NCBI RefSeq assembly: GCF_003852425.1
Contig: NZ_QAJN01000012.1
Coordinates: 182,009-246,008, forward strand
Origin: Paucibacter sp. KBW04
GTDB lineage: Bacteria; Pseudomonadota; Gammaproteobacteria; Burkholderiales; Burkholderiaceae_C
Length of the DNA stretch: 64,000 nucleotides
Direction of reading: 5' to 3'
A program made the translations under genes and the position numbers. Position 1 is the stretch's first letter, and every line of letters begins with the position of its first letter. Of this stretch, positions 1-64,000 are shown piece after piece. The notes under the pieces are model-generated. The model saw only the letters and a program-made list of their open reading frames with translations, was not told the origin of the DNA and made no database searches.

Positions 1-88
1 GGAGTTTCTCAATGGACTCTTGACTGGCTGGCGCGGCATTTGCGTTCAGCGCTGCAAAGAGAATGGCAAGGGCAAAGAGAATTCGCAT
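1..88 (-). CDS. Exported protein, N-terminal fragment (possibly DUF2059)
   Basis: Only the first 29 codons lie in the window; the gene continues past the left edge. The visible part is a clean signal peptide: MRIL, a hydrophobic run, then a cleavage-like ANA-A. The first mature residues read APASQESIEKL. Exported DUF2059 proteins often begin in a similar way after their signal, so that family is a guess. An upstream AGGAAG in the minus-strand leader supports the ATG. Nothing can be said about function. Confidence 0.6.
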   Translation of the reverse strand, partial: MRILFALAILFAALNANAAPASQESIEKL

Positions 89-221
89 AAGGTTTCTTCC
101 TGATCCGGGAGAGGTGAAAGGCAGTGCAAACGGTCACGGGGCTGATTGTTAAACATCTCTAGCCGCCTCTAGGGCATGCACATAGGTGCTTCACGCTCTT
201 GGCCTCCCTTTTGTAGCCTGC

Positions 222-857
222 TCAAGCTTCAATCGTCGACACAGCCAACTTGATCCCCAGCGCGCCCATGATGGCCCCGGCCGATCGGTCCACCCATGCC
301 TTGTAGCGCAGATAGCGGCCTCTTGGGCCCTGGGCCGACAAAGCGGTCGCCACCACGGCGTACCAGCCAGCCTCGATGAAAAACACCAGGGTGATGAGCG
401 CGAGGTTGTATTGAATGCTGGGTGAACTTGGCAAGAAGGCCGCGAAAACGCTGGCATACACGATGGCGGTTTTGGGATTGCTGATTTGTGTTGCAAGGCC
501 AAGCAGCAGGTAGCGACGGCTGGGTATGGCGCTTTCCGATGGCCCATCGGCGCCGACCTCAAGCGCTTGCCGCGCTCCTTGCCAAATGCGAAAGCCCAGG
601 TAGGCGAGATACAGGCCGCCTACGACTTTCAGCGCGAGATAGAGCAGCGGAACGGCCAAGAAGACAAGGTTCAAACCGAGCAGAGAGGCGATCGCAAACA
701 GCATGGCGCCGAGGCCCATGCCGAGCGCCGCATTCAAACCCTTGGCGCGCCCCGCCGAGGCCGCCGTTCTTGCGACCATGATGAAACTCGGCCCTGGGCT
801 TGCCGCACCGATGCATAGTGCGGCTGCGATACCCAGGAATGAGGTGACTTCGTTCAT
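222..857 (-). CDS. LysE/RhtB-family amino acid exporter
   Basis: A 211-residue inner-membrane protein of the LysE/RhtB translocator family, which exports amino acids or related metabolites using the proton gradient. It has about six hydrophobic segments. The first contains the family-typical GxxSPGPSF stretch (near residues 17-25), followed by a charged loop with GRAKGL and a helix starting near residue 42. Length and motif order are normal for the family. The substrate (lysine, threonine, homoserine or another) cannot be read from sequence. It runs in the same direction as the next two small genes but 30 bases separate them, so an operon is uncertain. Confidence 0.85.
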   Translation of the reverse strand: MNEVTSFLGIAAALCIGAASPGPSFIMVARTAASAGRAKGLNAALGMGLGAMLFAIASLLGLNLVFLAVPLLYLALKVVGGLYLAYLGFRIWQGARQALEVGADGPSESAIPSRRYLLLGLATQISNPKTAIVYASVFAAFLPSSPSIQYNLALITLVFFIEAGWYAVVATALSAQGPRGRYLRYKAWVDRSAGAIMGALGIKLAVSTIEA

Positions 858-887
858 GCTTGCTTGCTCCGTCGTTTGTGTTGGGCG

Positions 888-1271
888 CTACTTCTTGTGC
901 TGGCTAGGGGGCCGGCCAGCCAGGTGCTCCAAGTTGTAGAGGACGAGCTTTCGGATGAGCGCAAGCGGTGGGTCTTGGCTCAGCGGGACTTGAATGGTGC
1001 CCTTGGAGGTCTTGTAGCCCTCGAGCTCTGCGGCGAAGGCTTCCATGGCCGCGGCTCCGGGGTAGAGGCCGATATGTGTCTTGAAGGCGGCGTAGTGAAA
1101 GATGTTTTTGCGCATTGAAAAAGTGGGAATGCCATAACTGATCTTCTCCACGGCCTGCGGGGCAAGAGCCCTCACTTCGCGCCTGATGATCGTGAGCTTG
1201 GTCTGTACATCTGCGGAAAACGCCGCGATGTATTCGTCAACGGCCGAGGCGGAGGATTGGGCTGTGCTCAT
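888..1271 (-). CDS. DUF1801 (YdhG-like) protein
   Basis: A 127-residue cytosolic protein of the DUF1801/YdhG group. The visible signature is VDEYIAAF near the start, VEKISYGIPTF (residues 41-51), HYAAFKTHIGLYPG (59-72) and a C-terminal IRKLV helix. Family members bind small molecules or iron in some reports, but none has a settled enzymatic role. The ATG chosen opens MSTAQ. The longer in-frame extension upstream has no homology and is rejected. Confidence 0.8.
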   Translation of the reverse strand: MSTAQSSASAVDEYIAAFSADVQTKLTIIRREVRALAPQAVEKISYGIPTFSMRKNIFHYAAFKTHIGLYPGAAAMEAFAAELEGYKTSKGTIQVPLSQDPPLALIRKLVLYNLEHLAGRPPSQHKK

Positions 1272-1348
1272 GAAAAAACGAAGTCGCTGGGAAGTATGGG
1301 TGGGCGCTTGGCGAATCCTGTCCAAATGATTGAGCGAATGGCTCAGGC

Positions 1349-1756
1349 TCAGCGGGCCGCTGCCGCTGGATCCATCCACAAGGCCGCCCACATATGCCCA
1401 TCGGGATCGGCCAGATCGCGGGTGTACATAAAGCCGTGGTCTTCCATGGGGTTCACATCGGCTTGCCCGCCATGGGCGGCAGCGGCCTCGTTCATCGCGT
1501 CGACGGCGGCGCGGCTCTCCAGAGCCAGAGAGAGCATCAGCGCGCAGGAACCTGCGGGCGGGAAGGGGCGTTGGGTGAAGCTGCGCCATTTGGCATGGGT
1601 GACCAGCATGACTTGAACCGCTTCATTCCAGATCAGGGCGGCGCCCTCTTCACCGCTGAGCTGCGGGTTCAGGCTGAAGCCCAGGGCTTGGTAGAAGGCG
1701 CTTGAGACGCTGAGATTGGCGACTGGGAGGCTGATGAAGAGAACTTTGGTGCTCAT
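1349..1756 (-). CDS. VOC/glyoxalase-family protein
   Basis: A 135-residue protein of the vicinal oxygen chelate superfamily. It starts MSTKVLFISLPV with the typical first beta strand and has the FYQALGF helix (near residues 21-27). It ends with a second module containing YTRDLADPDGHMW, the usual metal-ligand region near the C terminus. Members include glyoxalases, dioxygenases and antibiotic-binding proteins, so the reaction is unknown. The ATG used is 24 codons inside the longest ORF and is preceded by a GGAG-like sequence; the extra N-terminal residues look non-coding. Confidence 0.8.
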   Translation of the reverse strand: MSTKVLFISLPVANLSVSSAFYQALGFSLNPQLSGEEGAALIWNEAVQVMLVTHAKWRSFTQRPFPPAGSCALMLSLALESRAAVDAMNEAAAAHGGQADVNPMEDHGFMYTRDLADPDGHMWAALWMDPAAAAR

Positions 1757-1963
1757 GGCTTGCTCCTGAAGCGCAGTGCGTCTGGCGTACTGCAATTTGC
1801 AGGATAGCGCTTCCGTGTGGAATCGCACCAGTCGGGGTCAGGTCTTGCCCTAGCTCAACAACTGGCGCTGTTTGAGCAATTGAGATTTTTCACTATTGCC
1901 TTTTCCAGACAAATCGACTGTGCGGGCAGACTATGATCCGCCGCTTTCACAAAAAAGATAACG

Positions 1964-3163
1964 ATGAATTTAAACGGAGTGCTGGGCGGCCTCTTGCGTT
2001 CTTTCGTGCCGCGGTGTTTTGTCTTTGTGTCATTGGTGGGGGTCGCGTCAGCGACCTCAGCGCAGAGCAAGGAGGTTGCGCTTTCAGGGTTTGCCTACTC
2101 GGGGGATGCCACCTCGGTTGCGCAGAGGTTTCCGTACACCAAGAAGTACGAAGCGCAGTTGAAGGCCATCGGTGAATCGCCGGCCAAGCGCATCCATCAA
2201 GCGGTCAAGTTGGCACCTGCGCAATACTTGCAAGTTGTGCCTCAAATCGCCGAGCTGAAGGGGGCCGATCAAGCGCTTGCCGTGGCCTTGGTCGTGAATG
2301 CTGAGACAGTTTCTGTCGAGCAATTTGGCGACTTGCGCAAGTTGCTGGTGCTGGTCAAGGGACAGGTCTTGTTCTTTGACTTCAAGGCCATGAACGTCGC
2401 GCGTGCCTACCCCATCAGCTTCGCTTCCATCGATACCTTTCCCTATGACCCCAGCGAAGAAGAAGTTCTTGCGCGCTTGACGCAGGTCTATGAAGGGGCG
2501 GGAGGCAAGCCGGGCTTGTTCGCACGCTTTGCCAATGCTTTGGCCAAGGCGACGGTGCCTGATACCGCTGCACAGCAGTTGCAGGTGACCAAGGTCAGCA
2601 TCAAGCCCGAGGCCCTGGAGTTCATCCCGGCGGCGGTCAAGAGTGCGCCCGGCAGTGTGGAGACTTGGGCCGCTGACATGCTGGCCGAGGCGCTGTCTAC
2701 CCGCGCCGGCGTGCCCATCATTCCTTTCTCCAAGGGCTATGCCATTGGCAATGTGATGTCGATGAGTGTTGCAGATGGGGATGTTTTCAATCTGAAGCTC
2801 CCCAAGCCAGATCACGAGATCAGTCTGGAGTTGAACGGCTTCAAGAAGATCAAGTTCGGTGAGGCGGCGGCAGGTGTGAGCTACATCTACGGCGCCTACG
2901 CCAAGCTCACCATCGAAGAGCCCTTGATGAGCCGCAAGCCCTTCGACACCGCGCTCAAGAACGGCGAGGTCAAGTTGGTGCCGGCCACCCAGGTCTATGT
3001 GGACGACTTCCCCGCTTTTTACGACTCTCTCAATCTGATGTTCGTGAAGCTTGCTCAGGCGCTGGACGGGCAGGGCAATGCCTGGATCAAGTCGGCCGCT
3101 GCTGCGCCGGACATTGAACGTCAGATCGAACAAACCAAGGAATTGATCAAGAAATGCAAGTAA
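1964..3163 (+). CDS. Exported protein of unknown function, first gene of exported cluster
   Basis: A 399-residue protein with a probable N-terminal signal: hydrophobic FVFVSLVGVASA, then SAQS as a likely cleavage zone near residue 34. The mature part is soluble and alpha/beta with no motif I recognise. It has a single C-terminal cysteine in the last residues (KKCK). Its last 10 bases overlap the next gene, which implies cotranscription and translational coupling. A TATGAT at 1931-1936 could be a -10 element, but no convincing -35 accompanies it. Context (four more exported proteins or lipoproteins) suggests a periplasmic or outer-membrane role. No function is assigned. Confidence 0.75.
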   Translation: MNLNGVLGGLLRSFVPRCFVFVSLVGVASATSAQSKEVALSGFAYSGDATSVAQRFPYTKKYEAQLKAIGESPAKRIHQAVKLAPAQYLQVVPQIAELKGADQALAVALVVNAETVSVEQFGDLRKLLVLVKGQVLFFDFKAMNVARAYPISFASIDTFPYDPSEEEVLARLTQVYEGAGGKPGLFARFANALAKATVPDTAAQQLQVTKVSIKPEALEFIPAAVKSAPGSVETWAADMLAEALSTRAGVPIIPFSKGYAIGNVMSMSVADGDVFNLKLPKPDHEISLELNGFKKIKFGEAAAGVSYIYGAYAKLTIEEPLMSRKPFDTALKNGEVKLVPATQVYVDDFPAFYDSLNLMFVKLAQALDGQGNAWIKSAAAAPDIERQIEQTKELIKKCK

Positions 3164-4293
3164 TCCGAAAGCTCTTTATCGCCTTGATGGCGATCAGTTT
3201 CAGCGTCGCCGCCATCGCGCAGGTGCAGGCAGCTCGTGGCAAGGCCAGCGTGGCCTACAAAGGCAAGGCCGCGCCCGCTGACGTGAAGGCGCAAGCCTTG
3301 TCCAAGGCTCAGCTCAAGGCCGTTGAGATGTATTACGCCGAAGCCGGTGAGGCCGAGGCCGCCAATTACGACGCGGTGCGCGACAAGATCGTGGCCGACC
3401 CGGATCGCTTCATCCTCGAAACCACGGTGCTGGGCGAGGAAGACAATGTGGCCAATCAGCAGTACACCGTCGCGGTCAAGGTGTCCTTGAACATCGCGAA
3501 TCTGCGCAATGCCGTCAAGGCCAACTCGGCGGTCGCCAAGGCGGGTCGTAGCGAGCGTTCGCCCATGGCCTTCCTGGTGATTTCGCGCCAGGTGGATTCG
3601 GTCAAGTCCTTTGATGACCGGGTCTATAAAAAGGTGGAAGCCAAGCGCAGCTTTGAAGGTTCGGACAAGGTGTCTGAGAGCAGCACCGAAGGCGAGAAGA
3701 TCAAGAAGGGGCAGGTCAGCACCAATGCCTCCGCCTCGTCTGAACAAAAGTCCAGCGCTACGGCCACCCGTTCGATTGAGACGGGCGGCAGCACGACCAA
3801 GAAGTCGGCCGAGTCAACCTGGCGCCTGATCCCCAGCGCCAACCTCAACCAGATCTTCACCGCCAGCTTCACCAAGGCCGGCTACAAGGTCAGCGAGGCG
3901 GCCATGATTGAGCCTTACACCAACGGTCAGTTCAAACTGGCCACGGTGGAAGACGACTATCGTTCCGGCAACGACCTGAAGCCCGCCACGCTGGCCTCCA
4001 TCGTTCAGGGCATGCGCACGGCGCAGATTCCCTACGTGACCCTGGGCACGTTGGACGTCAATATGGCCGACGAAGATCCCAACACGGGCCTGCGCCGCGT
4101 TGCCGTGACGGTCAATGCCAAGGTGCTGGACATCAGCGCAGCAATTCCCGACACCATCGCATCGGTGGGTCCCGTGCAGTACGCAGGCGTAGGCGCTTCG
4201 GATGATGAAGCCCGTACCAACGCCCTGAAGCTGGCCGCGAACAATGCCGCCCGCGAACTGGGCAGCCAGCTCACCAATCTGGGCGTTCGCTGA
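3154..4293 (+). CDS. Exported protein, LPP20/FlgT-N-like, unknown function
   Basis: A 379-residue protein with a signal peptide (KLFIALMAISFSVAAIAQ, cleavage near AQVQA). The mature N-terminal region (about 30-130) contains repeated alanine-rich helices followed by QQYTVAVKVSLN. This resembles the N-terminal domain seen in FlgT/LPP20-type envelope proteins, where a helix precedes a strand of the form YtVxvkv. A low-complexity Ser/Lys/Thr-rich linker spans roughly residues 165-215. A second alpha/beta domain follows and ends DDEARTNALKLAANNAARELGSQL, again like the LPP20/FlgT helix. The family assignment is my inference from pattern only. It is cotranscribed with the upstream gene and followed by a strong terminator. 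Confidence 0.7.
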   Translation: MQVIRKLFIALMAISFSVAAIAQVQAARGKASVAYKGKAAPADVKAQALSKAQLKAVEMYYAEAGEAEAANYDAVRDKIVADPDRFILETTVLGEEDNVANQQYTVAVKVSLNIANLRNAVKANSAVAKAGRSERSPMAFLVISRQVDSVKSFDDRVYKKVEAKRSFEGSDKVSESSTEGEKIKKGQVSTNASASSEQKSSATATRSIETGGSTTKKSAESTWRLIPSANLNQIFTASFTKAGYKVSEAAMIEPYTNGQFKLATVEDDYRSGNDLKPATLASIVQGMRTAQIPYVTLGTLDVNMADEDPNTGLRRVAVTVNAKVLDISAAIPDTIASVGPVQYAGVGASDDEARTNALKLAANNAARELGSQLTNLGVR

Positions 4294-4323
4294 TCGGCTC
4301 CGCTCACTGAACCCGAGCCCTGG

Positions 4324-4358
4324 ATGCCAGCGCATCGGTGCATGCGCTGGCATTTTCT
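4324..4358 (+). terminator. Rho-independent terminator
   Basis: A perfect 12-base-pair stem (arms 4324-4335 and 4342-4353, six-base loop) is followed by TTTCTTTC-type T-rich sequence. It separates the first two genes of the exported cluster from the last three, so the latter either have their own promoter or depend on readthrough. Confidence 0.85.
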
Positions 4359-4410
4359 TTCCTCCCCTGGCTTTTTGCTTTTATTGCCCTCGTTTTAAAG
4401 GATAGACCCC

Positions 4411-5052
4411 ATGAAGAAGACTCTCCTGGCTGGCCTGGCTGTGGCCGCTTTGACCCTGCCCAGCGTCGGAACCGCCCAGTTCGGTTCCCTGCCCAGCTTG
4501 GGCGGCAACAAGGCTGCCGCCGGCTCCACCAACCTGGTGGGCTCGCAAGAGCAGCTGGTGCGCTCTTACGTCGCCGCCAACAAGGACGTGCTGGCCGCCA
4601 ATGCGCAAATGGCTGAAGCCCTGGGCTTGAAGGATGCCGCCGCCACCGCTCGCGCGACCGCAGGTGCGCTGACCGAAGGTTCGACCCAAGGCAATCTGGC
4701 CGACGCAGACAAGGTGGTCAGCGACTCCACCAATGCGGTGGCTGCCGAACTGGCCAAGTCTCCCAAGCTCGATGCCGAAGCCAAGAAGAAGTTCTCCAAT
4801 GGTTTGGGCGAGTTGGGCAAGGGCATGCTGAAGTACGTGGGCATGCGCACGCCGGTGCAGAACTTCTCCAGCAGCCTGTCCTCGGCTTCGCCCATGGACC
4901 TGCCCAAGCTGCAGGCCGGCACCTATCTGGTGAAGAACTTCCCCTCGGGTGTGAAGGCCCTGTCGGGCGCGCTGAGCAGCGCGGTGAGCTTTGCCAAGAG
5001 CAATGACATTCCCGTGCCTGCCGATGCGAACTCGGCCACCGCTGCGCTGTAA
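4411..5052 (+). CDS. Small exported alanine-rich protein, unknown
   Basis: A 213-residue protein with a standard signal peptide (KKTLLAGLAVAALTLPSVGTAQ, cleavage near residue 22). The mature chain is Ala/Ser/Lys-rich and predicted mostly helical, without cysteines. I recognise no domain, although such helical exported proteins of this size are common next to CsgG-like lipoproteins. It opens the second half of the exported cluster, 39 bases before the CsgG/FlgT-like lipoprotein, and is probably cotranscribed with it. Function unknown. Confidence 0.75.
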   Translation: MKKTLLAGLAVAALTLPSVGTAQFGSLPSLGGNKAAAGSTNLVGSQEQLVRSYVAANKDVLAANAQMAEALGLKDAAATARATAGALTEGSTQGNLADADKVVSDSTNAVAAELAKSPKLDAEAKKKFSNGLGELGKGMLKYVGMRTPVQNFSSSLSSASPMDLPKLQAGTYLVKNFPSGVKALSGALSSAVSFAKSNDIPVPADANSATAAL

Positions 5053-5091
5053 CTTTTTTGTTCTCTCTCTTGTTCTGAAAGGGTGCCTCTG

Positions 5092-6516
5092 ATGTGGCGT
5101 CATTCTGTTTTGACTCTCTGCGCATGTGCTGCTTTGGTGGCCTGCGGCAAGAAGGATGAGGCCGCATCGACGGCAGCCGCTGGCGCTTCGGCGCCGGCCA
5201 ATGTCAGTGCGCCCATGCTGGACGTGGGTAAGCTTCAAACCGTCAAGGTGACGGCTGCGGGCTTTGGCGCTTCCGCCTCAGAGGCGGTGGCCGAGGCGAT
5301 GAAGTTGGCCATTCTGCAGGTCAATGGTGCGTCCATCGATATGTCCAGCCTCAGCGCCAAGTACGGGCTGGATGTGACGCTGGGCAAGGACTCGGCCTCT
5401 TTGCGTGCGCAAGAGTTCGCCGAGGTCGTTCGGCAGAAGTCCGGCGGTGTGATCCAAGGCTTCAAGGTCTTGGAACTGGTGGAGCCCGGCCTGCTGGACA
5501 AGCGCTACAAGGCCAATATCGAGGCCAGTATCGCGAGCTTTAGCGCGCCAGAGTCCTTGAAGAAGATCAAGCTGGTGGTCGCGCCCTTGAAGTTCCCCAG
5601 TGCCACCCTCACGATCGGCGGCACGAGCGTGCCTTCGGCCGAGGTTGCCGCCAATGTGCGTCAACGCGTGGTGGACGCCCTGGTGAACAGCGGCCGCTTT
5701 GCCGTGTTGGACCGCGAGTTCAATGCGGAGCTGGAGCAGGAGCTGGACATGATTGCCGGCGGCCAAGCGCCGGCGGCGGAACAGGCCAAGCTCGCGCAGG
5801 CCGCGAGCGCCGATGTCATCTGGACGGGTAAGGTCAGCTCCATGGCCTACAACCGTCATGCGCAGCAACTGCGCGCCAGCAACCGTGAGTTGGTGAGTTA
5901 CTCGGGTGGTTGGGCCTTGAGCCAGAAGCTGGTCAATGTGGCGACTCGCCAAGTGATGGTGGCCGACTCCCTGCAAGGCAAGGCGCCGTCGATCGAGGCC
6001 ACCACCATGGACCAGGGCGTCGACGGCCGCAAGGTGTTGGAGGACATGACTAACGATCTGGTCAAGCAGGTCGTGGCCTCCATCATGCGGCGCAGTTTCC
6101 CCATCACCGTGGTGCAGCGCGAAGGCGACAAGGTGGTGCTCAGCCAGGGTGGCAGCGCAGTGCGGCAAGGGGCCCGCTATGCCATGGTGCAAATCGGCGG
6201 CGAGCTGAAGGATCCACAGACCGGCCAGTCCTTGGGGCGCACCGAACTGCCTTGTTGCGAGCTGGTGGTGGAGCGCGTGACACCGAATCTGAGCTACGGC
6301 CGTCTGGAAGGTGTCACCGGCTCGCTGGATGCCTTGCCTTTGGGCGCGTTGCAGCTGCGCGAAGAATTGGCGGGATCGGCGCTCAAGCCCGCGGCCTCGG
6401 TCGCAGCTGAGGCCGCTGCCGTGCCCGCTGCCAAGGCCCAGAAGGTCAACAAGCCTGCGGCCACCGAAGCCAAGCCCGAGGCCACCGCCGCCCCCAAGAC
6501 CGACGACAAATGGTGA
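5092..6516 (+). CDS. CsgG/FlgT-like outer-membrane lipoprotein
   Basis: A 474-residue lipoprotein. The lipobox is LVAC with the modified cysteine at residue 18. Three parts can be seen. Residues about 45-150 form an alpha/beta region with an LPP20/FlgT-N-like helix-strand pattern (ASEAVAEAMKLAI, then YKANIEASI). Residues about 160-320 resemble a CsgG-type domain (KLVVAPLKFPSA, then VVDALVNSGRFAVLDREF, then ADVIWTGKVSS and TRQVMVADS). A C-terminal beta-rich region resembles FlgT-C (VVLSQGGSAVRQGARYAMVQIG). A Pro/Ala/Lys-rich tail follows. The start is the ATG with GAAAGGG eight bases upstream, not the GTG three codons earlier. FlgT and CsgG act in the outer membrane in flagellar base assembly and curli export; the role here is unknown. 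Confidence 0.75.
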   Translation: MWRHSVLTLCACAALVACGKKDEAASTAAAGASAPANVSAPMLDVGKLQTVKVTAAGFGASASEAVAEAMKLAILQVNGASIDMSSLSAKYGLDVTLGKDSASLRAQEFAEVVRQKSGGVIQGFKVLELVEPGLLDKRYKANIEASIASFSAPESLKKIKLVVAPLKFPSATLTIGGTSVPSAEVAANVRQRVVDALVNSGRFAVLDREFNAELEQELDMIAGGQAPAAEQAKLAQAASADVIWTGKVSSMAYNRHAQQLRASNRELVSYSGGWALSQKLVNVATRQVMVADSLQGKAPSIEATTMDQGVDGRKVLEDMTNDLVKQVVASIMRRSFPITVVQREGDKVVLSQGGSAVRQGARYAMVQIGGELKDPQTGQSLGRTELPCCELVVERVTPNLSYGRLEGVTGSLDALPLGALQLREELAGSALKPAASVAAEAAAVPAAKAQKVNKPAATEAKPEATAAPKTDDKW

Positions 6517-6980
6517 GCCGTCTCAAGTCCTGGCTTTTGGCTGGCCTGGCCGTGTTCTTGCTGGCCGCCTGTGCGGGTAGCCAGCCCAATGAGCCCTTGC
6601 GCGTCTCCGTGGCGCAGTTCCAGCCCTTGTCGCAAACCGGGGCGGAAAACCGCTATCGCCTCGATCTGCGGGTCCATAACCCCAGCCGTTGGGTGCTCCA
6701 TCTGATCGGCGCCGACGTCAAGCTGCTTTTGCAAGGCAAGCCGATTGGCAGCGGGGTGGCGGCGCTAGACCTGAACGTAGCCGCCTTCGGCGAGGGGACG
6801 GTCAGCATCGAAGTCGGCGTTCACGAGCTGCAGACGCTGCGCCAAGCCATCGGGCTCTACGGGGCCGCCGACCGGCCGCTTTCTATCGTGCTGACGGGGA
6901 ATCTGACTCGCCCGGGATTGCTGGCCTTGCCTTATCGCAGCGAGGCGGACTTGCGTTTCTCGGCGGCAAACGGCCGCTGA
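6510..6980 (+). CDS. Lipoprotein with LEA14/WHy-like domain
   Basis: A 156-residue lipoprotein whose signal ends FLLAAC, with the acylated cysteine near residue 21. The mature part (LRVSVAQFQPL, NRYRLDLRVHNPSRWVLHLIGADVKLLLQGKPIGSG) matches the LEA-type 2/WHy fold: a beta sandwich with a conserved N-P in the middle and a later LPYRSEADLRF strand. Such bacterial lipoproteins are of unknown function and often sit in envelope operons. The start overlaps the end of the upstream lipoprotein gene by seven bases, so the two are translationally coupled. It is the last gene of the exported cluster. Confidence 0.8.
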   Translation: MVSRLKSWLLAGLAVFLLAACAGSQPNEPLRVSVAQFQPLSQTGAENRYRLDLRVHNPSRWVLHLIGADVKLLLQGKPIGSGVAALDLNVAAFGEGTVSIEVGVHELQTLRQAIGLYGAADRPLSIVLTGNLTRPGLLALPYRSEADLRFSAANGR

Positions 6981-6996
6981 GCCGGGTCCCCTCGCT

Positions 6997-7166
6997 TTAG
7001 GGAAGCTCTGCACAAATCAGGCCGGTCCGGAATAGCGCGGCCTCGGGCGGTCTGCGGCCTTGCAGCTCTCGCCAATAGCTAGGGCTATTGGCTTCAAACT
7101 GCGCCTTGCATCCCATCCCGATCCGCACTTTCCGGCCTCGCCCTGATTTATGCAGAGCTTCCTTAG
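6997..7166. mobile_element. MITE-like element 1 with TTAG target duplication
   Basis: A 162-base element (7001-7162) bounded by near-perfect 21-base inverted repeats. The left end reads GGAAGCTCTGCACAAATCAG and the right end is its complement with one mismatch. Weaker similarity continues about 20 bases inward. Both sides are flanked by TTAG (6997-7000 and 7163-7166), a convincing four-base target duplication. A perfect internal palindrome (GCCAATAGC...GCTATTGGC, 7071-7092) lies near the centre. There is no coding capacity. Terminal repeats plus TTAG resemble non-autonomous relatives of IS5-family elements, but the parent element is not in the window. Confidence 0.8.
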
Positions 7167-7256
7167 GTTTAGACTGCCCGCCAAAGATTTGCCTTGTCGG
7201 CTTTGGGGCTGCTGGGGCGAACAACAATCATCATCCCGAGGAGGCAGGCCAGCCCC

Positions 7257-8594
7257 ATGCTGACCGATGAATCGATTTGTGCCTTGGCGCCCGACCCGGC
7301 CTCGGTCAAGGCGGCGCGTGGCTTGATGGCGCCGGCCAAATGGCCGCTGCTGGGCGAGGATTCGCAAGCGGTCTGGGGCGAGTGCCAGGGCAGTGGGGCC
7401 AAGCCCTATCAAACCCAGGTGGATCTGAGCGGGCCGGCTTTCCGTTGCAGCTGCCCCAGCCGCAAATTCCCCTGCAAACATGGCCTGGCCCTGCTGCTGA
7501 TGCGTGCGCAGGATGCCTCGCGTTTCAGCGCGAATGGCCAAGCACCGGCCTGGGTCAGCGAATGGCTGGCCACGCGCAGCGAGAAGGCGCAGAAGAAGGA
7601 AGAGCAAAAAAAGCTGGCGGAGAAGTCCGCCACGCCGCTGGACCCGCAGGCCGCGGCCAAGCGCGAAGCCCAGCGCTGGCAGCGCATCAGCGCCGCCGCG
7701 GCCGAGTTGCAGCGCTGGCTGGCCGATCAGATCGGCCAGGGCCTGGGCAGCTTGAACGCGGAAGTCATCAAGACCTGGCACACCATGGCCGCCCGCATGG
7801 TGGATGCCCAAGCCCCCGGCCTGGGCCAGCGCGTGCGCGAGGCCGCCCTGGGCCTGCACGCGGGCGAGGACTGGCCGGAGCGCAGCCTGCATCGCCTGGG
7901 GCTGCTGCATTTGGCTTGTGAAGCCCTGGCCCGGCGCGAGCAACTTGAGCCTGCGTTGCAGGCCGATCTGCGAACCCTGGTGGGCTGGCCGCAGGACAAG
8001 GCCGAGGTGCAGGAGACGGGTGAGAACTTGGCCGATCAATGGACGGTGCTGGGCCAGATCACCGAGGAGCGCGATGACAAGCTCAGCGAGCGGCGTGTCT
8101 GGCTGCAAGGCGCGGCCAGTGGCCGACGCGCCTGGCTGCTGGATCACGCCTTTGGCGGCAAGGGTTTCGAGCAGGCCTGGGTCACGGGTTCGATGGTGCA
8201 GGCCACGCTGGCCTTCTTCCCCGGGGCAACCGGCCTGCGTGCGCTGGCCTTGGATGCTCAAGCGCTCGCCAGCCCGCCTATTTGGCCGGTTAGCGATTTG
8301 GCGTGTGAATGGCTGCAGCTGGCCCAGCGCAGCGCTCGCAGCCCCTGGCTGAGCTTGCATCCCCTGCTGCTGTGCGATGCTGTTGTGTTGCACCGTGGCG
8401 CGGCTACTCTGGCCGTGGCGGCGGGGCAATGCCTGGCGCTGAATTTGAGCGAAGCCGATCGTTGGCGCTTGCTGGCCGCGACCGGTGGCATGCCCGTCAA
8501 TTTGATGGGGGAGTGGGACGGCCAGCAGCTGCGCCCCTTAAGCGCTTGGCTGGCGCAGGCCCAGGCACCGGTCTGGCAAAGGAGCGTGGCATGA
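7257..8594 (+). CDS. SWIM zinc-finger protein
   Basis: A 445-residue protein with an N-terminal SWIM zinc finger: C64-x-C66, then C73-x-H75, in the CxCx6CxH arrangement. A Lys/Glu/Ala-rich helical segment with predicted coiled coil spans about 95-145, followed by a long helical region of unknown fold. SWIM domains bind nucleic acid or protein partners. This is the first gene of a five-gene set that I know as a recurring bacterial neighbourhood (SWIM, DUF5691, AAA, DUF5682, VWA) with no established role. The ATG follows GAGGAGGCAGG; an earlier in-frame ATG lacks a site and adds a non-conserved tail. Its stop overlaps the next start (ATGA). Confidence 0.85.
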   Translation: MLTDESICALAPDPASVKAARGLMAPAKWPLLGEDSQAVWGECQGSGAKPYQTQVDLSGPAFRCSCPSRKFPCKHGLALLLMRAQDASRFSANGQAPAWVSEWLATRSEKAQKKEEQKKLAEKSATPLDPQAAAKREAQRWQRISAAAAELQRWLADQIGQGLGSLNAEVIKTWHTMAARMVDAQAPGLGQRVREAALGLHAGEDWPERSLHRLGLLHLACEALARREQLEPALQADLRTLVGWPQDKAEVQETGENLADQWTVLGQITEERDDKLSERRVWLQGAASGRRAWLLDHAFGGKGFEQAWVTGSMVQATLAFFPGATGLRALALDAQALASPPIWPVSDLACEWLQLAQRSARSPWLSLHPLLLCDAVVLHRGAATLAVAAGQCLALNLSEADRWRLLAATGGMPVNLMGEWDGQQLRPLSAWLAQAQAPVWQRSVA

Positions 8595-10183
8595 GCGCCG
8601 CCAGCAATGTTTGGGCGCCCCTGCTGCCCGTGGCCATGGTGGGCAGCGAGCGCCATGCTGCCGCCTTGCCCACGTGGCCTGGCGAGGTGGGCGCCGTGCT
8701 GGTTCAGGCCATTTCCGCCGCCCCTGAGCCCGCCACGGCCGTGCTGCGCGCTTGCGCTGTGCTGGCCGCCTGCGCCCAGGCCGGGGCCAGGGGCGCGGAT
8801 TGGGATGCGGAGCTGCCCCCAGCGTGCCCGCCCGAGCCCTTGCCCGAGCCACAGAACGCGAGCCTTTGCGCCCAGATGGCCTGGGCCTGGCAAGAAGGGC
8901 CGGCGCGTTTGCAGCATGAGCTGTGTGCGCTGCTGGCTAGCCAAGGCCAGCGCCTGCCGGTCCAGCACTTGCCCGATGCGCTGGAGCAGGGCCGCCGCTC
9001 AATTGCCCTGCGCGGCCCCTTGCTGCCGGTATTGGGCACGCGCGGTCTGTGGCTGGCGGCCCTGCGTGAAGACTGGCGCTATGCCGCCGGTGTGCAGGCC
9101 GAGGCCGCCGACGCCGAAGCCCGCTGGACCGAGGGCACGGCCGAGCAGCGCCTGGCCTTCCTCGCGCGCGAGCGGGCGCAAGACCCGGCCGCCGCCCGTG
9201 AACGCCTGCGCCTGGCCCTGCCCGAGTTGGGCGCCAAGGAGCGAGCCGAGCTGTTGGGCGTCTTGGCCCTCAAGATCAGCGAGGCCGATGCCAACATGCT
9301 CGACCGCATGCGCACCGACCGCAGCCGCGAGGTGCGCCAAGTCGCCCTGAGCCTGCTGCTGCGTCTGCCCGGCGCCGCCCACCCCAGCCGGGCGGCCGAG
9401 CGCATGGCCTTGCTCGTTCGCCATGAGCGCGCGCTGCTGCTCAAGCGCTGGGTCCAGCATGCGCCCGAGGCGGTGGCCGAAGACTGGAAGGCCGACAATA
9501 TCGAGGCCGCGCGGCCCCAGCATGAATCGCTGGGCGAGCGGGCTTGGTGGCTGTATCAGCTGGTGCGCCAGCTGCGCTTGAGTTGGTGGCAGCAGCACAC
9601 CGGCATGAAGCCCCAGGACTTGCTGCAATGGGCCGCAGGCACAGACTGGGCCGAGGCCTTGTTGCGCGGCTGGCGCGATGTCTTGTTCGCCGCGCCCGAT
9701 AGCCCCGAGGCCTTGGACTGGTGCCGCGCCTTGCTTAATGCCTGGCCCGAGAAACACTTGCGCGACGAGCGCAGCGCCGTGCTGGCCCTGCTGCCCCTGG
9801 CCGAGCGAGAGCAGCATTGGCAGCGTCAGCTGGCCAGCACGAATCTGGGCCTGTCCACGCTGTTAAGCCATGTGCTGGCCGCCTTGCCTGCAGGCGCCCA
9901 GCTCTCGCCCGAGTTTTCTCAAGCCCTGGCCAGCAAGCTGCTGCAGCGCCCACAGCAAACACCGGACGCGGCCTTACGCGACGACTATCTGCTGCGCAGC
10001 CTTTTGCCCGATCTGTGCTGCGTCCTGCATCCAAGCGCCTTGGACGCGCTGGCGCAGCGTCTGCAGCTGGCCGGCGCAGGGGCCGAAACGGCCAGCCTTG
10101 CCAACACCTTGCACAGCGCCATGCAGGTCATCAACACCCGGCGCGCCCTGCATAAGCATTTATCTCAAGAGACTCACGCATGA
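8591..10183 (+). CDS. DUF5691 helical-repeat protein
   Basis: A 530-residue soluble protein. It is almost entirely helical, with tandem helix pairs that look HEAT-like (for example 190-290: RLAFLARERAQDPAAARERL, then LLGVLALKISEADANMLDRM, then REVRQVALSLLLRLPG). This fits the family annotated as DUF5691. No catalytic motif is visible, so a scaffold or substrate-binding role in the AAA/VWA system is the simplest inference. The true start is the ATG in the ATGA overlap with the SWIM gene; the much longer in-frame ORF begins inside that gene. The 3' end again overlaps the next gene by four bases. Confidence 0.8.
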   Translation: MSAASNVWAPLLPVAMVGSERHAAALPTWPGEVGAVLVQAISAAPEPATAVLRACAVLAACAQAGARGADWDAELPPACPPEPLPEPQNASLCAQMAWAWQEGPARLQHELCALLASQGQRLPVQHLPDALEQGRRSIALRGPLLPVLGTRGLWLAALREDWRYAAGVQAEAADAEARWTEGTAEQRLAFLARERAQDPAAARERLRLALPELGAKERAELLGVLALKISEADANMLDRMRTDRSREVRQVALSLLLRLPGAAHPSRAAERMALLVRHERALLLKRWVQHAPEAVAEDWKADNIEAARPQHESLGERAWWLYQLVRQLRLSWWQQHTGMKPQDLLQWAAGTDWAEALLRGWRDVLFAAPDSPEALDWCRALLNAWPEKHLRDERSAVLALLPLAEREQHWQRQLASTNLGLSTLLSHVLAALPAGAQLSPEFSQALASKLLQRPQQTPDAALRDDYLLRSLLPDLCCVLHPSALDALAQRLQLAGAGAETASLANTLHSAMQVINTRRALHKHLSQETHA

Positions 10184-11274
10184 ACACCAGCCCCGCTACC
10201 CCCGTGATGCGCCAGCATGCCGAAGTGCAGTACGCCGAGGAACTGGCCGAGCTGCGCCGCCTCGACAGCCGCCAGCGGCCCGAGAACTGGCAGCTCTCAC
10301 CCTGGGCCGTGGTGCGCTATCTGATGGGCGGTACGCTAGACAACGGCTATGAAGTCAGCCCTAAATACATTGGCAGCCCGCGCCTGATGGAGATCGCCGT
10401 CGCCACCCTGGCCACCGACCGGGCGCTGCTGCTCTACGGCGTGCCGGGCACGGCCAAGTCCTGGGTGTCCGAGCATCTGGCGGCGGCCATCAGCGGCAAC
10501 TCCACCTTGCTGATTCAAGGCACGGCCGGCACCAGCGAGGAGCAGCTGCGCTATGGCTGGAACTACGCCCAGTTATTGGCCCATGGCCCTTCAGAGAACG
10601 CCCTGGTGCCCAGCCCCTTGATGCAGGCCATGCGCAGCGGCCGCATCGCCCGGGTCGAAGAGCTGACCCGCATCCCCGCCGATGTGCAGGACAGCCTGAT
10701 CACCGTGCTCTCGGAAAAGACCCTGCCCATCCCCGAGCTGGGCAGCGAGGTGCAGGCGCTGCGCGGCTTCAGCGTGATTGCCACGGCCAATAACCGCGAC
10801 AAGGGCGTGAACGAGCTGTCGGCCGCGCTCAAGCGCCGCTTCAACACCGTGGTGCTGCCGGTGCCCGCCAGCGAGGCCGACGAGGTGGCCATCGTCGTCA
10901 AGCGGGTGGCCGAAATGGGCCAGGCCCTGCAGCTGCCCGCCGAGCCGCCGGCGCTCAAGGAGGTGCGGCGCATCGTGCAGATCTTCCGCGAGCTGCGCAA
11001 TGGCAAAACCGAGGACGGCAAGACCCAGCTCAAATCGCCGACCTCCACCCTCTCCACCGCCGAGGCCATCTCGGTGATCAATAGCGGCATGGCCCTGGCG
11101 GGTCATTTCGGCGATGGCGTGCTGCGCCCTCAGGACATGGCCGCCGGCCTGATCGGCGCGGTGGTCAAGGACCCGGTGCAAGATCAGCTGGTCTGGAGCG
11201 AGTACCTGGAGACCGTGGTGAAGGAACGCGCCGAATGGAAGGATCTGTACCGCGCGTTTCGTGAGCTGGACTGA
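10180..11274 (+). CDS. MoxR-type AAA+ ATPase
   Basis: A 364-residue AAA+ ATPase of the MoxR/dynein-like (AAA_5) group. Walker A is GVPGTAKS (residues 87-94), the Walker B equivalent is the acidic pair in ARVEEL (about 157-162), sensor 1 is in VIATANNRDKG (199-209), and the arginine-finger region follows at LKRRFN (217-222). Such ATPases work with VWA partners to remodel protein complexes or insert metals, and this gene shares an operon with one. The ATG lies in an ATGA overlap with the DUF5691 gene. It is probably the motor of the five-protein system; the substrate is unknown. Confidence 0.9.
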   Translation: MNTSPATPVMRQHAEVQYAEELAELRRLDSRQRPENWQLSPWAVVRYLMGGTLDNGYEVSPKYIGSPRLMEIAVATLATDRALLLYGVPGTAKSWVSEHLAAAISGNSTLLIQGTAGTSEEQLRYGWNYAQLLAHGPSENALVPSPLMQAMRSGRIARVEELTRIPADVQDSLITVLSEKTLPIPELGSEVQALRGFSVIATANNRDKGVNELSAALKRRFNTVVLPVPASEADEVAIVVKRVAEMGQALQLPAEPPALKEVRRIVQIFRELRNGKTEDGKTQLKSPTSTLSTAEAISVINSGMALAGHFGDGVLRPQDMAAGLIGAVVKDPVQDQLVWSEYLETVVKERAEWKDLYRAFRELD

Positions 11275-11285
11275 GTGCCAATAGC

Positions 11286-13565
11286 ATGACGGTTCGTTAC
11301 TACGGCATCCGCCACCACGGCCCAGGTTGCGCGCGCAGCCTGCTGCGGGCCCTGCAAGACTTTGCGCCCGAGCTGCTGCTGGTGGAAGGGCCGCCCGAGG
11401 GCGAGGCCCTGCTGCCTTATGTGCTGGCGCCGGAGATGCGGCCGCCGGTGGCCTTGCTCAGCCACTGCCCGGACGAGACGCGCCTGGCCGTCTACCACCC
11501 CTTCGCCAGCTTTTCGCCCGAATGGCAGGCGCTCAGCTGGGCGGCGAAACAAGCCGTGCCGCTGCGCTTTATCGACCTGCCCCTGGTGCATTCGCTGGCG
11601 CTGGAGAAGGCGAGGCGGGAGGCTGAAGCGGAGACTGACGCTGAATCAGAACCGGAAGCAGAAGTCGCGGAGGCAGACAGCGGCGAAGCCTCGCCCAGCC
11701 AGGACCCGCTGGACTGGCTGGCCCACGCCGCCGGTTATGCCGATGGCGAGGCCTGGTGGAACCATATGGTGGAGGAGCGCGGCGATGGTGAGGACCTGTT
11801 CGCTGCCATCAACGAGGCCATGACGACGCTGCGTGCCGAAGCGCCTGCGCGTCAGCGCAGCGAGTTCGAGGAGGGCCGCGAAGCCCTGCGCGAGGCCTAT
11901 ATGCGCCAATGCGTGCGTGCCGCTGAAAAAGAGGGTCATGCCCGTATCGCCGTGATCTGTGGCGCCTGGCATCTGGGCGGCTTGCAAGGCAAATCCACCG
12001 CCAAGGCCGATGCCGCCCTGCTCAAAGGCCTGCCCAAGCTCAAGGTGCAAAGCACCTGGGTGCCCTGGACCTATCGCCACCTGGCCGCCGCCAGCGGCTA
12101 TGGCGCGGGCGTGCAATCGCCCGGCTGGTATGAACACCTGTGGCAATGCAGCGAGAGCGGCGCGCCGCGCGCGGTGGGCTGGCTGAGTCGCGTGGCACGG
12201 TTGATGCGGGAGCGCGAGCTCGATTGCTCCAGCGCCCATCTGATCGAGGCCGCGCGCCTGGCCGACACCTTGGCCGCCCTGCGTGAGCGCCCGGCTCCCG
12301 GCCTGGAGGAATTGCACGAGGCTTGCCGCACGGTGCTGACCCTGGGCGATGAGACCGTGCTGCGCTTCATCGATGCCGAGTTGGTGGTGGGCGATCGGCT
12401 CGGTGGCGTGCCGCCCGATGTGCCCACCGTGCCCTTGCAGCGCGATCTGGAGCAGGCCCAGAAGAGCCTGCGCCTCAAGCCCGAGGCCACCCAAAAAACC
12501 CTGGACCTGGACCTGCGCAAGGCCAATGATCTGGCCCGCAGCCAGCTGCTGCATCGCCTGAATCTGCTGGGCGTGGACTGGGGCACGCTGGCCAAGCTGG
12601 GCCGCAGCAGCCGGGGCACCTTCCATGAGTTGTGGACCCTGCAGTGGCAGCCCGAGTACGCGCTGGCGCTGATCGAGGCCAGCCAATGGGGCCAGACCGT
12701 GGCCCAGGCCGCTAGCGCCCGGGTGCTGGACCGCTGCGCCCGGGTCGAGCGTTTGGAGGAACTCTCGGCCCTGGTCGATCAGGTCTTGCTGGCCCAGCTG
12801 CCCGAAGCCACCGCCGCCGCTGCGGCCGCGCTGGAAGCCCGCGCCGCCTTGACCGGCGACACCCAGCAGCTGCTGGCCGCCCTGGCGCCCCTGGCCAATG
12901 TCTACCGCTACGGCAATGTGCGCCAGACCGACGCGGCCCTGGTCAGCCATGTGCTGGACGGCCTGATTCTGCGCGCCGCCCTCAGCCTGCCCCTGGCCTG
13001 CAGCGCCGTGGACGATGCGGCCGCTGAAGGTTTGCGCAACAAGCTGCTGGGCGCCCATGCCGCCGTGGGCCTGCGCGACGGCGAGGCCCAGACCCGCAGC
13101 TGGCAGCAGGCCCTGGCCCAGCTGGCCCGCAGCGCGGGCGCCCATCATCTGCTGCAAGGTGTGGCCACGCGCTTGCTGCTGGACGCCGCTGTGTGGAGCG
13201 GCGAGGAGGCGGCGCAGGCCATCTCTTTGCATCTCTCCAGCGGCGCCGAACCGGCCCAGGCCGCCGCCTGGTTGGATGGCTTCTTGAATCGCAATGCGGT
13301 GGTGCTGCTGCACGATGCCAGTGTCTGGCGGCTGGTGGACGACTGGCTGGCCGGCCTGAGTGAGGAACATTTTGTGCGCGTGCTGCCTTTGGTGCGGCGC
13401 AGCTTTGCGGCCTTTGAGCCCGGCGAGCGCCGCGACCTGGCCCAGCGTGCCGCCCAGGGCGCGGCCCAGCCGCAAGCCGTGGCTGCTGGCGCGCCTGCCT
13501 GGGACGCGGCCCGCGCCGAGCTGGCCCTGCCGCTGCTGCGCCAATTGCTGGGAGTGAGTGCATGA
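11286..13565 (+). CDS. DUF5682 protein with TraB/TIKI-like motifs
   Basis: A 759-residue protein annotated in other genomes as DUF5682. The N-terminal 240 residues carry a pattern like the TraB/TIKI/EreA superfamily: GIRH (7-10) followed by a second His, an LVEGPPE block (32-38), a helix ending LREAYMRQ (201-208), and a second Gx2H in VICGAWHLGG (223-232). TIKI proteins use two Gx2H motifs and acidic residues for metal-dependent hydrolysis, so this region could be a metallohydrolase; that is inference. An acidic low-complexity insert (about 110-140) separates the motifs. The remaining 500 residues are helical. It is separated from the AAA gene by 11 bases and overlaps the VWA gene by four. 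Confidence 0.8.
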   Translation: MTVRYYGIRHHGPGCARSLLRALQDFAPELLLVEGPPEGEALLPYVLAPEMRPPVALLSHCPDETRLAVYHPFASFSPEWQALSWAAKQAVPLRFIDLPLVHSLALEKARREAEAETDAESEPEAEVAEADSGEASPSQDPLDWLAHAAGYADGEAWWNHMVEERGDGEDLFAAINEAMTTLRAEAPARQRSEFEEGREALREAYMRQCVRAAEKEGHARIAVICGAWHLGGLQGKSTAKADAALLKGLPKLKVQSTWVPWTYRHLAAASGYGAGVQSPGWYEHLWQCSESGAPRAVGWLSRVARLMRERELDCSSAHLIEAARLADTLAALRERPAPGLEELHEACRTVLTLGDETVLRFIDAELVVGDRLGGVPPDVPTVPLQRDLEQAQKSLRLKPEATQKTLDLDLRKANDLARSQLLHRLNLLGVDWGTLAKLGRSSRGTFHELWTLQWQPEYALALIEASQWGQTVAQAASARVLDRCARVERLEELSALVDQVLLAQLPEATAAAAAALEARAALTGDTQQLLAALAPLANVYRYGNVRQTDAALVSHVLDGLILRAALSLPLACSAVDDAAAEGLRNKLLGAHAAVGLRDGEAQTRSWQQALAQLARSAGAHHLLQGVATRLLLDAAVWSGEEAAQAISLHLSSGAEPAQAAAWLDGFLNRNAVVLLHDASVWRLVDDWLAGLSEEHFVRVLPLVRRSFAAFEPGERRDLAQRAAQGAAQPQAVAAGAPAWDAARAELALPLLRQLLGVSA

Positions 13566-14737
13566 GCGATGCGATGAATGAAGCCGAGCGCCTGCGCCGC
13601 TGGCGCTTGGTCTTAGGCAGTGAGGCCGAACCGGCCTGCGGCGCACTGACTGGTGCCAACGCCGAGATGGACCAGGCCCTGACCGCGCTCTACGAGGCGG
13701 ATGGCCCGGGCGGGCTTAATTCCAGCAAACGCGGCGGGCGCGGGGGCTCGGCGCCCAGCGTGGCGCGCTGGCTGGGCGATATCCGCAAATACTTCCCCAG
13801 CTCGGTGGTGCAGGTGATGCAGCACGACGCGCTGCAGCGCCTGAATATGCGCGACATGTTGCTGCAGCCCGAGATGCTGAACGCGGTGCAGCCCGATGTG
13901 CATCTGGTGGCCAATCTGATGGCTTTGTCGCACGTGATCCCGGCCGGCACCAAGGCCACCGCTCGCCTGGTGGTGCGCAAGGTGGTGGACGAGCTGATGA
14001 AGCGCCTGGACGAGCCCCTGCGCTCGGCCATCAGCGGCGCCCTGGACCGCAGCCAGCGCAATCGTCGCCCCCGCCATGCCGAGATCGACTGGCACCGCAC
14101 CATCCGCGCCAATCTGCGTCACTGGCAGCCCGAGTACCGCACGGTGGTGCCGCAGACCTTGCTGGGTTATGGCCGCAAGGCCCGCCGGCCGCAGCGCGAG
14201 GTGGTGTTGTGCATAGACCAGAGCGGCTCCATGGCCAACTCGGTGGTTTATGCCAGCATCTTCGGCGCGGTGATGGCCAGCCTGCCGGCGGTGGCCACCA
14301 AGCTGGTGGTGTTTGACACCGCGGTGGTGGACATGACGGAGCAGCTGGACGACCCGGTGGAGCTGCTCTTCGGCGTGCAGCTGGGTGGCGGCACCGATAT
14401 CAATGGTGCCGTGGGCTATTGCCAAAGCATCATCCGCGAGCCCCGCAACACCATCTTTGTGCTGATCTCCGATCTGTACGAGGGTGGCGTTGAGGAAAAC
14501 CTGCTGCGCCGCGCCGCCGAGCTGGTGGAGGCCGGCGTGCAGTTCATCACCTTGCTGGCGCTCAGCGACGAGGGCGCCCCGGCCTATGACCACGCCCTGG
14601 CCAGCAAGCTGGCCGCCCTGGGCGTGCCCTCATTCGCCTGCACGCCCAATGCCTTCCCCGGCCTGATGGCGGCCGCCATCCGCCGCGACGATGTGTCGGC
14701 CTGGGCGGCTTCGCAGTCACTGGTGACTAGCCGCTGA
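13562..14737 (+). CDS. VWA-domain protein, partner of the AAA ATPase
   Basis: A 391-residue protein with a C-terminal von Willebrand A domain. The MIDAS metal site is complete: DQSGS (D219, S221, S223), the GGTD threonine and aspartate (278-279) and SD (D304) before LYEGG. The N-terminal 200 residues are helical with a Gly-rich linker near 56-63. No signal peptide or membrane helix is seen, so it acts in the cytosol, like ViaA/CoxE-type partners of MoxR ATPases. It is the last gene of the five-gene operon and starts in an ATGA overlap. Inference: it recruits or recognises the substrate for the ATPase. Confidence 0.9.
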   Translation: MSDAMNEAERLRRWRLVLGSEAEPACGALTGANAEMDQALTALYEADGPGGLNSSKRGGRGGSAPSVARWLGDIRKYFPSSVVQVMQHDALQRLNMRDMLLQPEMLNAVQPDVHLVANLMALSHVIPAGTKATARLVVRKVVDELMKRLDEPLRSAISGALDRSQRNRRPRHAEIDWHRTIRANLRHWQPEYRTVVPQTLLGYGRKARRPQREVVLCIDQSGSMANSVVYASIFGAVMASLPAVATKLVVFDTAVVDMTEQLDDPVELLFGVQLGGGTDINGAVGYCQSIIREPRNTIFVLISDLYEGGVEENLLRRAAELVEAGVQFITLLALSDEGAPAYDHALASKLAALGVPSFACTPNAFPGLMAAAIRRDDVSAWAASQSLVTSR

Positions 14738-14769
14738 AGGCTTGTGTCTACTAAATTGGAGTTAGGGCT

Positions 14770-15534
14770 ATGACGATCGACTTCTCTGCGCCGCATCAGC
14801 GGCTGCGCTTTAACACACCGCTGTCTGAAGCCAGAGCACAGCAGCTCTTGGCCTTTGTGGCGCAGCGAGCGACGGGCACGGTGGTCGATGTGGGCTGCGG
14901 CTGGGCAGGCTTGTTGCTTCGCTTGATCGAACTGAAGCCGACGCTGCGAGGGCTGGGCATCGATCTTTCGGCCGAGGCCATCGCTCACGCCAAGACCCTC
15001 GTCGCGGCTTCTTCGGCAGGGGCTCAAATTGATTTGCTGTGTGGTGATGTGAAGGCTAATTTGCCCGCCGAGGTGCAGGGCGCCATTTGCATAGGCGCGA
15101 GTCAAATCTGGGGCTCGCCGGTGGAAGAGCGCCAGCCCTTGGCCTATGCGGCAGCGCTCGCTGCCTTACGAGAACGGGTCAAGCCTGGCGCGCCGGTGCT
15201 GTACGGTGAAGCGATTTGGAGCCGGCCGCCCACCGCAGCGGCGGTGGCGCCACTTTCGGGGCGCTTGGACGAGTTTGTGTCTTTGCCGGACCTGGTCGAC
15301 CTGGCCTGGCAGCAAGGCTTTGCCCTCGTGCAAGCCCATGAGGCCAATCAGGATGAGTGGGACGAGTTCGAGTCCGGCCATCAGGCCAAGTACGCCGACT
15401 GGTTGGCCGAGCATGGCGTCGATCACCCGGATGCAGCGCAGGTGCTGAGCCGGGCGCAAGGCCAGCGCGCTGCGTATTTTCGGGGTTATCGGGGAATTCT
15501 GGGCATGGCTTATCTCTGCCTGGTGGCGGTCTAA
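14770..15534 (+). CDS. Class I SAM-dependent methyltransferase
   Basis: A 254-residue protein with a standard SAM-binding fold: motif I VVDVGCGWAG (38-47), an acidic residue at the end of strand 2 (GLGIDLS, D66 region), and a motif near DLLCGDVKANLP. A later WDEFESGHQAKYADW stretch and a C-terminal FRGYRGILGMAYL match a class of small-molecule methyltransferases found in many proteobacteria. The substrate is unknown. A GGAGTTAGGGCT leader precedes the ATG. It lies 32 bases after the VWA gene on the same strand, so it could be read through from that operon but is probably not part of the system. Confidence 0.8.
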   Translation: MTIDFSAPHQRLRFNTPLSEARAQQLLAFVAQRATGTVVDVGCGWAGLLLRLIELKPTLRGLGIDLSAEAIAHAKTLVAASSAGAQIDLLCGDVKANLPAEVQGAICIGASQIWGSPVEERQPLAYAAALAALRERVKPGAPVLYGEAIWSRPPTAAAVAPLSGRLDEFVSLPDLVDLAWQQGFALVQAHEANQDEWDEFESGHQAKYADWLAEHGVDHPDAAQVLSRAQGQRAAYFRGYRGILGMAYLCLVAV

Positions 15535-15679
15535 GGAAGCTGTGCCAAGCTAGTGAGTCGCAAGGCAATGGCTTAGCAATTCATGGACCCTGGGTGCGTC
15601 AGCGACAGGCGTGCCGGCCGCCCCGAGAGCCCTATGGCGAGCAAGCCCGCGCAAGCGCCACAATTGAACCGTGTTGGAC

Positions 15680-16816
15680 TCAACGGTACTGCCGCAGATA
15701 GTTCCACTCGAAGCCGCGCTTGGCCCAATGGAGGAGGCGCGTGGACGGAAACAGCCAGTTGCGCTCGGGCGTGCGCCAGATCAGCGTGCCTTGGGCTAGG
15801 GCGTCGACGATGCAGATCAGCTCGACCTTGAAGGTCTCCTTGCTCGCCCGGCCTTGCAGGTCACCGAGCAGGTTGGCGGCCGCGGCTGCGGCCTGCAGGT
15901 CGGCCATATGGGCTTGCTTGGGCATCCAGTCGGGGCCAGGGAAGCTGCCCGAGTCGCCCGCCACATAGACCCGCTGCAGCCCCGGCACGCGGCATTGCGC
16001 GTCGGCTTGCAGCAGGCCACCGGGCGAGCGTGGCAATGTGGTGGCGTCGAACCAGGCGTTGCCGGTCATGCCGGGCATGAACAGGATCAGGTCGGCGGCG
16101 AATTCGCCACCTTCGGTCACGACCTTGTTGGCCTCGAAGCGGCTGAGCTTGTGACCCAGGTGGGTACGAATGCCCCGTCGTGCCATCTCGTCGAGCAGGT
16201 GCTTTACCGCTTTGGGCCCCAAACGGTTGCCGGGCTCGGTGGAGGGATTGAAGAACACGATCTCGAAACGCTCGCGTCGGCCCTCGCGCCGGAGCTGCTC
16301 GTCGATGCCGAACAGAAACTCGAACATCGGGCCGCCGCGCACGGCCGTGGGCTCCTTGGGATTGCCCGCGAAGCCGACGGCGAGGGTCCCGCCGCTCATC
16401 TCGCTCAGCCGGTCGCGGATGCGCTCGGCCGCTGTAATGCCTTCGCAAGGCGTGATGGCGTGTTCGATGCCTGGCAGCTTCTTGATGAAGCGTCCGCCTG
16501 TGGCGATGACGAGTGCGTCGTTGACGATGTCGCCACCGGCGGTGTGTACGACGCGGCCGTCATCGCTCAAGCCTGTGACCTCCGAAGCCACGAAGTGCAC
16601 CCGCTGGCGCCGCAGAAAATTGTCCAAGGGGATGACCAGGTCCTCGCGCTTTCTGAGGCCGCTGGGGATCCAGATGATGCCGGGCAGGTAATGCAGTTCG
16701 GCGCGCGGAGCGACCAGCGTGATCTCGACGCTTGGGTCGCGACGGCGCAGTTCACGGACCGTCGACAGCCCGGCGAACCCTGCGCCGAGCACGGTGACGC
16801 GCGGTGCGCTCGTCAT
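15680..16816 (-). CDS. SQR/NDH-2-superfamily FAD oxidoreductase (candidate sulfide:quinone reductase)
   Basis: A 378-residue flavoprotein. It has an N-terminal FAD-binding GAGFAG (11-16), ALVIATGG (101-108) and a C-terminal VYVAGDSGSFPG (283-294), the layout of sulfide:quinone oxidoreductases and flavocytochrome c sulfide dehydrogenases. Cysteines C124 and C335 occupy positions like two of the redox cysteines of SQR, but a cysteine near 160 is missing, so sulfide as substrate is not proven. No transmembrane helix is seen; SQRs bind the membrane by amphipathic helices. It is the last gene of the cytochrome bd operon, so the quinol it makes could feed the oxidase directly. The ATG overlaps the stop of a possible small ORF. 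Confidence 0.75.
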   Translation of the reverse strand: MTSAPRVTVLGAGFAGLSTVRELRRRDPSVEITLVAPRAELHYLPGIIWIPSGLRKREDLVIPLDNFLRRQRVHFVASEVTGLSDDGRVVHTAGGDIVNDALVIATGGRFIKKLPGIEHAITPCEGITAAERIRDRLSEMSGGTLAVGFAGNPKEPTAVRGGPMFEFLFGIDEQLRREGRRERFEIVFFNPSTEPGNRLGPKAVKHLLDEMARRGIRTHLGHKLSRFEANKVVTEGGEFAADLILFMPGMTGNAWFDATTLPRSPGGLLQADAQCRVPGLQRVYVAGDSGSFPGPDWMPKQAHMADLQAAAAAANLLGDLQGRASKETFKVELICIVDALAQGTLIWRTPERNWLFPSTRLLHWAKRGFEWNYLRQYR

Positions 16817-16899
16817 CGCTGACTCTTGGTGAGCAAAGAGACCTCCAGGGCAGCAGCCAGGGGCTGCGCTAGTTCTTGGGTGAACAAGTGGCGGTACAC
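16813..16899 (-). CDS. Possible 28-residue small ORF in the cyd operon
   Basis: A short reading frame fills the gap between ybgE and the flavoprotein gene. It starts with GTG four bases after AGGAGA and its stop overlaps the flavoprotein ATG in an ATGA arrangement. The peptide would read VYRHLFTQELAQPLAAALEV and eight more residues, amphipathic and without a membrane helix. Its position and spacing suggest translational coupling rather than chance, but there is no homology to judge by. Confidence 0.35.
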   Translation of the reverse strand: MYRHLFTQELAQPLAAALEVSLLTKSQR

Positions 16900-16908
16900 A
16901 AAGTCTCC

Positions 16909-17190
16909 TCAATGTTGAAGCTTCAATACTAGGGCCAAAGAGAGCGCTGCCGCACAGGACCAAGCCGAGAACAGCCAACGCCAGCCTCCTGCGCGCGGCA
17001 CAAAGCCCACGCCTCGAACAAAGCCTGCGCTCATGGCCCAGAACAAACTCGTCGCCAAAGCGTGATCGGCGCGGCCGGCGGCGTCGGCCATCAGCGGCGG
17101 GTACACCGTGCCGCCCACCATGATCATCAGGGCAAGTGCGAGGCAGGGCAGATGGACACGCGAGGGCGCTGAAGGCATCGGGGCTGTCAT
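16909..17190 (-). CDS. ybgE: YbgE-like cyd operon membrane protein
   Basis: A 93-residue protein with two or three hydrophobic segments. The central FWAMSAGFVRGVGFVPR (50-66) matches the conserved AGxIHGVGFRP block of YbgE, the small protein encoded with cytochrome bd in many proteobacteria, although His is replaced by Arg here. The role of YbgE is not settled. The ATG overlaps the cydX stop (ATGA), which fixes the start and removes a much longer spurious frame through the Rieske gene. Confidence 0.8.
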   Translation of the reverse strand: MTAPMPSAPSRVHLPCLALALMIMVGGTVYPPLMADAAGRADHALATSLFWAMSAGFVRGVGFVPRAGGWRWLFSAWSCAAALSLALVLKLQH

Positions 17191-17318
17191 TGCCTGGCCC
17201 CGTCGTCGCCATCCCTGGCAGCTTGGATGCGGGCATCCTCGTTCTCGCCCCACATCGCGTTCATGATGGCCAGCAATACGGCAAGGCCGACTCCTAACAT
17301 CCAGGCGAAATACCACAT
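17187..17318 (-). CDS. cydX: CydX, small subunit of cytochrome bd oxidase
   Basis: A 43-residue single-pass membrane protein beginning MWYFAWMLGVGLAV and continuing to NAMWGENED. This is the hallmark of CydX: an MWYFAWxLG start, one hydrophobic helix, then an N-x-M-W-x-E end. CydX binds CydA and stabilises the haems of the bd oxidase. It is too short for most ORF calls. It starts 12 bases after the Rieske gene and its stop overlaps ybgE. The tail after residue 30 is charged and longer than in E. coli CydX. Confidence 0.92.
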   Translation of the reverse strand: MWYFAWMLGVGLAVLLAIMNAMWGENEDARIQAARDGDDGARQ

Positions 17319-17330
17319 GGTCTGGCTCCT

Positions 17331-17948
17331 TCAGCTTGCGGCGTCTTCGCCGATGAGGAGGCGCGCGTCGCCTGCATAGCGATGCGGCGGGATCTCGAGG
17401 TTGGTCGGCGCCGGTTTGTTCTTGAACACGCGGCCCGCGCCGTCGAAGGTCGAGCCGTGGCAGGGGCAGAAAAAGCCCCCCGGCCAATCCGCCGGCAGGC
17501 TCGGGTTGTTGCCGTCCTTGGGTGCCTTGCTTGGCGAGCAGCCGAGGTGGGTGCAGATGCCGATGGCGACGAACACCTCCGGCTTGATGGCGCGCGCCGG
17601 GTTCTTCGCGTAGGCGGGCTGCTGGTCTTTCAGCGACTGCGGGTCGACGAGTTGATCGTCGTGGCCTTGCAGCGAAGCCAGCATCTCCGCTGTGCGGCGC
17701 AGCACCCAGACGGGCTTGCCACGCCACTCGACCGTCTTCATGCCGCCGGGCGGGAGGTCGGAAATGTCCACCTCGACCGGGCCGCCGGCCGCCTTGGCGC
17801 GCTCGCTAGGCGCGAAGGTCGATACGAAGGGGATGGCTGTGGCGACGGCGGCCACGCCGCTGGCAGCGGCCGTCGTCATCAGCCAAAAGCGGCGCTCGGG
17901 ATCGCCTGGCTGGGCCGGGCAGTTGGGGTTCGGGAGGGTGTGGTCCAT
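17331..17948 (-). CDS. Rieske iron-sulfur protein (bc1 type) inside the cyd operon
   Basis: A 205-residue protein that looks like the Rieske subunit of cytochrome bc1. A twin-arginine-like RRFWLMTTAAA segment (19-29) starts a membrane anchor, followed by the soluble 2Fe-2S domain. The cluster ligands are C132-T-H134-L-G-C137 and C161-P-C163-H164-G-S, with both disulfide cysteines present. The length matches bc1 Rieske proteins. No cytochrome b or c1 gene accompanies it. It sits between cydB and cydX, so it is produced with the quinol oxidase. Whether it serves a bc1 complex encoded elsewhere or a bd-linked role is unknown. Confidence 0.88.
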   Translation of the reverse strand: MDHTLPNPNCPAQPGDPERRFWLMTTAAASGVAAVATAIPFVSTFAPSERAKAAGGPVEVDISDLPPGGMKTVEWRGKPVWVLRRTAEMLASLQGHDDQLVDPQSLKDQQPAYAKNPARAIKPEVFVAIGICTHLGCSPSKAPKDGNNPSLPADWPGGFFCPCHGSTFDGAGRVFKNKPAPTNLEIPPHRYAGDARLLIGEDAAS

Positions 17949-17981
17949 GGTCGGCTCCTTGCAGTTGTAGGTCGATGCGGG

Positions 17982-19124
17982 TCAATAGGCCGTGTGTTCG
18001 TTGGCGCGGATGTGCGCCAGAGTGACCTTGCCGCGCATCACCCGATACGCCCAGGCGGTGTAGAAAATGATCAGCGGCATGAAGATCACGGTCGCCCAGA
18101 ACATCAGGCCCAGCGTCAGGTGGCTGGAGGCGCTGTCCCACACCGTCAGGCTGGCGTTCAACATCGTTGACGACGGCATCACAAAGGGGAACATCGCCGC
18201 CCCCGCCGTGCCGATGACGCCGACGATCGCCAGCGACGAGGCCACAAATGCCGTGAGGGTTCGGCGAACGATCGCTAAGCCAGCGGCCAGCAGCGCGCCT
18301 GCAACGCCCAGCACAGGCAGCAGCCACAGCAGGGGTTGCTTGGCGTAGTTCATCCACCAGGCCTCGGCGCTGCGCGCCACGCTCTTGCTCAGCGGGTCGG
18401 GCAGCGCGGCGGGGTCGATCGATGAGGTGATCACATAGCCCTCGATGCCGCCCAGCCGCAGCCAGACCCCCGCGCCAAGGAAGGCAAGCACCATCAGCAA
18501 GGCCGCACTCACCGCGCCACGCACCGCGCGCTGCTGGATCGCGCCCTCGGTCCGGTGGGCCAGGTACATGCCGCCTTGCATCGTGATCATTGCGCTGCTC
18601 ACCACGCCGACCAGCAGCGCGAAGGGGTTGAGCAACTGCCAGAAGGTGCCGGTGTAGGTGGACACCATATAGTCATCGAAGCCGAAGGGCACTCCTTGAA
18701 ACAGATTGCCAAAGGCCACACCAAAGATCAGCGGCGGCAGCGCGCCACCGATGAACAGACCCCAGTCCCAGATGCTGCGCCAAGTGGCGTTGTGGATCTT
18801 GCTGCGATAGTCGAAGCCCACCGGTCGAAAGAACAAGGCCCAAAGCACCGCGAGCATGGCCCAGTAGAAGCCGCTGAAGGCGGTGGCATAGACCAGCGGC
18901 CAGGCCGCGAAGATGGCGCCGCCGCCGGTGATGAACCAGACCTGGTTGCCGTCCCAATGCGGGCCGACGGTGTTGATGACCACGCGGCGCTCCTCATCGC
19001 CCTTGCCAACGAAGGGCAATAGCGTGCCCACGCCCATGTCATGGCCGTCCATGATGGCGAAGCCCACGAGCAGCACGCCCACGAGTAGCCACCAGATCAC
19101 TTTGAGGCTTGGGTAATCGATCAT
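17982..19124 (-). CDS. cydB: Cytochrome bd ubiquinol oxidase subunit II
   Basis: A 380-residue integral membrane protein with about eight to nine helices. The start MIDYPSLKVIWWLLVGVLLVGFA and MDGHDMGVGTLLPF (25-38) are classic CydB features, as is WDGNQVWFITGGGAIFAAWP (57-76). CydB pairs with CydA to form the quinol oxidase and contributes no haem ligands of its own. Length is normal (379 in E. coli). It lies 10 bases after cydA with no terminator between them. The oxidase works at low oxygen and is resistant to sulfide, nitric oxide and cyanide in other bacteria. Confidence 0.97.
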   Translation of the reverse strand: MIDYPSLKVIWWLLVGVLLVGFAIMDGHDMGVGTLLPFVGKGDEERRVVINTVGPHWDGNQVWFITGGGAIFAAWPLVYATAFSGFYWAMLAVLWALFFRPVGFDYRSKIHNATWRSIWDWGLFIGGALPPLIFGVAFGNLFQGVPFGFDDYMVSTYTGTFWQLLNPFALLVGVVSSAMITMQGGMYLAHRTEGAIQQRAVRGAVSAALLMVLAFLGAGVWLRLGGIEGYVITSSIDPAALPDPLSKSVARSAEAWWMNYAKQPLLWLLPVLGVAGALLAAGLAIVRRTLTAFVASSLAIVGVIGTAGAAMFPFVMPSSTMLNASLTVWDSASSHLTLGLMFWATVIFMPLIIFYTAWAYRVMRGKVTLAHIRANEHTAY

Positions 19125-19134
19125 GGCGAATTCC

Positions 19135-20709
19135 TTAGGCGTGGGCCGGTGTGGCGGGGTGGGCAGCTTCTTGCTGGTAGCGCCCGGTGCCCAGGCTGCC
19201 AGGTCCTTGCTTGGCGAACTTCTGCATCAGGTAGATCTCCACGATCAGCAGAACGGTGTAGAAGCCGATGAAGCCTGCCAGCGAGCCGTACAGGCTGCTC
19301 ACCGTGAGCGTCGAGACGCTCAGGTGAGTGGGAAGAACGCCGTAGATGGTCCAGGGCTGGCGGCCGTATTCGGCGACCACCCAGCCCAACTCGCAGGCAA
19401 TCCAGGGTGCTGGCAGCATCCACAAGGCCCACTTCAAAAGCCAGGGCTTGGGTGTGCAGCCTCTCTTGAGCGTGCCCCAGAACGCCAGGGCGAACAGCAG
19501 CAGCATCGCGAAGCCGAGGCCAACCATGATGCGGAAGCTCCAGAACATGGGCGTCACGCGGGGCACGGTGTCGTTCACCGCTTTGCTGATGATCGCGGGC
19601 GTGGCCTGGCGCACATCGACCACGTATTTCTTGAGCAGCAGGCCGAAGCCGAGGTCGGCCTTGTAGCGCTCAAAAGCCTCTTTGGCCACGGGGTCATCGC
19701 GGTGCTTGCGCAGTACCTCCAGCGCTGTCACAGCGAGGATGCCGCGTGCTATGCGTTGCCGGTTCTTGGCCTTGATCTCGCGGATGCCGGGGATTTCCTT
19801 GCTGACCGAGCGCGTGCCGATCAAACCCATCAGCCAGGGCAGCTCGATTTCCCAGTCGTTCTTGGCTTCGGCTTCGTTGATACCGGCGATCAGCTTCAAG
19901 CCCGCAGGCGCAGGTTCGGTCTCCCACATCGCCTCCAGGGCGGCCATCTTGGTCTGCTGGGCTTCGCCCACCATATAGCCAGACTCGTCGCCGAGCACGA
20001 TCACGCTCAGCGTCGACGCGAGGCCAAATGCCGCCGCCACGCGAAAGCTGCGTTTGGCGAACTCCACGTCCCGACCCTTGAGCAAGTACCAACTCGAGAT
20101 CGACAACACAAACATCGCACCGGTCACGTAGCCGGCAGAGACGGTATGCACGAACTTGGCTTGTGCGTCGGGGTTGAAGACCACGGCCCAGAAGTCGGTC
20201 ATCTCCATGCGCATGGTTTGGTAGCTGAACTCGGCCCCGACCGGGTTTTGCATCCAGCCATTGGCGATGAGGATCCACAAGGCACTGAGATTGGTGCCGA
20301 TGGCCATCAGCAGGGTCACCATCAGGTGCTGGGTCTTGCTCAGCCGATCCCAGCCGAAGAAGAACAGGCCGATGAAGGTGGATTCGAGGAAGAAGGCCAT
20401 CAGCCCTTCGATGGCCAATGGTGCGCCGAAGATGTCGCCTACGTAATGAGAGTAGTAGGCCCAGTTGGTGCCGAACTGAAACTCGAGCGTGATGCCGGTC
20501 GTGACACCCAACGCGAAGTTGATGCCGAACAATTTGCCCCAGAAACGCGTCATGTCCTTCCAGACCACCTTGCCGGTCATGACGTAGACGCTTTCCATGA
20601 TCACCAGCAGCCAGACCATGCCGAGGGTCAGTGGCACGAACAGGAAGTGGTACATCGCGGTGGCGGCGAACTGCAGTCGCGAGAGGTCGACAAGCTGTTC
20701 CGAAATCAC
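19135..20709 (-). CDS. cydA: Cytochrome bd ubiquinol oxidase subunit I
   Basis: A 524-residue haem-bearing subunit. Visible features are H21 in AMYHFLFVPLTLG (a haem b595/d ligand), FVHTVSAGY with the b558 histidine, the quinol-binding loop starting GDESGYMVGEAQQTKMAALE, and GWVVAEYGRQPW. The quinol loop is long, as in E. coli-type (L-form) enzymes. The start is a GTG: AGGAGA lies six bases upstream and the coding sequence then begins ISEQLVDLSRLQFA like other CydA proteins. The longer frame from an upstream ATG runs through cydP and is rejected. The cydP stop overlaps this GTG. Confidence 0.97.
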   Translation of the reverse strand: MISEQLVDLSRLQFAATAMYHFLFVPLTLGMVWLLVIMESVYVMTGKVVWKDMTRFWGKLFGINFALGVTTGITLEFQFGTNWAYYSHYVGDIFGAPLAIEGLMAFFLESTFIGLFFFGWDRLSKTQHLMVTLLMAIGTNLSALWILIANGWMQNPVGAEFSYQTMRMEMTDFWAVVFNPDAQAKFVHTVSAGYVTGAMFVLSISSWYLLKGRDVEFAKRSFRVAAAFGLASTLSVIVLGDESGYMVGEAQQTKMAALEAMWETEPAPAGLKLIAGINEAEAKNDWEIELPWLMGLIGTRSVSKEIPGIREIKAKNRQRIARGILAVTALEVLRKHRDDPVAKEAFERYKADLGFGLLLKKYVVDVRQATPAIISKAVNDTVPRVTPMFWSFRIMVGLGFAMLLLFALAFWGTLKRGCTPKPWLLKWALWMLPAPWIACELGWVVAEYGRQPWTIYGVLPTHLSVSTLTVSSLYGSLAGFIGFYTVLLIVEIYLMQKFAKQGPGSLGTGRYQQEAAHPATPAHA

Positions 20710-20882
20710 TGCGGGTCTCCTTGGTGGGACATTTCGACGCCGATGTGTTCGGCCGTCTGTTCGGCATTGGTGCTCACGCGGGCATCGCGTACAAAAAACC
20801 ACCACAGCGCACACAACACTGCGAGCTTCAGAGCAATAGCAATGGCGAGGTGGCGCACGAGGCGGCGATCATCTGACTTCAT
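20706..20882 (-). CDS. cydP: CydP-like small cytochrome oxidase subunit
   Basis: A 58-residue protein: a basic start (MKSDDRRLVRH), one membrane helix LAIAIALKLAVLCALWWFFV (12-31) and a polar tail. This matches the small CydP proteins encoded just ahead of cydA in many beta- and gammaproteobacteria. Its stop overlaps the cydA GTG. There is no ribosome binding site before the ATG. The predicted sigma-54 start of transcription is only two or three bases upstream, so the message may be leaderless or the true start may lie further in. It opens the cyd operon. Confidence 0.75.
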   Translation of the reverse strand: MKSDDRRLVRHLAIAIALKLAVLCALWWFFVRDARVSTNAEQTAEHIGVEMSHQGDPQ

Positions 20883-20885
20883 GGG

Positions 20886-20899
20886 TTGATAGCTATCAA
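20886..20899. promoter_or_regulatory. FNR/ANR-type palindrome overlapping the sigma-54 -12 element
   Basis: TTGATAGCTATCAA is a perfect match to the FNR consensus TTGAT-N4-ATCAA. Its first half is the -12 region of the sigma-54 promoter and its second half touches the cydP start. Binding here would block sigma-54 polymerase rather than activate it from the usual -41 position. It may be a real oxygen-responsive operator or a coincidence. Confidence 0.4.
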
Positions 20900-20910
20900 G
20901 ATCCGTGCCA
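20895..20910 (-). promoter_or_regulatory. Sigma-54 promoter of the cyd operon
   Basis: On the minus strand the sequence reads TGGCACGGATCTTGAT, a -24/-12 element that matches the sigma-54 consensus (TGGCACrnnnnTTGCw) at every fixed base except A for C after TTG. The same deviation occurs in the two sibling promoters of this region. Predicted transcription start is about 20884, directly before the cydP ATG. Confidence 0.75.
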
Positions 20911-20993
20911 TGCCTTGTCTCCTCTGAAAGTCTTTTGTGAACAATGACTTAGAGTGTTGGGCGTGGCATTGCTGCGCTTGAAGTTTCTTGAAA

Positions 20994-21011
20994 CTGCCAT
21001 TTGTGGCAGTC
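20994..21011. promoter_or_regulatory. Candidate FisR enhancer site upstream of cyd operon
   Basis: ACTGCCATTTGTGGCAGT is a perfect inverted repeat with 7-base arms. It is centred about 118 bases upstream of the predicted cyd transcription start. Related TGGCAGT/ACTGCCA repeats occur at about the same distance from the two other sigma-54 promoters of this region. Confidence 0.65.
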
Positions 21012-21130
21012 GGCTGCCTTCGTTGGCATGCGGTCCGCCATGCCCTGCCGCGTTGTTCTGCGCGGCTGTCGAGAGATTCTGGACATGGCATGTTTGTGCT
21101 TGCTGGTCGACGGGACGGCCATCGAATGCA

Positions 21131-22024
21131 TCAGTCCAGACTCAGGGGAACTTTCATATACCTCTGCCCATCACTCAGCGGCTCCGGCAGCCGACCGGCG
21201 AAGAGATTGAGTTGCAGGGCGGCCTGCATTTGCCGGGGCGGGGCCAAGGTGGCGTCGCGTTGCTGGCGCAGGGCCACATAGGCGTCTTCGCTGATGCCGT
21301 CGCGCACCTGCAGATTGCATTGCCTTTGCTCTTCCACCGTCGTCATCCAGGCGGCATCTCGCTCCTGCGGCGGGTAGTCGTGGCAGAAGTAGAGGGGCGT
21401 TTGCGGCGGCAGGCTGAGCAGGCGGTTGATGCTGCGGTAGAGCTGGCGCGCATCGCCGCCAGGGAAGTCGCAGCGACCGGTGCCGAGGTCGGGGGCGAGC
21501 AAGGTGTCGCCCACAAAGGCGGCGCTGTGTCTGCCCTCCTGCAGCACGAGCCAGCTGAGGCAGGCCGGCGTGTGGCCGGGGGTGTGCCAGGCTTGGACTT
21601 GCAGCTCACCGAAGTTCAGCTGTTCACCGTCGGCCATCAGAAGGTCAAAGGGCTGCATGCTGAGGGGCGGCAGTTTGTAGAGCCTGCGCAAACTTTTTTG
21701 CACCGCCGGGACGGCGGCTGACACGGCGATGCGGGCGCCGGTCAGGCTTCGGAGGTAGTCGGCCGCGCTGATGTGGTCCGCATGCAAATGCGTTTCCAGA
21801 ATGGCGCTGAGCCGCAGCTCGCGGGCCTGCAGGCGCTGCAGGATGCGATCGGCCTGCTGGGTGTCGATGCGACCGGTGCTGGCTTCGAGCGCCAGTACCG
21901 GGTCGATGAGCATGGCTTGGCGGCTGGGTGAGTCAATCAATAAATGGCTGAAGGTGGCGCTCGCGGGGTCGAAGTAGCTCTCGACTTCGAGTCCACCCAC
22001 ATGGCTGAGAAAGGGGGCGGGCAT
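21131..22024 (-). CDS. pdo: Persulfide dioxygenase-like MBL-fold protein
   Basis: A 297-residue metallo-beta-lactamase-fold protein of the ETHE1/persulfide dioxygenase group. Metal-site motifs are THLHADH (78-84), WHTPGHTP (146-153) and VGDTLL (171-176). The following GRCDFPGGDARQLYRSI stretch is typical of bacterial persulfide dioxygenases rather than of glyoxalase II. These non-haem iron enzymes oxidise glutathione persulfide to sulfite. The ATG follows GGAGAA five bases away; the earlier in-frame extension runs across the promoter and is rejected. The gene is divergent from the FisR-type activator and has its own sigma-54 promoter, the arrangement known for pdo/sqr and fisR in Cupriavidus. 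Confidence 0.82.
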   Translation of the reverse strand: MPAPFLSHVGGLEVESYFDPASATFSHLLIDSPSRQAMLIDPVLALEASTGRIDTQQADRILQRLQARELRLSAILETHLHADHISAADYLRSLTGARIAVSAAVPAVQKSLRRLYKLPPLSMQPFDLLMADGEQLNFGELQVQAWHTPGHTPACLSWLVLQEGRHSAAFVGDTLLAPDLGTGRCDFPGGDARQLYRSINRLLSLPPQTPLYFCHDYPPQERDAAWMTTVEEQRQCNLQVRDGISEDAYVALRQQRDATLAPPRQMQAALQLNLFAGRLPEPLSDGQRYMKVPLSLD

Positions 22025-22055
22025 GGCAGTTCTCCGTGCTGGATGCCACCCCGTA

Positions 22056-22071
22056 CTCAAGTTCAGTGCCA
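22056..22071 (-). promoter_or_regulatory. Sigma-54 promoter of the persulfide dioxygenase gene
   Basis: The minus strand reads TGGCACTGAACTTGAG: -24 GG and -12 GA with correct spacing, the same TGGCAC-N5-TTGA form as the cyd and ccoG promoters. Predicted start is near 22046, leaving a leader of about 22 bases that contains the ribosome binding site. Confidence 0.75.
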
Positions 22072-22135
22072 CGCTCTGACCCTGGGTCGCCTGCATCAGC
22101 CGGCCTTGTTCAAGCGCTGCCAGCGCTGACAGATA

Positions 22136-22163
22136 TGGCAGTTCAGGCAGACAATGTCTGCCA
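22136..22163. promoter_or_regulatory. Candidate FisR enhancer site between pdo and fisR
   Basis: A TGGCAGT half site (22136-22142) is followed by the perfect palindrome GGCAGACAATGTCTGCC (22146-22162), ending in TCTGCCA. The palindrome centre is about 108 bases upstream of the predicted pdo start and 20-36 bases before the fisR ATG, so the activator could also limit its own synthesis. Confidence 0.65.
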
Positions 22164-22181
22164 AAGTCTACGCCGTCCGCC

Positions 22182-23522
<1,341 letters not shown>

Positions 23523-23545
23523 GCCCATGAACTCTTGAGCCTGTT

Positions 23546-23597
23546 TGGCAGTCGCTGACTGCCAGCGTACTGCCAATTTGGCGGTATTGACCGCCAA
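23546..23597. promoter_or_regulatory. Cluster of candidate FisR enhancer sites upstream of ccoG
   Basis: Three related elements lie in 52 bases. TGGCAGTCGCTGACTGCCA (23546-23564) is a perfect inverted repeat, ACTGCCA (23569-23575) is a half site, and TTGGCGGTATTGACCGCCAA (23578-23597) is a second perfect inverted repeat. They are centred about 117 and 84 bases upstream of the predicted ccoG transcription start. Confidence 0.65.
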
Positions 23598-23645
23598 GCT
23601 GGGTTTGGAAGCTGCTGAAACCGCGCGGGCAGGGCCTCGGGGCCC

Positions 23646-23661
23646 TGGCACGAAACTTGAT
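23646..23661 (+). promoter_or_regulatory. Sigma-54 promoter of ccoG
   Basis: TGGCACGAAACTTGAT fits the -24/-12 consensus with the same single deviation (TTGA for TTGC) as the cyd and pdo promoters. Predicted start is near 23672, about 53 bases before the ATG. Confidence 0.75.
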
Positions 23662-23724
23662 TCAGTCGAGTCATCAGTAGGCCTTCAGGCCTGCGCCAAA
23701 CCAATCGCTTTGCCAAAGACCCTC

Positions 23725-25170
23725 ATGGAAAACTCAGCCACCGCGCCCCAGGCCCCAAAGCCTTCTGACGACTCCGCCGAGTACAAAAAGATCTGGCTCT
23801 ACCAAGCGCAGTCCAAGCTCTACCCGCGCTCGGTCAGCGGCCTGTTCAGCCGCTGGCGCTGGGGCATGGTGGCCCTGACCCAGCTGCTGTTCTACGGCCT
23901 GCCCTGGCTGGACTGGGGCAGCCGCCAGGCGGTGCTGTTTGAGCTGAGTTCGCGGCGTTTTTACATCTTTGGCCTGGTGCTCTACCCGCAGGACTTCATC
24001 TACCTGACGGCGATGCTGATGCTGTCAGCCTATGCGCTCTTTTTGTTCACCGCTGTGGCCGGGCGGCTGTGGTGCGGCTATACCTGCCCGCAGACGGTGT
24101 ATTCCGAAATCTTTATGTGGATAGAGCGCAAGTTCGAGGGCGACCGCGCCGCCCGCATGAAGCGGGACCAGGGCCCCTGGACGCTGGAGAAGCTCGGGCG
24201 CAAGGCCGGCAAGCAAGCCGCCTGGATCGCCGTGGGCTTGTGGACCGGCTTTAGCTTTGTGGGCTACTTCACGCCCATACGCCAGCTGGCCGGCTCGGTG
24301 CTGAGCCTGGGCACCGGCCCCTGGGAAACATTCTGGGTGCTGTTCTACGGCTTCGCCACCTACGGCAATGCGGGCTATATGCGGGAGCAGGTCTGCAAAT
24401 ACATGTGCCCCTATGCGCGCTTCCAGAGCGCCATGTTTGACAAAGACACCTTGATCATCAGCTACGACACCGAGCGCGGTGAGCCGCGTGGCGCGCGCGG
24501 CAAGAAGGTCGATGCCAAGGCCGCTGGCTTGGGCTCTTGCATCGACTGCGGGCTGTGCGTGCAGGTCTGCCCCACGGGCATCGACATCCGCAAAGGCTTG
24601 CAGTACGAGTGCATAGGTTGTGCCGCTTGCGTGGATGTCTGCGACGGGGTGATGGACAAGATGGGCTATGCCAAGGGTCTGGTGCGTTATGACACGCAGC
24701 ACGGTCTACAAAACCACTGGAGCCGCAGCCAGGTCTTGCGCCGCATGTTCAGGCCCCGGGTGTTGGTCTACACCGCCATCCTGTTCATCATCAGCGGCGC
24801 CTTGCTGGGCAGCTTGTTGACCCGCACGCCCTTCCGGGTCGATGTGGTGCGAGACCGCGCCTCGCTGGCGCGCCAGGTGGAAGACGGCTTTATCGAGAAC
24901 GTCTACCGCCTGCAAGTCATGAACGGAACCGAGCAGCCGCAGAGTTATGTGCTCAGCGCCGAAGGCCTGGACGGCCTGCGCTGGACCGGCCCGGACCGCA
25001 TGACTTTGGGCCCGGCCGAGGCGCGCTGGATGACGGTGTCCCTGCGCATCCCGCCCGAGTCCGCCCTGGCGGCCGGTACCGGCGCCAAGCCCATCTTGAT
25101 CAAGGCCCAGATGGAGAAGTCGGACAAGCAGCGGGTGGAGAAGTCGACCTTTGTGGTGATCAAGCCTTGA
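23725..25170 (+). CDS. ccoG: CcoG, cytochrome c oxidase accessory protein
   Basis: A 481-residue membrane iron-sulfur protein. It has membrane helices in the first 270 residues with CGYTCPQTVYSEIFMWIE and CKYMCPYARFQSAMFD. Two 4Fe-4S motifs follow (CIDCGLCVQVCP and CIGCAACVDVCD), then a further helix and an Ig-like C-terminal domain. CcoG (RdxA/FixG) reduces copper for assembly of cbb3 oxidase in other bacteria. The start MENSATAPQ was chosen because the upstream in-frame ORF crosses the sigma-54 promoter. No cbb3 structural genes are nearby; instead the gene follows fisR, which suggests sulfur-responsive expression. Confidence 0.92.
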   Translation: MENSATAPQAPKPSDDSAEYKKIWLYQAQSKLYPRSVSGLFSRWRWGMVALTQLLFYGLPWLDWGSRQAVLFELSSRRFYIFGLVLYPQDFIYLTAMLMLSAYALFLFTAVAGRLWCGYTCPQTVYSEIFMWIERKFEGDRAARMKRDQGPWTLEKLGRKAGKQAAWIAVGLWTGFSFVGYFTPIRQLAGSVLSLGTGPWETFWVLFYGFATYGNAGYMREQVCKYMCPYARFQSAMFDKDTLIISYDTERGEPRGARGKKVDAKAAGLGSCIDCGLCVQVCPTGIDIRKGLQYECIGCAACVDVCDGVMDKMGYAKGLVRYDTQHGLQNHWSRSQVLRRMFRPRVLVYTAILFIISGALLGSLLTRTPFRVDVVRDRASLARQVEDGFIENVYRLQVMNGTEQPQSYVLSAEGLDGLRWTGPDRMTLGPAEARWMTVSLRIPPESALAAGTGAKPILIKAQMEKSDKQRVEKSTFVVIKP

Positions 25171-25266
25171 CCGGGCTGTGGTTTGCAGGGTCGAGGGCGG
25201 GCTGAATCACCCTACACTGCGGCTCGCGAGAAGGCATCAGCCTTTTCAATCTATGCCCCAGACAAC

Positions 25267-25617
25267 ATGACCGTAGATTTCAATCCCGCAAGCTTCGCCC
25301 AACGCCAGCTCGATGCCTACAACGCCCGCGATATCGAGGCCTTTGTGCGTGAGTACACCGATGATGTCGTGGCCTATCGCCTGCCCGGCACCGAGCCGGT
25401 CTTGCAAGGCAAGCCAGCCTTTGCCGCGCATTACGTCAGCAAGCGTTTCAATCTGCCGGGTCTGCATGCGGAGCTGGTGAACCGCATGGTGATTGGCAAC
25501 AAGGTCATCGACCATGAACGCGTCACCGGCGTGGAAGGCGAGCCGATGGAAGTGGCCGCGATCTATGAGGTGACGCCGGCGGGCGTCTCCAAGGTCTGGT
25601 TTCTGAGCGGCAAGTAG
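25267..25617 (+). CDS. NTF2-like (SnoaL/steroid isomerase fold) protein
   Basis: A 116-residue cytosolic protein with the NTF2-like cone fold: an initial helix AQRQLDAYNARDIEAFVREYTDDVVAYRLP, then strands VIDHERVTGVEGEPMEVAAIYEV. Family members are isomerases, dehydratases or binding proteins; catalytic residues vary and none can be named here. The ATG opening MTVDFNPAS gives the normal length; the 28 extra residues of the longer frame are not conserved-looking. It stands alone between ccoG and a Nudix gene, probably with its own promoter. Confidence 0.75.
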   Translation: MTVDFNPASFAQRQLDAYNARDIEAFVREYTDDVVAYRLPGTEPVLQGKPAFAAHYVSKRFNLPGLHAELVNRMVIGNKVIDHERVTGVEGEPMEVAAIYEVTPAGVSKVWFLSGK

Positions 25618-25680
25618 TTCAGCAGAGAGCTTCCTTGATCCGGGCGCTCAGCTCAGGCGTAATTTGGAGGGACGAAGAGA

Positions 25681-26148
25681 GTGCAAACGATCAAACATCG
25701 CATCGCGGCAGGCGTCATCGTCGAGCATGAGGGCCGGATCCTTTTGGTGCGGCATCAAAAGCCGGGCGCCTACGATTTTTGGGTGGCGCCGGGTGGCGGG
25801 GCCGAAGACGGTGAGGACCTGCTGGCGACCGTGAGGCGCGAAGCCTTGGAGGAGACCGGGCTGCAGATTGAGCCCACTCAGCTGGTCTATGTGGAGGAGT
25901 TCTGCCAGCCCCAGCAGCGCGAATGCAAGATGTGGTTTCTGGGTCGCTATGTGGGCGGTCAGATTTCTACCCAGCAGGTCGAGGCGACGCGGGAACACAT
26001 CGTCGAGGCCGCCTGGCTGCATCGCGATGAGTTGGCCGGTAAGACGGTCTTCCCACCCGTCCTGCATACGCAGTACTGGGAAGACAAGAAGCGAGGCTTT
26101 GATTCCTCGCCCCGCTATCTAGGCCTGCGAGTGATGGAATTTTTCTGA
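25681..26148 (+). CDS. Nudix hydrolase
   Basis: A 155-residue enzyme with a complete Nudix box: GGAEDGEDLLATVRREALEE followed by TGL (residues about 40-62), matching Gx5Ex7REUxEExGU. It hydrolyses a nucleoside diphosphate linked to some other group; the substrate cannot be read from the sequence. The start is a GTG preceded by GGAGGGACGAAGAGA, and the protein then begins MQTIKHRIAAGVIVEHEGRI, a good first strand. It may be cotranscribed with the NTF2-like gene 63 bases upstream. Confidence 0.85.
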   Translation: MQTIKHRIAAGVIVEHEGRILLVRHQKPGAYDFWVAPGGGAEDGEDLLATVRREALEETGLQIEPTQLVYVEEFCQPQQRECKMWFLGRYVGGQISTQQVEATREHIVEAAWLHRDELAGKTVFPPVLHTQYWEDKKRGFDSSPRYLGLRVMEFF

Positions 26149-26193
26149 GTGGACGGAGCGTCAGGGCTTGCTTGCAAGCCCTGGGCTCAACAC

Positions 26194-28902
26194 TCACAAA
26201 CCATGCGTCACCAACTTGAAATCCCGGTCTTCCTCAAATGGCTTGACGGTGAAGCCCAGGCTGCCCATCAGCTTGAGCATGCTGGGGTTGTTGGCCAAGA
26301 CCAGGCCTTGGATTTCGGCCAGGCCTTTCTCGCGCGCCACATCCATGATGCTTTCCATCAACCTTGAGCCCAGGCCGCGGCCCTTGAAGTCATCGGCCAC
26401 CAGCAGTGAGAACTCGCAGCTGGATTGATCCGGGTTGGTGATGTAGCGGGAGACGCCGACGATGCGCTCGGTCTCGCTGATCTCGCCGTCCGCCCCGGCC
26501 ACGCGCTCCTTGGTCACGGCCACCAGGGCCATCTCGCGGTCGTAGTCGATCAGGGTGAAGCGGGCCAGCATCGAGGGCGGCAACTCCACCATGCTGGAAA
26601 CAAAGCGGAAGTAGCGGCTCTCGGGGCTGAGGTGCTGCACCAGGTCCTGCAACATCTGCGCGTCATCGGGGTGGATGGGGCGCACGATGTACTCACCCCC
26701 CCCGCGCAGCGGCCACACCTGTTCGTAGCGCGCCGGGTAGGGCAGGATGGCCAGGTGGTTGTAGTGGTTGGAGCGGCCGCTGAGGGCTTGCGGCGCGTTG
26801 TCGATCAGGATGCGGGCATCCACCGCCACCGCGCCGTTCTCGTCGATGATGATGGGGTTGATGTCCATCTCGCGCAGCTGGGGCAGCTCGCAAACCATCT
26901 CCGAGACGCGCAGCAGCAGCTGCTCCAGCGCGTCCATGTCAACGGCGCTGGCCCCGCGCCACTCGCCCAGGGTCTCGGCCACGCGTGAGCGTTCGATCAG
27001 GCGGCGGGCCAGGAACTGGTTCAGTGGGGGCAACTCCATGGCGCGGTCATTGATCAGCTCGATCATGGTGCCACCAGCGCCGAACACGATCACCGGGCCA
27101 AAGGGCTCGTCGGTCACCAAGCCGATATAGATCTCGCGCCCACGCTTGGCGCCGGCCATCTTCTGCACGGTGATGCCGTTGATGCGGGCTTGCGGTTGCA
27201 GGCGGGCCACCCGCTCCATCATGTCGTTATAGGCATCACGCACCGAGGCGCCATTGGGCAGATTCAGCACCACGCCCTGCACATCGGACTTGTGGCTGAT
27301 GTCGGGCGAGGCAATCTTGAGCGCCACCGGGAAGCCCAGCTGGGTGGCGATCATCATGGCCTCGTTGGCGCTGCGTGCCAGGATGGTGTTGGTGACCGGG
27401 ATGTGGAAGGCCGAGAGCAGGGTCTTGGACTCCATCTCGGTCAGCACCTTGCGGCGCTCGGCCAAGACGCTTTCTATCACCAGGCGGGCGCCTTCGATAT
27501 CGGGCTTGGCCAGGGTGGAGAGCGGCGGCGGCGTCTGCTGCAGCAGCAACTGGTTTTGATAGAAGGAGGCGATATTGCCGAAGGCGCCCACCGCCGCCTC
27601 AGGCGTGCGGAAGCTGGGGATGGAGGCCTCGTTGAGCAGGCCACGCGCGGCCTGCACCGAGGTGTCACCCATCCAGCAACACAGCAGGGGCTTGCCGATG
27701 CTGCGCTTGATATCGGCCAGGGCGCGGGCCACGGCCGAGGCGTCGCCGCCCACCTTGGGCGAGTAGATGGCCAGCACCCCGTCGATGGCCGCGTCGCGGC
27801 AGGCGGCCTCGATGGCGGCCTTGTAATGCTCGGCCCCGGCCTCTTCCGACAAATCGATCAGGTCATGCAGCGAGGCCTGCGGGGGCAGCAGGGGCTGCAG
27901 GGCCTTGATGGACTCGGCCGAGAGCTTGCCCAGGCGCAGCGAGATCTCGTTGATCCAGTCGGCCGCCAGCACGCCGGGCCCGCCGCCATTGGTGACGATG
28001 GCCAGGCGTTTGCCCACCGGGCGATAGCGCGAGGCCAGGCATTTGGCGGCGGAGAATAATTCGACGAATGAGCGCACCCGCACCGCACCGGCGCGGCGCA
28101 GGGCGGAGTCAAACACATCATCGCTGCCCACGATGGTGCCGCAGTGCGTCTGTGCCGCCTCGTTGCCCGCCGGCTTGCGCCCGGCCTTGAGCACCACCAC
28201 CGGCTTGGCATTGGCCGCCATGCGCAGGGCGCTCATGAAGCGGCGGGCGTTGGGGATGCCTTCGACGTAGACGATGATGCTGTGCGTCTGCGCGTCATTG
28301 GCCAGGAAGTCCAGCACCTGAGCGATGTCGACCGAGGTATTGGGGCCTAGCGAGACGACGGAGGAGAAACCCACCGCGTTATTGCTGGCCCAGTCCAGCA
28401 TGGAGGTGGTCAAGGCACCAGACTGCGAGACCAGGGCCAGCGGGCCATCGGCCGCCAGCGGGCCGGCCGCGCTGGCATTGAGTTGCAGACGCGGGCGCTG
28501 CAGGCCCAGGCAGTTAGGGCCGAGCAAGAACATGCCCTCACGGCGGGCAATGCGTTTGAACTCGGCGGCCTGCTCCGCGCCAATGCCGCTGGAGATCACC
28601 AGGGCGGCGCGGCAGGTCATGCGGCCGGCAATCTCCAGCGCGGCGGCCACATCTTGCGGCGGCAGGGCGATGATGGCCAGATCGGCCTGGGCTTGCGCCA
28701 GCTCGGCCAGGGTGCCGGTGGTGTGAATGTCCAGGAACTGCAGGCTGCCGGTGTAGCGCTGGGCGCGCAGCGCGGCATGCAGGGCCTGGGCATGGGGGGT
28801 GAGCTTGGCCGTATCGGCATCTGCATCGGCTGAGCCGGCAAACACGACGACGGATTCGGGTTGGAACAGCTGGGTCAGATAGTGTTTGTCCATGGATTCC
28901 AT
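26194..28902 (-). CDS. Pat-type protein acetyltransferase (acyl-CoA synthetase-like plus GNAT)
   Basis: A 902-residue fusion. Residues 1-460 resemble the CoA-binding and ligase-CoA halves of NDP-forming acyl-CoA synthetases (LVSQSGALTTSMLDWA, NGGGPGVLAADW). Residues about 480-700 form an ATP-grasp domain (GFPVALKIASPDISHKSDVQGV, FGAGGTMIEL). The end (about 730-895) is a GNAT acetyltransferase with VADDFKGRGLGSRLM as the acetyl-CoA loop. This is the architecture of Pat/YfiQ, which acetylates lysines, for example in acetyl-CoA synthetase. The catalytic synthetase part is usually inactive in such proteins. MESMDK or the Met three codons later could be the start. A deacetylase gene lies just upstream. 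Confidence 0.88.
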   Translation of the reverse strand: MESMDKHYLTQLFQPESVVVFAGSADADADTAKLTPHAQALHAALRAQRYTGSLQFLDIHTTGTLAELAQAQADLAIIALPPQDVAAALEIAGRMTCRAALVISSGIGAEQAAEFKRIARREGMFLLGPNCLGLQRPRLQLNASAAGPLAADGPLALVSQSGALTTSMLDWASNNAVGFSSVVSLGPNTSVDIAQVLDFLANDAQTHSIIVYVEGIPNARRFMSALRMAANAKPVVVLKAGRKPAGNEAAQTHCGTIVGSDDVFDSALRRAGAVRVRSFVELFSAAKCLASRYRPVGKRLAIVTNGGGPGVLAADWINEISLRLGKLSAESIKALQPLLPPQASLHDLIDLSEEAGAEHYKAAIEAACRDAAIDGVLAIYSPKVGGDASAVARALADIKRSIGKPLLCCWMGDTSVQAARGLLNEASIPSFRTPEAAVGAFGNIASFYQNQLLLQQTPPPLSTLAKPDIEGARLVIESVLAERRKVLTEMESKTLLSAFHIPVTNTILARSANEAMMIATQLGFPVALKIASPDISHKSDVQGVVLNLPNGASVRDAYNDMMERVARLQPQARINGITVQKMAGAKRGREIYIGLVTDEPFGPVIVFGAGGTMIELINDRAMELPPLNQFLARRLIERSRVAETLGEWRGASAVDMDALEQLLLRVSEMVCELPQLREMDINPIIIDENGAVAVDARILIDNAPQALSGRSNHYNHLAILPYPARYEQVWPLRGGGEYIVRPIHPDDAQMLQDLVQHLSPESRYFRFVSSMVELPPSMLARFTLIDYDREMALVAVTKERVAGADGEISETERIVGVSRYITNPDQSSCEFSLLVADDFKGRGLGSRLMESIMDVAREKGLAEIQGLVLANNPSMLKLMGSLGFTVKPFEEDRDFKLVTHGL

Positions 28903-28942
28903 TGTGACCCGCTGGGCTTTTTGAGCCTGCAGTCAAAGATTG

Positions 28943-29101
28943 GAACTTATCCGCAAATAGCCGGGGTCGGCTGGCGGACGCTTTGAACGCAGGACTGCGT
29001 TACAAATCCTCGCGATACCTCAGGGTATCGCTGTGGTTTGTGCCTTGCCCTGCATCCAAATCGTCTCGTCATCCTCAGCCCTACTATTTACGGACAAGTT
29101 C
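28943..29101. mobile_element. MITE-like element 2
   Basis: A 159-base element between the acetyltransferase and deacetylase genes. Its ends are 18-base inverted repeats with two mismatches (GAACTTATCCGCAAATAG at the left, CTATTTACGGACAAGTTC at the right). Inside are a hairpin GCGATACCTCAGGGTATCGC and a palindrome AACGCAGGACTGCGTT. It has no coding capacity. The right end abuts the deacetylase stop codon. No clear target duplication is visible, unlike element 1. The inner layout (GCAAGGC-type segment, central hairpin, GAG, CGCAG segment) parallels element 1 although the ends differ. Confidence 0.65.
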
Positions 29102-30028
29102 TTAGTCGGCGCCTATCAGCACCTTGACATGGGCCGCCACGCTGCGTGCCAATGGGCTCAAAACATAACCGCCTTCGAGGCAGGAGATCACGCGGCCTTG
29201 GGCATGGCGATTCGCCACCTCCATCAACTGCCTCGTGACCCACTCGAAATCGGCCTCGACCAGGCCAAGATTGCCTCCGTCATCTTCGCGGTGTGCATCG
29301 AAGCCGGCCGAGATATAGATCAATTGCGGCTTGAATTTTTCCAGCGCCGGCAGCCAGTGCTCGGTCACCGCCTCGCGGAACTGCTGGCTGCCCGAGCGGG
29401 TGGGCAGGGCCACATTGATCATGTTCTTGGCCTGCGTGTCTTCGCCCGAGAAGGGGTAGAGGCCGCGCTCGAAGATGGAGCACATCAGCACCCGTGGGTC
29501 ATTGCGCAAGATGTCTTCGCTGCCATTGCCATGGTGCACATCGAAGTCGATCAGGGCCACCCTTTCGACGCCATGCACATCCAGGGCATGGCGCAGCCCC
29601 ACGACCACATTGTTGAAAAAGCAAAAGCCCATGGCCGCCGCGTGCTCGGCATGGTGGCCGGGCGGGCGCACGCAGCAAAAGGCGGTCGGCGCTTCGCCCG
29701 AGACCACCAGGTCGGTGGCCAGCACGGCCGCACCGGCCGCCCGCATGGCGGCGGTGAGGGTGTGGGGGTTCATACTGGTGTCGGGGTCGACCTGGTGGTG
29801 GCCCTCGCGGGGCGAGGCATCCATCAGCTCGCGCACATAAAGCGAGGAGTGGGCATGGCCCAGCTGGTCCAGGGTGACCAGGGGCGCCTCGTGGGGCTGC
29901 ATATAGTCCAGCAGACCCTTGATCAGCAGATGGTCCTTGATGGCGCCCAGGCGCTCCGGGCATTCGGGGTGCTGGGCGCCCATTTCGTGGCGGGCGCAGT
30001 CGGCATGGCTGATGTAGGCGGCAAGCAA
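29102..30028 (-). CDS. Histone deacetylase-family protein (AcuC/HDAC class II-like)
   Basis: A 308-residue zinc deacetylase of the arginase/HDAC fold. Signature blocks are CVRPPGHHAEHAAAMGFCFFNN with the paired catalytic His, DFDVHHGNGSEDI with the zinc-binding Asp and His, and ISAGFDAHREDD with the third ligand. Members remove acetyl groups from lysines or polyamines. The start is a TTG with GGAGA five bases upstream, giving LLAAYISHADC; no ATG fits. Proximity to a Pat-type acetyltransferase recalls the acuA-acuC pairing of Bacillus, so reversible control of acetyl-CoA synthetase is a reasonable inference. Confidence 0.88.
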   Translation of the reverse strand: MLAAYISHADCARHEMGAQHPECPERLGAIKDHLLIKGLLDYMQPHEAPLVTLDQLGHAHSSLYVRELMDASPREGHHQVDPDTSMNPHTLTAAMRAAGAAVLATDLVVSGEAPTAFCCVRPPGHHAEHAAAMGFCFFNNVVVGLRHALDVHGVERVALIDFDVHHGNGSEDILRNDPRVLMCSIFERGLYPFSGEDTQAKNMINVALPTRSGSQQFREAVTEHWLPALEKFKPQLIYISAGFDAHREDDGGNLGLVEADFEWVTRQLMEVANRHAQGRVISCLEGGYVLSPLARSVAAHVKVLIGAD

Positions 30029-30190
30029 GGCGGTCTCCGGTTCACCCTGGGTGACGGCTCACCACTTTTGGCCCCGTCCGGGTGTTGGGATCAGTCTGAA
30101 CGCCGGCCCTGACCGCAGCTTGACAAGGGCCAGGTCTTGCCTCTTACCGGGCGGGCAAGCAACAGCTGGCGCTGCCTGGCTTGAGGCAGA

Positions 30191-30580
30191 TCAAGACGGG
30201 TGCTGCGGCAGGCCGTCGGCGATCTCGTAGTAGTCGCCTTTTTCCGCCGTGAAGATGTGCATCTCCAAGTGCGTCTCGGTGGGCGAGTCGAAGGCACCCA
30301 TGGCGATGCCTATCCAGTCGCGTGCCGGTGGGTCAAAAAAGAGGGAGGAGCCGCAGTGCTTGCAAAAGCCGCGTCGCACCTTGGCGGAGGAGTGGTACCA
30401 GCTGAGCTGGTCTTCGCCCTCAATCCGCAGCGCACGCTTGGGCACATCGGTGGAAGCGAAAAAATGCCCCGAGTGTTTGCGGCACTGCCGGCAGTGGCAG
30501 GCGTCGGGGGCTTTGAGTGGGGCATCGACCTGGAAGCGCACCGCGCCGCACAAGCAGGAGCCGGTTTTGAGTTCAAGCAT
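30191..30580 (-). CDS. GFA-family (Mss4-like) zinc protein
   Basis: A 129-residue protein of the GFA group, named after a glutathione-dependent formaldehyde-activating enzyme. The zinc cysteines are visible as GSCLCGAVRF near the start, CHCRQCRKHSG (28-38) and FCKHCGSSLFF (about 72-82). Most members have no proven reaction, and the founding activity is disputed. The start is the ATG preceded by GGAG rather than the GTG three codons upstream. It is transcribed toward the deacetylase gene with 162 bases between them, in which I see nothing distinctive. Confidence 0.85.
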   Translation of the reverse strand: MLELKTGSCLCGAVRFQVDAPLKAPDACHCRQCRKHSGHFFASTDVPKRALRIEGEDQLSWYHSSAKVRRGFCKHCGSSLFFDPPARDWIGIAMGAFDSPTETHLEMHIFTAEKGDYYEIADGLPQHPS

Positions 30581-30632
30581 GGGAAGCACTCCAAAAAGCG
30601 CGGTTCCCAGGCTTTATAGCCGAGGCTGCGTC

Positions 30633-31496
30633 TCAGGCGTAGTCGAGCAGATGGCGCAGCTGGTCGTCCCAATGCTCCAGGTCTTCGGCGCTGATATGCA
30701 GCCATTCCATGGCCTCCGCGTGATGGGCGGCCCAGTCGGCGTCTTCGGGCAGGCCTTCGTGGACCCGCATCAGGTGCTCGGCGATCAGGCCGGCGGCGAC
30801 CAGGGTGTGGACTTCGGGCTCGATGTCCGAGTTGCCCAGCGAGGCAAAGTCGTGATGCAGGCGGATGGCGGCCATCAGCTCGGGCGCCATATTCCAGGCT
30901 CGGGCCAGCAGGGCGCCGGCCACGGCGTGGTCGGTGCGGTGGTTGGCGTTTTCGGTGGCGATGAAGGAGCGGTCGATGCGGGCCGCGGCTTCCACCAGGG
31001 TGGAGCCATAGCCACGCACGCTTTGCAGCAGCACCGGCATGCCCACATGCGAGAACAGGCCGTAGCTATGGGCGAGATCGGGTGAAAGCCCCGGCAACTG
31101 CTTGGCCACAAAAGCCATGGCCTGGGCGCGCTTGGCCGAGCGCTCCCAGAAGCGGGCCAGATGGTGGTTGCTGATGGGGATGGCGTTCTTGAGCAGAAAG
31201 CCCGTCATCACCGCCGTGGTTTCGTTCAGGCCGATGCGGGTCATGGCCTGGCCCACGGTGGAGCAAGGCATGCCGTCCGACAGGTGGATGGGGCTGTTAG
31301 CCAGGCGGATCAAGGTGGCGGACATGGCCACATCGCTGGCGGCGATGCGGGCCACCTCGTTCAGATCGGGTTGGCTGCTGGCCATGGCCTGCTGCAGGCG
31401 AGCCAGCAGATCGGGGCAGGGCGGAATAATGATTTGCTTGAGCGGCCCGGACTGGCGTGCTTGGTCAATTTCTTGGCGGATTGCTTGGGTGCTCAT
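30633..31496 (-). CDS. HDOD-domain signalling protein
   Basis: A 287-residue protein with an HDOD domain: LKQIIIPPCPDLLARLQQAM, then VARIAASDVAMSATLIRLANS (about 48-68), VGQAMTRIGLNE and FWERSAKRAQAMAFVAKQ. HDOD proteins are HD-GYP relatives without catalytic histidines and act as scaffolds in signalling, motility or biofilm control. A final region ends AEDLEHWDDQLRHLL. It is divergent from lapG with 140 bases between the starts, where TTACAGCCTGTAA (31552-31564) is a short palindrome that might be an operator. The position next to LapG/LapD suggests a surface-attachment context. Confidence 0.85.
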   Translation of the reverse strand: MSTQAIRQEIDQARQSGPLKQIIIPPCPDLLARLQQAMASSQPDLNEVARIAASDVAMSATLIRLANSPIHLSDGMPCSTVGQAMTRIGLNETTAVMTGFLLKNAIPISNHHLARFWERSAKRAQAMAFVAKQLPGLSPDLAHSYGLFSHVGMPVLLQSVRGYGSTLVEAAARIDRSFIATENANHRTDHAVAGALLARAWNMAPELMAAIRLHHDFASLGNSDIEPEVHTLVAAGLIAEHLMRVHEGLPEDADWAAHHAEAMEWLHISAEDLEHWDDQLRHLLDYA

Positions 31497-31636
31497 GGGA
31501 TTCGGGGAAGAATGTGCGCTTTACCGGGCACTGCCAGCGGCTGCCTGGGGATTACAGCCTGTAAAGTGCGTTGAATTATGGCCTTTAGATCGCGGTCAAG
31601 AAGCCTGCTACCCGGAATTAATGGACGCTTTCCTCC

Positions 31637-32383
31637 ATGCTTTTTAGCCGTTCCCGCTCCGTGATGCCCGACCCGGCCGGGCCAGAGCTGGGCGCCCAGA
31701 TGAGCGCATTGAATCAGCGCCTGGCTGCTTTTTTTCATGGACTGACCCTGTTGCTGCTCTTGGCTCTGGGTGGCCTGGGCCTGACATTGTTCAGCCCAAG
31801 TCTGGCCTTGGACAATGCCAAGTTCCTGGAGGCCGCGGCCAAATTCAGCCCCCACGCCGTCGCGGAGGCGCAGCTGACCTTGGCCTTGATCGAGAAGGTG
31901 ACGCCGCAGGACGAGGCGTCCCGCTTGTCGCAGGTCAATAGCTTTTTCAACAAGCACATCGAGTATCACGAAGACACCCAGGTTTGGGGCAAGATCGATT
32001 ACTGGGCCAGCCCGCTGGAGTCCCTCGACAAGGGCCAGGGTGATTGCGAGGACTATGCGATTGCCAAGTACTTCACCTTGGTTTCGGCGGGTGTGCCGGT
32101 GGCCAAGCTGCGCATGGTTTATGTGCGCGCGACGCAGGCCGGTCGCTCGGTCGCCCATATGGTGCTGGCCTACTATGCGCAGCCGGGCGCGGAGCCCTTG
32201 ATTCTGGACAATCTGATTGCCGACGTGCGGCCGGCCTCACAGCGGCCGGACTTGCGACCGGTGTTCAGTTTCAATAGCGAGGGTTTGTGGCAGGGTGTGG
32301 GGGCGACGTCGGCGGGTGATCCGCTGCAGCGCCTGTCTTTGTGGCGTGATTTACTGGCCAAGGTGCAGGCGGAGGGATTTTGA
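31637..32383 (+). CDS. lapG: LapG-type periplasmic cysteine protease
   Basis: A 248-residue transglutaminase-like cysteine peptidase with an N-terminal membrane anchor or signal (LTLLLLLALGGLGLTLF, 36-52). The triad is C137 in GQGDCEDYAI, H174 in VAHMVLAYY and D191 in LILDNLI, with spacing equal to that of Pseudomonas LapG. LapG cuts the large adhesin LapA near its N terminus and releases cells from biofilm; LapD holds LapG inactive when c-di-GMP is high. lapD follows after 49 bases. No adhesin or type I secretion genes are in the window. The first ATG is used; Met10 is an alternative. Confidence 0.92.
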   Translation: MLFSRSRSVMPDPAGPELGAQMSALNQRLAAFFHGLTLLLLLALGGLGLTLFSPSLALDNAKFLEAAAKFSPHAVAEAQLTLALIEKVTPQDEASRLSQVNSFFNKHIEYHEDTQVWGKIDYWASPLESLDKGQGDCEDYAIAKYFTLVSAGVPVAKLRMVYVRATQAGRSVAHMVLAYYAQPGAEPLILDNLIADVRPASQRPDLRPVFSFNSEGLWQGVGATSAGDPLQRLSLWRDLLAKVQAEGF

Positions 32384-32432
32384 TGATGCGCTCTTTGATT
32401 CGAGTGAATGCGAGTATTTTTGGGGTAATGCC

Positions 32433-34364
32433 ATGTCCTTGATGCGTCAGGTCTGGTTGCTGGTCTTGGGGGTGGTGCTGCTCTCGCTCACCGCCAGCGT
32501 GGCCGTTTCCACCGCTTCGGTGCGGCTCTTGCTACAAACCCAGTTGCAGATCAAGAACAACGACACCGCGCAAGCGCTGGCCATGGTCTTGTCTCAGCAG
32601 CAAGGCGATCTGGTGGTGATGGAGCTGCAGATATCGGCCTTGTTCGATACCGGCTATTACCAGAGCATGGTGCTGCGGGGTGCCGACGGCAAGGTCGTGA
32701 TGGAGCGGCGGGCCACGCCTCGCGCCAGCTTGGCCCCGGCCTGGTTTGTGGCCCTGGCGCCGATTGAGGCTCGCGCAGGCCTTGCCCAGGTCTCCAACGG
32801 CTGGAACGCCATCGGCTCGGTCGAGGTCTTGAGCCAATCGGCCTATGCCCATGACGAGCTGTGGCGCAATCTCACGCGGGTGGCTTTGCTGCTGGCCTGC
32901 ATCGGGGGCCTGGCCTGTCTGGCCGCTTTGTCGGTCTTGCGCCGCATTCGCCAGCCCCTGGACGCGGTGGCCGCGCAGGCCCGGGCGGTGGTGGACGGCA
33001 GCTTCAATCTGGTGCCCGAATCCAAGGTGCCGGAGTTGCAAGGCCTGACCCAGGCCATGAACACCATGGTCTTGCGGGTCAAGAGCATGTTCGAAGCCCA
33101 GGCCGAGCAGTTGCAAGCCCTGCGCCTGCAAGCGCATTGCGATCCGCTGACGGGCATGAGCAGCCGCAAGCATTTCATGGCCGAGCTGGACTCGACCCTC
33201 AAGCGCGACGAAGGCCCGACCCACGCCGGCCTGGTGCTGCTGCGTCTGCGTGATCTGGGCGGGCTCAACCAGCGCCTGGGCCATCCGACGGTGGATCAGA
33301 TCCTGCTTGCCGTGGCCCATGCGGTGAAGGCCTATCCCGATCGTGTGAACGGTTGTCTGGGCGGGCGCCTGAACGGCTCCGACTTCGCGCTCTGGCTGCC
33401 CGCTCCCGATGTGGCGGCCGAGACGGCGCGCGCCCTGGCCGAGGCCTTGCGGGTCAGCCTGCCGGCCTTCGGCAGCGGTATCCAGGTGGCGCTGAGCGCC
33501 GTCGATCTGCCGCGTGAGAAAACGCTCTCGCATTGGTTTGGCGAGGCCGACGCGGCCCTGGCCCGAGCCGAGAGCCAGGGCGGCTTCGCGGTGGAGGCTG
33601 TGGCGCCCCTGGCCCAGGCCAGCAGCGAGGCCACTTTGTTGGCCCTGGGCGAGCGGGTCTGGCGCAATCAAATCATCGAGGCGATCAAGGACAAGCGCGG
33701 CCGCCTGGGCGCCTATCCGGTGCTGGACCGGGCCGGCCAATTGCTGCATCTGGAGTGCCCGCTGCAATTGCAGCTGGAGCCAGGCGGCGCTTACGAGTCC
33801 GCCACCCGCTGGCTGCCCCTGGCCTTGCGCAGCCGCTTGACCGCCGAGGTCGATCTGCTGGCGGTCAGCCTGGCGCTGGAAGCGATTGCCCGCGATGGGC
33901 AGCTGCGCTGCGTCAATATCGCGCCCGCCAGCTTGCTGGATGGCAGCTTTGTGGCACGTCTGCGTGAGACGGTCTTCCATGAACCCCAGGCCGCCCGCAA
34001 GCTGGGCTTGGAGTTGGCGGAATCAGCGGCGGTGGCACATTTCGATCTGCTGATCGAACTGGGCCGTCAGCTGCGGCCGCTGGGCGTCAAGCTGGGTCTG
34101 GAGCATGCCGGCGCTGGCCTGGCCCAGGTGGACCGCCTCTACCAAGCCGGCCTGGACTATGTGAAGCTGGATGTGGCGGTGGTCAGCGGCGTCTCGGGCG
34201 ACGCGGCCCGCGCCGCCTTTGTGCGCGGCATGCTGGTGATGCTGCGCAGCCTGGCGCTCAAGGTCTATGCCGAGGGCCTGGTGGACGCCATGGATGTGCA
34301 AGCCCTGTGGGACTGTGATCTGGACGGTGTGACCGGCCCTTGGGCTAGCTCACAAAAATTGTGA
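32433..34364 (+). CDS. lapD: LapD-type c-di-GMP receptor
   Basis: A 643-residue inner-membrane receptor. The order is: first membrane helix (7-30), LapD/MoxY periplasmic domain with the LapG-contacting GW pair (W124), second helix (about 147-167), HAMP (about 168-220), degenerate GGDEF (GGRLNGSDF in place of GGDEF) and degenerate EAL (ECP in place of EAL, near 425). Both enzymatic sites are broken, as expected for a receptor that binds c-di-GMP in the EAL domain and sequesters LapG. The start MSLMRQVW gives the family length of about 648; the longer frame begins inside lapG. Its stop is one base from the convergent Nudix gene. Confidence 0.92.
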   Translation: MSLMRQVWLLVLGVVLLSLTASVAVSTASVRLLLQTQLQIKNNDTAQALAMVLSQQQGDLVVMELQISALFDTGYYQSMVLRGADGKVVMERRATPRASLAPAWFVALAPIEARAGLAQVSNGWNAIGSVEVLSQSAYAHDELWRNLTRVALLLACIGGLACLAALSVLRRIRQPLDAVAAQARAVVDGSFNLVPESKVPELQGLTQAMNTMVLRVKSMFEAQAEQLQALRLQAHCDPLTGMSSRKHFMAELDSTLKRDEGPTHAGLVLLRLRDLGGLNQRLGHPTVDQILLAVAHAVKAYPDRVNGCLGGRLNGSDFALWLPAPDVAAETARALAEALRVSLPAFGSGIQVALSAVDLPREKTLSHWFGEADAALARAESQGGFAVEAVAPLAQASSEATLLALGERVWRNQIIEAIKDKRGRLGAYPVLDRAGQLLHLECPLQLQLEPGGAYESATRWLPLALRSRLTAEVDLLAVSLALEAIARDGQLRCVNIAPASLLDGSFVARLRETVFHEPQAARKLGLELAESAAVAHFDLLIELGRQLRPLGVKLGLEHAGAGLAQVDRLYQAGLDYVKLDVAVVSGVSGDAARAAFVRGMLVMLRSLALKVYAEGLVDAMDVQALWDCDLDGVTGPWASSQKL

Positions 34365-34365
34365 A

Positions 34366-34926
34366 CTAGCTGATATCGGCGCTGTGCAGCGCATAGGGCC
34401 GGCCCAGACGGCGGTCCTCAAAAAAGCGCAGCAGGGTTTCACGCACGGTGCGGAAGGCCAGTTCGTCCCAGGGCACTTCATGCTCGTGGAAGAGCTTGGC
34501 CTCCAGCGTCTCTGGGCCGGGATTGAACTCGGTCGAGAGCAGGCGGGCGCGGTAGTAGAGGTGGATCTGGCCCACAGGCACCACATTCATCAGGCAGTAC
34601 AGCGGCAGCAGCTCGATCTGGGCGCCGGCTTCTTCATCGGTCTCGCGCTGGGCGCCCTGGGCGCTGGTTTCACCCAGCTCCAGAAAACCGGCCGGCAAGG
34701 TCCAGAAGCCGTGGCGGGGCTCGATGGCGCGGCGACAAAGCAGCACCTGCACCTGATCGCCTTGTTCTAAAAAGGGCAGGGTGCCCACCACATTGATGGG
34801 GTTCTCGTAGTGAATGGCTTCGCAGGCGCTGCAGATGGCGCGCTCGCGGTTGTCATCCGCGGGGATGCGGTAGTCCACGGCGGCGCCGCAGCTGGGGCAG
34901 AACTTGAAACGTCGGGTGAGCCACAT
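34366..34926 (-). CDS. Nudix hydrolase with N-terminal zinc ribbon (NudC-like)
   Basis: A 186-residue protein with a zinc ribbon (C10-x2-C13 and ICSAC near 31-35) followed by a Nudix domain. The Nudix box is GFLELGETSAQGAQRETDEE followed by AG. This order is that of the C-terminal half of NADH pyrophosphatases and of a group of short Nudix proteins that act on NADH, FAD or similar dinucleotides. The substrate is not determined by sequence. The gene is convergent with lapD and divergent from the maleylacetoacetate isomerase gene. Confidence 0.85.
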   Translation of the reverse strand: MWLTRRFKFCPSCGAAVDYRIPADDNRERAICSACEAIHYENPINVVGTLPFLEQGDQVQVLLCRRAIEPRHGFWTLPAGFLELGETSAQGAQRETDEEAGAQIELLPLYCLMNVVPVGQIHLYYRARLLSTEFNPGPETLEAKLFHEHEVPWDELAFRTVRETLLRFFEDRRLGRPYALHSADIS

Positions 34927-34994
34927 GATTTCAGTGTAGCTGGCCGGGACAAAACAGCTGCTGTCTAGAGGTCAGCGTGGCATCATCTGAGCCC

Positions 34995-35636
34995 ATGGAA
35001 CTCTTTAACTACTTTCGCTCCTCGGCCTCTTACCGCGTGCGCATCGCGCTGGCGCTCAAAGGCCTGGACTATGACTACCGCGCCGTCCATCTGGTCAAGA
35101 ATGAGCAGCAGGATCCCGCCTATGCCTCGGCCTCGGTCTCGCGCCTCGTGCCGCTTTTGCGCGATGAGGATGCCTTGATCAGCCAGTCCATGGCCATCAT
35201 CGAGTACCTGGACGAAACCCACCCCCAGCCGCCCCTGCTGCCGCCCGATGCTCTGGGTCGCGCCCAGGTGCGCGCACTGGCGCAAGACATCGCTTGCGAG
35301 ATCCACCCGCTGAACAATCTGCGCGTGCTGCGCTACCTCAGCAAGGAAATGGGCGTGGACGAGGACGCTAAGAACCGTTGGTACCGCCACTGGGTGGAAA
35401 GCGGCTTGGCCGTGGTGGAGCAGCGTCTGACCCAGCCCAGCGCCAAGGCAGGGGCTTTCAGCTGGGGCGACACACCCGGCCTGGCCGACTGTGTGCTGGT
35501 GCCGCAGATCTTCAACGCCCAGCGCTTTGACTGCCGCCTGGACCATGTGCCCACCGTGATGAAGGTGTTCGCCAACTGCATGGCCTTGGACGCTTTTGCC
35601 AAGACCCAGCCCAGCGCCTGCCCGGATGCCGAATGA
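34995..35636 (+). CDS. maiA: Maleylacetoacetate isomerase
   Basis: A 213-residue zeta-class glutathione transferase. The start MELFNYFRSSASYRVRIALALKG contains the SSASYR active-site motif that binds glutathione. The C-terminal GST domain has AQDIACEIHPLNNLRVLRYL, typical of maleylacetoacetate isomerases. The enzyme converts maleylacetoacetate to fumarylacetoacetate in tyrosine degradation, or maleylpyruvate in gentisate pathways. No other pathway gene is nearby, so the physiological substrate is uncertain. A start six codons upstream (GTG) is possible. The stop overlaps the pgeF ATG by four bases. Confidence 0.88.
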   Translation: MELFNYFRSSASYRVRIALALKGLDYDYRAVHLVKNEQQDPAYASASVSRLVPLLRDEDALISQSMAIIEYLDETHPQPPLLPPDALGRAQVRALAQDIACEIHPLNNLRVLRYLSKEMGVDEDAKNRWYRHWVESGLAVVEQRLTQPSAKAGAFSWGDTPGLADCVLVPQIFNAQRFDCRLDHVPTVMKVFANCMALDAFAKTQPSACPDAE

Positions 35637-36433
35637 GCGGGTCGACTGTTGAACCCGATCTGAATCGCCCCCACCCCGATTGGCTGATCCCAGAGTTCGG
35701 CCCCGAGCTGGCGGTTGAGGGCTTTATGACCACGCGTGCCGGTGGCGTTAGCTTGGCGCCGCATGCCAGCATGAATATCGGTAGCGGTGTGGGCGATGAG
35801 CCTGAGGCCGTGGCCGAGAACCGCCGCCGCGTTGCACAGGCCAGCGGGGGCACGCCCGTCTACGTCTGGCAGGTGCATGGGGCCAAGGTCTCCCATCTGC
35901 AGCCCGAGCATGCACTGCCCGGCGCACGCCCGGTGCAGGCCGATGCCAGCATCAGCACCTCGCCCGGGCTGGCCGTGGCCATCCAGGCCGCCGACTGCCT
36001 GCCGGTGCTGTTCGCCGCCCCCGGTGGCGTGGGCGGCGCCCATGCAGGTTGGCGCGGGCTGGCGGCCGGCGTGCTGGAAAACACGGTACAAGCCCTGTGC
36101 GAGGCCGCCTCTTGCAAGCCTCAGCAGGTGCAAGCCTGGCTGGGGGCCTGCATAGGCCCGCAGGTCTTTGAGGTGGGCGCCGATGTGCTGGCCGCCTTTG
36201 GCCAGGGCGATGCGCCCATAGACTCCGAGTTCTTTCGCTACCAGCCCAACCCCCAGGGCGAGCCGCGCTGGCGGGCCGATCTTTTGGGCCTGGCGCGCCA
36301 GCGTTTAAGCGCTGCCGGTCTTATTCACATCCGCGGTGGGCACTGGTGCACCTATAGCGAAAGTTCAAGGTTTTTCTCCTTCCGCCGGGAGGCGCAAGGG
36401 GGGCGTATGGTGGCCGTGATCCGCCTGCGCTGA
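35633..36433 (+). CDS. pgeF: PgeF/YfiH laccase-domain protein
   Basis: A 266-residue protein of the multicopper-laccase-like YfiH family. Conserved blocks are VWQVHGAKV (83-91), AADCLPVLF (119-127), GGAHAGWRGL (133-142), LGACIGP and the final CTYSESSRFFSFRREAQGGR, with the two His and Cys that bind zinc. YfiH proteins act as peptidoglycan amino-acid editing factors and show purine nucleoside phosphorylase activity in some studies. The ATG lies in an ATGA overlap with maiA, so the two are coupled. The last 69 bases are antisense to the next gene. Confidence 0.9.
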   Translation: MSGSTVEPDLNRPHPDWLIPEFGPELAVEGFMTTRAGGVSLAPHASMNIGSGVGDEPEAVAENRRRVAQASGGTPVYVWQVHGAKVSHLQPEHALPGARPVQADASISTSPGLAVAIQAADCLPVLFAAPGGVGGAHAGWRGLAAGVLENTVQALCEAASCKPQQVQAWLGACIGPQVFEVGADVLAAFGQGDAPIDSEFFRYQPNPQGEPRWRADLLGLARQRLSAAGLIHIRGGHWCTYSESSRFFSFRREAQGGRMVAVIRLR

Positions 36434-36691
36434 GGTCTCGGGGGCGGCCTCAAGGGTTTGCCCCTGCCCCTGATTCGCGTCTCGCCAGGCCGCCAGATCG
36501 GCCTGCTCCTGGCGCTTTCTCGCCGCGCGTCTGGCGGGAGATCGCATCACATAGAGCAGGATGGAAATAGGTAGCACTCCGTACAGCAAAAAGGTGATCA
36601 CCGCGCCAAGAATGGTCCCCTGGGTGCTGGTGGCTTCGGCCAAGGCCATCATCAGGGCCACATAGCCCCAGGCAATCACAATCAGATTCAT
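36365..36691 (-). CDS. Small conserved membrane protein of unknown function
   Basis: A 108-residue protein with two membrane helices (LIVIAWGYVALMMALAEAT and ILGAVITFLLYGVLPISILLYVM) and a polar basic then acidic tail. I recognise it as a small membrane protein common in Burkholderiales, often beside cell-envelope genes, without a known role. The helices and the positive RSPARRAARKRQ after the second one make the frame credible. Its 3' end overlaps pgeF by 69 bases on the opposite strand. Confidence 0.8.
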   Translation of the reverse strand: MNLIVIAWGYVALMMALAEATSTQGTILGAVITFLLYGVLPISILLYVMRSPARRAARKRQEQADLAAWRDANQGQGQTLEAAPETSAQADHGHHTPPLRLPAEGEKP

Positions 36692-36947
36692 CTTGTGTCA
36701 TGAGTAGGTAAGTCTCTGAGGGTACAACAGCTGTTTGTGACAGGGCGCTGACAGCGCTGTTGGTAACCCGTTCGCAACTTTTTTGCCCTGGGCTTGCTCA
36801 GGGTTTGTACCGGTGAATTTCTGAGAGACTGGCGGCCTGCCATGCTCGGGTTTGCCAGTGCAGCTGCTGTGACTGCGGTGCGCTTTTTTTTTGCACCAGT
36901 GGATCCAGTTCGGTGTTCCTTGAACGTTAGTCTTTGTCGGGTATTTC
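36692..36947 (+). promoter_or_regulatory. phaC upstream region with imperfect inverted repeat
   Basis: This 256-base region precedes phaC and must hold its promoter. I can name only an imperfect inverted repeat, GGGTACAACAGC (36720-36731) against GCTGTTGGTAACCC (36756-36769), and a run of T at 36886-36893. No clear -35/-10 pair stands out. The repeat could be a terminator for neither gene or a regulator site. Confidence 0.35.
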
Positions 36948-38684
36948 ATGGCACGCAAAACAAAAGCTTCGTCCGCATCCACACAAAACGCTTCGTCCGC
37001 CTCCTCTGCTTCAGCAGCCTCGGCTGCTCAAGACGCCGTCACAGCCGGTCTGGGCGAGATGTGGAACTCCATGCTGAGCCTGCAGATCCCGCCCACCGCT
37101 TTGAGCGAGCTGCAGAGCAATTACATCAAGCAGGCGACCGAGCTGTGGAACAGCGCCCTGCATCTGGGGACGCAGCCCGCGCCCGCGGCCAAGCCTCTGG
37201 GTGACCGACGCTTCGCCGATGAGGCCTGGAACGCCAACCCGGCGGCCTCCTTCATGGCCCAGCTTTACCTCTTGAACTCGCGCACCCTGCAGCAGATGGC
37301 CGAGCAGGTGCAGGGCGAGGAAAAGACCCGCCAGCGCATTCGCTTCGCCGTGCAGCAGTTTGTCGATGCGGCCGCGCCCAGCAACTTCCTGGCCCTCAAT
37401 CCCGAGGCGCAAAAGCTGGCCTTGCAGACCCAGGGGGAGAGCATCGCCAAAGGCATGCAGCAGCTCTGGGCCGATGTGCAGCGCGGCCATGTCTCGCAGA
37501 CGGACGAGAGCGCCTTCGAGGTCGGCCGCAATGTGGCGACCACGGCCGGCGATGTGGTGTTCGAGAACGACTTCTTCCAGCTGATCGAATACAAGCCGCT
37601 GACGGCCAAGGTGCATGAGCGGCCCTTCCTTTTGATCCCGCCCTGCATCAACAAGTTCTACATCCTCGATCTGCAGCCCGACAACTCCCTGATCCGCTAT
37701 GCGGTGGAGCAGGGCCACCGCGTCTTCGTGGTGAGCTGGCGCAACCCCGATGCCTCTTGCGCCGCTTGGACTTGGGACGACTACATCGAGCACGCGGCCA
37801 TCAAGGCCATCGAGGTCACGCAGGAAATCAGCGGTGCCGAGACCATCAACACTCTGGGTTTCTGCGTCGGCGGCACCATCTTGGCCACGGCCCTGGCCGT
37901 CTTGGCCGCGCGCGGCCAGCAGCCCGCCGCCAGCGTTACTTTGCTGACCTCGCTGATCGATTTCTCCAGCAACGGCATCCTCGACATCTTTGTCGATGAA
38001 GCCTCGGTGCAGCTGCGTGAGAAGAGCATTGGCCCCGACGCGCCCAAGGGCCCCGGCCTGCTCAAGGGTCAGGAGCTGGCCACCACCTTCAGCTTCCTGC
38101 GGCCCAACGATTTGGTCTGGAACTATGTGGTGGGCAATTACCTCAAGGGCGAGGCGCCTCCGGCCTTTGACCTGCTGTACTGGAACGGCGACTCCACCAA
38201 TATGCCCGGCCCCATGTACTGCTGGTATCTGCGCCACACCTATCTGCAGAACGAGCTGAAGATCCCCGGCCGCCTGGAGGTCTGCGGCGAGAAGATCGAC
38301 CTCGGTCTGATCGAAGCGCCGGTCTATATCTACGGCTCGCGCGAGGACCATATCGTGCCCTGGGACGCGGCCTACCGCAGCACCCAGGTCTTCAAGGGCA
38401 AGAAGCGTTTTGTCTTGGGCGCCTCGGGCCATATCGCTGGTGTGATTAACCCACCGGCCAAGAAAAAACGCAGCCACTGGATTGCCAAGACGGCGGCCTT
38501 GCCCGCCACCTCCGAGCAGTGGCTGGACGGGGCCGAGGAGCATGCCGGCAGCTGGTGGACCGATTGGTCGCAATGGCTGGCCAGCCATGCGGGCCCGCTC
38601 AAGCCCGCGCCCAAGGCGGCAGGCAGCCGCAAGTACAAGATCCTGGAGGCGGCCCCGGGCCGCTATGTCAAGCAAAAAGCCTGA
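36948..38684 (+). CDS. phaC: Class I polyhydroxyalkanoate synthase
   Basis: A 578-residue PHA synthase that polymerises (R)-3-hydroxybutyryl-CoA into granules. The lipase-like box is GFCVGG with catalytic C306; the aspartate lies in GSREDHIVPW and the histidine in GASGHIAGV. Length and the YKPLTAKVHERPFLLIPPCINKFYILDL block are those of class I (Cupriavidus-type) enzymes, which act without PhaE or PhaR partners. The first 26 residues are a Ser/Ala/Lys-rich low-complexity extension. phaA starts 39 bases later and phaB follows, the usual order. Confidence 0.97.
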   Translation: MARKTKASSASTQNASSASSASAASAAQDAVTAGLGEMWNSMLSLQIPPTALSELQSNYIKQATELWNSALHLGTQPAPAAKPLGDRRFADEAWNANPAASFMAQLYLLNSRTLQQMAEQVQGEEKTRQRIRFAVQQFVDAAAPSNFLALNPEAQKLALQTQGESIAKGMQQLWADVQRGHVSQTDESAFEVGRNVATTAGDVVFENDFFQLIEYKPLTAKVHERPFLLIPPCINKFYILDLQPDNSLIRYAVEQGHRVFVVSWRNPDASCAAWTWDDYIEHAAIKAIEVTQEISGAETINTLGFCVGGTILATALAVLAARGQQPAASVTLLTSLIDFSSNGILDIFVDEASVQLREKSIGPDAPKGPGLLKGQELATTFSFLRPNDLVWNYVVGNYLKGEAPPAFDLLYWNGDSTNMPGPMYCWYLRHTYLQNELKIPGRLEVCGEKIDLGLIEAPVYIYGSREDHIVPWDAAYRSTQVFKGKKRFVLGASGHIAGVINPPAKKKRSHWIAKTAALPATSEQWLDGAEEHAGSWWTDWSQWLASHAGPLKPAPKAAGSRKYKILEAAPGRYVKQKA

Positions 38685-38723
38685 TCAGGCCTATCACTTC
38701 AGCATTCAACGGAGACGAGAGAC

Positions 38724-39905
<1,182 letters not shown>

Positions 39906-40128
39906 TCAAACGCCAGATTCCAGCGCACCCTCAAAAACCCGCATAGGGCCAACCCGCTTGACCCCACCAGGGGCTTGCGGGACTCTAGATTGCCTGTTTG
40001 ACGGGTTTTTCTGAATCGCCTTTTCCGCGTCTTTCCATCACCAAGAGACAAGTCGCAAGCAGCAGTTTTTGACGCGGCGCTGCGAGCGACCCGACAAACA
40101 TCCAGCCGTGGAGGCGAAGGAGAACTTT

Positions 40129-40866
40129 ATGAGCCAGAAGATTGCATATGTGACCGGCGGTATGGGTGGCATCGGAACCGCCATGTGCCAACGCCTGCAC
40201 AAAGAAGGTTTCAAGGTCATCGCCGGTTGCGGCCCCAGCCGCGACTACGACAAGTGGTTGAGTGAGCAGGCCGCCCTGGGCTACACCTTCTACGTGTCGG
40301 TGGGCAATGTGGCGGACTGGGACTCCACCGTCGCCGCCTTCGCCAAGGTGCGCGCCGAGCATGGCCCCATCGACGTGCTGGTGAACAACGCCGGCATCAC
40401 CCGCGACGGCATGTTCCGCAAGATGAGCCGTGCCGATTGGGACGCGGTGATCGACACCAACCTCAACTCCATGTTCAACGTCACCAAGCAGGTGATCGAA
40501 GACATGCTGGAGCGGGGCTGGGGCCGCATCATCAATATCTCCTCGGTCAACGGTGAGAAGGGCCAGTTTGGCCAAACCAATTACTCGGCCGCCAAGGCCG
40601 GCATGCATGGCTTCACCATGGCCCTGGCCCAGGAAGTGGCCTCCAAGGGCGTGACGGTCAACACCGTCAGCCCTGGCTATATCGGCACCGATATGGTCAA
40701 GGCCATCCGCCCCGAGGTGCTGGAGAAGATCGTCGCCACTATCCCCATCAAGCGCCTGGGCACGCCCGAAGAAATCGCCGCCATCGTGGCTTGGCTGGCC
40801 GGCAATGATTCCGGTTTCACCACCGGCGCCGACTTCAGCTGCAATGGTGGTTTGCACATGGGTTGA
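40129..40866 (+). CDS. phaB: Acetoacetyl-CoA reductase
   Basis: A 245-residue NADPH-dependent short-chain dehydrogenase that reduces acetoacetyl-CoA to (R)-3-hydroxybutyryl-CoA for PHB synthesis. The cofactor loop is TGGMGGIG (9-16), NNAG is at 86-89 and the catalytic residues are in NISS (S138/S139) and Y152-x3-K156. The substrate loop NYSAAKAGMHGF is as in Cupriavidus PhaB. The ATG follows AAGGAGAA; the longer frame upstream is not coding. It is the third gene of the PHB cluster. Confidence 0.96.
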   Translation: MSQKIAYVTGGMGGIGTAMCQRLHKEGFKVIAGCGPSRDYDKWLSEQAALGYTFYVSVGNVADWDSTVAAFAKVRAEHGPIDVLVNNAGITRDGMFRKMSRADWDAVIDTNLNSMFNVTKQVIEDMLERGWGRIINISSVNGEKGQFGQTNYSAAKAGMHGFTMALAQEVASKGVTVNTVSPGYIGTDMVKAIRPEVLEKIVATIPIKRLGTPEEIAAIVAWLAGNDSGFTTGADFSCNGGLHMG

Positions 40867-40896
40867 TCAGCCAAGGCTGTTCAGCTGGATCGTGAA

Positions 40897-40932
40897 GGGT
40901 GGCGGCGTGAGCCTGCCGCCCTTTTCCTTTTT
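40897..40932 (+). terminator. Rho-independent terminator after phaB
   Basis: A nine-pair stem with two G-T pairs (GGGTGGCGG against CCTGCCGCCC) is followed by TTTTCCTTTTT. It ends the PHB transcript just before the convergent IclR gene. Confidence 0.75.
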
Positions 40933-40936
40933 GCGC

Positions 40937-41752
40937 TTAGCCCTTGATCTGCACCAGTCTTGAGATCTGCCGCGCCGCTTCCAGCAGCTTGGGCAAGCAG
41001 GTTTCCAACAGAGTCTCGGGCGGGCTGCGGTTGACTTGCGCGCCGATGTTCAAGGCCGCCAGCGTGCGGCCGCTGCGGTCGACAATCGGCGCCGCCAGCG
41101 AAACCAAGCCTTCTTCTAACTCCTGATTGACCAGGCACCAGCCCTGCTCGCGCACCTGGGCGATGCGCTGGGCCAATTCGGCCGTGTTGGCCACGGTGCG
41201 GCTGGTGTGGCGGGGCAGGTGTTGGGCGTCTAACTGTGTCAGGTGGGCCGAGAGTGCCTCGGCCGGTAGATCGGCCAGCAGCACCCGGCCCATGGAAGTA
41301 CACCAGGCCGGCAGCCGGCTGCCCACGCCCAGGTTCACGCTCATGATCTTGCGATTGGGCACGCGCAGCACGTAGACGATGTCGCTTCCTTCCAGCACGG
41401 CGGCCGAGACGCTTTCACCCAGCTCGCTGGCCAGGCTTTGCATCACCGGCTCGGCAAACTGCCACAGGGGCTGGGCCGAGAGGTAGGCAAAGCCCAGATC
41501 CAGGATCTTGGGCGTGAGGCTGAACTGGCGTCCGTCGCAAGACACATAGCCGAGTGTTTCCAGCGTTAGCAAAATGCGGCGCGCGCCGGCGCGGGTCAGC
41601 TCACAACGCTTGGCCACCTCGCTGAGGGTCTGGCGCGGCGCCTCCGCGCTGAAGGCGCGAATCACCGACAAACCCCTTGCAAAAGACTGCACATAGCTAT
41701 CACCCGGTTTGAGTACTTCGGTGGGCGGCTGATGAAGATGCGGTTCCGTCAT
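40937..41752 (-). CDS. IclR-family regulator (PcaR/PobR-like)
   Basis: A 271-residue regulator. The winged helix-turn-helix (about 24-85: FARGLSVIRAFSAEAPRQTLSEVAKRCELTRAGARRILLTL) is followed by the effector-binding domain with SMGRVLLADLPA (153-164), GWCLVNQELEEGL (about 208-220) and a C-terminal ligand pocket. The N-terminal extension and FARGLSVI are typical of the PcaR/PcaU/PobR branch that responds to aromatic acids such as protocatechuate or beta-ketoadipate. No aromatic pathway gene is adjacent, so the target is unknown. Confidence 0.88.
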   Translation of the reverse strand: MTEPHLHQPPTEVLKPGDSYVQSFARGLSVIRAFSAEAPRQTLSEVAKRCELTRAGARRILLTLETLGYVSCDGRQFSLTPKILDLGFAYLSAQPLWQFAEPVMQSLASELGESVSAAVLEGSDIVYVLRVPNRKIMSVNLGVGSRLPAWCTSMGRVLLADLPAEALSAHLTQLDAQHLPRHTSRTVANTAELAQRIAQVREQGWCLVNQELEEGLVSLAAPIVDRSGRTLAALNIGAQVNRSPPETLLETCLPKLLEAARQISRLVQIKG

Positions 41753-41824
41753 GCGGCTCAGTATAGGCAGGAGAGGATTGCACTAATATGCGGCCGCATT
41801 GGTTTTGCTTCTTAGGAGAATTTC

Positions 41825-42643
41825 ATGGCCATGGATGTTGTTGATTTCGAGATCAAGGGCGCCGAGATGCAGTTCGTCGAGGTCGAGCTGGACCCCGGCG
41901 AGGCCGCCATCGGCGAGGCCGGCAGCATGATGTTCATGGACGCCTCGATTGCGATGGACACGGTGTTTGGTGATGGTGCGGCCAGCAGCTCGGGCGGCGG
42001 CCTGTTCGGCAAGCTGCTGAGCGCGGGCAAGCGTCTGGTGACGGGCGAGTCCTTGTTCACCACGGTCTACACCAACCAAGGTTCATCCAAGGCCCGCGTG
42101 GCCTTTGCCGCGCCTTACCCCGGCAAGATCCTGCCCATGGATTTGCGTCAGCTGGGCGGCACCTTGATCTGCCAAAAGGACGCTTTCTTGTGCGCCGCGC
42201 GCGGCGTCTCCCTGGGCATCGCCTTGCAGCAAAAGCTGGGTGTGGGCTTTTTCGGCGGCGAGGGCTTCATCATGCAAAAGCTGGACGGCGACGGCCTAGC
42301 CTTTGTGCATGCCGGTGGCACCGTGGTGCGCCGCACGCTGCGCCCCGGCGAGACCGTGCTGGTGGACACCGGCTGCGTGGTGGCCTACACGCCCAGCGTG
42401 GACTTTGAGATTCAGTACGTGGGCAAGATCAAGACGGCTTTGTTTGGTGGCGAGGGCCTGTTCCTCGCCAAGCTGACGGGCCCTGGCGAGATCTGGCTGC
42501 AAAGCCTGCCCTTCTCGCGCCTGGCTTCGCGCATTTTTGCGGCGGCACCGCAGCGCGGTGGCTCGCGTGAGGAGGGCTCGGTGCTCGGTGGCCTGGCGGC
42601 CGGCGGCTTGCTGGGCGGGCTCTTGGGCGGGGACGATGACTGA
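41825..42643 (+). CDS. AIM24/TIGR00266-family protein
   Basis: A 272-residue beta-rich protein of the AIM24 (TIGR00266) group. It has the characteristic order GEAGSMMFMDASIAMDT, ESLFTTVYTNQG, GGTLICQKDAFLCAARGVSLGIALQ, then FIMQKLDGDGLAFVHAGG, VDTGCVVAYTPSVDFEIQ and SLPFSRLASRI. It ends in a glycine-rich stretch and an acidic tail. No signal peptide is present. Function is unknown in bacteria. It stands alone between the IclR gene and a terminator. Confidence 0.88.
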   Translation: MAMDVVDFEIKGAEMQFVEVELDPGEAAIGEAGSMMFMDASIAMDTVFGDGAASSSGGGLFGKLLSAGKRLVTGESLFTTVYTNQGSSKARVAFAAPYPGKILPMDLRQLGGTLICQKDAFLCAARGVSLGIALQQKLGVGFFGGEGFIMQKLDGDGLAFVHAGGTVVRRTLRPGETVLVDTGCVVAYTPSVDFEIQYVGKIKTALFGGEGLFLAKLTGPGEIWLQSLPFSRLASRIFAAAPQRGGSREEGSVLGGLAAGGLLGGLLGGDDD

Positions 42644-42727
42644 TTGGCGGGCCATCGTTTTGGCCTGGTCCCGCTCTCGCACTTGATGCTTCGCAAGCAG
42701 TGGGGCTGAGGCGGGCCACTACACTGG

Positions 42728-42772
42728 AGGGCGGCAAGGGCGCACAGGCCCAGCCGCCCTTTGTTTTTGTTT
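42728..42772 (+). terminator. Rho-independent terminator
   Basis: A perfect eight-pair stem (AGGGCGGC at 42728-42735, GCCGCCCT at 42753-42760) with a 17-base loop is followed by TTGTTTTTGTTT. It ends the AIM24-family transcript. Confidence 0.8.
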
Positions 42773-42799
42773 GATTTGACTCAGCCTGAGGTTGCTCTG

Positions 42800-43843
42800 A
42801 TGTTGTTTAAGTTCCGGTCGCGCGTTCTCACGGTGTGTGCCCTCAGTCTTTGCGCGCTCGCTCTGCCTTCCTCGGTGCTGGCGGCTCAAGCTCAGCCGGC
42901 GGCTGCCCCCGCCGCCAAGGCCAACTCGCCCATCTTCGTGCTGAACTCGCTGGACGCCGACATCAGCGTGATCGATCCCGCGAGCTTCACCCAGATCAAG
43001 CGCATTCCCACCGGCAAGGAGCCGCATCACCTCTATCTGACGCCGGATGAAAAATCCCTGCTGGTGGCCAATGCTCTGGGCGACTCCCTGACCTTCATCA
43101 ACCCGCAGACGGCGGAAGTGCAGCGCGTGCTGAACGGCATTCCCGACCCCTACCATCTGCGCTTCTCGCCGGATATGAAGTGGTTCGTCACGGCGGCCAA
43201 CCGCTTGGATCATGTGAGCCTGTACCGCTGGGTGCCCAGCGATGCGGCCAATCCCATGCAGTTGGTCAAGCGCATCCCGGCGCCCAAGACGCCCAGCCAT
43301 TTGTTCATCGACAGCAAAAGCACCGTGCTCTTTGTGAGCTTGCAAGACAGCAATGAGCTGCTGGCCGTGGACCTGGCCACTCAGACCCCGCGCTGGAAGA
43401 TCAAGGTCGGCCAGATGCCGGCCGACATCTTTTTGACCCCCGACGACAAGCACATTCTGGTCGCGCTGACGGGTGCCAAGGAGGTGGAGGTGTATGACGT
43501 GAGCGGCGCCGCGCCCAAGCTGGTCAAGCATCTGCCCACCGGCAATGGCGCTCACTCCTTCCGCGCCTGGGGCGATAAGCGCCATGTGCTGGTCAGCAAC
43601 CGTGCGGCCAACACCATCAGCAAGATCGATCTGCAAAGCTTCACCGTGGTGGACGAGTTCCCTGGCCCCAGCGGCCCGGACGATATGGAGGTGCTGGGTG
43701 ACGGCAAAACCTTGCTGGTGACTTCGCGCTGGGCCGGCAAGCTCACCAAGATCGACACCCAGACCAAGAAGGTGATCCAGCAGGTCAAGGTCGGCAAGTC
43801 GCCGCACGGTGTCTGGACCCTGGATCACATGCCGCGTCAGTGA
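42800..43843 (+). CDS. Exported YVTN-type beta-propeller protein
   Basis: A 347-residue protein with a signal peptide (RVLTVCALSLCALALPSSVLAAQ, cleavage near residue 29) and about seven propeller blades of the YVTN/SMP-30-like type. Repeats such as VLNSLDADISVIDPASF, LLVANALGDSLTFINPQT, VLVALTGAKEVEVYDVSG and VLVSNRAANTISKIDLQS have the pattern of a beta-propeller. Such proteins sit in the periplasm and bind partners or act as surface proteins. The start is the ATG with TGAGG upstream, not one 13 codons earlier. The next gene starts in a TGATG overlap, so an operon is certain. Confidence 0.85.
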   Translation: MLFKFRSRVLTVCALSLCALALPSSVLAAQAQPAAAPAAKANSPIFVLNSLDADISVIDPASFTQIKRIPTGKEPHHLYLTPDEKSLLVANALGDSLTFINPQTAEVQRVLNGIPDPYHLRFSPDMKWFVTAANRLDHVSLYRWVPSDAANPMQLVKRIPAPKTPSHLFIDSKSTVLFVSLQDSNELLAVDLATQTPRWKIKVGQMPADIFLTPDDKHILVALTGAKEVEVYDVSGAAPKLVKHLPTGNGAHSFRAWGDKRHVLVSNRAANTISKIDLQSFTVVDEFPGPSGPDDMEVLGDGKTLLVTSRWAGKLTKIDTQTKKVIQQVKVGKSPHGVWTLDHMPRQ

Positions 43844-44682
43844 TGTTGCGCTCCCGTTTTCTGCGCCCCTTGCTGTGGGCGAGCCTGGCCTTGACGGCAC
43901 CTGCCGCGCTGGCGACTTGCGACAAGCCGGTTTATCTCAGCTTTGACACCGGTCATATGGGCGTGGCGCCCCTGGTTGCGCAGACGCTGAAGAAGTTCGA
44001 CGCCAAGGCCAGCTTCTTTCTGGCCAATGAGCCCACGCAAAGCGGCGGTCAGACCCTGGACGCCGAGTGGGCGCCCTGGTGGAAGATGCTGGCGGAGCAG
44101 GGCCATGACTTCGGCCCGCACACCTGGGATCACGACACCTGGCTGGAAGACCTGCCCGACGGTCGCTTCAAGGTGCGCACCGCCGCCGGTGTGCAGACCC
44201 CGCGCGTCCGTGAGCTGAGCGCCCAGCAGTATTGCGAGAGCTTGAACAAGGTGGCCCAGCGCTTCACCGAGATGACGGGTCGCAAGATGGGCCCCTTGTT
44301 CCGTGCCCCGGCCGGTAAAACCTCGCCGGCCTTGCTGGCGGCCGCCAAGACTTGTGGCTACACCCATGTGGGCTGGAGCGCGGCCGGCTTTTTGGGTGAT
44401 GAGCTGCCCAGCAATCGTTACCCGAACGCGCAGCTGCTGGAGCGCGCCCTGCGCGATATCAAGCCCGGCGATATCCTGATGGCGCATCTGGGCATCTGGT
44501 CGCGCCAGGACCCTTGGGCACCGGCCGTTTTGCAGCCCTTGATGCAGGGCCTGAAGGACAAGGGCTTTTGCTTTGCGCCGCTGCGAGAGCATCCTCGCTA
44601 CGCGCCCTTGTTCGCCCCAGCGCCCGCACTCGCGGCGAGCACCCAGCCTGCTGATCGAATCGCCCCTGCACGGAAACCTTGA
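43843..44682 (+). CDS. Exported polysaccharide deacetylase-family protein
   Basis: A 279-residue exported protein (signal LLWASLALTAPAALA) of the NodB deacetylase fold. Motif 1 reads SFDTG instead of the usual FDDG: the first Asp is kept and the metal-binding second Asp is Thr. Motif 2 is HTWDHDTW with both metal His. Later motifs RAPAGK and ILMAHLG are present. Loss of one metal ligand may change or lower activity. The gene starts one base within the upstream stop and ends in the start of the sterol desaturase gene, so all three are translationally coupled. Confidence 0.85.
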   Translation: MLRSRFLRPLLWASLALTAPAALATCDKPVYLSFDTGHMGVAPLVAQTLKKFDAKASFFLANEPTQSGGQTLDAEWAPWWKMLAEQGHDFGPHTWDHDTWLEDLPDGRFKVRTAAGVQTPRVRELSAQQYCESLNKVAQRFTEMTGRKMGPLFRAPAGKTSPALLAAAKTCGYTHVGWSAAGFLGDELPSNRYPNAQLLERALRDIKPGDILMAHLGIWSRQDPWAPAVLQPLMQGLKDKGFCFAPLREHPRYAPLFAPAPALAASTQPADRIAPARKP

Positions 44683-45653
44683 TGGAATTCTTGAGCGAGC
44701 TCTTTGGCCAAGCCCAGCTCTGGCTGTTTGAGACCCTGGTCCAGCCCCTGGTCTTCAATCTGGGCGGGGGCAATCTGCTGGAAGACGCTTTTGCGGCGAC
44801 CGGCTGGCTGCTGGTCGGCCTGCTGCAGGTGGCGGTGATGTTGACGGCGATTCGTGGCCTGGAAGCCTGGCGGCCGGTGGAGGATCAGGGCGATGCCCAA
44901 AGCCGAGCGGAGGTGCGTGTGGACGTGATCTACACCCTGAGCCATCGCCTGGGTCTGTTCCGTTTGGCCATGTTCTTCAGCATCGACCCTGCCTGGGACT
45001 GGTTGGCCGGTCAGATGCGCCTGGCCGGCGTGCCGACCTTCCAGCTCGATGCCTTGTGGCCCGGCGTTAGCGATGTGCCCCTGGTGAGCTTTTGCCTGTA
45101 CCTGCTGGTGTTTGACTTCGTCAACTACTGGTTGCACCGCGGCCAGCATCAGTGGGATTGGTGGTGGGCCCTGCATTCCCTGCACCACAGCCAGCGCCGC
45201 ATGAGCATGTGGAGCGATAACCGCAACCACCTGCTGGACGATGTGATTCGCGACGCGGTCTTTGTGCTGCTGGCGCGCTTCATCGGCGTGGAGCCGGGCC
45301 AGTTCATCGCCCTGGTGGCGCTCTCGCAGCTGATGGAAAACCTGCAGCACGCCAATGTGCGCCTCTGGTTCGGCCCGGTGCTGGAACGCCTGGTCGTCAG
45401 CCCGCGCTTTCATCGCCGCCATCACTCGATCGGCATCGGCCACGAGTCGGCAGGCAAGGGCACCTTGGGTGGCCACAACTTCGGTGTGCTCTTCCCTTTT
45501 TGGGACCAGCTCTTCGGCACCGCCGACTTCAAGCTGCAATGGGATGCGACCGGTGTGCGCGACCAGTTGCCGGAGGAGGGCGGGCGCGACTATGGTCAGG
45601 GCTTCTGGGCCCAGCAGCGTCTGGGCCTGATGCGTTTGATTGGCAAGGCCTGA
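44682..45653 (+). CDS. Sterol desaturase/fatty acid hydroxylase-family membrane protein
   Basis: A 323-residue membrane di-iron enzyme. Hydrophobic helices lie in the first half. The histidine boxes are HRGQH (near 150), HSLHHSQRR (about 165-173), NRNHLLDD and RRHHSIGIGH (about 245-254), as in the fatty acid hydroxylase superfamily. Members hydroxylate or desaturate lipids, sterols or carotenoids; the substrate is unknown. Cotranslation with a beta-propeller and a deacetylase suggests modification of an envelope lipid or glycolipid. The ATG overlaps the previous stop. Confidence 0.88.
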   Translation: MEFLSELFGQAQLWLFETLVQPLVFNLGGGNLLEDAFAATGWLLVGLLQVAVMLTAIRGLEAWRPVEDQGDAQSRAEVRVDVIYTLSHRLGLFRLAMFFSIDPAWDWLAGQMRLAGVPTFQLDALWPGVSDVPLVSFCLYLLVFDFVNYWLHRGQHQWDWWWALHSLHHSQRRMSMWSDNRNHLLDDVIRDAVFVLLARFIGVEPGQFIALVALSQLMENLQHANVRLWFGPVLERLVVSPRFHRRHHSIGIGHESAGKGTLGGHNFGVLFPFWDQLFGTADFKLQWDATGVRDQLPEEGGRDYGQGFWAQQRLGLMRLIGKA

Positions 45654-45734
45654 GCAAGCCCTAGGCAAGCCCATCAGTAAGATGTCGCCCATCGAGATGA
45701 AGTGCGCTTGAGCAAGCGCGTGAGGAGGACCTCC

Positions 45735-46646
45735 ATGGTCAGTTCAATGAGTCGGGTGGCCGATGCCTTTTGGCGTGCGGCGGCCTATTGTTTCCGGCCG
45801 CGGGTGATCGCGCTGTCCATCCTGCCCCTGTTGGTGTCGGCTGCGCTGGCCTTCGGCCTGGGTTATTTTTTCTGGGAGGACGCGGTCGCCGGCATGCGCG
45901 CCACGCTGGACTCCTGGCGCTTGATCGACACCTTGCTGGGCTGGCTGGACCATGTGGGCGCGGCAGGTTTCCGCAGCGTGATGGCGCCGCTGCTGGTGCT
46001 GGCCTTCGCCCTGCCGGTGATCGTGGTGCTGAGCCTGTTGCTGGTGGCCTTGATGATGACACCGACCCTGGTGCATCTGGTGGCGGAGCGGCGCTTCCCC
46101 GCGATGGAGAAAAAGCATGGCGGCCCCTGGTGGAAGGCCCTGAGCTGGTCGCTCTGGCATGGTGTGCTCGCCATTTTTGCGCTCCTGATCAGCATGCCTT
46201 TTTGGCTGATCCCGCCCCTGGTGCTGATCCTGCCGCCGCTGATCTGGGGCTGGCTGGGCTACAAGGTCTTTGCCTTTGATGCGCTGGCCGAACATGCCTC
46301 GGTGCAGGAGCGCCGCCAGCTGATGCGCCAGCACAAGCTGCCCTTGCTATTGTTGGGCCTGGTGACGGGCTATCTGGGCGCCGCGCCCGCCGCCATCTGG
46401 GCTTTTGGTGTGATGGCCGTGGCCTTGGCGCCCATCTTGGTGCTGGTGTCCATCTGGCTCTACACCCTGGTGTTTGCCTTCTCCACCCTGTGGTTTACCC
46501 ATTACGCTTTGGCCGCGTTGCAGGAGATGCGCGATGCGCGAGCTGAGGTTGCCAAGCCGGCCAGCGTGCCCCCGCTGGTGGAGGTGCTGGACCCTCCCGC
46601 GCCAGCGCCCCTGCAGCCGCCCCAACCCGAACAAGGACCCACGTGA
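45735..46646 (+). CDS. EI24-domain membrane protein
   Basis: A 303-residue membrane protein with about five to six helices of the EI24/CysZ family (FWRAAAYCFRPRVIALSILPLLVSAALAF, then VMAPLLVLAFALPVIVVLSLLLVALMMTP, then GPWWKALSWSLWHGVLAIFALL). CysZ imports sulfate in some bacteria; most EI24 proteins have no assigned role. The start MVSSMSRV follows GAGGAGGAC; a longer start 11 codons upstream is less well supported. The Pro-rich tail ends at a GTGA overlap with the CinA-type gene. Confidence 0.85.
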   Translation: MVSSMSRVADAFWRAAAYCFRPRVIALSILPLLVSAALAFGLGYFFWEDAVAGMRATLDSWRLIDTLLGWLDHVGAAGFRSVMAPLLVLAFALPVIVVLSLLLVALMMTPTLVHLVAERRFPAMEKKHGGPWWKALSWSLWHGVLAIFALLISMPFWLIPPLVLILPPLIWGWLGYKVFAFDALAEHASVQERRQLMRQHKLPLLLLGLVTGYLGAAPAAIWAFGVMAVALAPILVLVSIWLYTLVFAFSTLWFTHYALAALQEMRDARAEVAKPASVPPLVEVLDPPAPAPLQPPQPEQGPT

Positions 46647-47440
46647 AAAAAGTCGGTTTGATCATCATTGGTGACGAGATCTTGTCGGGCAAGCGCCAGG
46701 ACAAGCACCTCAGCAAATTCATCGAGCTGCTGTCCGCCCGCGGCATGCAGCTGGCCTGGGCCCAGTATTTGGGTGACGACCGCGAACACATCACCGCCCA
46801 GCTGCGCCAGGCTTTTGCCAGCGGCGATGTGGTGATCAGCTGCGGCGGCATCGGTGCCACCCCGGACGACCACACCCGTCAGGCCGCCGCCGCGGCTTTG
46901 GGCCGTGAGCTTGCCCTGCACCCCGAAGCCAAGACCCTGATCTGGGAGCGCATCAGCCAGATGGCGGCCGAGCAGGGGGCAACACTTGACCCCCAGCACC
47001 CCGACACCTTGCGTCGCCTGGAGATGGGCGTGTTCCCGCAGGGCGCCGAGATCATTCCCAACCCCTTCAACAAAATCCCCGGCTTCTCGGTCGGCACGGT
47101 CTACTTTGTGCCCGGCTTCCCGGTGATGGCTCACCCCATGATGGAGTGGGTGCTGGACCAGCGCCACGCCGATCTGCATCGCGCCGCCAGCCTGCAAGAA
47201 AAATCCTTGATCGTGCAAGGCGCCATGGAGGCCAGCCTGACCCCGCTGATGGAGGCGGTGGAAGCGGCCTTCGGCGGCATCAAGGTCTTCAGCCTGCCCA
47301 GCGTGGATCACCCGCAGTGGGGCCGTCATATCGAGTTGGGCGTGAAAGGTGAGGCCAGCCAGATGGACGCCGCCTACGCCATGCTCAAAGCGGGTGTGAT
47401 CGACTTTGGTGCCAGCATCAGCACTGAGTTGGTGCGCTGA
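46643..47440 (+). CDS. CinA-type molybdopterin-binding-domain protein
   Basis: A 265-residue protein with a molybdopterin-binding (MoCF-like) fold: KVGLIIIGDEILSGKRQDKHLS (3-24), DREHITAQLRQAF and SCGGIGATPDDHTRQAAA (about 68-85). It corresponds to the N-terminal domain of CinA, an ADP-ribose or NMN processing enzyme in some species, without the C-terminal deamidase domain. The start is a GTG overlapping the upstream stop. It is the last gene of its transcript, ahead of the glnA promoter region. Confidence 0.88.
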   Translation: MKKVGLIIIGDEILSGKRQDKHLSKFIELLSARGMQLAWAQYLGDDREHITAQLRQAFASGDVVISCGGIGATPDDHTRQAAAAALGRELALHPEAKTLIWERISQMAAEQGATLDPQHPDTLRRLEMGVFPQGAEIIPNPFNKIPGFSVGTVYFVPGFPVMAHPMMEWVLDQRHADLHRAASLQEKSLIVQGAMEASLTPLMEAVEAAFGGIKVFSLPSVDHPQWGRHIELGVKGEASQMDAAYAMLKAGVIDFGASISTELVR

Positions 47441-47452
47441 TCTGAGTAGCGT

Positions 47453-47503
47453 TGCATTGTTTTGGTGCACTTGAGTGGGTCAAGCTTGTGCATCTTTGGT
47501 GCA
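47453..47503 (+). promoter_or_regulatory. Two NtrC-like enhancer sites upstream of glnA
   Basis: TGCATTGTTTTGGTGCA (47453-47469) fits the 17-base NtrC site (TGCAC-N7-GTGCA). TGCATCTTTGGTGCA (47489-47503) is a shorter, imperfect relative. The first centre is about 140 bases upstream of the predicted glnA start, a normal enhancer distance. Confidence 0.7.
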
Positions 47504-47575
47504 AAGCAAGCCGCAAGCCCCTGGCTTCCCCGCATAATTCCAGCGCGCCCCAGCCAATCCCCTCTTGCACGGTGC

Positions 47576-47591
47576 TGGCACACAAACTGCT
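47576..47591 (+). promoter_or_regulatory. Sigma-54 promoter of glnA
   Basis: TGGCACACAAACTGCT keeps the -24 GG and -12 GC of sigma-54 promoters at the correct spacing, with only the first T of TTGC changed. Predicted start is near 47602, about 84 bases before the ATG. NtrC sites upstream fit nitrogen-controlled expression. Confidence 0.85.
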
Positions 47592-47685
47592 TTGTCTAAA
47601 GCACGGTGCATGATTGTTGTTAGAGCGCGTGCCGAACAAATTCGTTTCAGTCCCACCCCCAAGATCTACCCGCTAGGAGTTATTG

Positions 47686-49101
47686 ATGGCCAAGACCGTC
47701 GCCGACGTGATGAAGATGGTGAAAGAAAACGAAGTCAAGTTTGTTGACTTCCGCTTCACCGATACCCGTGGCAAGGAGCAGCACGTGTCTGTGCCTGTCT
47801 CGCATTTCGACGAAGACAAGTTTGTCTCCGGCCATGCGTTTGATGGCTCCTCGATCGCGGGCTGGAAGGGCATTGAAGCCTCGGACATGCTGCTCATGCC
47901 CGATCCCAACACCGCCAATATCGACCCCTTCTTCGAAGAGCCCACGCTGTTCATGAGCTGCGACGTGGTCGAGCCCAGCGATGGCAAGGCTTATGAGCGC
48001 GACCCGCGCTCGCTGGCCAAGCGCGCCGAAGCCTATCTGAAGTCCTCCGGCCTGGGCGACACCGCCTTCTTCGGCCCGGAGCCTGAATTCTTCATCTTCG
48101 ACTCGATCCGCTGGAATGTGGACATGTCGGGTTGCTTCGTGAAGATCGACTCCGAAGAAGCCGCCTGGAACACCGGCAAGGACTACGAGAACGGCAACCA
48201 CGGCTATCGTCCTTCGGTCAAGGGCGGCTACTTCCCCGTGCCTCCGGTCGACTCGGGCCAGGACATGCGCTCGGAAATGAGCTTGATTCTGGAACAGCTG
48301 GGCATCCCGGTTGAAGTGCATCACCACGAAGTGGCGAATGCGGGCCAGATGGAAATCGGCACCCGCTTCAGCTCCCTGGTGGAACGCGCCGACTGGACCC
48401 AGCTGCAAAAGTACGTGATCCAGAACGTGGCCCATGCCTACGGCAAGACCGCCACCTTCATGCCCAAGCCCATCGTGGGCGACAACGGCTCCGGCATGCA
48501 CGTGCACCAGTCGGTCTGGAAGGACGGCAAGAACCTGTTCGCCGGCGACGGCTACGGTGGTCTGAGCGAATTCGCCCTGTTCTACATCGGCGGCATCATC
48601 AAGCACGCCCGCGCCCTGAACGCCATCACCAACCCCGGCACCAACTCCTACAAGCGTCTGGTCCCTGGCTACGAAGCCCCGGTGAAGCTGGCTTACTCGG
48701 CCCGCAACCGCTCGGCCTCGATCCGCATCCCCTTTGTGGCTAACCCCAAGGGTCGTCGTATCGAAGCGCGCTTCCCCGATCCGCTGATGAACCCCTATCT
48801 GGGCTTCTCGGCCCTGCTGATGGCAGGTCTGGACGGCGTCGAAAACAAGATCCATCCGGGCGAAGCCGCCACCAAGGATCTCTACCATCTGCCGCCGGAA
48901 GAAGACGCGCTGGTGCCTACCGTCTGCCACAGCCTGGAACAGGCGCTGGAGTATCTGGACAAGGACCGCGCCTTCCTGACCAAGGGCGGTGTGTTCACCG
49001 ACTCCTATATCGACGCTTACATCGAGCTGAAGATGCAGGAAGTGACCCGTATGCGCATGACCACCCATCCGGTGGAATTCGATATGTACTACACCCTGTG
49101 A
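47686..49101 (+). CDS. glnA: Type I glutamine synthetase
   Basis: A 471-residue enzyme that makes glutamine from glutamate, ammonia and ATP, the main entry of nitrogen at low ammonia. Family blocks are [61 protein letters not shown] and the ATP loop [14 protein letters not shown]. The adenylylation tyrosine lies in [16 protein letters not shown] is five bases before the ATG. It is followed by a strong terminator and then by ntrBC, as in other betaproteobacteria. Confidence 0.98.
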
Positions 49102-49165
49102 TGCGGATGCGGCGCTCAGTTGCCCTGGGTGCCGCTGCTGCCAGCACAGGCTGCCGTGCAGCCAA

Positions 49166-49193
49166 GGGGACGACTTCGGTCGTCCCTTTTTTT
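49166..49193 (+). terminator. Rho-independent terminator after glnA
   Basis: A perfect GGGACGAC-TTCG-GTCGTCCC stem-loop with a stable TTCG tetraloop is followed by seven T. It ends the glnA transcript and makes readthrough into the genes downstream inefficient. Confidence 0.95.
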
Positions 49194-49258
49194 GCCTGGC
49201 GCCGCGGCCGTGCACGGGCTCGCAACCGATCCTCTTCCGCTTGGGCCACAATCCGGCC

Positions 49259-49783
49259 ATGTTGATCCGAACCGTCTCGCACAAACGCCTTTCTGCTGCG
49301 GCTCTGGGCATTGCCTTGCTGGCCGCCGGTGCCAGCTCCGCGCAAGCGCAGGCGCCGGTCTATCGCTGCCCGGGCCCGCCGGTGCTTTACACCGACGCAC
49401 TCAGCCCCAAGGAAGCCCAGGACAAGGGCTGCCGCACCATCGAAGGCACGCCCATCACGGTGCTGCAATCACCCAAGCCGCGCGCAAGCTCGGGCGGGGC
49501 AGCGGCCACGCCATCGTCGGCGAGTTCTGAGTCCGCCAAGGTGGACCCGGCTCAGCAGCGCAATCGCGACAGCGAACGCCGCCGGGTGCTGGAGACCGAG
49601 TTGCGTGAGGCCGAGGAGCGTTTGGCCACCGCCCAGCGCGAATTGCTGGCCGGCGCTGAACGCAAGGGCGAAGAGCGCAACTACCAGAAGTATCTGGATC
49701 GCATGACCGAGCTCAAGGCCAATGTCAGTCGCCAGGAGAACGATATCCAGGCGCTTAAACGCGAGATCAGCAAGCTGCCCTAA
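49259..49783 (+). CDS. Exported DUF4124-like coiled-coil protein
   Basis: A 174-residue exported protein. The signal peptide (RLSAAALGIALLAAGASSAQA) is followed by VYRCPGPPVLYTDALSPKEAQDKGCRTI (36-64), a cysteine-bearing DUF4124-like segment. A Ser/Ala linker and a long charged coiled coil (about 95-174, RNRDSERRRVLETELREAEE and onward) follow. Genes like this commonly lie between glnA and ntrB in Burkholderiales. The role is unknown. The ATG is not preceded by a strong binding site. Confidence 0.78.
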   Translation: MLIRTVSHKRLSAAALGIALLAAGASSAQAQAPVYRCPGPPVLYTDALSPKEAQDKGCRTIEGTPITVLQSPKPRASSGGAAATPSSASSESAKVDPAQQRNRDSERRRVLETELREAEERLATAQRELLAGAERKGEERNYQKYLDRMTELKANVSRQENDIQALKREISKLP

Positions 49784-49850
49784 GCGCTGCTCTTGGCGGC
49801 AATGCGCTTCGCTTTGGCCAAGGCTATGCGCCGGGGGCGGCTCCCACACC

Positions 49851-50981
49851 ATGAGCGATAGCAGCCAACACAGCAGCCCCAATTTCGATGCCTTCGACAC
49901 CCTGGCCACCATGGTGGCCGTGGTGCAAGCCGATGGCGAATGCCTGTTCGCCAACGCGGCCTTTGAGAACGCCATGCGTTTGTCGCGCCGCGCGGTGCAG
50001 CGCAGCCATCTCTACGACTGGTTTGTGGACAGCCAACGCCTGCGCGACACCGTGCAGGGCGTGGCCCGCAATGCCTATTCCAGCAGCCGTTTCGACGCCG
50101 TCTTGCGCCGCGGTGCCCGCCAGGCGGCGCCGGGTCAGCTGGCCGACGAACTCTCCGTCCATGTGATCGTCTCGCAGACCGAGTTCGAGGATTTGGTCTT
50201 GGTCGAGTTGATTGAGAACGCTCAGCAGACTCGCCAAGACCGCGAGGAGCGCACCTTCGATCAGGTGCAGGCCACCAAGGAGCTGACTCGCAATCTGGCG
50301 CACGAGATCAAGAACCCGCTGGGCGGCATCCGTGGCGCGGCGCAGCTGCTGGCCATGGAGCTGCAGCCCGATTTGCAGGAATACACCCAGGTCATCATCC
50401 ACGAGGTGGATCGCCTGCAGTCCCTGGTCGATCGCCTGCTCGCGCCGCATCGCCATGCCCCCGTGGTGGGCGATGTGAACATCCATGAAATCTGCGAGCG
50501 GGTACGCAGCCTGATCCTGGTCGAGTACCCGCGTGGCCTCAAGATCGTGCGCGACTACGACACCTCCTTGCCCGACTTCCGTGGCGACCGCGAACAGCTG
50601 ATTCAAGCGGTATTGAACATCGTGCAGAACGCCGCCCTGGCCTTGCTGCCGCAGATGCAAGAGCGTTCGCCGGGCGCGGATGATGGGGTGGCGGGGGAGG
50701 GTGGCGCCTGCATCACCCTGCGTACCCGGGTGGCCCGCCAGGTCACGATTGGCAAGCAGCGTTGGCGCTTGGCATTGGAATTGCATGTGGAAGACAACGG
50801 CCCCGGTGTACCGGCCGAGATTCGTGAGCGCATCTTCTTTCCCCTGGTCTCGGGGCGAGAGGGCGGCACCGGTCTTGGCCTGACGCTCGCGCAAACCATC
50901 GCCCAGCAACACCAGGGCATGATCGATTGCGAGAGCGAGCCGGGTCGGACCGATTTTCGAATGACCTTGCCATTGCCCTGA
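49851..50981 (+). CDS. glnL: Nitrogen regulation sensor kinase NtrB
   Basis: A 376-residue cytosolic histidine kinase. A PAS domain (about 12-130) is followed by the phosphoacceptor helix LTRNLAHEIKNPLGGIRGAAQLLAM with its His, and an ATP-binding domain with N (VLNIVQNAALAL), G1 (DNGPGVP), F (FFPLVSG) and G2 (GGTGLGLTLAQ) boxes. It phosphorylates NtrC under nitrogen limitation and is controlled by PII proteins. The ATG MSDSSQHS was chosen; the longer frame reads through the upstream gene. ntrC starts 26 bases later. Confidence 0.94.
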   Translation: MSDSSQHSSPNFDAFDTLATMVAVVQADGECLFANAAFENAMRLSRRAVQRSHLYDWFVDSQRLRDTVQGVARNAYSSSRFDAVLRRGARQAAPGQLADELSVHVIVSQTEFEDLVLVELIENAQQTRQDREERTFDQVQATKELTRNLAHEIKNPLGGIRGAAQLLAMELQPDLQEYTQVIIHEVDRLQSLVDRLLAPHRHAPVVGDVNIHEICERVRSLILVEYPRGLKIVRDYDTSLPDFRGDREQLIQAVLNIVQNAALALLPQMQERSPGADDGVAGEGGACITLRTRVARQVTIGKQRWRLALELHVEDNGPGVPAEIRERIFFPLVSGREGGTGLGLTLAQTIAQQHQGMIDCESEPGRTDFRMTLPLP

Positions 50982-51007
50982 CCTGAATCAGCCGCACAGG
51001 AAACTGC

Positions 51008-52501
51008 ATGAAATCCATCTGGGTAGTTGACGACGACCACTCCATCCGCTTTGTGCTCGAAAAAGCGCTGAGCCGCGAGGGCCTGCCGGTACGCACCTTC
51101 AGCAATGCGCGTGATCTGCTCGCAGCCTTGGAAACCGAGAGCCCGCAGGTGCTGGTGTCCGACATCCGCATGCCGGGCGGCTCAGGGCTCGATCTGCTGG
51201 CCAAGGTCAAGACCAAGCTGCCGCATCTGCCCGTCATCATCATGACGGCTTACTCCGATCTGGACAGCGCCGTCTCGGCCTTCCAGGGCGGGGCCTTTGA
51301 GTACCTGCCCAAGCCTTTTGATCTGCCCCGCGCGGTCGAGTTGATCCGTCGCGCGCAAGAGGAAAGCCAGCGCGAGGCCGTGGCCGAGGAGGCCGCCGCC
51401 CAGCTGCCCGAGATGCTGGGCCAGGCCCCGGCCATGCAGGATGTGTTCCGAGCTATTGGTCGGCTGAGTCAGAGCAACGTCACGGTCTTGATCACCGGCG
51501 AATCCGGCTCCGGCAAGGAGTTGGTGGCGCGGGCTCTGCACAAGCACAGCCCGCGTGGCGACGCTGGCACGAACGGGCCTTTCGTGGCTATTAACACGGC
51601 GGCCATCCCCAAGGATTTGCTGGAATCCGAACTCTTCGGCCATGAGCGCGGCGCCTTCACCGGCGCCCAAGCCAGCCGCCGGGGCCGCTTCGAGCAGGCC
51701 GATGGCGGCACCTTGTTCCTGGATGAAATCGGCGATATGCCGCTGGATCTGCAAACGCGCTTGCTGCGGGTTTTGTCTGACGGTCAGTTCTACCGCGTCG
51801 GCGGCCACAGCCCCTTGCGCAGCAATGTGCGGGTCATCGCCGCCACCCACCAGAACCTGGAGGAGCGGGTGCGCCAGGGCGCATTCCGGGAAGACTTGTT
51901 CCACCGCCTCAACGTCATCCGCCTGCGCCTGCCCGCCTTGCGCGAGCGCAGCGAAGACGTGCCGGTGCTGGCCCGCTTTTTCCTGCAGCGTAGTGCCACC
52001 GAGTTGGGCGTGGAGCCCAAGCGCCTCAGCGACGCCGCCCTGGCGCGCCTGAGCAGCTTTGACTACCCCGGCAATGTGCGCCAGCTGGAGAACATCTGCC
52101 ACTGGCTCAGCGTGATGGCCCCCAGCCAGCTGATCGAGGCCAAGGATCTGCCGCCCGAGCTGCTGGGCGTGCCGGCCGCTACTGCCGTCCCAGCGCTGGC
52201 GCCTTCCTCGCCTGCCCAGTTGCCTAGCGAAGGAGGTTCCGCCGCCGCCTTGCCCCTGATGCCAGCTGCAGCCACTGCCGGCACCGAAGCCTGGGTGGCC
52301 GAGATGGCCCGTGAGGCGCGCCGTCTGCTGGCTGCAGGGGAGACCGATGTCTGGGATGTGCTGACCCGCCGCTTCGAGGCCAGCCTAATCTTGACCGCCC
52401 TCGACATGACCCGTGGCCGCCGCATCGAGGCAGCGCAAAAACTGGGCATAGGCCGCAACACCATCACCCGCAAGATTCAGGAGTTGAATCTGGACGTGTG
52501 A
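51008..52501 (+). CDS. glnG: Nitrogen regulation response regulator NtrC
   Basis: A 497-residue sigma-54 activator. The receiver domain has the acidic pocket D8-D10 and phosphoacceptor D52 in [10 protein letters not shown]81-type TAYSDLD and K104-type PKPF. The AAA+ domain has GESGSGKE (about 162-169), GAFTGA and LFLDEIGD. A 75-residue Ala/Pro/Ser-rich linker leads to the Fis-type helix-turn-helix ([33 protein letters not shown]). It activates glnA and other nitrogen genes when phosphorylated by NtrB; the glnA enhancer sites in this window are likely targets. Confidence 0.96.
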
Positions 52502-52643
52502 GCAGCGGTCGAGCGTCCGAAGCTAAAAAAACTGCCCCCAGATCAGCGGCGATGCCTCAGAACGCCCATTTCCAGGGACTGTCCTGGGTTCGGGGGGCCG
52601 CCCACTCACTACACTCCTGCCCAACAGTTTCAGGAGTTTGAAG

Positions 52644-53930
52644 ATGAGTTACTTTCCCAAATGGCGTGAGGTCTCGGCCGCTGATGGCCGTGCCGTGGCC
52701 ACCGACGAGCGCCTGCCCTGGCCGCAAACCTTGGCCATGGGCTTGCAGCATGTGATCGCCATGTTTGGCGCGACCGTGCTGGCCCCGCTGCTGATGGGCT
52801 TTGACCCGAATGTGGCGATTCTGATGAGCGGCATCGGCACACTGATCTTTTTCGCCGTGGTGGGCGGCCGCGTGCCCAGCTATCTGGGCTCCAGCTTCGC
52901 CTTCATCGGCGTGGTCATCGCCGCCACCGGCTATGCCGGCAGCGGGCCCAACCCCAATATCGGCCTGGCCCTGGGCGGCATCATCGCCTGCGGCGCGGTT
53001 TATCTGGGCGTGGGCCTTCTGGTCAGCCTGCTGGGCACGCGCTGGATCGAGAGCCTGATGCCGCCGGTGGTGACCGGCGCGGTGGTGGCGGTGATCGGCC
53101 TCAACCTGGCCGGCATCCCCATCAAGAATATGGCGCCCACCGGCTTTGACGCCTGGATGCAGGGCCTGACCTTCATCAGCGTGGCCCTGGTGGCCGTTTA
53201 CACCCGTGGCATGGCCCAGCGCCTGCTGATCCTGATCGGCCTTGTCGCCGCCACCCTGATTTACGCCTTGCTGACCAATGGCTTGGGTCTGGGCAAGCCG
53301 ATTGATCTTTCGGGCGTGGCCGGGGCCGCCTGGTTCGGTCTGCCCAAATTCGCTGCGCCCCAGTTTGATGCAGGCGCCATGCTGCTGATCGTGCCGGTGG
53401 TCGTCATTCTGGTGGCCGAGAACCTGGGTCATATCAAGGCCGTCAGCGCCATGACCGGGCAGGACCTGGACCGCTATATGGGCCGCGCCTTTGTGGGCGA
53501 CGGCCTGGCCACCATGGTCAGCGGTGCGGCCGGTGGCACCGGCGTGACCACCTATGCCGAGAACATCGGCGTGATGGCGGCCACCCGCATCTACTCCACC
53601 CTCATCTTTGTGATCGCTGCTTTATTGGGCGTGCTTTTGGGTTTCTCGCCCAAGTTTGGTGCCTTGATCCAAGCCATCCCGCTGGCGGTGATGGGCGGCG
53701 TCAGCATCGTCGTCTTCGGCCTGATCACCGTGGCCGGCGCCAAGATCTGGGTGGACAACAAGGTCGACTTCTCCGACAGCCGCAATCTGATGGTCGTCGC
53801 CATCACCTTGGTCTTGGGTACCGGCGACTACACGCTCAAATTCGGCGGCATGGCCCTGGGCGGTATCGGCACCGCGACCTTTGGCGCGATCTTGCTCTAC
53901 GCTTTGTTGTCGATTGGGAAGAAACGCTGA
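52644..53930 (+). CDS. uraA: Uracil/xanthine permease (NCS2 family)
   Basis: A 428-residue inner-membrane transporter with about 14 helices. It has GLQHVIAMFGATVLAPLLMGFD (NCS2 start), the ENLGHIKAVSAMTGQDLDRYMGRAFVGDGLATM block, GGTGVTTYAENIGVMAATRIYS and the QAIPLAVMGGVSIVVFGLI helix. The QH and GHI/GxxT motifs are those of uracil permeases of the UraA type, though xanthine cannot be excluded. AGGAG lies seven bases before the ATG. It is preceded by 142 bases in which I see no distinctive site. Confidence 0.88.
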   Translation: MSYFPKWREVSAADGRAVATDERLPWPQTLAMGLQHVIAMFGATVLAPLLMGFDPNVAILMSGIGTLIFFAVVGGRVPSYLGSSFAFIGVVIAATGYAGSGPNPNIGLALGGIIACGAVYLGVGLLVSLLGTRWIESLMPPVVTGAVVAVIGLNLAGIPIKNMAPTGFDAWMQGLTFISVALVAVYTRGMAQRLLILIGLVAATLIYALLTNGLGLGKPIDLSGVAGAAWFGLPKFAAPQFDAGAMLLIVPVVVILVAENLGHIKAVSAMTGQDLDRYMGRAFVGDGLATMVSGAAGGTGVTTYAENIGVMAATRIYSTLIFVIAALLGVLLGFSPKFGALIQAIPLAVMGGVSIVVFGLITVAGAKIWVDNKVDFSDSRNLMVVAITLVLGTGDYTLKFGGMALGGIGTATFGAILLYALLSIGKKR

Positions 53931-53984
53931 CCGCAACTCGGCCGGATCGAAATCTTCCCTCACCCACCCTCATCAGGAATCAAG

Positions 53985-54209
53985 ATGCCTTACATCAGTT
54001 TTGAAGCCGGAGCCTTGAGCGCGGAGGTGAAGCGAGAGCTGATCCGCAGACTGACCGAAGTGTCGGCGGAGATCATGAATATTCCTAAGGACTACTTCTT
54101 CGTGTCCATTCATGAACTGCCCAATGAAAACGTGGCGATTGCCGGTAAAGATGTGAACGAGTTGAGGGCTGAACTCGCGGCGCGCAAAGCTTCGTCCTCG
54201 CCGAGCTAA
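53985..54209 (+). CDS. 4-oxalocrotonate tautomerase-family protein
   Basis: A 74-residue tautomerase. After removal of Met the N-terminal Pro would be the catalytic base (MPYISFEAG). The helix LSAEVKRELIRRLTEVSAEIMNIPKDYFFVSIHELPNENVAIAGK is typical of the family. The chain is slightly longer than the classic 62 residues, with a Ser/Lys tail. Arginine residues that bind the substrate in 4-OT are not obvious, so the substrate is unknown. The gene is separate from the permease by 54 bases. Confidence 0.85.
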   Translation: MPYISFEAGALSAEVKRELIRRLTEVSAEIMNIPKDYFFVSIHELPNENVAIAGKDVNELRAELAARKASSSPS

Positions 54210-54285
54210 GTTGAGCACAAAGGCGCGGACCTCAGGGCCGCCCTTTGCGCAAGGATAGAGCTTGCTTTGCGCTGCGAATGCGTTC

Positions 54286-55260
54286 TCAAGACTTCGGCGT
54301 CTGCGCGTCGGCCAGCTTGTCCAACCACACCCCCACGCCCTGGGCATTGAGCTCAATGTCCATCTGCAGCAAATCCAGTTGCGCGTCCGGGCTGAGCTTG
54401 GCGCCGCAGCCATGGGCATCCAGGCTGTCGAGGTAGAGCGTGCTCAAGCCTTGCTTGAGCAGGGCGTGGCGATCGGGCGAACGGGCCACGCGGTGAGCCA
54501 AGGCCACGGTGGCCTCCAGCAATCGCAAGAGCCCCAGGCTCAAGGCCTTGGGTGAACCCACGCGACCGAAGTGCGTCAGATACATGGACTCGGGCTCATA
54601 GCTCAGCAAGCGGGCGATGGAGGCGCGCAGCGCCTCGGGCTCGAACTGCACGGGTGTGCTGGTGGGCATCAGCCAAGCGCCCTTGTCGCTATCGAACTCG
54701 CGGTAGCTGAGGCCAAAGGTGTCGCCGGTGAACCAGCCCCGGCTGCGGGCGTCCCAGATGCAGTGGTGGTGGCGGGCGTGGCCGGGCGTGTCGAGCAGCA
54801 GCAAGGGTCGACCGCCCAGCTCAATCTGCATCTCATCATGGCTGGCCAGGGTGCGAGACTCGGCGACCGGCAAGAGCTGACCGTAGGAGCGCAGCATTTC
54901 TTCCTCGCCGTAGACGGCCAGCGCACCGGCCCACAGTGCGCTGGGGTCGATCATGTGACGCTGGCCGCGCGGGTGGACGAGCAGGCGGGCTTGGGGCAGC
55001 TGCTGCATCAAGAGGCCCACGCCGCCGGCATGATCCAGATGCACATGGGTGGGGATGACCCAGTCCACCGCGGCGGGCGACAAGCCCAGGGCCTGGAGTG
55101 CTGCCAGCAGGCGTGGCACGGCGTGATTGGTGCCGGTGTCGATGAAGGCGGCGCGGCCGTTTTCCACCAGCAGGTAGGCCGCATCGAAACGCGGGCGCTG
55201 AAAGCCGGTGTCGATGGCGTAAATGCCCTGGCCCAAATCCTCTACAAAGTCGGGTGTCAT
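54286..55260 (-). CDS. MBL-fold metallo-hydrolase
   Basis: A 324-residue protein of the metallo-beta-lactamase fold. Metal motifs are THVHLDHAGG (about 71-80), DTPGHARHHH (about 158-167), FTGDTFGL and a late THFG (about 232-235). The spacing is that of broad-specificity hydrolases (RNase Z-like or lactonase-like), not of glyoxalase II. The final 70 residues form a helical extension. The gene is divergent from def with 57 bases between the starts. Confidence 0.85.
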   Translation of the reverse strand: MTPDFVEDLGQGIYAIDTGFQRPRFDAAYLLVENGRAAFIDTGTNHAVPRLLAALQALGLSPAAVDWVIPTHVHLDHAGGVGLLMQQLPQARLLVHPRGQRHMIDPSALWAGALAVYGEEEMLRSYGQLLPVAESRTLASHDEMQIELGGRPLLLLDTPGHARHHHCIWDARSRGWFTGDTFGLSYREFDSDKGAWLMPTSTPVQFEPEALRASIARLLSYEPESMYLTHFGRVGSPKALSLGLLRLLEATVALAHRVARSPDRHALLKQGLSTLYLDSLDAHGCGAKLSPDAQLDLLQMDIELNAQGVGVWLDKLADAQTPKS

Positions 55261-55317
55261 GCGGTCGGCCTCCTAGAATTGCCTCAACAACGATAACCCA
55301 AGGACGAAAGACAGCCC

Positions 55318-55854
55318 ATGGCCGTGCACGAGATTTTGAAGATGGGCGACCCGCGTCTGCTGCGAGTGGCCAAGCCGGTGACGAACTTCGGCACGCCCGA
55401 GTTGCGCAGCCTGATTGCCGATATGTTTGACACCATGAAGGCCGCCAACGGTGCCGGCCTGGCCGCGCCGCAGATCGGTGTGGATTTGCAGCTGGTGATC
55501 TTTGGCTACCAGAGCAATGTGCGCTACCCCGATGCGCCGCCGGTGCCGCCCACGGTCTTGATCAATCCGGTCATCACACCCTTGAGCGACCAGATGGAAG
55601 AGGGCTGGGAGGGCTGCCTCTCGGTGCCGGGCCTGCGCGGCGTGGTGCAGCGTTTTGCCCGCCTGCGCTACAACGGCTTCGATGCCGAGGGCCAGGCTTT
55701 TGAGCGCGAGGCCGAGGGCTTCCATGCCCGCGTGGTTCAGCATGAGTGCGACCATCTGCAAGGCATGCTCTACCCCATGCGGGTCAAGGACTTCAGCCGC
55801 TTCGGCTACACCTCGGTGCTGTTCCCTGAGCTGGACCCGACGGACGACGATTGA
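55318..55854 (+). CDS. def: Peptide deformylase
   Basis: A 178-residue iron/zinc enzyme that removes the formyl group from new proteins. The three motifs are [10 protein letters not shown] (45-54), EGCLSVPG (98-105, metal ligand C100) and QHECDHLQG (141-149, metal ligands H142 and H146, catalytic E143). Length is standard for type I enzymes. In this bacterial group a second def is usually linked to fmt; this copy is solitary, so it may be an accessory deformylase. ATG preceded by GGACGAAAGACAG. Confidence 0.93.
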
Positions 55855-55937
55855 TGGGACAGGATTGAAATAGTTTGTAAGCCCTGTCCTCGACCCAGCC
55901 TGCTCAAACGTTCAGCAGCAAGAACAAGGAGCAAAGC

Positions 55938-57998
55938 ATGTCGCGATCCATTGCTGCCAGTTGGCCCGGGACGGCCAATTCACAGGGAATCAATGTTTTT
56001 CAGCGCCTGTGCCTGGGCCTGCTGCTGGGCCTGGCCCTGCTGGCGGCCAAGCCGGCCAAGGCCGACCCGCCCACGCGCGCGGGCCGGGTGGCTGAGGTGG
56101 TGGGGGATGCTTGGCTCTTTGATGCCGAGAGCAAGGAATGGGTGCGATTGCTGCGCAACCAGACCGTGGCCGAGGGCGACCGCCTGCGCACGGACGAGCG
56201 CTCGCGGGTAAGCCTGCGCGTGGGCTCCACCAGCTTGTGGGTGGACGAGCGCAGCGATCTTGAATTCACCCAGCTCGATGAGGGCCGCGTGCTGCTGCAA
56301 TTGGCCCGGGGCGATTTGGGCCTGCGCCTGCGTTCGCAAGAGGCCGTCAGCGAGTACAAGGTGCAGACCCGCGAGGGCATGAGCTTTGCCGAGCGCGAGG
56401 GCTTGTACCGTGTGGAGCAGTTGGATCGCGGCAGCAAGGTCTACGCCTTGCAGGGTCGGCTGCGCTTTGAATCGGGCCGGGGTGGCGATGTGCAGCCCGT
56501 CTGGCTGGAAAGCGGTGAGCAGGCCGAGCTGTGGTGGGCCAATGGCCCGCGCACCGAGAGGCAGCGCCTGGAAGGCGATAGCTTCTCCGATTGGGTGTTG
56601 GCGCAAAGCCGGGCCGAGGGCGATAGCCTGCCGGCCGTGGCCCAACGCTATGTCTCGCCCGAGATGACGGGTGTCGAGGACCTGGATCGCAATGGCCGCT
56701 GGGAGCAGTCGAGCGAGTTCGGCGCGGTCTGGATCCCCACGGTGGTGGTGGCCGACTGGGCGCCATACCGCTATGGCCGCTGGGTCTGGACCCGCCACTG
56801 GGGCTGGAGCTGGGTGGACGATGCGCCCTGGGGCTTCGCGCCTTTCCATTACGGCCGCTGGGTGCACTGGGGCAATCGCTGGTGCTGGGCACCGGGCCGT
56901 TATGCGGTGCGCCCGGTTTATGCCCCAGCCTTGGTGGCCTGGGTGGGTGGTGGCGGCTTGAGCGTCGGCGTGACGATTGGCAGCAACCGCCCACCACCGC
57001 CGCGCTACGGCTGGTACCCGCTGGCGCCGCGTGAAGTCTATGTGCCGGGCTATCGTCACAGCCCCGGCTACGAACACCGCCTCAACGGTGACCGTGACCC
57101 GGTGACGGTGCAGCGCCCCCATCGCAATCGCGAGGTGGTCGGTGCCGTCAGCTATCTGCCCGGCCAGGGCGGCCCGGCGCGGCCCATGCCCGTGGCCGAC
57201 CTGGGTCCGGTGCGTGCCCTGCCCACGGCGCCGGCCCGCAATGAGTTGCAAAGCTATCTGCCCCAGCGCCCCAGCCGCGAGGCGAATACGCCGCAAACGG
57301 TCAATCGGCCAGGTGCAGACGGCAAGGGCCCCGCCATGCCCTGGCGAAGTGAAAACGCCAGCCGCCGTGAGCGCGAGCGGGAGCGCGACTTCGCCGGCCC
57401 TGAGCCCGTGCGCAATGCCGTCTTGCCCAGTCAGACGGGCCCGGCCGCGAATCCGAATCCAAATCCGAATCCGAACGCGGGCATGAACCCGGCTCGTCCT
57501 GCGGACCTGCCTTGGCGAGGCAATCGCGAGCAAGAGCCGCGCCAGAGCCCGCCGCAGAACCAGGCTGTTCAGCCTCAGCCCCAACCGCAGCAGCCGCCGC
57601 CGGTGATGAACAACGGGCTGCCGCAACGGCCTTCCGATTCACGCGATCGGGGCTGGGAGCGGAATGCCGAGCGGAACGCAGATCGGAATCAAGAACGCAA
57701 TATCGAGAGGCGTGAGGAGCCGCCGGTGGATCGCAGTGGCCCGACACGCAATCCGGGGTTTGAACGTGCGATGGAGCGCCCGCCCGAACGTCAGATGGAG
57801 CGTCAGATGGATCGTCAAATCGAGCGCCCACCCGAACGCGCACGGGCCATGGACCTGCCCCAGCGTGCGCCCGAGGCTCGCCCGCCCAGCCCGCCGCCTG
57901 CGCCCCCAGCAGCTCAGCCGCAGGCCCAACAAGGCCCGAGCCGTAGCGAAGGCAATGGCCCGCCGCGCCGGGGCGCTGCGGAGCAGGACAAGCGCTGA
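55938..57998 (+). CDS. Exported FecR-like/DUF6600 protein with low-complexity tail
   Basis: A 686-residue exported protein. After a signal-like segment (LCLGLLLGLALLAAKPAKA) come a FecR-like domain (GRVAEVVGDAWLF, VAEGDRLRTDERSRVSLRVGS; about 48-190) and a Trp-rich region (YGRWVWTRHWGWSWVDDAPW, then GFAPFHYGRWV; about 270-340) typical of DUF6600. The last 300 residues are Pro/Arg/Gln-rich and disordered. They include an NPNPNPNPN run, RERERERDF, and degenerate ERNA/ERQM/ERPPER repeats. The function of such proteins is unknown. The tail is longer than I would expect and is likely a repeat-driven variable region. Confidence 0.8.
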   Translation: MSRSIAASWPGTANSQGINVFQRLCLGLLLGLALLAAKPAKADPPTRAGRVAEVVGDAWLFDAESKEWVRLLRNQTVAEGDRLRTDERSRVSLRVGSTSLWVDERSDLEFTQLDEGRVLLQLARGDLGLRLRSQEAVSEYKVQTREGMSFAEREGLYRVEQLDRGSKVYALQGRLRFESGRGGDVQPVWLESGEQAELWWANGPRTERQRLEGDSFSDWVLAQSRAEGDSLPAVAQRYVSPEMTGVEDLDRNGRWEQSSEFGAVWIPTVVVADWAPYRYGRWVWTRHWGWSWVDDAPWGFAPFHYGRWVHWGNRWCWAPGRYAVRPVYAPALVAWVGGGGLSVGVTIGSNRPPPPRYGWYPLAPREVYVPGYRHSPGYEHRLNGDRDPVTVQRPHRNREVVGAVSYLPGQGGPARPMPVADLGPVRALPTAPARNELQSYLPQRPSREANTPQTVNRPGADGKGPAMPWRSENASRRERERERDFAGPEPVRNAVLPSQTGPAANPNPNPNPNAGMNPARPADLPWRGNREQEPRQSPPQNQAVQPQPQPQQPPPVMNNGLPQRPSDSRDRGWERNAERNADRNQERNIERREEPPVDRSGPTRNPGFERAMERPPERQMERQMDRQIERPPERARAMDLPQRAPEARPPSPPPAPPAAQPQAQQGPSRSEGNGPPRRGAAEQDKR

Positions 57999-58009
57999 TT
58001 CAACTCAAC

Positions 58010-58687
58010 TCAGCGCAGCAAGGGCTTGAGCGGGCCCCAGATGTTTTCAAGCATCAGCGGGTGCGCTTTGGCCAGGGGGTGGATGCGATCGCTTTGGAAC
58101 CAGTCCAGGGCATCGGGGCGGTCGGCCACACCGCTGAGCAAGAACGGTAGCAAGGCCGTCTTCTCCGCCTTGGCCACCTCGCTGAACAGGGCTGCAAATT
58201 CGCGGCCGTAGCTAGCGCCGTAGTTCGGCGGCACCTGCATCCCCGCCAGCAAAACCTTGGCGCCCGCCGCTTTGGCCGCCCGCGTCATGGCCAACAGGTT
58301 CTCGCGCGTGCTGGCCAGGGGCAGGCCGCGCAAGGCGTCGTTGCCGCCCAGCTCGATGATGACGATGGCGGGCTGATGGGCCTTCAGCAAGGCGGGCAGG
58401 CGGGCGCGGCCGCCGGCCGTGGTGTCGCCGCTGATGCTGGCGTTCTGCACCGTGAAGCTGGACTTTTGATCCTTGAGTCTTTGCGCCAGCAGGGCCACCC
58501 AGCCCGTGCCGCGGGCCAGCCCGTACTCGGCCGAGAGGCTGTCGCCCAGCACCAGGATCTTGGCGCTGTTCGCACGCGCAAGACCTGGCACCATGAGGGC
58601 ATTGGCCCACAGGCTAAAGTGCAGCAAGTTCTTGGCCAGGCTGCGCCGCCCCGGCGAGCCCAGAGTCTCGGCCTTTGTCGTCTTCAT
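58010..58687 (-). CDS. tesA: GDSL arylesterase/thioesterase (TesA-like)
   Basis: A 225-residue SGNH hydrolase, probably exported (LLHFSLWANALMVPGLARA signal after a basic start). Block I is ILVLGDSLSAEYGL with the nucleophile Ser, block III IIELGGNDALRG, and the C-terminal DRIHP holds the catalytic Asp and His. TesA proteins are periplasmic lysophospholipase and thioesterase enzymes. The longer frame upstream passes through the divergent ABC gene and is rejected. The start is 12 bases from that of the ABC gene. Its stop lies 11 bases after the FecR-like gene. Confidence 0.88.
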   Translation of the reverse strand: MKTTKAETLGSPGRRSLAKNLLHFSLWANALMVPGLARANSAKILVLGDSLSAEYGLARGTGWVALLAQRLKDQKSSFTVQNASISGDTTAGGRARLPALLKAHQPAIVIIELGGNDALRGLPLASTRENLLAMTRAAKAAGAKVLLAGMQVPPNYGASYGREFAALFSEVAKAEKTALLPFLLSGVADRPDALDWFQSDRIHPLAKAHPLMLENIWGPLKPLLR

Positions 58688-58699
58688 CAGGTCTCTTTC

Positions 58700-59409
<710 letters not shown>

Positions 59410-59413
<4 letters not shown>

Positions 59414-59976
59414 GCTTTGGCCCGGCGCGCGCGTTCGCGCAGCCGGCGCCAGCGCTCGCCGCGGATCACGGCCCACCAGGCGAAGTAGACCAGCAGATAG
59501 AGCAGGCTGCCCAGCACCAAGCCGGCCAGCGGCAGGCCGATCAGCAAGGGCGTCCCCAGGGCCTGCACCCACAGCCAGAGCGAGGACAGCCAGGTGTCGG
59601 GATGGGTCCAGTCCAGGGCCAGCATTTCGGGCGTTGCGATGGGGCCATCGTGGCCCGAGACGAGGCGGCCCAAAAAGATGGCCAGGCTCCAGATCGGCAC
59701 CAGGGTGAAGGGATTGGTGACCCAGGTGGCGGCCACGGCCGCCGCCACATTGCCGCGGAAGGCAATCGCGGCCGCCGCAGCCAGGGGCATTTGCGTGGGC
59801 AGGGGGATCACCCCCACAGCCAGGCCTAAACCCGCACCCAGGGCGACCCGGCGTCTATGCGCCACCCACAGCCAGGGGCGTGGGCCCAGATAGTTGCCCA
59901 GCCAACGCAGGCCCGGCGTCTTGGCCAAGACATCGGGGTGGGGCAGGATGCGGCGAGCGAAACGGGTTGCGGGCAC
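59410..59976 (-). CDS. DUF2062 membrane protein
   Basis: A 188-residue protein of the DUF2062 family with three or four hydrophobic segments. The conserved region reads WLGNYLGPRPWLWVAHRRRVALGAGLGLAVGVIPLPTQMPLAAAAAIAFRGNVAAAVAATWVTNPFTLVP, with the basic linker and PTQ-type loop of the family. Its role is unknown. No ATG suits the alignment; a GTG opening VPATRFARRILPHP gives the usual N terminus. A longer frame would begin inside the isomerase gene. The stop codon shares TTAA with the convergent ABC gene. Confidence 0.75.
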
Positions 59977-60088
59977 GGGCGAGCTTTGCTTGGAGTCGAA
60001 TACAAAAGCGCCCGCGTAGCCATGAGGCGCACGCGGGCGGGGCTTTGGCTGGCGTGATGCCAGCCGCAGATTCTCGCTGAAAGAACGA

Positions 60089-60898
60089 TTAGCGCGAGAA
60101 CTTGTAGTCGGTCTTGGCCTTTTCGCGCAGCTCTTGCTGGAAGGCGCCAACCTTTTGTTGGTTCAGACGCTGGACGATTTGGGCCTTGACGTCATCGAAG
60201 GCGGGGAACTGCGCTTCGCGCGAGTCTTCCAGCTTGATGATGTGATAGCCGAACTGCGACTTCACCGGGTTCTGGGTCATCTCACCCTTCTTCAGCGCGG
60301 CCAGGGCCTTGGTGAACTCGGGCACATAGCTATTGCCATTGGCCCAGTCCAGATCGCCACCGTTGACGGCCGAGCCGGGATCCTTGGAGTTGGCCTTGGC
60401 CAGGTCCTCAAACTTGGCGCCGCCATTGATCTGCTTGATCAGGGCAATCGCGTCTTCTTCCTTTTCCACCAGGATGTGGCGGGCGCGGAATTCCTGGCCG
60501 CTGTTCTGGGCCTTGAACTTGTCGTACTCGGCTTTGGCTTCGGCATCGCTGACGGGGTTCTTCTTGGCGTAGTCGGCGAACAGCTCGCGGATCAGCAGGC
60601 TTTGGCGGGCCATTTCCATCTGCAGCTTGTAGTCGCTGGAGGCGGGGATGCCGCGCTTCTCGGCTTCTTGCATGAAGATTTCACGCAGCACGACTTCGTC
60701 CTTGACCTGAGCTTCCAGCTCGGGCGTGCGGGCCTGCTGGCCACCCTTGACCACCTGATTGATCAGCTGTTCAACACGTGCCTTGGGCACGGGCTTGCCA
60801 TTCACGATGGCAACGTTTTGCGCGCTGGCCGACATGGGCAGGAGCGCAGCGGACAGGGCCGCGACGGAGGCGGCGAGCACAAACTTCTTCATGGGCAT
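60089..60898 (-). CDS. Exported parvulin-type peptidyl-prolyl isomerase
   Basis: A 269-residue exported foldase. After a signal (KKFVLAASVAALSAALLPMSASAQ) comes a SurA-N-like helical region with VARVEQLINQ-type helices and a long LREIFMQEAEKRGIPAS (about 70-90). The parvulin domain follows (RARHILVEKEEDAIALIKQI, then FEDLAKANSKDPGSAVNGGDLDWA and SQFGYHIIKLED). It accelerates folding of periplasmic proteins. The second Met (MKKF) may be the true start. It is 88 bases downstream of bolA and likely forms an operon with it. Confidence 0.9.
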   Translation of the reverse strand: MPMKKFVLAASVAALSAALLPMSASAQNVAIVNGKPVPKARVEQLINQVVKGGQQARTPELEAQVKDEVVLREIFMQEAEKRGIPASSDYKLQMEMARQSLLIRELFADYAKKNPVSDAEAKAEYDKFKAQNSGQEFRARHILVEKEEDAIALIKQINGGAKFEDLAKANSKDPGSAVNGGDLDWANGNSYVPEFTKALAALKKGEMTQNPVKSQFGYHIIKLEDSREAQFPAFDDVKAQIVQRLNQQKVGAFQQELREKAKTDYKFSR

Positions 60899-60986
60899 GA
60901 GCTTTTGGTGATGAAAAAACTGCGCCTGAGGGCGCAGAGATGGGGTCGGATGCGGTGATGGTCAAACGGTTTCTTGATGATCCGAC

Positions 60987-61295
60987 TCAGCGTTCACCCG
61001 GTGCGCGGGCATCAATTGCCAGCGCGTGGATGCCCCGCTGCATCAGCTCACCGAGGGAATGATATACGAGCCGATGACGCGCCACGCGGTTAAGACCGGT
61101 AAAGCGTTCGCTGACGATGAGCAGGCTGTAATGCCCGCCCTCGCGCGCACCCGCATGACCGGCGTGCTGATGGCTGTCGTCCTGCAGCTGCAGCTCAGCA
61201 GGCGCCAGGGCCTGGCGCAGGCGCGACTCCATCTCGGCGACAGAGGCTTTGGGCGTGATGGCTGGGTTCAAAGGGATGGCGGAGGAGGCGTTCAT
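60987..61295 (-). CDS. bolA: BolA-family protein
   Basis: A 102-residue BolA protein: an N-terminal extension, then VAEMESRLRQALAPAELQLQDDSHQHAGHAGAREGGHYSLLIVSERFTGLNRVARHRLVYHSLGELM. The conserved His of the FVxxxFxGxxxxxRHRxVY region is present and the segment HQHAGHAGA is the usual loop. BolA binds monothiol glutaredoxins and iron-sulfur clusters and affects morphology and biofilm. The ATG overlaps the yciB stop by four bases. Confidence 0.93.
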   Translation of the reverse strand: MNASSAIPLNPAITPKASVAEMESRLRQALAPAELQLQDDSHQHAGHAGAREGGHYSLLIVSERFTGLNRVARHRLVYHSLGELMQRGIHALAIDARAPGER

Positions 61296-61972
61296 GGCAG
61301 GGTCTTGCTCTCGGGAGATGGGGGCTTGCCTTCGTCGGCCTCGCCGGCTTCGTTCGCGGCGGGTGTCAGATGGCGGCTCAGGTAAACGCCCTGGCCCAGG
61401 GTGAAAAGAATGATCAGGCTGGTCACGCCGAAGACCTTGAAATTGGCCCAGTCCGCGGTGGAGAAGTTGTAGGCCACATAGAGATTGAGTACGCCCATGG
61501 CGGCGAAGAACAAGACCCAGGCGAGGTTCAGCTTTTTCCACACAAGAACCGGCAGTTCCAGATCCTTGCCCAGCATGGACTTCAAGAGGTTTTTGCCAAA
61601 GAAGGCCTGCGAGGCCCAGAACACCAGGGCCATGGCCCAGTACAGGCCGGTGGGCTTCCACTTGATGAAGGTCTCGTTGTGGAACCAGATGGTGGCGCCA
61701 CCCAGGGTGACGACCAGGCCCAGGCTGATCCACAGCATCAGGTCAATCTTCTTGCCGCGCAGCTTGGTGATCAGGGCCTGCAGCAGGGTGGCGGCCATTA
61801 CCACCAGGGTGGCCAGCAGCACCGGGCCTTCTTCCAAACCCACCTGACCGCCGGAAACCAAAAAGCCCAGGTGCTCGGTGGCAAAGGCCGCCGCCCAGGC
61901 CTTGTGGCTGTCCGCGTACTTGAAGGTGCCGAAGAAGAGGATCAGGGGCAGGAAGTCGAGCAAAAGCTTCAT
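61292..61972 (-). CDS. yciB: YciB/septation protein A membrane protein
   Basis: A 226-residue inner-membrane protein with five or six helices: MKLLLDFLPLILFFGTFKYAD, VGLEEGPVLLATLVVMAATLLQALI, GGATIWFHNETFIKWKPT and NFKVFGVTSLIILFTLGQGVYLSRHL. YciB interacts with cell-division and envelope-elongation proteins. The start is the ATG before KLLLDF; an upstream TTG is in frame but unlikely. The last 30 residues are a polar tail absent from E. coli. It is coupled to bolA (ATGA) and lies 25 bases after msrB. Confidence 0.94.
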   Translation of the reverse strand: MKLLLDFLPLILFFGTFKYADSHKAWAAAFATEHLGFLVSGGQVGLEEGPVLLATLVVMAATLLQALITKLRGKKIDLMLWISLGLVVTLGGATIWFHNETFIKWKPTGLYWAMALVFWASQAFFGKNLLKSMLGKDLELPVLVWKKLNLAWVLFFAAMGVLNLYVAYNFSTADWANFKVFGVTSLIILFTLGQGVYLSRHLTPAANEAGEADEGKPPSPESKTLP

Positions 61973-61997
61973 CGGCAAGGCCCCGAGGGGCGGTAAC

Positions 61998-62438
61998 TTA
62001 GGTGGGGTCCGCGGCGGGATCTGAGGAGCGGAAGTCTATCGCGGCCGAGTTGATGCAGAAACGCTCACCCGTGGGTTCGGGGCCATCCGGGAAGACATGG
62101 CCCAGATGCGAGCCGCAGTGATTGCAGCGCACCTCGACACGCACCATGCCATGGCTTTCATCCACCACCCGCTCGACCACCTCGCTATTGACCGGGGCGT
62201 AGTAGCTGGGCCAGCCGCAGCCCGCGTCGAACTTGGTCTCGGCCTCAAACAAGGGCGTGCCGCAGCCTACGCAGAGATAACGGCCGTCCTGGAAATGGTC
62301 CCAGTACTTGCCGGTGAAGGCGCGCTCGGTGGCGGCATGGCGGGCGACCTGGTATTGCACAGGGTCCAGCTGCGCGCGCCATTCGGCATCGCTTTTCTGG
62401 ACGGGGTAGTTGGGGTCGTCGATGGGCTTGTGACTCAT
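61998..62438 (-). CDS. msrB: Peptide methionine (R)-S-oxide reductase
   Basis: A 146-residue repair enzyme that reduces the R form of methionine sulfoxide in proteins with thioredoxin. Zinc ligands are CVGC (about 57-60) and CNHC (about 106-109), with GSHLGHVF nearby. The catalytic Cys is in [13 protein letters not shown]. The resolving Cys seems to be absent or placed elsewhere. The [11 protein letters not shown] is preferred to a TTG five codons upstream. It is probably cotranscribed with yciB and bolA. Confidence 0.95.
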
Positions 62439-62726
62439 GGGAAGTGAGGCCAAGGCTTTGGGCCTGGCCCGGCAGTTGGGGGAGGGAATGGGTTCGGGGT
62501 CAGTGTAGTCAGGCTGTCTCGGCCTTGCAGGCTTGCGGTTTTGGCCGCTGCGCCGGGTCGGCGCGGGCCAGCCTGAGCCCTTGCCGGCTAGCGCCGGTGA
62601 ATACCCCTAGAGGACTTGCCCTGAGGGTGTAACGCGGGTGACTATGAGGGGCACAAACGTCGGCATAGACTCGGCGGCAACAAGGTTCGGGGCCCTAGGC
62701 CCGAGCACGAGAAAAGGAGACAGTTA
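62439..62726 (+). promoter_or_regulatory. Intergenic region between msrB and acyl-CoA ligase genes
   Basis: These 288 bases separate divergent genes and should hold both promoters. I see no ORF with credible features, terminator or known operator. Short tracts such as GAATACCCCTAGAGGACTTG are unremarkable. The ligase gene's ribosome binding site AAAAGGAGA is at its right edge. Confidence 0.4.
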
Positions 62727-64000
62727 ATGGCGCGAATGGGTCAAATGATGGGTCAGATGATGGCGATGCCGCTGTTGATTTCGTCCTTGATCAAACATGC
62801 CGCCCGGCATGCAGGGGACACCGAAATCGTCAGCAAGCGAGTCGAAGGCGATCTGCATCGCTACACCTGGGCGGCGGCCGAAAAGCGCAGCCGTCAACTC
62901 GCCCAGGCCCTGGCCCGATTGGGCTGCCAGCCCGGCGACCGCGTCGGCACCCTGGCCTGGAACGGCTACCGGCATCTGGAAATCTATTACGGCAGCTCGG
63001 GCTCGGGCCTGGTCTGCCACACCATCAACCCGCGCCTCTTCCCCGAGCAGATCGCCTGGATCGCCAATGACGCCCAGGACACGGTGCTGTGCTTCGACCT
63101 CAATCTGCTGCCCCTGGTGGAAAAGCTGGCGCCCGGCCTGCCCAGCATCAAGCACTACATCGTGATGACGGACCGGGCCCACATGCCGGCCCAGACCAGC
63201 TTGTCCGGCCTGCTCTGCTACGACGAGTTGCTTGACGCTGAGGATGGCCGCTACACCTGGCCGGAGTTTGACGAGAACACCGCCTGCTCCCTGTGCTACA
63301 CCTCGGGCACCACAGGCAACCCCAAGGGCGCCGTCTACAGCCATCGCTCGACCCTGCTGCACACCTATGCCTCGGCCCTGCCGGACGCGCTGGACTGCTC
63401 GGCCCGCGACGTGATCTTGCCGGTCGTGCCCATGTTCCACGTCAACGCCTGGGGCCTGCCCTATAGCTGTGCGCTGATAGGCTGCAAGCTGGTGATGCCG
63501 GGGCCGCATCTGGACGGCAAGTCGCTCTATGAATTGTTTGAAGGCGAGAAGGTGTCCTTCAGTGCCGGTGTGCCCACCGTATGGCTGGGCCTGCTCAATT
63601 ATGTGAAGGCCAATAATCTCAAGTTCTCGACCTTCAAGCGCACCGTCATTGGCGGCTCGGCCTGCCCGCCGGCCATGATGAAGACCTTGCAAGAAGACTA
63701 TGGCGTAGAGGTCATCCATGCCTGGGGCATGACCGAGCTCTCGCCCATAGGCACTTTGTCCAAGCTCAGCGCCAAGCAGTTGCAACTGCCCAAGGAGGCG
63801 CAGCAGCGTCTGCTGGAGAAGCAGGGCAAGGCGGTGTTCGGCATCGATATGGCGATTGCTGATGACGAAGGTAAGTCCCTGCCCTGGGACGGCCAGGCCT
63901 CCGGCAATCTGCTGGTGCGGGGCCACTGGGTGATCAATAGCTATTACGGCCAAAGCGCCTCGCCCCTGCAAAGCCTGGACGGCGAGCCCGGCTGGTTCCC
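62727..64000 (+). CDS. Medium/long-chain acyl-CoA ligase (AlkK-like), 3' cut
   Basis: The first 424 codons of an AMP-forming acyl-CoA synthetase; the gene runs off the right edge. The Met-rich start (MARMGQMMGQMMAMPLLISSLI) matches AlkK-type ligases. The ATP-binding P-loop is CYTSGTTGNPKGAVYSH (about 191-207), the A5-like motif is HAWGMTELSP and FHVNAWGLPY is characteristic of fatty-acid members. The enzyme activates fatty acids for beta-oxidation or PHA monomer supply. AAAAGGAGA precedes the ATG. Confidence 0.92.
   Translation, partial: MARMGQMMGQMMAMPLLISSLIKHAARHAGDTEIVSKRVEGDLHRYTWAAAEKRSRQLAQALARLGCQPGDRVGTLAWNGYRHLEIYYGSSGSGLVCHTINPRLFPEQIAWIANDAQDTVLCFDLNLLPLVEKLAPGLPSIKHYIVMTDRAHMPAQTSLSGLLCYDELLDAEDGRYTWPEFDENTACSLCYTSGTTGNPKGAVYSHRSTLLHTYASALPDALDCSARDVILPVVPMFHVNAWGLPYSCALIGCKLVMPGPHLDGKSLYELFEGEKVSFSAGVPTVWLGLLNYVKANNLKFSTFKRTVIGGSACPPAMMKTLQEDYGVEVIHAWGMTELSPIGTLSKLSAKQLQLPKEAQQRLLEKQGKAVFGIDMAIADDEGKSLPWDGQASGNLLVRGHWVINSYYGQSASPLQSLDGEPGWF

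What the first reader, a model, noticed from the sequence alone, without database searches (positions are those of the whole stretch)
20706..25170. A FisR-centred sulfane-sulfur regulon that appears to include cytochrome bd and ccoG
Seen directly: three sigma-54 promoters of identical form (TGGCAC-N5-TTGA) precede cydP-cydA, the persulfide dioxygenase-like gene and ccoG. Related inverted repeats (TGGCAGT/ACTGCCA type) lie about 118, 108 and 117 bases upstream of the predicted starts. A sigma-54 activator with three sensor-domain cysteines in FisR spacing sits in the middle. Known: FisR of Cupriavidus activates sulfide oxidation genes. Inferred: one regulator couples persulfide oxidation to a sulfide-tolerant quinol oxidase and to an oxidase assembly factor. 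I know of no description of this combined regulon.
Basis: partly seen in the sequence, partly recalled or inferred. Interest (0 to 1): 0.88.

Follow-up and report, generated by a model that had tools for sequence, protein, structure and literature searches.

The report
Sulfur-sensing switch for respiratory genes
A bacterial gene switch that probably senses excess reactive sulfur appears to turn on not only sulfur-removal genes but also a sulfide-resistant respiratory oxidase and other respiratory parts, and the same arrangement recurs in many related bacteria.

Summary
TGGCAC-N5-TTGA occurs exactly three times in 64 kb (0.17 expected), before cydP-cydA, a PDO2-like persulfide dioxygenase gene and ccoG, each with TGGCAG-type half-sites upstream. 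The activator is FisR-like: three sensor cysteines and a clade shared with the Cupriavidus metallidurans protein. The cyd operon also holds a second Rieske protein and an SQR-like flavoprotein.

Comparative genomics supports a shared regulon. Of 250 sampled family genomes, 46 have fisR. At 46 loci from the 45 others, 38 have cydA, Rieske or ccoG nearby. The window's cydA type is tied to fisR (20 of 26 genomes against 26 of the other 224; p=4e-12); a divergent type is not (5 of 29). FisR-type promoters precede the cyd operon at all 21 such loci beside fisR (one variant, two via a leading Rieske gene), and at none of 14 divergent cydA copies. The same syntax precedes pdo-sqr and tauE in C. metallidurans. 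In one genome cyd lies away from fisR and still has it.

Binding, induction and signal are untested; the SQR-like protein lacks one canonical catalytic cysteine. No paper seen links FisR to cydAB directly. Verdict: new variant of a known kind; confidence 0.8.

The parts
22182..23522 (+). fisR: sigma-54 activator; PAS sensor (Cys55/66/73), AAA+ with GAFTGA, C-terminal Fis-type HTH; 446 aa
   Evidence: Pfam PAS_4, Sigma54_activat 8e-65, HTH_8; Cys triad and GAFTGA; tree; PAS model mean pLDDT 84
20895..20910 (-). sigma-54-type -24/-12 promoter of the cydP-cydA operon, TGGCACGGATCTTGAT
20964..21028 (.). upstream half-sites of the cydP promoter; dyad ACTGCCA-TTTG-TGGCAGT at 20993-21010, further half-sites at 20964 and 21024
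20706..20882 (-). cydP, 58 aa; stop codon overlaps the cydA start (GTGA)
   Evidence: reading frame; named by resemblance to relatives and to the annotated CydP position in Pseudoalteromonas
19135..20709 (-). cydA, cytochrome bd subunit I
   Evidence: Pfam Cyt_bd_oxida_I 2e-175
17982..19124 (-). cydB
   Evidence: TIGR00203 above cut-off
17331..17948 (-). second Rieske protein (ubiquinol-cytochrome c reductase Fe-S subunit type)
   Evidence: TIGR01416 above cut-off; four Cys kept in 19 of 19 aligned proteins, window included; another copy elsewhere in the genome
17187..17318 (-). cydX-like small protein, 43 aa (MWYFAWMLGVGL...)
   Evidence: frame; position matches annotated cydX in Pseudoalteromonas
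16909..17190 (-). ybgE
   Evidence: Pfam Cyd_oper_YbgE 4e-20, on the longer frame; TIGR02112 1e-8, below its cut-off
15680..16816 (-). SQR-like FAD oxidoreductase, 378 aa
   Evidence: closest solved structure A. ferrooxidans SQR, E 1e-24; 3 Cys invariant in 8 of 8 aligned proteins, window included
22056..22071 (-). sigma-54-type promoter of pdo, TGGCACTGAACTTGAG
22118..22163 (.). upstream half-sites of the pdo promoter, between pdo and fisR
21131..22024 (-). persulfide dioxygenase-like metallo-beta-lactamase-fold protein, 297 aa
   Evidence: PDB 4efz 2e-86, 4ysk/4ysl 7e-82; ETHE1 4chl 6e-28
23646..23661 (+). sigma-54-type promoter of ccoG, TGGCACGAAACTTGAT
23546..23598 (.). upstream half-sites of the ccoG promoter: TGGCAGT-CGCTG-ACTGCCA, then TGCCA and TTGGCGGT-ATTG-ACCGCCAA
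23725..25170 (+). ccoG (rdxA/fixG), one of four copies in the genome
   Evidence: TIGR02745 502 bits against cut-off 317; copies

Best explanation
FisR is a persulfide/polysulfide-responsive sigma-54 activator. When sulfane sulfur builds up, its sensor cysteines are modified (reported for Cupriavidus FisR; inferred here). FisR, bound to TGGCAG half-sites about 100 nt upstream, then drives sigma-54 RNA polymerase at three promoters. These make (a) a persulfide dioxygenase, (b) cytochrome bd with CydP, CydX and YbgE, a second Rieske protein and an SQR-like flavoprotein, and (c) an additional CcoG. The result would be removal of persulfide together with a shift of quinol oxidation to an oxidase that tolerates sulfide, plus spare or repair parts for the sulfide-sensitive branch (Rieske, copper-oxidase assembly). 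Shown by sequence: promoters, half-sites, gene content, conservation. Inferred: binding, activation, signal, SQR activity, co-transcription and the physiological purpose.
For: Three promoters against 0.17 expected. Cys triad in 51 of 51 FisR rows. Window FisR in a supported 15-row clade with C. metallidurans FisR; there, pdo with sqr behind it, and tauE, have the same promoter with 4 and 5 half-sites. Of 46 family loci (45 genomes, window excluded) 20 have CydA, 18 Rieske, 13 CcoG, 11 PDO, 38 at least one of CydA/Rieske/CcoG, and 34 a matching promoter in front of cydP/cydA, Rieske or ccoG. 47 promoters average 3.6 half-sites against 0.7 at 57 other sigma-54-like matches, p 1e-14; in 46 of them the half-sites centre 103 nt (sd 18) from -24. 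Of 21 loci with the window's cydA type in the same stretch as fisR, 18 have promoter and at least one half-site by the strict pattern, four of these only one or two; L097 has a variant with five; L116 and L121 have it before a leading Rieske gene. 0 of 14 divergent cydA copies have it, six of them in genomes with fisR. FisR and this cydA type co-occur in 20 of 26 genomes, p 4e-12; divergent type 5 of 29, p 0.65. In G053 cyd lies on another contig than fisR and has the promoter with five half-sites. The other ccoG (3), Rieske (1) and distant bd genes of the own genome show no such promoter in their fetched stretches. TauE, SulP, rhodanese, FCSD and a BLH-domain-SQR fusion occur among the neighbours.
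Against: No expression or binding data. In A. baumannii, FisR activates pdo-sqr-tauE-hsd; cydAB was sulfide-induced there, but the passages seen do not attribute it to FisR. 8 of 46 FisR loci have none of CydA/Rieske/CcoG in the stretch (several contigs are short). Of the three other sampled genomes of the genus two lack FisR and all three lack a close cydA. In the own genome two sites inside long open frames also carry three half-sites, while the pdo promoter has two exact ones. The -12 element reads TTGA instead of the usual TTGC in 33 of 47. None of the three window promoters has an IHF-like site with at most 1 mismatch, although 25 of 47 promoters do. P. xiamenensis has only one half-site before cydP and the Thalassotalea locus no FisR-type promoter. 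The SQR-like protein aligns only one of the canonical SQR catalytic cysteines. Of four fisR-less genomes with the window's cydA type, G081 has an AGGCAC promoter with 3 half-sites and G173 a weak match with 1. rpoN was not searched for.
Confidence: 0.8

Rival explanations
1. The activator controls these promoters but its main signal is not sulfane sulfur: nitric oxide, nitrite or a redox/oxygen cue, as with NorR-like activators. Cytochrome bd, truncated globin and the octaheme-type cytochrome would then be an NO or nitrite response.
For: Truncated-globin genes lie near 8 loci, all of the more distant FisR group, and octaheme-type cytochromes near 7. Cytochrome bd also gives NO resistance (general knowledge). 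A. baumannii FisR responds to sulfide without the cysteines.
Against: Window FisR clusters with the Cupriavidus-type clade whose partners include PDO and SQR. The Cys triad is invariant. Neighbours include TauE, SulP, rhodanese and FCSD. NorR profile far below its cut-off (271 against 476 bits).
Confidence: 0.12
2. FisR controls only pdo; cydP and ccoG have sigma-54 promoters served by another activator, and the half-sites there are incidental.
For: The own genome has 11 further sigma-54 activator matches; repeat geometry differs between the three promoters.
Against: Half-sites at the same distance across genera, co-occurrence of fisR and cydA, adjacency, and the trans case in G053.
Confidence: 0.06
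3. The matches are chance or mere gene clustering without shared regulation.
For: TGGCAC-N5-TTGA is a short motif; 57 other sigma-54-like matches occur in the same loci and ten promoter-plus-half-site matches lie under long open frames elsewhere in the genome.
Against: 0 of 100 shuffles reach three matches; conserved position relative to cydP start and half-sites in relatives; 0 of 14 control cydA copies.
Confidence: 0.02

Closest known systems
FisR of Cupriavidus pinatubonensis JMP134 (Li et al. 2017, doi 10.1111/mmi.13725; paper not held, seen only as cited in PMC9774590 and PMC12170894)
   Same: Sigma-54 activator with three conserved cysteines; same promoter and half-site syntax at pdo-sqr and tauE in the related C. 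metallidurans CH34
   Different: Reported targets are sulfide-oxidising genes; here the promoters also precede cytochrome bd, Rieske and ccoG
FisR of Acinetobacter baumannii (PMC7315123, passages seen)
   Same: Sigma-54 activator divergent from a pdo-sqr-tauE operon; cydAB is sulfide-induced in that organism
   Different: That FisR lacks the sensor cysteines; the passages seen do not attribute cydAB to FisR
Cytochrome bd as sulfide-resistant oxidase in E. coli (Forte 2016, Korshunov 2016; seen as references only)
   Same: Same enzyme and proposed physiological logic
   Different: There the oxidase is under ArcA/FNR-type control (recalled); here apparently under a dedicated sulfur-sensing sigma-54 activator
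SqrR/BigR/CstR persulfide-sensing repressors (passages in PMC12170894 and PMC8148161)
   Same: Sense reactive sulfur and control sulfur-detoxification genes
   Different: Repressors of other families; this is a sigma-54 activator

Membership tests
FisR (sulfane-sulfur-responsive sigma-54 activator) | AAA+ sigma-54 activator with GAFTGA loop and Fis-type HTH | tested here: met
FisR (sulfane-sulfur-responsive sigma-54 activator) | Three regulatory-domain cysteines with FisR spacing (C53/C64/C71 of C. pinatubonensis recalled; here C55/C66/C73) | tested here: met
   conserved in 51 of 51 rows
FisR (sulfane-sulfur-responsive sigma-54 activator) | Orthology to Cupriavidus FisR | tested here: met
   67% identity over 98% to the C. 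metallidurans protein and common supported clade; the C. pinatubonensis sequence itself was not compared
FisR (sulfane-sulfur-responsive sigma-54 activator) | Sigma-54 promoter in front of persulfide dioxygenase/SQR genes | tested here: met
FisR (sulfane-sulfur-responsive sigma-54 activator) | Activation by polysulfide through di-/tetrasulfide formation | not testable with these tools
   needs protein and reporter assays
Sigma-54 promoter | GG at -24 and GC at -12 (TGGCAC-N5-TTGCW, recalled) | tested here: inconclusive
   -24 perfect; -12 is TTGA, not TTGC, in the window's three and in 33 of 47 promoters
Persulfide dioxygenase (PDO2/Blh type) | MBL-fold sequence close to solved bacterial members (4ysk/4ysl, recalled as P. 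putida PDO) | tested here: met
   7e-82
Sulfide:quinone oxidoreductase | Canonical catalytic cysteine pair (C160/C356 of A. ferrooxidans SQR, recalled) | tested here: not met
   Only the C356 position aligns with a Cys (C335); none at the C160 position; C124 and C275 are also invariant. Called SQR-like only
Cytochrome bd-I type quinol oxidase | CydA, CydB and small subunits | tested here: met

The most novel reading that the evidence does not exclude
FisR is a general sulfide-proofing switch of respiration in this family: one sulfane-sulfur sensor couples persulfide removal to an alternative quinol oxidase and to induced replacement parts (second Rieske protein, extra CcoG) for the bc1 and haem-copper branch, and it has repeatedly captured different bd oxidases, including a distant one.
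Probability: 0.45. Interest if true: 0.72.

Novelty: new variant of a known kind. Interest (0 to 1): 0.62.

Why it matters
Sulfide induces cytochrome bd in several bacteria, but in the passages I read no dedicated sulfur sensor is named for it. Here a known type of persulfide-sensing activator has recognisable sites at bd, Rieske and ccoG genes in many genera, so the link becomes directly testable. It would also offer a reason why some genomes keep a second Rieske gene in a cyd operon and extra ccoG copies, and it supplies a syntax (TGGCAG half-sites about 100 nt upstream of TGGCAC-N5-TTGA) for seeking FisR targets elsewhere.

Tried and rejected
A genome-contig scan with full-length FisR returned 80 loci, most matching only the AAA+ part; only L001-L004 were used. 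A strict dyad-plus-promoter pattern over 250 genomes hit 19 genomes: six at FisR-neighbourhood promoters (G000, G013, G075, G152, G159, G208) and 13 elsewhere, four of these with fisR (G101, G117, G121, G210) and nine without. The sites in the 13 lie under open frames of 242 aa or more except one (139 aa); I read them as chance, so this search gave no new regulon members. An FNR-type palindrome at the cydP promoter was checked as a second input: exact in the window, exact in none of the other 46 promoters and within 1 mismatch in two. IHF sites: enriched in the set, not found in the window's three promoters at 1 mismatch. The idea that the repeats are one fixed-geometry operator was dropped: arrangement varies.

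Selection notes. The 46 fetched loci come from 45 genomes (two from G058; a second, partial match in G213 was not fetched); G000 is the window itself. The 47 promoters come from 41 of 49 loci, chosen by a -24/-12 pattern upstream of five gene types; half-sites were not part of the choice. One (L122 at -194) is probably spurious and was kept in the counts. L110's match overlaps half-sites and is the least convincing. Of the 57 control matches 5 have 3 or more half-sites, and two of these (L105, L108) look like genuine FisR-type promoters before other genes. The cydA control used 14 of the 31 divergent copies (13 of 29 genomes). Of the 6 fisR-less genomes with the window's cydA type 4 were examined; G163 and G112 were left out because the gene starts at the contig edge. 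Two truncated rows (L111, L122) were left out of the tree. The split of cydA types (82% identity or more, 69% or less) was made by eye. Shuffles number five.

Literature searches: open-licence papers only; some searches showed only the first 20, 15 and 20 of 67, 51 and 28 papers. Apart from the four papers read as passages (PMC7315123, PMC12170894, PMC8148161, PMC9774590) I saw titles and abstract openings. Li et al. 2017 is not held.


Full report
Observation. The window (part of contig C4 of a 5.6-Mb genome) has exactly three TGGCAC-N5-TTGA matches, all inside the finding's range; 0.17 are expected and 0 of 100 shuffles reach three. They precede cydP (ATG at 20882), a persulfide-dioxygenase-like gene (ATG at 22024) and ccoG (ATG at 23725). 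In the own genome the promoter pattern occurs 20 times. Searches for a slightly wider pattern with a half-site 70-100 nt upstream return the three window promoters and ten other sites. All ten were fetched: they lie under open frames of 317-615 aa and carry one to three half-sites, two of them three. So half-site number alone does not single out the window's promoters within this genome; the weight rests on relatives.

Gene content. That it is one transcript is inferred from orientation and spacing. cydP and cydA overlap by four bases. The dioxygenase is closest to PDB 4efz and 4ysk/4ysl. The SQR-like protein is closest to Acidithiobacillus SQR (E 1e-24), but only one of the catalytic cysteines I recall for that enzyme aligns with a Cys, although three Cys are invariant in 8 of 8 aligned proteins, the window's included. 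I therefore call it SQR-like. The own genome has one more Rieske gene, three more ccoG genes and a distant bd oxidase; their fetched stretches show no FisR-type promoter.

The activator. Pfam gives PAS_4, the sigma-54 AAA+ domain and the Fis-type HTH. The sensor folds as a PAS domain in an AlphaFold model (mean pLDDT 84, five-row alignment) that matches NifL and LOV domains. C55, C66 and C73 are conserved in 51 of 51 aligned FisR proteins. Its closest match in the plasmid collection is Cupriavidus metallidurans CH34, 67% identical, and the tree puts both in one supported 15-row clade. Papers held describe FisR as sensing reactive sulfur through di- and tetrasulfide links among three cysteines and activating transcription through its ATPase (PMC9774590, PMC12170894, passages).

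Relatives. The sensor domain was searched in 250 sampled genomes of the family: 46 have a match, 12 with 60% identity or more and 34 with about 42-50%. One is the window's genome; from the other 45 genomes 46 loci were fetched (two from G058). Within them CydA is found at 20, Rieske at 18, CcoG at 13, PDO at 11 and the SQR-like gene at 7; 38 of 46 have at least one of CydA, Rieske and CcoG. Clustering of neighbours in 52 loci adds a BLH-domain-SQR fusion (11 loci), truncated globin (8), SulP, YgaP-type membrane proteins and an octaheme-type cytochrome (7 each; the name octaheme is recalled), TauE (5), flavocytochrome c sulfide dehydrogenase and rhodanese (3 each). Outside the family, fisR stands divergent to cydP-cydAB-cydX-ybgE in Pseudoalteromonas xiamenensis, with a promoter match but one half-site, and near cydAB in a Thalassotalea genome, where no FisR-type promoter was seen. 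On the FisR tree the cyd linkage needs 12 changes, at least 9 on supported branches, so it has been gained or lost many times.

Promoters in relatives. Where cydP leads, a -24/-12 match begins 27-29 nt before its start in 9 of 13 loci, window included; matches also stand in front of Rieske or ccoG where those lead. 47 such promoters were collected from 41 of 49 loci. TGCCA-N4-TGGCA (1 mismatch) occurs in 25 of 47 against a mean of 1.0 in five shuffles. Half-sites number 3.6 per promoter against 0.7 for 57 other sigma-54-like matches in the same loci (p 1e-14; three or more in 35 of 47 against 5 of 57), and centre 103 nt (sd 18, 46 promoters) upstream of -24. The half-site reads TGGCAG(T): G in 78%, T in 48% of 166. 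An IHF-like site, mostly starting 36-45 nt upstream of -24, is found in 25 of 47 (shuffle mean 2.0), but not in the window's three. In C. metallidurans the same syntax precedes pdo, with an SQR gene behind it, and tauE.

Controls. FisR co-occurs with the window's type of cydA in 20 of 26 genomes against 26 of the 224 others (p 4e-12), and with a divergent type in 5 of 29 (p 0.65). Of 21 loci with the window's type beside fisR (19 from the family, the window and L001), 18 have the promoter with at least one half-site by the strict pattern, three of these with one and one with two; L097 has a variant with five half-sites; L116 and L121 have the promoter in front of a Rieske gene that leads the operon. 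None of 14 divergent cydA copies has one, although six of them lie in genomes with fisR. In G053 cyd is on a different contig from fisR and has the promoter with five half-sites, which supports action in trans. In L093 a distant bd oxidase (36% identity) next to fisR has it with six. Mixed results: of four fisR-less genomes with the window's cydA type, two have none, one has a weak match with one half-site, and G081 has an AGGCAC promoter with three; G245's second cyd copy has none.

Mechanism. Best reading: sulfane sulfur modifies the PAS-domain cysteines, FisR on the half-sites remodels sigma-54 polymerase, and the cell makes persulfide dioxygenase, cytochrome bd with its accessory proteins, an SQR-like protein, a second Rieske protein and CcoG. 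Cytochrome bd is refractory to sulfide (stated in PMC7315123), so electrons entering the quinone pool could still reach oxygen. The Rieske and CcoG roles are my inference: replacement parts for the sulfide-sensitive bc1 and haem-copper branch, with copper supply a possible link. Only anatomy and conservation are shown.

Known and new. In A. baumannii sulfide induces cydAB and FisR activates pdo-sqr-tauE-hsd, but the passages seen do not tie cydAB to FisR, and that FisR lacks the cysteines. Only two papers in the library hold both 'fisR' and 'cydA'; in the other searches I saw no title, abstract opening or passage that ties FisR to cytochrome bd, but several lists were cut and most papers were not opened. 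The library lacks most subscription papers, including the original FisR paper. I rate it a new variant of a known kind.

Noticed in passing
window 20886-20899: Exact FNR-type palindrome TTGATAGCTATCAA overlaps the -12 element of the cydP promoter; the only exact one in the window. Exact in none of the other 46 promoters, 1 mismatch in two. A possible second, oxygen-related input here.
   Followed up: partly
window 20895-20910, 22056-22071, 23646-23661 and relatives: The -12 element reads TTGA rather than the usual TTGC in 33 of 47 FisR-type promoters; reason unknown.
   Followed up: partly
window 20882-20910: The cydP ATG lies so close to the promoter that the mRNA leader would be about 2 nt; the spacing is kept in 9 of 13 loci where cydP leads.
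   Followed up: partly
window 17331-17948: A second Rieske protein inside a cyd operon, seen also at other fisR loci, where it sometimes has its own FisR-type promoter.
   Followed up: partly
L093:11272-13756: A distant bd oxidase (36% identity) beside fisR has a FisR-type promoter with six half-sites, suggesting independent capture into the regulon.
   Followed up: partly
L108:7993-9462: FisR-type promoter with three half-sites in front of a 458-aa protein, probably membrane-bound, with a C-terminal cytochrome c domain.
   Followed up: partly
own genome C1:492876, C3:104777, C12:152481: Three further ccoG homologues (71, 58 and 50% identical) besides the window's; why four are kept is unknown.
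   Followed up: no
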